This document shows, piece by piece, positions 1 to 64,000 of a stretch of DNA of 64,000 bases. The position numbers and the translations under genes were made by a program. The notes under the pieces are model-generated. The model saw only the letters and a program-made list of their open reading frames with translations, was not told the DNA's origin and made no database searches. Numbering within the stretch: position 1 is the stretch's first letter; each line of letters begins with the position of its first letter. The stretch comes from Oryzias latipes (lineage: Eukaryota; Chordata; Actinopteri; Beloniformes; Adrianichthyidae), in NCBI RefSeq assembly GCF_002234675.1, contig NC_019875.2, positions 24,890,299 through 24,954,298 on the forward strand. Direction: 5' to 3'.

Positions 1-39419
<39,419 letters not shown>

Positions 39420-39699
39420 TGCAGCAGCGTTCCCCTCTAAAACCACGAGACTGTCAGGAGCGCAGTTCTGCAGCAGTTAGTGGCCGCCGGAGGAGCGCGC
39501 GGCCGCCTGACATTACATGTCACATGTGCGGTGTGTAACAGGTCTCCCGCGTGGAGAAGATGACCATCAGTGTGATGATGTGTGTGAGTGAGTGTCCAGA
39601 TGAGAGTAGGTACGGCCGGCTGGAGCCCTGCAGCTGCAGCTTTGAATGCGAAACGCCACCTCCCTCCCAGCTGGCGCCTCTCTGTGGAGGAGGTTATGG

Positions 39700-42600
39700 A
39701 CCTGCACGAGCTTCAGTCTGTTAGTAACTATTAAATTACAGGTGAAGACATACTTTATGGTGATATTAATGCTTTATCTTATCTTCCTGTGAGTCAGATT
39801 GATCTTTAAGGGAAGTCTTGACAGAAATTCACAAGTTTTCTGTGTGTTTCTGATCTAAAAGTCAGACTTGTTTTTAGTTAATTTTACTCATCTTCTCTCA
39901 GATTTTGCATCATTTACCACAAGGCAAATACCATACTAAAGCACATGTATTAAAGAATAAAAAGAAAAGTTAAATTGAGTGTAAATGTAAACTTTTGTTC
40001 AAGGACTTTTTTTAATTGAGTTTTGCATCACTTTATAGTTAATTTACAATGTATTTATTTATACCTTTACTTGTTTTTATAGCTAAAATTATTCTTGTAA
40101 TTACACATTGTTATCTTATTTTCTGTTGTGCGGTGTTTTCATGTGCTGCACTATTATGGATAAATTTTAAAACAAGGATCAGACGGGATTGGTAAGGTCC
40201 AGATCTGGACTGAGTGCTTTTATTTTAGTAAGAAAACACAATTTATGTTGGAGTTGAGCTTTTTCATCATCATCATCATCCTCTTCCTCCTCCTCCTCCT
40301 CCTCATCATTATTATTATTATTATTGTCTTAATTATTATTATTATTGACAAATTTCCTCCTATAAGAGAATGTTTTAACTAAGGAACAAACCAAAATGCA
40401 TGTTTCAGCACTGAAAGATGAATTTCTCCAATAATAATGGTACAAGAAGGAAGATCATGTACATTTTAGCAGAGTTTCAAACCAATGACCTTCTAACTAA
40501 AATTCAATCCACCAGAACTTCCACTTTGGACATTTGAGTGGGAAGGAGTTTCACTCATTCCTTGGCAAACAAATGTGGAGGTGTTAAGGGGAACGGCTGC
40601 ACAGCTCTTAAAACAATGAGCTGTAAAAAAAACAAAATAAAACAGGTTAAAAGAAATATTTAAGAATTCGTTTTTAATTGTTTGCATCTTAATCTAAAAA
40701 AAACAGAACTCCAAGTTAAAATTTCCGATAAAATTTTATATTTTCCTCCTTTTGATGCAAACTGAGCCAAAAAGATAGTAACTCACTGACTTTCTGATAC
40801 ATGGCAGCTGTGAACAGGTCAAGTCAATAGATTAAAAGACCTGAAAATACTGATTCTTTTTTGTAAACTTTACATTTACTGAGATATTTTATCGTCTAAA
40901 ACTTTGTCTTTCAGACTTTCTTCCTTTTTTAGAGTTAAACTAACAGTTAATACAGGAACTTCATGTTTTATGATATGCAGAAAAAAATCTGGACAGACAC
41001 AACATTTATTGAAAGTTAAGTTTTAATGCTTTTAAAAGTGTTATGCTACGATTGATGTTGAGTAAAATTACCCAAATTATTTCTTACAAACAAAACAAAA
41101 AATTAAACCCTCAATGTCCTTAAACAGACAGGACTGATTCGCAAGTTTTAAGCAAGTTTGAAGTTGCTGCTATAGACTCATGAGAAGCTGGTGGAGAAAA
41201 TAATGGAGCAACAAAGGGAAAGTTGATCATAGCTGTTGTATGAAGGTTTGGTTTGCACATTAAGGTTCCTTTAAAGACTGCATAGTCAAACTACTGACCA
41301 AAAAGCATGGGGAAATGTTTCAAACTAGAGAGCAATCTTCAAACTAGAACAATTTAATTACTTGATGGAAACTTTTCGGCACTGTTTACCATAAATCTGG
41401 AGAAGAAGGAATAAATCTTGCTAGTTTGCCACCCTAGTCAGCAGGAAACCACATTGATTGCTCTGTGATATTCTGAGACTAATTTGTTTCATTTTCTTCG
41501 AACCTGCACAACCAAAAAAGCAAGACTGACTGTTGGTACCAGAAAGACCTGGGAGAAAAAAAATCTATGGTGGGAGAGATAAAGTTCATGTGCCATAACG
41601 TTCCTGCAATAATTCCAAAACAATCTGAATAAAACACAAGAGCCCGGTTTTTGCAATAACACAGAGTCTTACGGCTGTCCCATTTGGCTGACTAGAATCA
41701 TGTGAAAAATCTTCTTTTAAATCTTCTTTTCTTTTATAATTTTTTTTTCTTTTCTTTGTTTGAACATGTGTGCACGTTTTGGTACAGAAGTACACCGAAT
41801 GCCAGAATAAACTACATAAAGTACAATTTAAAGGCTAAAGTCTTTTTCTTTTCAGCAGTCATTCTACCAAAAATAAAAAAGTCGGAAGAATAGTACATAT
41901 TTCAAATTTAGTTGTAATGAGTGAAAGTTAAAACTGTTTTTCCAACCAAACCTTTCAAGCACCATGAGTACTCTGATGCACAATCAACTTTGCATCATTT
42001 GGACTTTATATTTTATGGCCACCAGAAAAACAAACATGTATTTGTTTGACACAAAATTTGAGGACATTTACGACTCTGATTGACAAAAAAAAAAGCAAAA
42101 TAAATGTATGCTTGAGTCCTGATGAGCAACTAAGATATCATATTTCTGTAGCTAAAGCTTCTTTATTATGTGTGACAGGTAAAACTATGTTTTAAATGTT
42201 TTTCACATATAAAGCTCAGAAGGACCATCCTTTTCATATCTTATTCACCGTCCCGCATTTCCCCGACAGAGAACTTCCGTGAAAAGAGGATTCCTTTTTA
42301 GAGTTTCCAAAAGCAGAACTGGAGGCAGATGTTTTACCTTTCAGGCTTCTCTGAGTCAGCTTTGGATTCAGTTTGGGATGTGGACATACTCTCTAAAGTT
42401 AGACTGAATGTCTGTAGATAATCCAGTATTTTTGTGCTTTCATTCCCTCTGCCATCTTACTTAACCCAAACCAGATCAGGCAGATGCCTGCCGTTGAAGT
42501 CTAGTTCTAAAGGAGGAGGTCAGGAGGTCCGACTCTTCCAGACCACTTTCAGTATATGGAAATGCACTCAACAACTCTAAATATGTGATCTAGTACCGTA

Positions 42601-43700
42601 GTTAAATAATAAAAGTTTTACATTTTGGAATATTTTTAATCCTTTATCATTACTGTAACTGATTGAAGTCATGCACAAGCTCTTTACAACAAAATTTACA
42701 ACTTTACTGGTCGGTAAATCTTTGATGTCTCTATAGAGCAACATTTCAAATTGATTTAAAGGCAACAAGTTTAATTGTTTATGTTTTGAACCAAAAAAAA
42801 GTCAGTTTTCAGATTTAGATTTCTTTTACTTTAACCCGTAAAAACCCATGGTGACATCCAAAAGAAAAAGATCAGAAATGTGTTCTGTGGTGCTCTTAGA
42901 CTATGCTATATCTCACATAATAGTCATTTAAATGAGTCTTGGTTCTTATGGGTTAAGATATTCGAAAGTTTCATAAGTAAAAGCCTTGTAGGTAAAAAAA
43001 AAAGTTTTCAAAAACAACTAAGGAAGTGAGTCATTTTTAAATGGTAGACACCAAGGTCACTTGTGGTACTTTTCGGATTAAAATCTCAATTTACTTTAAG
43101 GTCAATCCTGTGTGACTGTTGATCAAACATTCAGCATCAGGCTGCAGCTGATTGACTGAAGGCAAAAGAAGCAGTGAAAAAAACAAGAGCACAAGAATAA
43201 ACCAGGACCTCAGAGACCACTAAATGACACACAAGCTCAAACATGTTTTCGCAAGGATGTAGTTATTTATGAAAATGCATGGACACACGGGTCTGCAAAG
43301 TCTTTTAGCCACTAAGTGTCACCGCCTTGATCACATTAGAAGCTGGCAGCCACAGGTATGCAGAACCATGAGGACTGGAGGCTCCGCAGCCCTGAGAAGC
43401 AACACAGTGACCCACATCTAAAAACCTCCATGGGATTCAGATCTCATTTCCTGTATCATTATATCTGATAAACATGAAATGGGAGATAATGTTTTGGTTT
43501 ATTTTAGACTTAAAATGAAAACTAAAAGACTAAATTAGTCCTTGGTGCGTTTTACCAGACAGACAGACAGCATAAGGACCTTGAGTCACTCCAGCGAATC
43601 AATCACATGTTTGACCACCTATGCCTCTATTTTTATAATAGAAGTTTCTTGCGGCAGCAAGAGTAAAATATAAAAACTGTCAAAAAATAGCATCTAAAAG
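39700..43700. other. Intergenic DNA upstream of clcn2
   Basis: AT-rich sequence between the clcn2 promoter and the CpG-rich segment at 43.9 kb. Apart from the triplet repeat at 40264 I see no exon, RNA gene or clear mobile element. Confidence 0.6.
40264..40347. repeat. Compound trinucleotide repeat (CAT/CCT/ATT)n
   Basis: Consecutive runs of CAT, CCT, CAT and ATT triplets upstream of clcn2 exon 1. Likely length-polymorphic. Confidence 0.9.
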
Positions 43701-43859
43701 AAACCTAAATAACAGAAAATATACTCAATATCTGTATTGGACCTTCATTTGCCATTTGTCCTTGAGCCGGATCTGGACAAAGTTCGGGGGATCCACGATG
43801 TGATTGTGAAAGAAAAAGGCAGAAAGAGACAGAATTTGCCAGCACGCAGTGTACTCACC

Positions 43860-44460
43860 GTTTTTGACAGGAGCTGTTTTTTTTATAGCCTCCTCCTCGG
43901 GTTAGGGATGGAGAGTCGTCAGCTGCGTCCCTCCATTGCGCCTCAGCAGAATCTTGAATGGAAAAAAGAGGCGCACAGCCACAGGTTGCAGCGCTCACTT
44001 ACAGAATCAAACGCTATGTGAGCGGATAACAACCGGCCGTCACACAGCTCTCCAAAGTGGGGACGCCTCACTCAATTGATCCCGCAGACTGGCCTGTTGC
44101 TGATGCGCAATCCATCCATGCAGCCCGATTCCAAAGTTGTCAGCGCGGCGCGTAATTACCGGTTAAGCGCCTGCGAAGCTGTGCACAGCGGGGAACGCGG
44201 CTCCTGCGCGTCTGTGGAGACCATGACTTGAGCGACAGTCTGAGAGCGCGGTTGCATGAGTCAAACAAACTCTGTGATAGGATGATACAGCCTCTTCATC
44301 GGCTCCCGTGGAGGTGGGAGGGAGACAGTGGGGTACCGGGTGTCGTGTCCGTGATGCAATGCGGGTACCATCAGTGCGGCCCGCAGTCTTCTCCAAATGT
44401 GCAAAGGCTCCGGCGATCCGGTCATTATGCGCGGAGGCGCGGCGCACATTCGTCTTAATT
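43860..44460. promoter_or_regulatory. CpG-rich segment, possible unassigned promoter
   Basis: CpG-dense sequence (GCGCGGCGCG, CGCGGAGGCGCGGCGC) between clcn2 and thpo. On the minus strand a TATAAAA lies at about 43879-43886 and a good donor (CG, then gtgagtac) at 43857-43859. No coding exon is convincing. It could be an alternative clcn2 first exon, a non-coding RNA promoter or a distal enhancer. Confidence 0.35.
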
Positions 44461-46145
44461 GGCCGCAGACGGAATTATCTGCAGAAAAATGAAAACACTC
44501 TGAAGGAGAAAGTGGTGTTTAATGTTTCTGCTCTGTCTCTTCGTCTGTCTCCCCCCCCGTTTGCATGTGCCAGCACACAGACGCATCACGGGTCCATTAG
44601 TCGTCCTGCGTCTCGCCAGGCGCAACAGGAACGGAGGAAAGGAAGACTTGACTAGCGCTTTTTTGAAAATGGGGATCATGGTGCATGCCCTCAATCTTCC
44701 CTCGCCCTTCTTGTCGTTTTGACAGCTTTTAAACCCAATTGAGTTGCAGCCATTGCGTCCTCCAGCTGCGATCCCCCTCAAAAACAAAAAAAAAAAGAAA
44801 AAAAAGCTTGTTGTCCTGTCAAGGAAAATATCTTTATCTAAAGTCTGCAAATATGAGGTTACATATTTGGCCCTTAGAATAAAACTGTCACGTACAGGTT
44901 ACAATTTTTTTGTGTCTTTACTGAGATGTTTCTTCATTCTTGCTGATAGATACATCTTATTTGTCATTTTCAAACGTTAAATGAAATTAAAACATTCGTA
45001 CCTAAAAACCTACTACTAAAAAATAGTTAATATATTCAACTACACAAAAAGTGCCTAAAATGTGTTAAAAAAAACCCAGAACAAAACATTTTTAAACGTA
45101 AGCTGCTGTTTATTTTTGGACAGAAAACAAACCAGTAAAAATAACTAAAAAGCGAAAATGCTTAAACATTGACTGACATGACGCCATCTTTGTGGGAGTG
45201 TAATATTTTAACAATTTAATTCACATCTGTGGTTAATTATAAGATTCATCGTTAATTTTGGTTCCGTAGATGTTTGGATCCAATTCACTAACCTAAAATG
45301 GATCCAGGACATCTTTAGACAAAACCTCAACCAGAGTGACTTTGAGATAATTACCTGGATACTGAACAGAGCAATGGAAGTTTTCCAGATTCCTTATATT
45401 TCTAGCAAGATAATCAATTGTCCATCAAATGTGTGTACAAACAACCAGGTAAACAAGAATTAATGGCAAATCCATTCACATTTTTGTATCACATAGTTCA
45501 GTCCACTGTTGTTTTTCCACATCAAAACAATACAAACAGAACATTATTAGAACATTCAGTGTTTCCACACATTGGACTGTAATAATGGCCATTACGTGTG
45601 TTGCCGCTCTAATGCACTTGGTTATTTTTACGCTGTAGTAAAATAAACCCACCATGCCTCAATCCAAATGGTATTTTCCAATATGGATATATCTTTCTTT
45701 TAATGATTTCAAAATTGTATAGGTCAACTAAATTAACAACTTGCCTCAGAAAGATCAATTGGGTTACATCGTAGGAATATAAATCAATTAAATCAATTAA
45801 CGTGTAAATGTTCTTTCATAATGTTTAATAATTAATCTCTAGTCACAAATATGAGTTCCGACCCGGATAAGAATGGAAAAAAGTGCTGCTGATATCACTT
45901 ATTTCTCATTCTCAGTGTGAAACACTTTATGTGTGCCGACTAGAGAAGTTGGACAGCCTCCTGCTCTCAGGCTAGATAACACTTGCACTTCCCACTACTG
46001 AATGAGAAGGTGGGAAATCAAGTGGGGAGACAAAAAAGAACACGCAGCTCCTTTCCATGAGGCACTGTAACACTGAGGGCATTCTCCACCTGGCACATTC
46101 CAGGATTAACCTAATGTGGGCTCACCAGGAGAAGCTGAGCTGGAC

Positions 46146-47664
46146 ATGGCTTTGAGCAGTGAGTACTCACCCTCAAACTGTTGCTGGACTTGTCATAAAC
46201 TGGCTTGTAGATCCACAGCTAAGTGTTTTTCTATGAGTTCATCCAGGTCTCCTGCTGCTCTGGATGGTTGCCTGTAAGGTGTGGGACACTGAGGCTAAAC
46301 CCATAGCTTTTGTGTGCAACAGAGCTGCCAGGAGAGCATTGAACATTGTGGCAGAGCTGGAGGGTGCACTGGTGAGGGAAGAAATGTACCTTTTCTTAAC
46401 TTTGAGATCATTTTTGGCAAAACGTATGTGTTTCTCATGAGTCTTTTTTGATTCTTACCATAACTCATCCACAAGCCTGTTGGTTGCCTGGCTATTGTCC
46501 CGGTTCTGCTTCCTTTCAGAGTGTGTGCGCTGACTTGATGACCCTTTCCTCTCCAGTTCTGCTTCCCTGCACTGGACTTCATGCTGCAACATGGGGAGAA
46601 AAATCTGTATGTCTTTAAATTTGTTATCTGCAGTGGAATATTTACCAGTTCTTGAGTTTGTGCTCTATCAGACAAGATTAGCTAAATATTTCCCTTTATG
46701 ACACATTTTGTGTTTTTGTGTGTTGTTACAGGAGCTGGAAAAAAGAGAAGATATTGTTGTGTCATTGAAGCTTCTTTCTGAGAATATAAGAACTATAAGA
46801 AACTCAACACAATCTGAATGTGGAACTTTATTGCTGCAGAGATTAGAGAACAACATCAGAAACTATTTGCTCATAATCACAAATCTTCAGCTGAATGTAA
46901 GAACAATTAAAACAAGCTATTATGTGGAGCACCTAAAAACTATATTTTTGATTGCAAATATTTAGATGTCTGACATGCATGACACAGTTTTATTTGGGGG
47001 TTTTTACTTTCTGTCTTTTTTTCTTAAATTAATTCTGTTTCTAACATGCAATACTTATCTTCCCGCTTTAAGAAAAAAAACATCTGAAGGTTTTTTTGTC
47101 ATGAAAAAAAATTCTAATATAATTTCACAGCACACGTTTATAAGCTACTATTTTTGATTTCCACTTTATTATGATGCGCTAACAACTTTTTCCAGTGGCT
47201 GAATTTCCTGGTTTCTCATAAAAGTACGACTTTCTGGAATATCCCCTCCCTGGAAGTGATGATGTTTAGTTGTGTGACTTCTAAGCTTCCTTCCTGGGAA
47301 TGTGACAGAGATAATATTGCATAGTTTCCCAGTGAGACAGTCCTTCTAAAAAGTCACGAGTAAAAGATGTTGCTTATCCCAAAACACATGTATTGCAAAA
47401 GGGGTGCATTTAATTTCATTTTTGTGCATAATGTCTTAACATGACCTTTGATTTTTTCAGGTTTATGTGTTTTGCCTGTCATCAGCCTCAGCTCTTCCTG
47501 TTTTTTGTTTGGACCAGCAGGGGTCAGTGCTTCCTCCATCATTGTCTTGTGTTCCCCAAAGCACCCAGAGTCTGAGAAGAGTCTTGGAGAGCTACAACCA
47601 GTTGATCACTGGCAAACTGGAGAGTTTCACTCTCACGTTGGGAGACAGATGCACCTCTCAGTGA
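46146..47664 (+). CDS. thpo: Thrombopoietin (four-helix cytokine, EPO/TPO family)
   Basis: Secreted ligand of Mpl, controlling thrombocyte and progenitor production. Five exons: 46146-46158, 46247-46371, 46520-46606, 46732-46896, and a last exon to the TGA at 47662-47664. The last exon starts at 47461 (197 aa) or, better, 47521 (177 aa); both acceptors keep phase. The first exon gives only MALS plus one base, and the protein continues SLLLLWMVA, as in mammalian MELTELLLVVML. Mature start KPIAFVC; SSPVLLPC and W71 in exon 3 match the TPO PTPVLLP..W segment; the end SLRRVLESYNQLITGKLESF matches the TPO helix-D region. C28, C49, C105 and the final C fit the two TPO disulfides (7-151, 29-85), whereas EPO pairs 29-33. 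One NST sequon (N99). The long mammalian glycan domain is absent. Next to clcn2, as in human 3q27. Confidence 0.85.
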
Positions 47665-48133
47665 CACAGAAACAGCTATTTTCCCCTGTCTTCAGTTCCA
47701 AGATGTTCATAGAAGTTAAATAAGAACTGGTTTCTGTTCTCTAATATTAAAGTTTGATCAGACCATCTAATTTTAGCTTTTTGTACCAAATTTATTTTAG
47801 CTTATATTTTTTGACACACATGCCTATAAACATTCATTAAGTGACACTACATATTGCACTTTACTGGGTTGTTTTCAAACGCCACTATTTATTATTATAT
47901 TACTTCTATATTTAAGCTTATATTGTATTCTAGATATGTATTTGTTCTTCCCACCTTTTTAAAAATACATGTTTCATAAGTATTTGCCTATTCATTTTCT
48001 TAAGTATTTTTTTGTAATTGTATCAGAGGCTAAAGCTACACTTTGAATCATAAGGACTGAAAATAAGTACACATTGTTACATGTCATATATTTGAAATTG
48101 TTTTGAATTTATAGACAAAAATCGATTTTTCTA

Positions 48134-48139
48134 AATAAA
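48134..48139 (+). terminator. Candidate polyadenylation signal of thpo
   Basis: AATAAA about 470 bases after the thpo stop and just before the inverted LINE tail. No closer canonical hexamer was seen. Confidence 0.4.
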
Positions 48140-48192
48140 TATCCTATTTTTTGAGGTGTTTTCAGTTGTTTTTGTGGTTAGTTAATTTATAT

Positions 48193-48381
48193 TTCAATTT
48201 TATTTGGATAGCCCAATATCACAACATCAGTCCTCTCAATGGGCTTTTGTGTGGATACATGTAGGGTAAAACATTAGATAAAAAGGATCATGAATACATA
48301 CAATTCAATAGAAAAATTCTAAACTAAACTAACTAAACTAAACTGGACATCCCTGTCCTTAGACCCTCCTACGCAGTTAGG
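48193..48381 (-). mobile_element. Short 3' end of the same LINE family, inverted
   Basis: Minus-strand reading gives CCCATTGAGAGGACTGATG, then TTGGGCTATCCAAATAAAAT, which matches the tail of the copy ending at 25191. About 190 bp survive, downstream of thpo. Confidence 0.7.
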
Positions 48382-48904
48382 TGACCCACTGGATTTATGG
48401 TGAACCTTCCAACGTCTCATTTCCTTTTGCTTTAAACCTGTTTTTTTCTGTATTATTAAACAATAACAATAATAGAAAGAATAACAAATTGCAGAAATAA
48501 GTACTCAATAAAAATTAAGTGTAGACACATATAGCCTAAAAACAATTAAAAATGACACAAAATTTGTTTGCAATTTGTGCAATTACGCAACATTTTGCAT
48601 TATTTAAAGGTTTGACTTTCTTTTAGTCAATTCAGTAACAAGTTTCATTGTAATGATCGAATTATTTCCTGAAATCCATTAATTCTGGACATGTTTTTCT
48701 AAGTCTGGGACTTCTGCATTTAGTATTCTAAAATTTGGTGTGCAAAAATAATTAAATGTTTTGTTTCTTTTCCACATTTTACCTTAAAGGGAAAACCTAC
48801 ATGTTTTTTTGAATCAATGTTTTATTTATGTATATAAATGTACACATAAACATATTGCAAACTGAAACCGATAGATACATTTGGGAAAAAAATGCCCATT
48901 AGTC

Positions 48905-48990
48905 CCCTATTGGGTTTTCCTAACACTGATGACGCAAATGACGTCATGGTTTAATTGGTTGAGGTCTCACCTGCAGGTGCAGGTGGAGGG
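48905..48990 (+). promoter_or_regulatory. slc12a9 promoter with full CRE and CCAAT boxes
   Basis: The perfect 8-bp CRE TGACGTCA is at 48939-48946, with reverse CCAAT boxes (ATTGG) at 48909 and about 48954, and a cluster of CAGGTG-type E-boxes at 48968-48985. It lies 120-200 bp upstream of the ATG at 49109. The elements are seen; their use by CREB/ATF or NF-Y is inference. Confidence 0.5.
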
Positions 48991-49108
48991 GTTTGAGTTT
49001 ACCGCCCCGGGTCAGTGCTACAGTGAACTGAGTCAACGACTTCTTCATGATTTTAAATGACCACGTTAGTCTTCTTTTCTTTCAAATCGAGCGGCAGAAT
49101 CGCAAAGA

Positions 49109-52100
49109 ATGACAGAAAAAACACCTTTGTTGCACCACGGCCGGAACTCCGGATCCGGTCCAGATCCGCAGGTGTCCGACCTGACCGGGCTCCAGGGGGG
49201 CAGAGTGGCCGGGCGTCCGGCGGGCCCGAAGCTCGGAGTCATGTTTGGAGTGGTCATCCCAACCCTGCTGTCCATGTTCAGCGTCGTCGTGTTTTTACGC
49301 GTGGGTGTGTGTCACGGACAAACGAAACCAGAAATGATTGGAAAATTACTTCTTGGAAAAGCTGACCTGGAATTACAGGATTTGTCTTTAATTCCTTAAT
49401 TTTTTTATTTTTTAGCTTCCTTAATACTTCTTTTTACCATTCATTTTTAAAGATTTTATTGCACTTTAAGTTGCAAAATGATTAATTTTACGTTTCAAAT
49501 TGAAGCACAAGTAAAACAAATTAAATTAAGATTTCAACTTCACACCTGTAATATGCTTATTTTTCCTAATAAGGGTTCCTGGTAGATTTTCTTTTTTCTT
49601 ACAGTTGGACAATGAAGTTATCATTAAAAATCCTTTATTGTGCTTAAACTCAAATAGCTTGAATGAAATGACTTGAATATATCAATGTTTTTAAAATATC
49701 TATTATGAATTTATGGAATTCTTTCTTGCAGGATTTGTTGTGGGTCAAGCTGGACTGTACCACTCCATTGCCATGTTTATGGTGGCGTACTTCATCATTA
49801 CAATGACTGTTCTTTCTGTTTGTGCCATCTCTACCAACGGGGCTTTACATGCTGGAGGCGCTTATTGTATCCTTGACGAGACAAAAGTAGCTGTTTTGTG
49901 TGATTTTTTTCTTATTGTTTCCTTCTGTTTTTCCTTGTGCTGTCATTTTCGGAGACATTCTTTCATTTTGATTCCCAGACATGATCAGTCGAGCCCTGGG
50001 CCCTGAGTTTGGAGGCAGCATTGGAATTATGTTTTTCCTTGCCAGCGTGTGTGCATGTGCTCTTTACATTTTGGGTTTGGTTGAGGCCATCATGACTACT
50101 TTTGGAGTACCAGAGGGTAAAGTCCAGTACAATGTCAGATATCTTTGCATGAGTGCTTTAAAGCAGTACTTTCTTCTGACTGTCTCACAGAAGATGCTGC
50201 GGTTGCTGCTGGTCATCAGGTGTTGCCATCGGGGTACTGGTGGTGTCTGCTTTACGGCACCATTCTGCTTTTTCTGTGCTTCATTGTCTGCTTGGTGAGA
50301 CCTGCATATTTTACTCTAAAAAAAGTTTTTTTTATGTCTAGTTTTGGATTATTTTGTCATTTTTGGTCGTCTTCACAGCTGAGAAAAAAAAGCTTTGGCA
50401 TGTTCTTTTAAATAATGTTTTAAAATCATATTGGAGGTGAAATCCTTCACCTTCAGCCTCAGAGTTGCTAAGTTAAGAAAAAAAGAGTCAACTCTGAGTG
50501 GAAATTATAAATTATTATAAAAAATGACAATAATTCATAAGTGGCTATTCCATTTTTGTTTGATGTTAATATTCAAACAACGAGGTGAATCCAGAATTTA
50601 GATTTAAATTTATCATCCTGTAATTTATTTTAGACATGACTTCATTTCAAAATAAAATTTATTTAAAATATGAAAGAAAAGAATCTGAAAGACCCACTTC
50701 ACTTATGTTTTGATCTATTGTAAATGCGTTCCCAGGGGTGTTTTAATTATGATTATCCATTTTTATTTTATTTTAGGTGCTCCATCAAAAAACTGCCCCA
50801 ATAATATCTGACACAAAAACATATTGAAAATATTAGATTTTGAACCTAACATATTGTTAAAGAATGTTGATGGTTATAAGCTTGAAATAAATTTTTTTGT
50901 GTTTTTACATTAAAGGTAACGATGGTTGTCTACTATAGCAACAATGGTAGACTTCAAAGACTGTTTTCAGAAGTAGAAATAGTGTCTAAATATTCTCTGA
51001 AAGGGTATTTACCAGATATTATAAAGAATGAATGTACGCTGTTTACTTAAAACTGTAACTTGTCTTTTTAGGTGGGAGCTCACATCTACGCCAAAGCCAC
51101 TTTCTTGATTTTCATCATAGTCATGGCAGTCCTGGCTTCTGTGTTCATTAGTTTCTTTGTTCTGGAGCCCACTGTGGTGATTCTACCAGATACTTTTCAT
51201 GTTAACAACACCAGCCCAGCCACTGCTAATTACACTGGCGTCAGGCTCCGCACTCTGGAGGGCAATCTATTCTGTAAGTGTCCTTAGCTATTATTGGTCA
51301 AAATGAATCTGTCTGCTCTCTTAGAAGGAAGGGCTGAGGCAAAAATATTGTCTTGAAGCATATTTCATTTCCAAACTACGGGGGCCCTGAAAAACATAGT
51401 TAAATTTGAAAAAGCAAAATTAATAATAAAAGACATTACATTTTAGAAATTAAAATGAGAGAGACTGAAACATTTAAAAAAAAAAAACGTTAAATTTTTG
51501 AAAAAGAGGGAAAGCAGAAGGATGTTTTGCCTGCACTCTGGTAAAGAGTTGATTGAGAAACCACCAAACCTTTGCAGTGGCTGTAGCCAGAAGCTGGAAG
51601 ATATTTCCAAATAACTTCCAGCTGAAAAGGTGAACAAACATCATCCAATCAGTCATGTCCCAAATACTTACCTTTTCCTGTTTATGTATTTGGTTAAATT
51701 TCTCTTTGATTTCTGGAAACGTTTCCTTTTTATATTTTTTAAAAATCACGTTTTGGTTTCTGGTATTTTGTTTAGATTTCTGAAATGGAATGGTTTTTAT
51801 TATTATTATTATTTTTTTTTTTTTTTTTTTTTGATCTTTAATGGGCCTTTTCTTTTAGTGATTCGTTGATGTGATTTGTACTTCAGGGCCACCATACTAA
51901 ACAGACAAATAATGCCTTTTCAGTTGTATAAATTATTTTCCTTCTTTAAGCTCATTACACGGTGGACTACACCACCGGTGACCTGATGAGTTTCGCCACT
52001 GTGTTTGCTGTCTTGTTTAACGGCTGCACTGGGATCATGGCCGGATCAAACATGTCAGGTATGACCTGAGAGAACTTGGGATGCAATACTGTAATTTTTA

Positions 52101-55100
52101 CGAAACATTAGACACGTGTGTTCAAGTCTAAATTTATGAGAAAGCTTAAATATTTTGGGGATTTTCACTAATGTGTTGCATCATAATCCAATATTTTCTT
52201 TTGTCTGGACACCTTCGTATCGGATGTCACTGTCTGACAATATTGACTTTTTTCCCCCGTAATTTAAAACATCAGAAAAGTTGTGGATTCTGGAAAATTA
52301 CATTCCATCAGTTGCTTTTTTAAAAATCAACTTTGGCAGACAGTCAGTGTAGTTCTAAAATATTCCATTTTAATAAGTGTGAACTTCTGGCTTTTGTTAT
52401 CCAGGTGACCTAAAAAACCCCAGCTATTCCATCCCGAGAGGAACGCTTGCAGCCGTTCTCGCAACTTTCATTATATACAATCTCATTAGTCTGCTGTCTG
52501 CGCTGACCTGTGACCGGTGAGACGCAACACAAATGCACATAAAACACACAAACATATCATCAGGGGGCTGGAAATGTCTTTGTAAATGCCACAATAAGAG
52601 ACTGACATTCGCTGACTTTTATTGGTTTATCTTCTAAAGTGAATCTTAAATTGGATTTTTTTTTTTTCTTTCACTAATCACACAGTTACCTTCTCCAAAG
52701 AGACTACAGTTTTCTGGGAGATATTAATGTATGGCCGCCAATGGTGACAGTTGGAATCTACTCCTCTGCCATGTCTGCTGCAATGAGTAGCCTCATAGGA
52801 GCTTCCAGGATCTTGTACGCTCTATCAAAAGACAACTTATTTGGTGAGATTTTTCTTGGAATCTATTACTTTTCAATTTGTGTGATTAGGACTAAAAAAA
52901 GCACAGACTTTTGTCTAATTTGCCAATTTGACTAGGAAGATACTGAAGTATTACTAGGCCACCCAGGAGAAATGATCTCCCTAGTGTGTCTATGGTCTGT
53001 GTCCTGCTGATTGGACATAGCTGTAACGCCTTACTTGGACAGCATCTGAGTGGCATTTTTGCCAAACAAACTCAACTGGCTCTTCTCACTGTGGAGGAGT
53101 GCCACATCTATGAGTTTTCCCAGATGGCTAATCTTTGCTCCCTGTAGCTAAGAGAAATTCCAGCTACTCTGCAAAGGAAGCTCATAAGATCTACAATCAG
53201 ATTAATTCTGTAAACCACAGCTAATGGCTGTTGGTGAGAACGTAAACTGACAGGCACATCAAAAGCCTTGTCCTGAGATGCTGCTCTCTCTTGACTCTGT
53301 AGACTGGTTCAAGGGCAGCATAGCTGTGGATGCTGCACCAATCCATCGTAAACATATGTAAACAGCCATAAATAATACGTCAATGGATTCTTAATCAGAA
53401 ATGATCAAAACGTGACAGACTAGGTAATGTTGGTTTAAGGAGACATCAGTGCCAAACCTTATCAACAAAACTTTTAAAGTCTCACTCAGATCATCTTTTC
53501 ATCTATTTTCAAAGCATTCCCAGTGGTCTTTCAATTACGATGATGCCGTTTTTAGGCAAAATCAAATGACCTGTGTCTTTTTCTATGACATAGTTTCTGC
53601 AGAGCGGCAGTAGTTCTTTAGAAATTTGCCTTTGAGTTGTGGGCGGAGCTATTGGTAAGTTGTAAGCCCCTCCCCCATTTCCCATCACAATCTGTTCAAA
53701 CGCTTTCCCACTAGCTTACAGCCCTTCACACCCTTATCACAATATTGGCAGTGTGATCAAAATGGCGAGCAATTTCTATCCAGCCGCACAGTTTTGATCC
53801 AGATGCAAGGTCAAGGAGAATGAAGACGTAGATTGATCTATTTGCCTGCAAGTGAATGCATCAGAATGGAGAGGAGCAGGAAGCTTGTGGCTTTCTGATT
53901 GTAGCTCCTGACTCAAATCTATTTGAATAAAGAAACATTCAAATGCAGTTTTAAGCTTAATTTTCTGAATATATATATATATATATAATACCCCAGAAGA
54001 AAAATGCCACAAGGACATGTTTAAAATACTAAGAACGATTTTTTTGGAGTGGCTCTTTAAACATGCTCCTATATTGGATTGTTAAGAAAATCTGAACTGA
54101 TTGGAGCAGGAAGGTAAAACGTGATTATTCCAGTAGGTTCTTCCTTTATTCCGATATTTTACATTATGATTGAGGCAAAGCAGTTGATCTAAAAACAGGG
54201 GAAAAAAATGCTTCTTTGTTTAATTATTCAGCCATCTGCATATATGTGATTTTTGTAAGATGTTAAAAGCTTGTTTTGAGCTTAATGTCTCATTGTCCTT
54301 GTAGGGATATGTTCATTTGGAAGGCATCACTTTGCAGATGGCAGTTCTGACTTTCTATGAAGGAAAAAGTCCTTTCATTGTGCATTTGGCTTCAAAAGTG
54401 CAGAATGACTCACTTGTTTGTCTGATTTGGTGTTTGTGAGTAATAGTTTTCTCTTCAGGAGGCCATATTTTGCTTTTAGAAATCAAATACATTTACTCAC
54501 ATATACATATCCTGACTAGGATTACATTTTATCCTAGTCTAAAAAAGGTTTATTAAAAGGAATGTGGGGAGAGTACGTTCAAAAACTCACAAGTGTCGCA
54601 AACCTGAACTTCCACCTTTAGGCCATGCCTGCTCAAAGTCAACTTTATTTGTAGAACACCTCAAAGTGCTTACATAAAAATACATTTTTTTTTTTAAAAC
54701 AGTAAAAATAGCAGTCATAAAAGAAGCCCCTTAACACACATGCACCTTGTACAAGACAAACAGGGAAAAATGGTCCATAAAATCAAATTAAAACATGCTG
54801 AAATGTAAAAATCACAGAAAAGCTAAGCTATAGAGATGTTTTTTCTTAAATTCCTCCAAAGTGGATGAAGCCCTCACATCCGTTCCACAGGTGAGGCCCA
54901 CAGTGCTGGAATGTGGCCTTGCCGTGCAATTTTGTTGTTTACATTTTTAAAATGTTTAGTTGAAAAAAGTCATCAAATATTTTGTTAATTCTTACATCAT
55001 TTTAGGTGTATTTTTGGCACTTGCAAAGAAAACCGCTCGGAGTGGGAACCCCTGGGTGTCTGTGCTCATTTCGTGGCTCTTCGTACAGGTGAGGCGCTGT

Positions 55101-57598
55101 TGAAGGCGTGGCCTGACAGTCCTTCATGCACAAATGTGATTTCCTTTAAAACTGTATGTGCACAAAGAGGTCAACGCTATTTCTTTATTGAAATGGTAAA
55201 TGTGTTGACAATATAATCAACACATAGTACAGAACAGATTACAATTGGAGATTAAATAGGAAATGGTTTGTAAATTATGTGCAGGCCAATGTGGATTTTT
55301 TATACTTTTACAGAAGTGACAGGCTGGAACATTACAGAATATTGACCACAAACACTTTAAACATATTGAATGATCATCCACTTTTAGATGTTGATAGGCT
55401 TTTTATTGTTGAAGGCAGGCAGAGCTGAATGTTTTCTTGTTATTTATTTCTTCCGTTCAGTCTTGCCTCTTGGATTTGGTGCTCTTAACATTTTTTTTGT
55501 TAGGTAAATCATTTGGTTCTTATTTTTTATTAGTACTTTAAATCATTTTCCATTTTTCTTCCACTAGGTGGTGCTATTTGCTGGAAAATTGAACACCATA
55601 GCTGGCATTGTCACCATCTTTTTCTTGTTGGTTTATGCTGCTGTGAACCTGGCTTGTTTGGCCCTTGAATGGGCTTCTGCACCAAACTTCAGGTATGGCG
55701 GACAATAGCAATTCTCTCTTTTGGGGGAATGTGTTTCACCTTAGAACTTTTTTTTTTGGTCTTGATCCCTCATTTGTAGACCCTCATTCCGCTTTTTTAC
55801 GTGGCATACCTGCACTCTTGGCATCCTTGGCTGTCTGGTCATGATGTTCTTGATCAGTCCCATTTACGCTTTTGCCAGCATAGTCTTCATGTTGCTCCTC
55901 TTGATGCTTATACACTACCTGGGGCCATGCAGCAACTGGGGCTACATAAGCCAAGCTCTTATTTTTCATCAGGTATATGATAAATTTACCTACATTCCTA
56001 ACTATTAGTAGGAATTTTTGAATGACTCACTCATTTTTCCTGCTGCAGGTGCGCAAGTATCTGCTGATGCTGGATGCTCGAAAGGACCACGTGAAGTTCT
56101 GGAGGCTGCAGGTGCTGCTGATGGTTGCAAATCCTCGCAGCAGCACGCGCCTCATGACTTTTGTTAATGACCTGAAAAAAAGTGGTCTCTATGTGCTGGG
56201 ACACGTAAAGCTGGGATCCCTTGGTGAGAATCATTGAAACTCGGGAGGCTTCTGTGTTTAAAACATGACTTCAGATTTCAGATGCAGATATTTTAACAGG
56301 AGCAACGTTTATGTTCGATGAATTATAATTTTCACTCCTTGGTACTCAAATCAATTTAACTTTTCTTTGGTGGGAAAAAAGGGGCATTTGCAAATAGAAT
56401 GAAAGTAATAAGAGACGTTGTGGACCTAATTGTGTTTATGTGATTGTGCAGATGGCTTGCCTTCTGACCCACTGCAGAGCTATTACGACTCCTGGCTGTC
56501 TTTAGTGGATCATTTGAAAATTAAGGCATTTGTAAACTTCACTCTGGCCGACTCGGTCAGACATGGAGTCCGGAATCTGCTTTTCATTTCTGGCTTTGGT
56601 AGGACAATATGAAAATATTATCATTCATTTTTCTCCATAGTTTGTTGACACAAAATATCTCCTGGTTTCTAGGCGGAATGAGGCCAAACACCCTTATCTT
56701 AGGCTTCTATGATGACTGCATCCCTCAAGATAACTTGTGCAGTGACCTGCTCTTGTCTGATGAAGGAGTAGATGCGGTCTGTCCGATTATAAATTCTGGG
56801 CAGCATCTTTCTCCGTTTTTCCCTGATGTACGAGGTGCTGAAGAACCCAAAGAGCTGAGGGAAGAAGAATATGTGTCCATCATTGCAGATGCTCTCAAAA
56901 TGGGAAAGAATGTGATTCTGGCTCGTTATTTTAACCAGTTTGATCGGCAAGAAGTGCTGGGTTTAGGGAAAGGGTTTAGAGATCACCAAAAGGTAAAAGG
57001 GCCATTCATTGATGTATGGCCTCTGAATCTGCTTCAGCCTGGCAGCCTTGGATACGTCAACATCTCCTCATTATTCCTGCTGCAGCTGGCCTCCGTGCTC
57101 CAAGAGGTCCGTGCCTGGAAACAAGCCAGTCTCCGCCTGTTCTTGTGTGTGGAGGCTGGTGGCAGGCTGCAAGAAGAAGAAGAATTGAGGCTTCGGAGTA
57201 TGCTAAAAGAGTTGCGAATATCAGCTCAAGTGCAGAAGGTGGCTTGGGATAATGTTGTGAGACTGCACTGGCAAAGAAGAGGTGGGGAGGAAGATCTGGT
57301 GGAGTACCCACAGACTGATGAAGAGAGGCTGAGGCGGCAAAGTGATAAGGATGACTCTGTTCAGACCCGCCTCAGTGACGCTTCGCCCACGCCAGATGAG
57401 TACATTTGCGCCGTTAACAGTCTAATATTCCGGCACAGCTCTCCTCAAACTGCTGTGCGTTTCCTGCATTTGCCCCACCCCCCATCGGATGCACGCCGCT
57501 ATCGTGTCTACCTGCATCAGGTGGACTTGTTGAGTAGGGACCTTGGCCCGACTTTGCTCATCCATGGAATTACTCCTGTCGTCACAACGGATTTGTAG
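49109..57598 (+). CDS. slc12a9: Solute carrier family 12 member 9 (cation-chloride cotransporter-interacting protein 1)
   Basis: Polytopic membrane protein of the cation-chloride cotransporter family; its substrate is less settled than that of NKCC/KCC members. Fourteen coding exons: 49109-49304, 49732-49866, 49979-50116, 50191-50294, 51072-51273, 51951-52058, 52405-52516, 52686-52843, 55006-55088, 55568-55692, 55780-55972, 56049-56223, 56452-56598, 56673-57598. They total 2802 nt, 933 aa (human about 914), with all phases consistent. N-terminus MTEKTPLL; first helix around residues 44-65 ([15 protein letters not shown]). Sequons at N236, N237 and N244 (HVNNTS, ANYT) mark an extracellular loop. 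Family motifs: [43 protein letters not shown] and [19 protein letters not shown]. The long last exon encodes most of the cytosolic tail and ends [18 protein letters not shown], the family C-terminus. Confidence 0.97.
50688..50910. mobile_element. Same MITE family, copy D (partial) in slc12a9 intron 4
   Basis: Begins GACCCACTTCACTTATG and continues TTTGATCTATTGTAAATGCG then TTCCCAGGGGTGTTTTAAT. The remainder is decayed. Confidence 0.55.
51795..51832. repeat. (TTA)n then poly-T tract
   Basis: Four to five TTA units followed by about 20 T in slc12a9 intron 5, on the coding strand upstream of exon 6. Confidence 0.85.
53473..54061. mobile_element. Same MITE family, copy C (longest) in slc12a9 intron 8
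   Basis: About 589 bp from TTTTAAAGTCTCACTC to TTTGGAGTGGCTCTTTAA. It carries all blocks seen in the other copies and an (AT)n run at 53969-53988, so it serves as the reference copy in this window. Confidence 0.75.
54633..54935 (-). mobile_element. Retroelement 3' fragment in slc12a9 intron 8
   Basis: AAGCACTTTGAGGTGTTCTA then CAAATAAAGTTGACT on the minus strand resembles the 3' end of the element at 34873. The rest is AT-rich and decayed. Confidence 0.45.
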
Positions 57599-57777
57599 AT
57601 TATCAGAATCAAACTATCCCCATTTTTATGTGCGTTTGTCACCGGATTTCAACTACGGTTAATCCCACATTTAACATTGATCCTGGTTATATTTGCACAT
57701 TTTATAAAATGAAAGGAAATTGACAAAAAGTTCTGAGCTGACCCATTGAGAAACTTTACAATTTTACTTTTTAAAAT

Positions 57778-57787
57778 AATAAATAAA
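57778..57787 (+). terminator. Polyadenylation signals of slc12a9
   Basis: Two overlapping AATAAA hexamers about 180 bases after the TAG stop at 57596-57598. Confidence 0.7.
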
Positions 57788-57799
57788 AGGTTTGTCAGA

Positions 57800-60700
57800 A
57801 GTTGATCAAAAAATGTCTTGAGGTTCTTCTGTAGTTTAGGAATTGTCACGTTTGATGACAATTATCCAAAAGAAAGTCAATGATATAACCGCACAGCTAT
57901 GGGAAGAAATTATTTTTAAAAATGTATTCAAAATGTTTTTTTCTTGACATATCTGTGACGTATGTTGCTTGATTTGAGAAGAATTTGATTCGTTTTGCAG
58001 AGTACTGACACCCGCCCACACACTCCTGAACAGCATGCAGGATGGTGTGTTGTCACAGATGGAGGCAGGGTTTGGCGCCATCCAAAAACCTTGGCTGCCT
58101 AGCATGTTAGCATGTTTCTTATGCTTTTCATGCTCCAACATTAAGTAAAAATCACAAAGAAGCAACAATTATCAGAAGGCACTTGTGTCAAAGGTCTCTT
58201 TCATCTTGAGCGGCCATCAGTAGAGGAAGAATGGAGTTAGCCAAGAATTTGCATGAATGCTGATGTAGGAAAAATACTGAACTGTAAGAAAATAAATTGG
58301 TCTTTAAATGCTTGAATGGTGTTTGTGATTGCAATTTCTTTTAAAAAAAGTGTTTTGAGCACTTTCAAATGCATTTGATTCAAGCTGCACTTATAATATA
58401 GCTTTGAGGAGGCAAACTGTCTTAATTTTTATTTATCTGAGAGTGGTGAGGTGATTTCCTGTCTGAAAAAAAGCTAGTTCCTCACAGGTAGCATCTTTGA
58501 TGTAGCAGAAATTGTAGTTTTCCGGATGCATTTCAAATTAATGTGCGAAATAGATGTAAACTATAGAGTCTAGCGGTGGTAGATAGTTTAGAGGTTGTGA
58601 CAAATTGTCAATAAAAGGGCATTTAACAAAAAAAAAGACAAATTCAATTGTTTTCCTGTAGGTGACCATGAGGATCAATTCATTAATAAACGTGAAACTT
58701 TAAATGAATAACTTTTTTTCAATTTGTTAGACAATGAAGCAACAATAAATATTAATTTACAAAAAATAGTCATACGTCAGATTAGAATAATTTAAATAAT
58801 TCCATCTAATTAGATTTTTAAATTTAATTTAACAAAATCACAAGCTTAGGTTATTTATGTGTTTTACTGTTCATAAAAGTCCACAAATGACTAGAGAAAA
58901 TGTGGCGACAATATGCAAATGTCATCTGTACAATTTTTAATGAGGACTTTCCATTATTTCATCTGAGATTGTCAAAGATAATGCAGATTCCCTTTCATTG
59001 ATTCCAAAATGCATTTTCCTGATGGAAAAAAAAAGTCATTCATGACTTGCGTCACATTTGCAACAGAATCCCATATTTTTTATTTGTGTATAATCATCCG
59101 CCTACATCCCTGCTGACGACCTGTATGTGGGAGAAAGAGCGCTCACAGACGGAAGCAGCTCCTAGTGCTGGAGGGGGAAACCTTGATTTTATCCATCATG
59201 TCCTGGATATTTATTCAGAGGCAGTGAATATTGGCTTCAAGAGGAAATGGTCTCTAAAAAGAGGGGAGGAATTTCTTGGTTTATAGTGGAATTGGAAACA
59301 AAAAAATCTAGTAATTGCTGTTTTTGAAAAATAAAGCTTGGAAATTCCTGTTTTCACTGAATATAATCTAAGGGTGTTTTTTTTTTTTTTTTTTAGTAGT
59401 ATGAAAACGGGTTATGTGAAAAAGATTAACTTCCAAGAAACTTCCACCTGTTTCAAGGTTCCCTGTAGAAATGCTGGTGGGGGAAAGACTGACGCCATTG
59501 GGCTCTTTGTACTTTTTGCAATTTTGCTTTTGTGTTTACAGTAATCAACTGGATCAAGGTTACACGTTAAATTTCCTCCTAATTCTGTGGTTAAAAAAAC
59601 AAAATCAACTCCCACTTTCTGTTGATGCAGGTTTTTTGAGAAACGTTTGGCTTTTCAACAATGTAAAACCAACCTTTTCATCTTAAACTCTGTCAACAGT
59701 TAAATATCAATAAATTGAGTTTTATGTGTTATATAATTTTATAGCAAACACTGCTAAAGAAAAAAAATCAAAAGTGGAAGATGTGGCAGCAACTTGCATC
59801 CTCATCGGCCCCTGCCGCCTGGATCTGTGCTGATGACGTAAAATGAGGCAAAAGCAGTGCTTCATGTTGGCGTGGGAGGACGGCTGCAGCATGGTTTTCC
59901 CTTGTGGGAGTGTGTTCTCTTTCCTCCTGCTCTAAAAACAATTTCAAGTTATTTCTGTGAAGATATGCTAGCCATGAACCGTTTGATTTAATCTGGCACT
60001 CAAACATTTGATTTGAACTGTTGAGAAGTGAGAATCCAGTTTTGTGTTTTGCCAGTTTGTCCATCTTTACATTATAAATACTTTTGAATATCTAAGAAAT
60101 ATCAGGAGACACAATTTGGGATCTTTTTTAATGCAAGATTTTATGCTAAGGTAACCACAAATGATCTTTTACACAGATTGGCTCCATGTTGCAGTTTATA
60201 AACCCTGCAAACAGTTAAGCACTAAAGGAAAGCTAGCTTTTTGTTTCTCGCTTATTTGCTCTTAAATTAATGTTTACTTGACAGTAATATGCAGGTTTGT
60301 TTTAATTGGGGTGCAGAAATAGCAAAACTACCCACAGGAACTCATGCAGTCCTGTAATAATGCCTGGTATGGCTGCAACACTCATGTTGTTTTGGGGTCT
60401 GAAGTTTTTTGGTTATTTAAAACCTCTTTGACTCTTTATAGAAATATCCACAAGTGTTAGCTGAAGAACAGACATGGTTTTGTGTTTACTAGAGCTTCAA
60501 AGGTGACAGATACCTTCTCTCAGAAATGCAACGATCTTAATAAACGGTTCATTCTTTAGTGTCAGTAAAATGGCATGGAGACGACCGACCTTCTAAAGGT
60601 TGGCACTAGACGCTCACTGTTCTCTCTGAGCTCTCCATTCCCTTCTGGAGCTTGGAGTTCTCTTCACGGCTTTATTTCAGGCTTTGACATCTTTTTTAGA

Positions 60701-63300
60701 CACATTTAGATCAGCTTTGTGCCTAATTTGTTATCCAAACTGACTCACTGTTCGTTCCTTTCAGCGTAACAAGTGAAGCCGTTGATCACCTACTGTTGCG
60801 TATCATTCCACCCCCTCACATCAGGGATCCCCTCTCCTTCCGTGGCCCTGAGAAGAAGCGTCGGCCGGTTTGCGTCACTCTCACGCTTTTAGTTTCAGGC
60901 ACCAAACAAGGCATAATGCTTTTGTTTGCAACAGGGGGGCCTCACCATATTTGTCAGCCATCTCACAGGGTTATTACTAGTCCTTGAGTGATGACTGCAC
61001 CCCAAATAGTGCAGATTAAAGCATTTTTGACATGTTTTCTTCCACTAATTTCATTTTACGTTTCAACAAATGTAAATGATCAGTTTCTGCCCAAACCAAA
61101 TTGTTCGTTAAAGTGCCGAAATGTTAAAACGTATTAAATTTAACATAAAGTGATGGCTATTTAAGTCGTTATTTAAGATAAGGCTAGAATCAGTGAAAGC
61201 ATCACATTGCATAAGCAGTGTAAATGCCAAAATTTGATCAAGTGATTATTTCTGACATTTGACAGAACATTTTAACACCTTCCCTTAGCCTTCAGTTGAT
61301 GCAAGCTGTCTGTGTACCATGTGCAGATGGTAAGACATACAGTATACCTCTGCTGGTCTTTGAATTACTGATCAAGGGTGAGTTCACTGTGAAATAACAG
61401 AGTTATAGCCTAATCACGTTAAAAAACTGTAGCAAGTGATCAAACCTTAGATACAAGTTCTCCAAATAGACATACATATTACCTCAGTTTTTATATATCA
61501 CTTAATTACCAGTAAAATGCAAAACAAATAAAAAGTGACACAATCTTTGAGTAAAATGTTGGAGTTCCTGCAAAATTCTCCTTTTGTAATTGGAGTTTTG
61601 TGAAATAAAATTTCGCAATACCAATCGCAGGAAAGTTCTGATTAAATATGTATTCTTATTATTAGATAAAACATGCTGCTTTAGCGGTGTGTTATGTCTG
61701 ATGCAGAGGTCTGGTTGCAGCTTCCTGCATCGTTTACTGGTCCCCTCTAACAAAAAACTGAGACGGCAGGCATGTGTTTTACATTTTCTTTTCTGTAGGA
61801 CACAAATGACTCCTAGGGGTTCCACTTTAGATGTTTAGACTCTTATATTCCTCCTACAAGTCTGTAAAATAAAAAACTAATTGAGCACATTAACTTGAGG
61901 CAACCAGATCAATCAAGGCTAAGTTCAAGGTTGATGTCCACAGCTCTGCTGTGGCAGCAAAAACAGCATGAAGAAATATGAACACGTCCAGACACATTTT
62001 GCAATATTTAGCAGACAAAAAAGCTAAATTTGGGCTCCAAAATATGCAGCAAAAAATCCTAACATGAGTCTTTGAGTCATGTTTTGAAACAGTGATGAAG
62101 TCCCTTTGAGATATATTTATTAGTAAAAGAATTTACTGTTGTAATAAAAGTTTTTTGTATAAAATAATAATGAATTAATTATTTTAATAATGTTGAAATT
62201 CCATAAGACAGCATCCTTTCCAAAGATTAAAGTCACGTTTGAAATACTGATTTTTTTTTTAATAAAATAGTTTAGCAAAAAAATAAATAAAATAATGCAC
62301 AGTAACATTTTCATATTTTTGTGTATGTTAGATTGCTTTTAAGAAGATGACCCTTTTGTGGATTTGATGCATTTTAACTTTAGGTTTCCCTGAACATTTA
62401 GCTGATAAAACCCATCAAACAGATATGTTTAGTTTTTCACTATGTGTTGTCCTTTTTCATCATTTTCCATTCATTCTGAAGCAGAGGTCTCAAGTTTCTT
62501 CCCAGGGAGCCACTTCCAGCTCCCTGGAAAAAAGGAGAATTTGACCTAGATACAACTTATTCCTGTTTTATCTATTTGATTATATTTTTATTGTACCATG
62601 AATGAAAAAAATACACTTCCTGTAAATAATTTTATAATTACAGTGACACTGTTTTGCAGTCCTTCTTCTCCTTAGCCCACCTGATACGTTTCCTCCAATG
62701 ATCCAGGTTCAGGAGAGGCTTGACCCGAGGAACTAGACAGTTGTAGCCCATCTCCAGAAAGCATCTGAATGTGATGGTTTTTGAAGCTGTTCCTCCACCT
62801 CAGAGGTTTGTGTACACCAAGCCTAAACTTTATATTTCCAACCCCTGACCAATGCAAAAGAGCTTTATTTATTAGACACATCGGGGTACAAGCAAGAATT
62901 AGAGTTGAAAATAATAACAAAAAATAAAAAAAGATTATCTGAATGTTACTAGATAAATAACATGGTATTTTTAACTTTTAAGTACCTCCTAAAGGGTCAT
63001 GACGTACCCCAGGGGTACATGTACCCTCTATATGAGAGGCACTTTACCATTTTTTATTTGAATCTATAAGGTCCCAACTCTGAGATGGAGGCTTGCATGT
63101 GACTCATCTTCATCACCTTCATTTATAAAGTCTGTACATTATTAGTTAAACATAATAAAAATAAAATGTTAAAAACAAATTTAATAGGCAAAGTAAGGGA
63201 CTGAAATCATAAAAAACAAAAAACATTTTTGGAAAAACCCTATATATATTGGTAAATATATAATATAATAGTATAATAACATCCTGAACTAATTTTATAT
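57800..63300. other. Intergenic DNA without a supported gene
   Basis: AT-rich sequence between slc12a9 and the next promoter. I looked for splice-flanked exons on both strands and found none with recognisable protein. A stretch at 62650-62830 has codon-like composition and may be an old transposon fragment, but I cannot assign it. Confidence 0.5.
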
Positions 63301-63429
63301 CTGTTATATCTGAGCTTTTTTCCCGTCCTTTTTCGTTGTGTGAAGGAACTTTGAAACTCCTGTGAATGACTGAGCACCACATTGCCGCACACACACTTGT
63401 GTAACCGTTTAGATAACAGCGGGCCGTTC

Positions 63430-63790
63430 CGAGCCGCTCTGGACCAACCATGGCCGCTGCTTCATTCACCGGCAGCTGCATGCTAGTGATTTGCTCCCGC
63501 TACTCGCACGCCGGTTTGGTATCCGTGGGTTCCCACGTGAAGGAGGTGACACCCTTACATAAAGAGACAGACAGCGCTGCGGACCAATCACAGCGCGGAG
63601 CGACAGTTTCCGCACCCGCCCTCACTTGTCATCCTTTCTCTGATTGGTCAACGTCACTGAGTTTCTGAGAGTGGCTTTGGCGCAGGCCAATCAGCGCGGG
63701 AGGGGCTGGAAATGAGGTCACTGCCTGCGTTGTGGAACCACGGCAGTGTGTGGACTCAGCCGGAGCTGGAGAAGGCAGCAGCGGAGCAGT
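63430..63790 (+). promoter_or_regulatory. CpG-rich promoter with three CCAAT boxes
   Basis: CCAAT at 63584-63588, its complement ATTGG at 63643-63647 and CCAAT at 63687-63691, spaced about 59 and 44 bp, in CpG-rich sequence, plus a canonical E-box CACGTG at 63534-63539. Tandem CCAAT boxes of both orientations are typical NF-Y promoters and allow divergent transcription. Gene downstream is not identified. Confidence 0.6.
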
Positions 63791-63895
63791 GGAGCGCAGG
63801 GTGATCTTCACATGGGAGTCCGACGGAGTGCCTCCTAACATCAGAGGCTCATTTTGGGAAGACACCGCCAACACCAGAGGAGCTTTTTCCATGAG
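63720..63895 (+). CDS. First exon of an unidentified gene (mostly 5'UTR), cut by the right edge
   Basis: Sequence downstream of the CCAAT boxes ends at a consensus donor (ATGAG, then gtgagt) with a candidate start codon ATG at 63891-63893, so only two codons at most are in view. An upstream ORF of eight codons (ATG at 63812, stop TAA at 63836-63838) precedes it. The protein cannot be named from this; if the ATG is not used, the exon is wholly 5'UTR. Confidence 0.45.
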
Positions 63896-64000
63896 GTGAG
63901 TCTGTGGAGTTTGTGGAAACTGATGCGCAGCACTACTGTGTTACCTATTTTTTTTTATTTCTGTATGATAATGATTAGGTAACATGTTCTTTCAAAAAAT

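Follow-up and report, generated by a model that had tools for sequence, protein, structure and literature searches.

The medaka thrombopoietin gene, a third cysteine pair conserved among fish thrombopoietins and a possible parallel to the erythropoietin variant EV-3

The 64,000-nt stretch of the medaka (Oryzias latipes) genome analysed here, hereafter the window, almost certainly contains thpo, the gene for thrombopoietin (TPO), the hormone driving formation of blood-clotting cells. TPO identity and fold are established by computation, and the gene is an ordinary orthologue that public databases already contain. In the splice model, five forward-strand exons with GT/AG sites can be linked in phase into a coding sequence of 197 or 177 codons. 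Coding exon 1 (46146..46158) comprises 13 nt, encoding MALS plus one base, and exon 2 (46247..46371, splice model and tblastn) encodes the remainder of the signal peptide and helix A with C28. Exon 3 (46520..46606; 87 nt, 29 codons, phase 0-0) carries the AB loop with C49, C63 and the VLLPC..W segment; exon 4 (46732..46896) carries helices B and C, C105 and a sequon at N99; and exon 5, from its conserved acceptor (47521..47664, stop codon included, yielding 177 aa), carries the CD loop, helix D, C140 and C174. An ATTAAA at 47746..47751 on the same strand, 82 nt 3' of the stop codon, is a candidate poly(A) signal by its motif only.

When the TPOs of O. melastigma (P0004) and Lates (P0007) were compared with the window by tblastn, with E values up to 1, only exons 2–5 were matched, and the exon edges 46371, 46520, 46606, 46732 and 46896 were recovered by one or both queries. 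Exon 2 is 90% identical to O. melastigma TPO. The first exon is too short for detection by tblastn; MALS forms the N-terminus in 81 of the 125 TPO proteins among the matches listed and lies near the start in 93. These exons and splice sites are those placed by the first-pass annotation, which also described the absence of a long single frame at this locus: at 128 aa, the largest frame between stops that overlaps the locus lies on the opposite strand. All five exons were retained, and two acceptors were added, at 46238 for exon 2 and, as part of a tandem, at 47518 for exon 5.

The gene had been described as hidden, but the 197-aa translation is identical to the NCBI “uncharacterized protein LOC110016899 isoform X2 [Oryzias latipes]” (P0003), and UniRef holds a 96% identical medaka protein (P0002) named Thrombopoietin. 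Medaka thpo is thus already modelled in public data as a known orthologue, with LOC110016899 still uncharacterized at NCBI. The 177-aa protein is 83–98% identical to five Oryzias records (P0001–P0005), with P0003 at 90% because of its 20-aa insert, and 55–68% identical to the full-length TPOs P0006–P0026; together with the Pfam EPO_TPO match (E = 2.1e-14, 54.4 bits, curated cut-off 25), this excludes chance. Over the full length, identity reaches 85% with O. melastigma and 66% with Lates calcarifer TPO, with exon edges in agreement by tblastn and six cysteines in common. Our relative lists comprise the best 120 of 199 matches to the TPO query and the best 120 of 270 matches to the erythropoietin (EPO) query. 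One relative (P0034, N. furzeri) carries the name Erythropoietin in UniRef. Its identity to the window TPO is 55% over 97%, and the TPO query matched it at 4e-41; judging from these sequence matches, and with P0034 lying outside our tree, the label is probably mistaken.

Several lines of evidence separate the protein from EPO, with which it shares a Pfam family, a fold and a 29-residue third-exon segment. Its best five matches among solved structures (PDB) are all thrombopoietin (5.4e-10 to 2.4e-8), with erythropoietin next at 0.022, and a profile built from 73 fish TPO proteins, out of the 125 listed, matched TPO at 1.4e-12 and EPO at 0.0094. In the mirror test, a fish EPO (P0126) matched human EPO at 1.1e-21, with TPO behind it at 3.5e-7. 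Identity to mammalian TPO is only ~25%. A maximum-likelihood tree was built from 34 rows (the window sequence, 15 fish TPOs including two unnamed records, stretches of human and mouse TPO, 15 fish EPOs and human EPO). In it, TPO and EPO rows are split by a branch with 96/93 support, the window sequence pairs with O. melastigma TPO at 100/100, and it does not group with EPO sequences; the human EPO branch in this tree is long and flagged by the program, and the stems of mammalian and fish TPO are long as well (1.84 and 1.85). The EPO-type 29–33 cysteine pair is absent from the window protein in the tree alignment, which has SVCADLM where EPOs have CAEHC or CREGC. Structure matches, tree, cysteine pattern and fold thus all agree with the TPO-not-EPO identity proposed in the first-pass annotation, and the comparison of the spliced protein with both hormones, suggested there as a check, placed it above the Pfam cut-off with TPO structures far ahead of EPO.

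That the gene is instead erythropoietin, or a duplicate of epo, is very improbable. Such a reading could draw on the common Pfam family and similar fold, on the SLC12-family gene adjoining thpo, reminiscent of human 7q22, and on the UniRef name of the N. furzeri relative P0034, but it is opposed by the far weaker EPO matches in the structure searches, the split in the tree and the lack of a C29–C33 type pair. Moreover, a separate EPO is present in medaka (P0202, with 75% identity to the fugu-type EPO query P0126), which differs from the window protein in sequence, tree position and cysteine pattern, as does human EPO (1buy); neither P0202 nor P0126 had a convincing tblastn match in the window (best E = 0.31).

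The neighbourhood combines features of both human loci, where CLCN2 adjoins THPO at 3q27 and SLC12A9 adjoins EPO at 7q22. The first-pass annotation had cited synteny with clcn2 in favour of TPO, and a CLC-2 type chloride channel exon is indeed present in the window (11113..11439, reverse strand; best PDB match CLC-2 at 4e-23, CLC-1 at 5e-21), but it lies 34.7 kb from thpo with a gene for a zona pellucida egg-coat protein in between (ORFs 18176-20294, domains 18359-19892, forward strand; trefoil, ZP-N and ZP-C matches in Pfam), and the other cited neighbour, SLC12A9, is the one that flanks EPO in human. On the 3' side of thpo, the forward-strand segment 56603..57598 encodes a C-terminal exon of an SLC12 family transporter (Pfam SLC12 E = 6.5e-10; weak PDB match to SLC12A2 at 1.8e-4), for which slc12a9, the name used in the first-pass annotation, designates a candidate member. 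Neighbours of human THPO and of human EPO are thus found together at the medaka locus, a pattern that would be consistent with descent of both regions from one ancestral region through genome duplication. None of the titles listed in a literature search dealt with thpo/clcn2 synteny. Pfam scans with stops read as Ala, in the three forward frames of 1-9999, 16001-45999, 48501-58499 and 57001-63999 and the three reverse frames of 9001-18999 and 26001-45999, matched only Voltage_CLC, Trefoil (just under the cut-off), ZP-N, Zona_pellucida and SLC12. The forward-strand ORFs at 531-5900, which resemble gene exons, had no convincing Pfam match, and ORFs at 23760-24221 (forward) and 34978-35235 (reverse) resemble pieces of LINE reverse transcriptase. 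Scans of the 64,000-nt window for Rfam families and tRNAs (ARAGORN with the bacterial code) returned none.

Variability of the predicted product arises at the acceptors of exons 2 and 5. An upstream acceptor extends exon 2 to 46238..46371 on the forward strand and replaces S by IHPG; the resulting 180-aa translation is identical to NCBI isoform X4 (P0001). The 47521 acceptor of exon 5 is a tandem CAGCAG, so that use of its first AG (47518..47664, forward strand) could yield a 178-aa form with an extra Gln, as found in 25 of the 125 TPO proteins among the matches listed. A further upstream acceptor (47461..47664, forward strand) adds 20 residues and yields the 197-aa isoform X2, an insert found in just one of the 125 listed proteins, the medaka record itself, and thus the 177/178-aa form looks like the conserved product by sequence comparison, with the annotated 197-aa form a medaka feature. 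The choice of acceptor also affects a predicted N-G-S sequon, which is formed across the exon 4–5 junction (46894-47526, forward strand) solely with the 47521 acceptor, is lost in the +Gln and 20-aa-insert forms and is common to the medaka 177-aa form and O. melastigma TPO.

We consider it rather improbable that the gene is thpo with the 197-aa protein as its main product. The protein matches NCBI isoform X2 exactly (X-numbered isoforms being model predictions) and a T-rich tract precedes the 47461 acceptor, but the longer form scores lower against the Pfam family (E = 6.9e-12, 46.3 vs 54.4 bits), the insert is modelled at pLDDT <50 and reduces pTM to 0.69 from 0.80, and it introduces two extra cysteines and is present in none of the other 125 listed proteins. 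Least probable of all, to the point of being negligible, is a pseudogene or unexpressed remnant: NCBI left the protein uncharacterized, yet the frame is intact, the splice sites are consensus, all six structural cysteines are kept and the protein is 83–85% conserved in O. melastigma and O. javanicus. The preferred reading thus remains an intact thpo with a 177/178-aa product.

Its predicted fold is a long-chain four-helix fold like that of TPO bound to MPL. When the fold was modelled and searched with Foldseek, a check that had also been proposed earlier, TPO came ahead of EPO (3.5e-5 vs 3.3e-4), a smaller gap than by sequence. In 177-aa numbering, C28, C49 and C105 align with positions 7, 29 and 85 of human TPO in the PDB sequences, and C174, C-terminal to helix D, corresponds to 151 by position, as the printed PDB stretch ends before C151; the medaka protein thus has cysteines equivalent to those of the TPO disulfides 7–151 and 29–85, as predicted in the first-pass annotation. 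The protein ends three residues after C174 without a long C-terminal domain, which in mammalian TPO is present and O-glycosylated. This domain was generally absent among 36 named TPO proteins of 148–208 aa, in a search reaching candidates up to 1.75x the query length, and on these sequences it does not serve to define fish TPO.

The remaining two cysteines probably form a third disulfide, C63–C140, between the AB and CD loops. C63 is found in all 73 aligned fish TPO rows and C140 in 72, the sole exception being Oncorhynchus tshawytscha (P0108), with Ser; C174 is missing in one aligned row with a run-on tail (P0109). The other 52 of the 125 listed TPO proteins (duplicate isoforms, truncated or extended models, models that lack an exon, and unnamed contigs) were kept outside this alignment. 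A cruder pattern count over all 125 found [LI]PC in 115 and [SDT]C[VTL]P in 102; the misses are mostly frame-shifted, exon-lacking or intron-reading models, and in P0050, P0058, P0063, P0073 and P0085 the cysteine is kept with changed surrounding residues. The pair could be followed to salmonids, Osmerus and Umbra, with zebrafish, gar, bird and amphibian TPOs outside the listed matches. Human and mouse TPO have Ala at the C63 position, and the mammalian receptor-binding domain (PDB 8u18, 8g04, 8vu5, 1v7m) is without the third pair. In the 180-aa model, the shorter strand can pair antiparallel within the longer one with residue sums of 207–210, a register that we infer from the secondary-structure line; C66 and C143 of this form (C63 and C140) sum to 209 and would therefore lie opposite each other, just past the sheet. 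Conservation and the predicted register thus both favour the third bond suggested in the first-pass annotation (the VLLPC cysteine with that of SLSC in exon 5), which in all likelihood links the AB and CD loops next to the small sheet of two strands.

Upstream of the coding sequence, a 13-codon reading frame, MWAHQEKLSWTWL, is a candidate only (46114..46155, forward strand). It starts 32 nt before the thpo start and overlaps the first 10 nt of the coding sequence, where a TGA closes it; an in-frame ATG at 46057 would lengthen it. Sequence context is strong around the main start (-3 G, +4 G) and weak around the upstream ATGs (-3 T or C). A stop in the main frame at 46107 precludes an N-terminal extension from the leader in medaka. 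The peptide of the upstream frame also occurs in two Oryzias-like records (P0030, P0039), apparently with the TGA read as Trp. Among the listed proteins, 13 run at least 11 residues in frame into the leader, of which P0112 and P0120, which begin there, were set aside. At the -32 place, nine of the remaining 11 have Asn-Val, compatible with an ATG if Asn is AAT; the other two have Tyr-Val (compatible if TAT) and Gly-Val (not compatible). P0061, outside the 13 by the length limit, has Asp-Ala (compatible if GAT). This sample includes two near-duplicate pairs (P0043/P0045 and P0065/P0118), and by our estimate two or three ATGs are expected by chance in a leader of such length. According to PMC3738444, a start-overlapping upstream frame is the main translational brake of human TPO, its loss causes hereditary thrombocytosis and uAUG7 is in good Kozak context. 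Since the medaka upstream ATGs are in weak context, we do not claim homology with human uORF 7; the medaka frame may be a candidate regulator and serves as a lead only.

Among the 125 TPO proteins listed, seven lack the 29 residues of exon 3 as a clean deletion, one in each of seven species: Limanda limanda, Platichthys flesus, Channa argus, Genypterus blacodes, Plectropomus leopardus, Semicossyphus pulcher and Perca flavescens. All are annotation models from species other than medaka, and all except the Perca record are termed isoforms. Exon 4, likewise a multiple of three and taken as a control, was cleanly skipped in none of the 125; the sole miss, P0039, is a cut genomic frame. One of 120 listed fish EPO proteins (P0240, Collichthys) lacks the matching stretch. 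These counts are not rates, as they cover listed matches and short forms score low. Human EPO has a variant, EV-3, made without exon 3; the missing segment of 29 amino acids (PMC5473850) equals the fish TPO exon in length. EV-3 acts via CRLF3 without activating the classical EpoR, and human TPO protects locust neurons via CRLF3 (PMC12409108). Exon 3 of thpo holds C49 and C63, one cysteine from each of two disulfides, and in its absence the left-over C105 and C140 could pair together. By analogy, the exon-3-less TPO would be a non-Mpl, tissue-protective ligand, as human EV-3 is (via CRLF3, not EpoR), and the start-overlapping upstream frame would keep full-length TPO output low, as in human TPO. 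We regard this combined scenario as speculative and unlikely, if conceivable; among the titles of the literature matches listed, none stood out as dealing with a fish TPO without exon 3 or with a third disulfide in TPO.

Medaka thpo would produce a secreted four-helix cytokine of ~155 residues after removal of the signal peptide, which presumably binds the fish receptor Mpl and acts through JAK-STAT on thrombocyte and stem-cell growth; secretion, Mpl binding and function are here presumed from relatives. Zebrafish and carp TPO reportedly act on thrombocyte progenitors. The practical gain is a proper name for LOC110016899. Of greater importance than the naming of the gene would be the conserved third cysteine pair, which sets the fish TPOs sampled apart from human and mouse TPO, and the exon-3-less form with its possible parallel to EPO EV-3.
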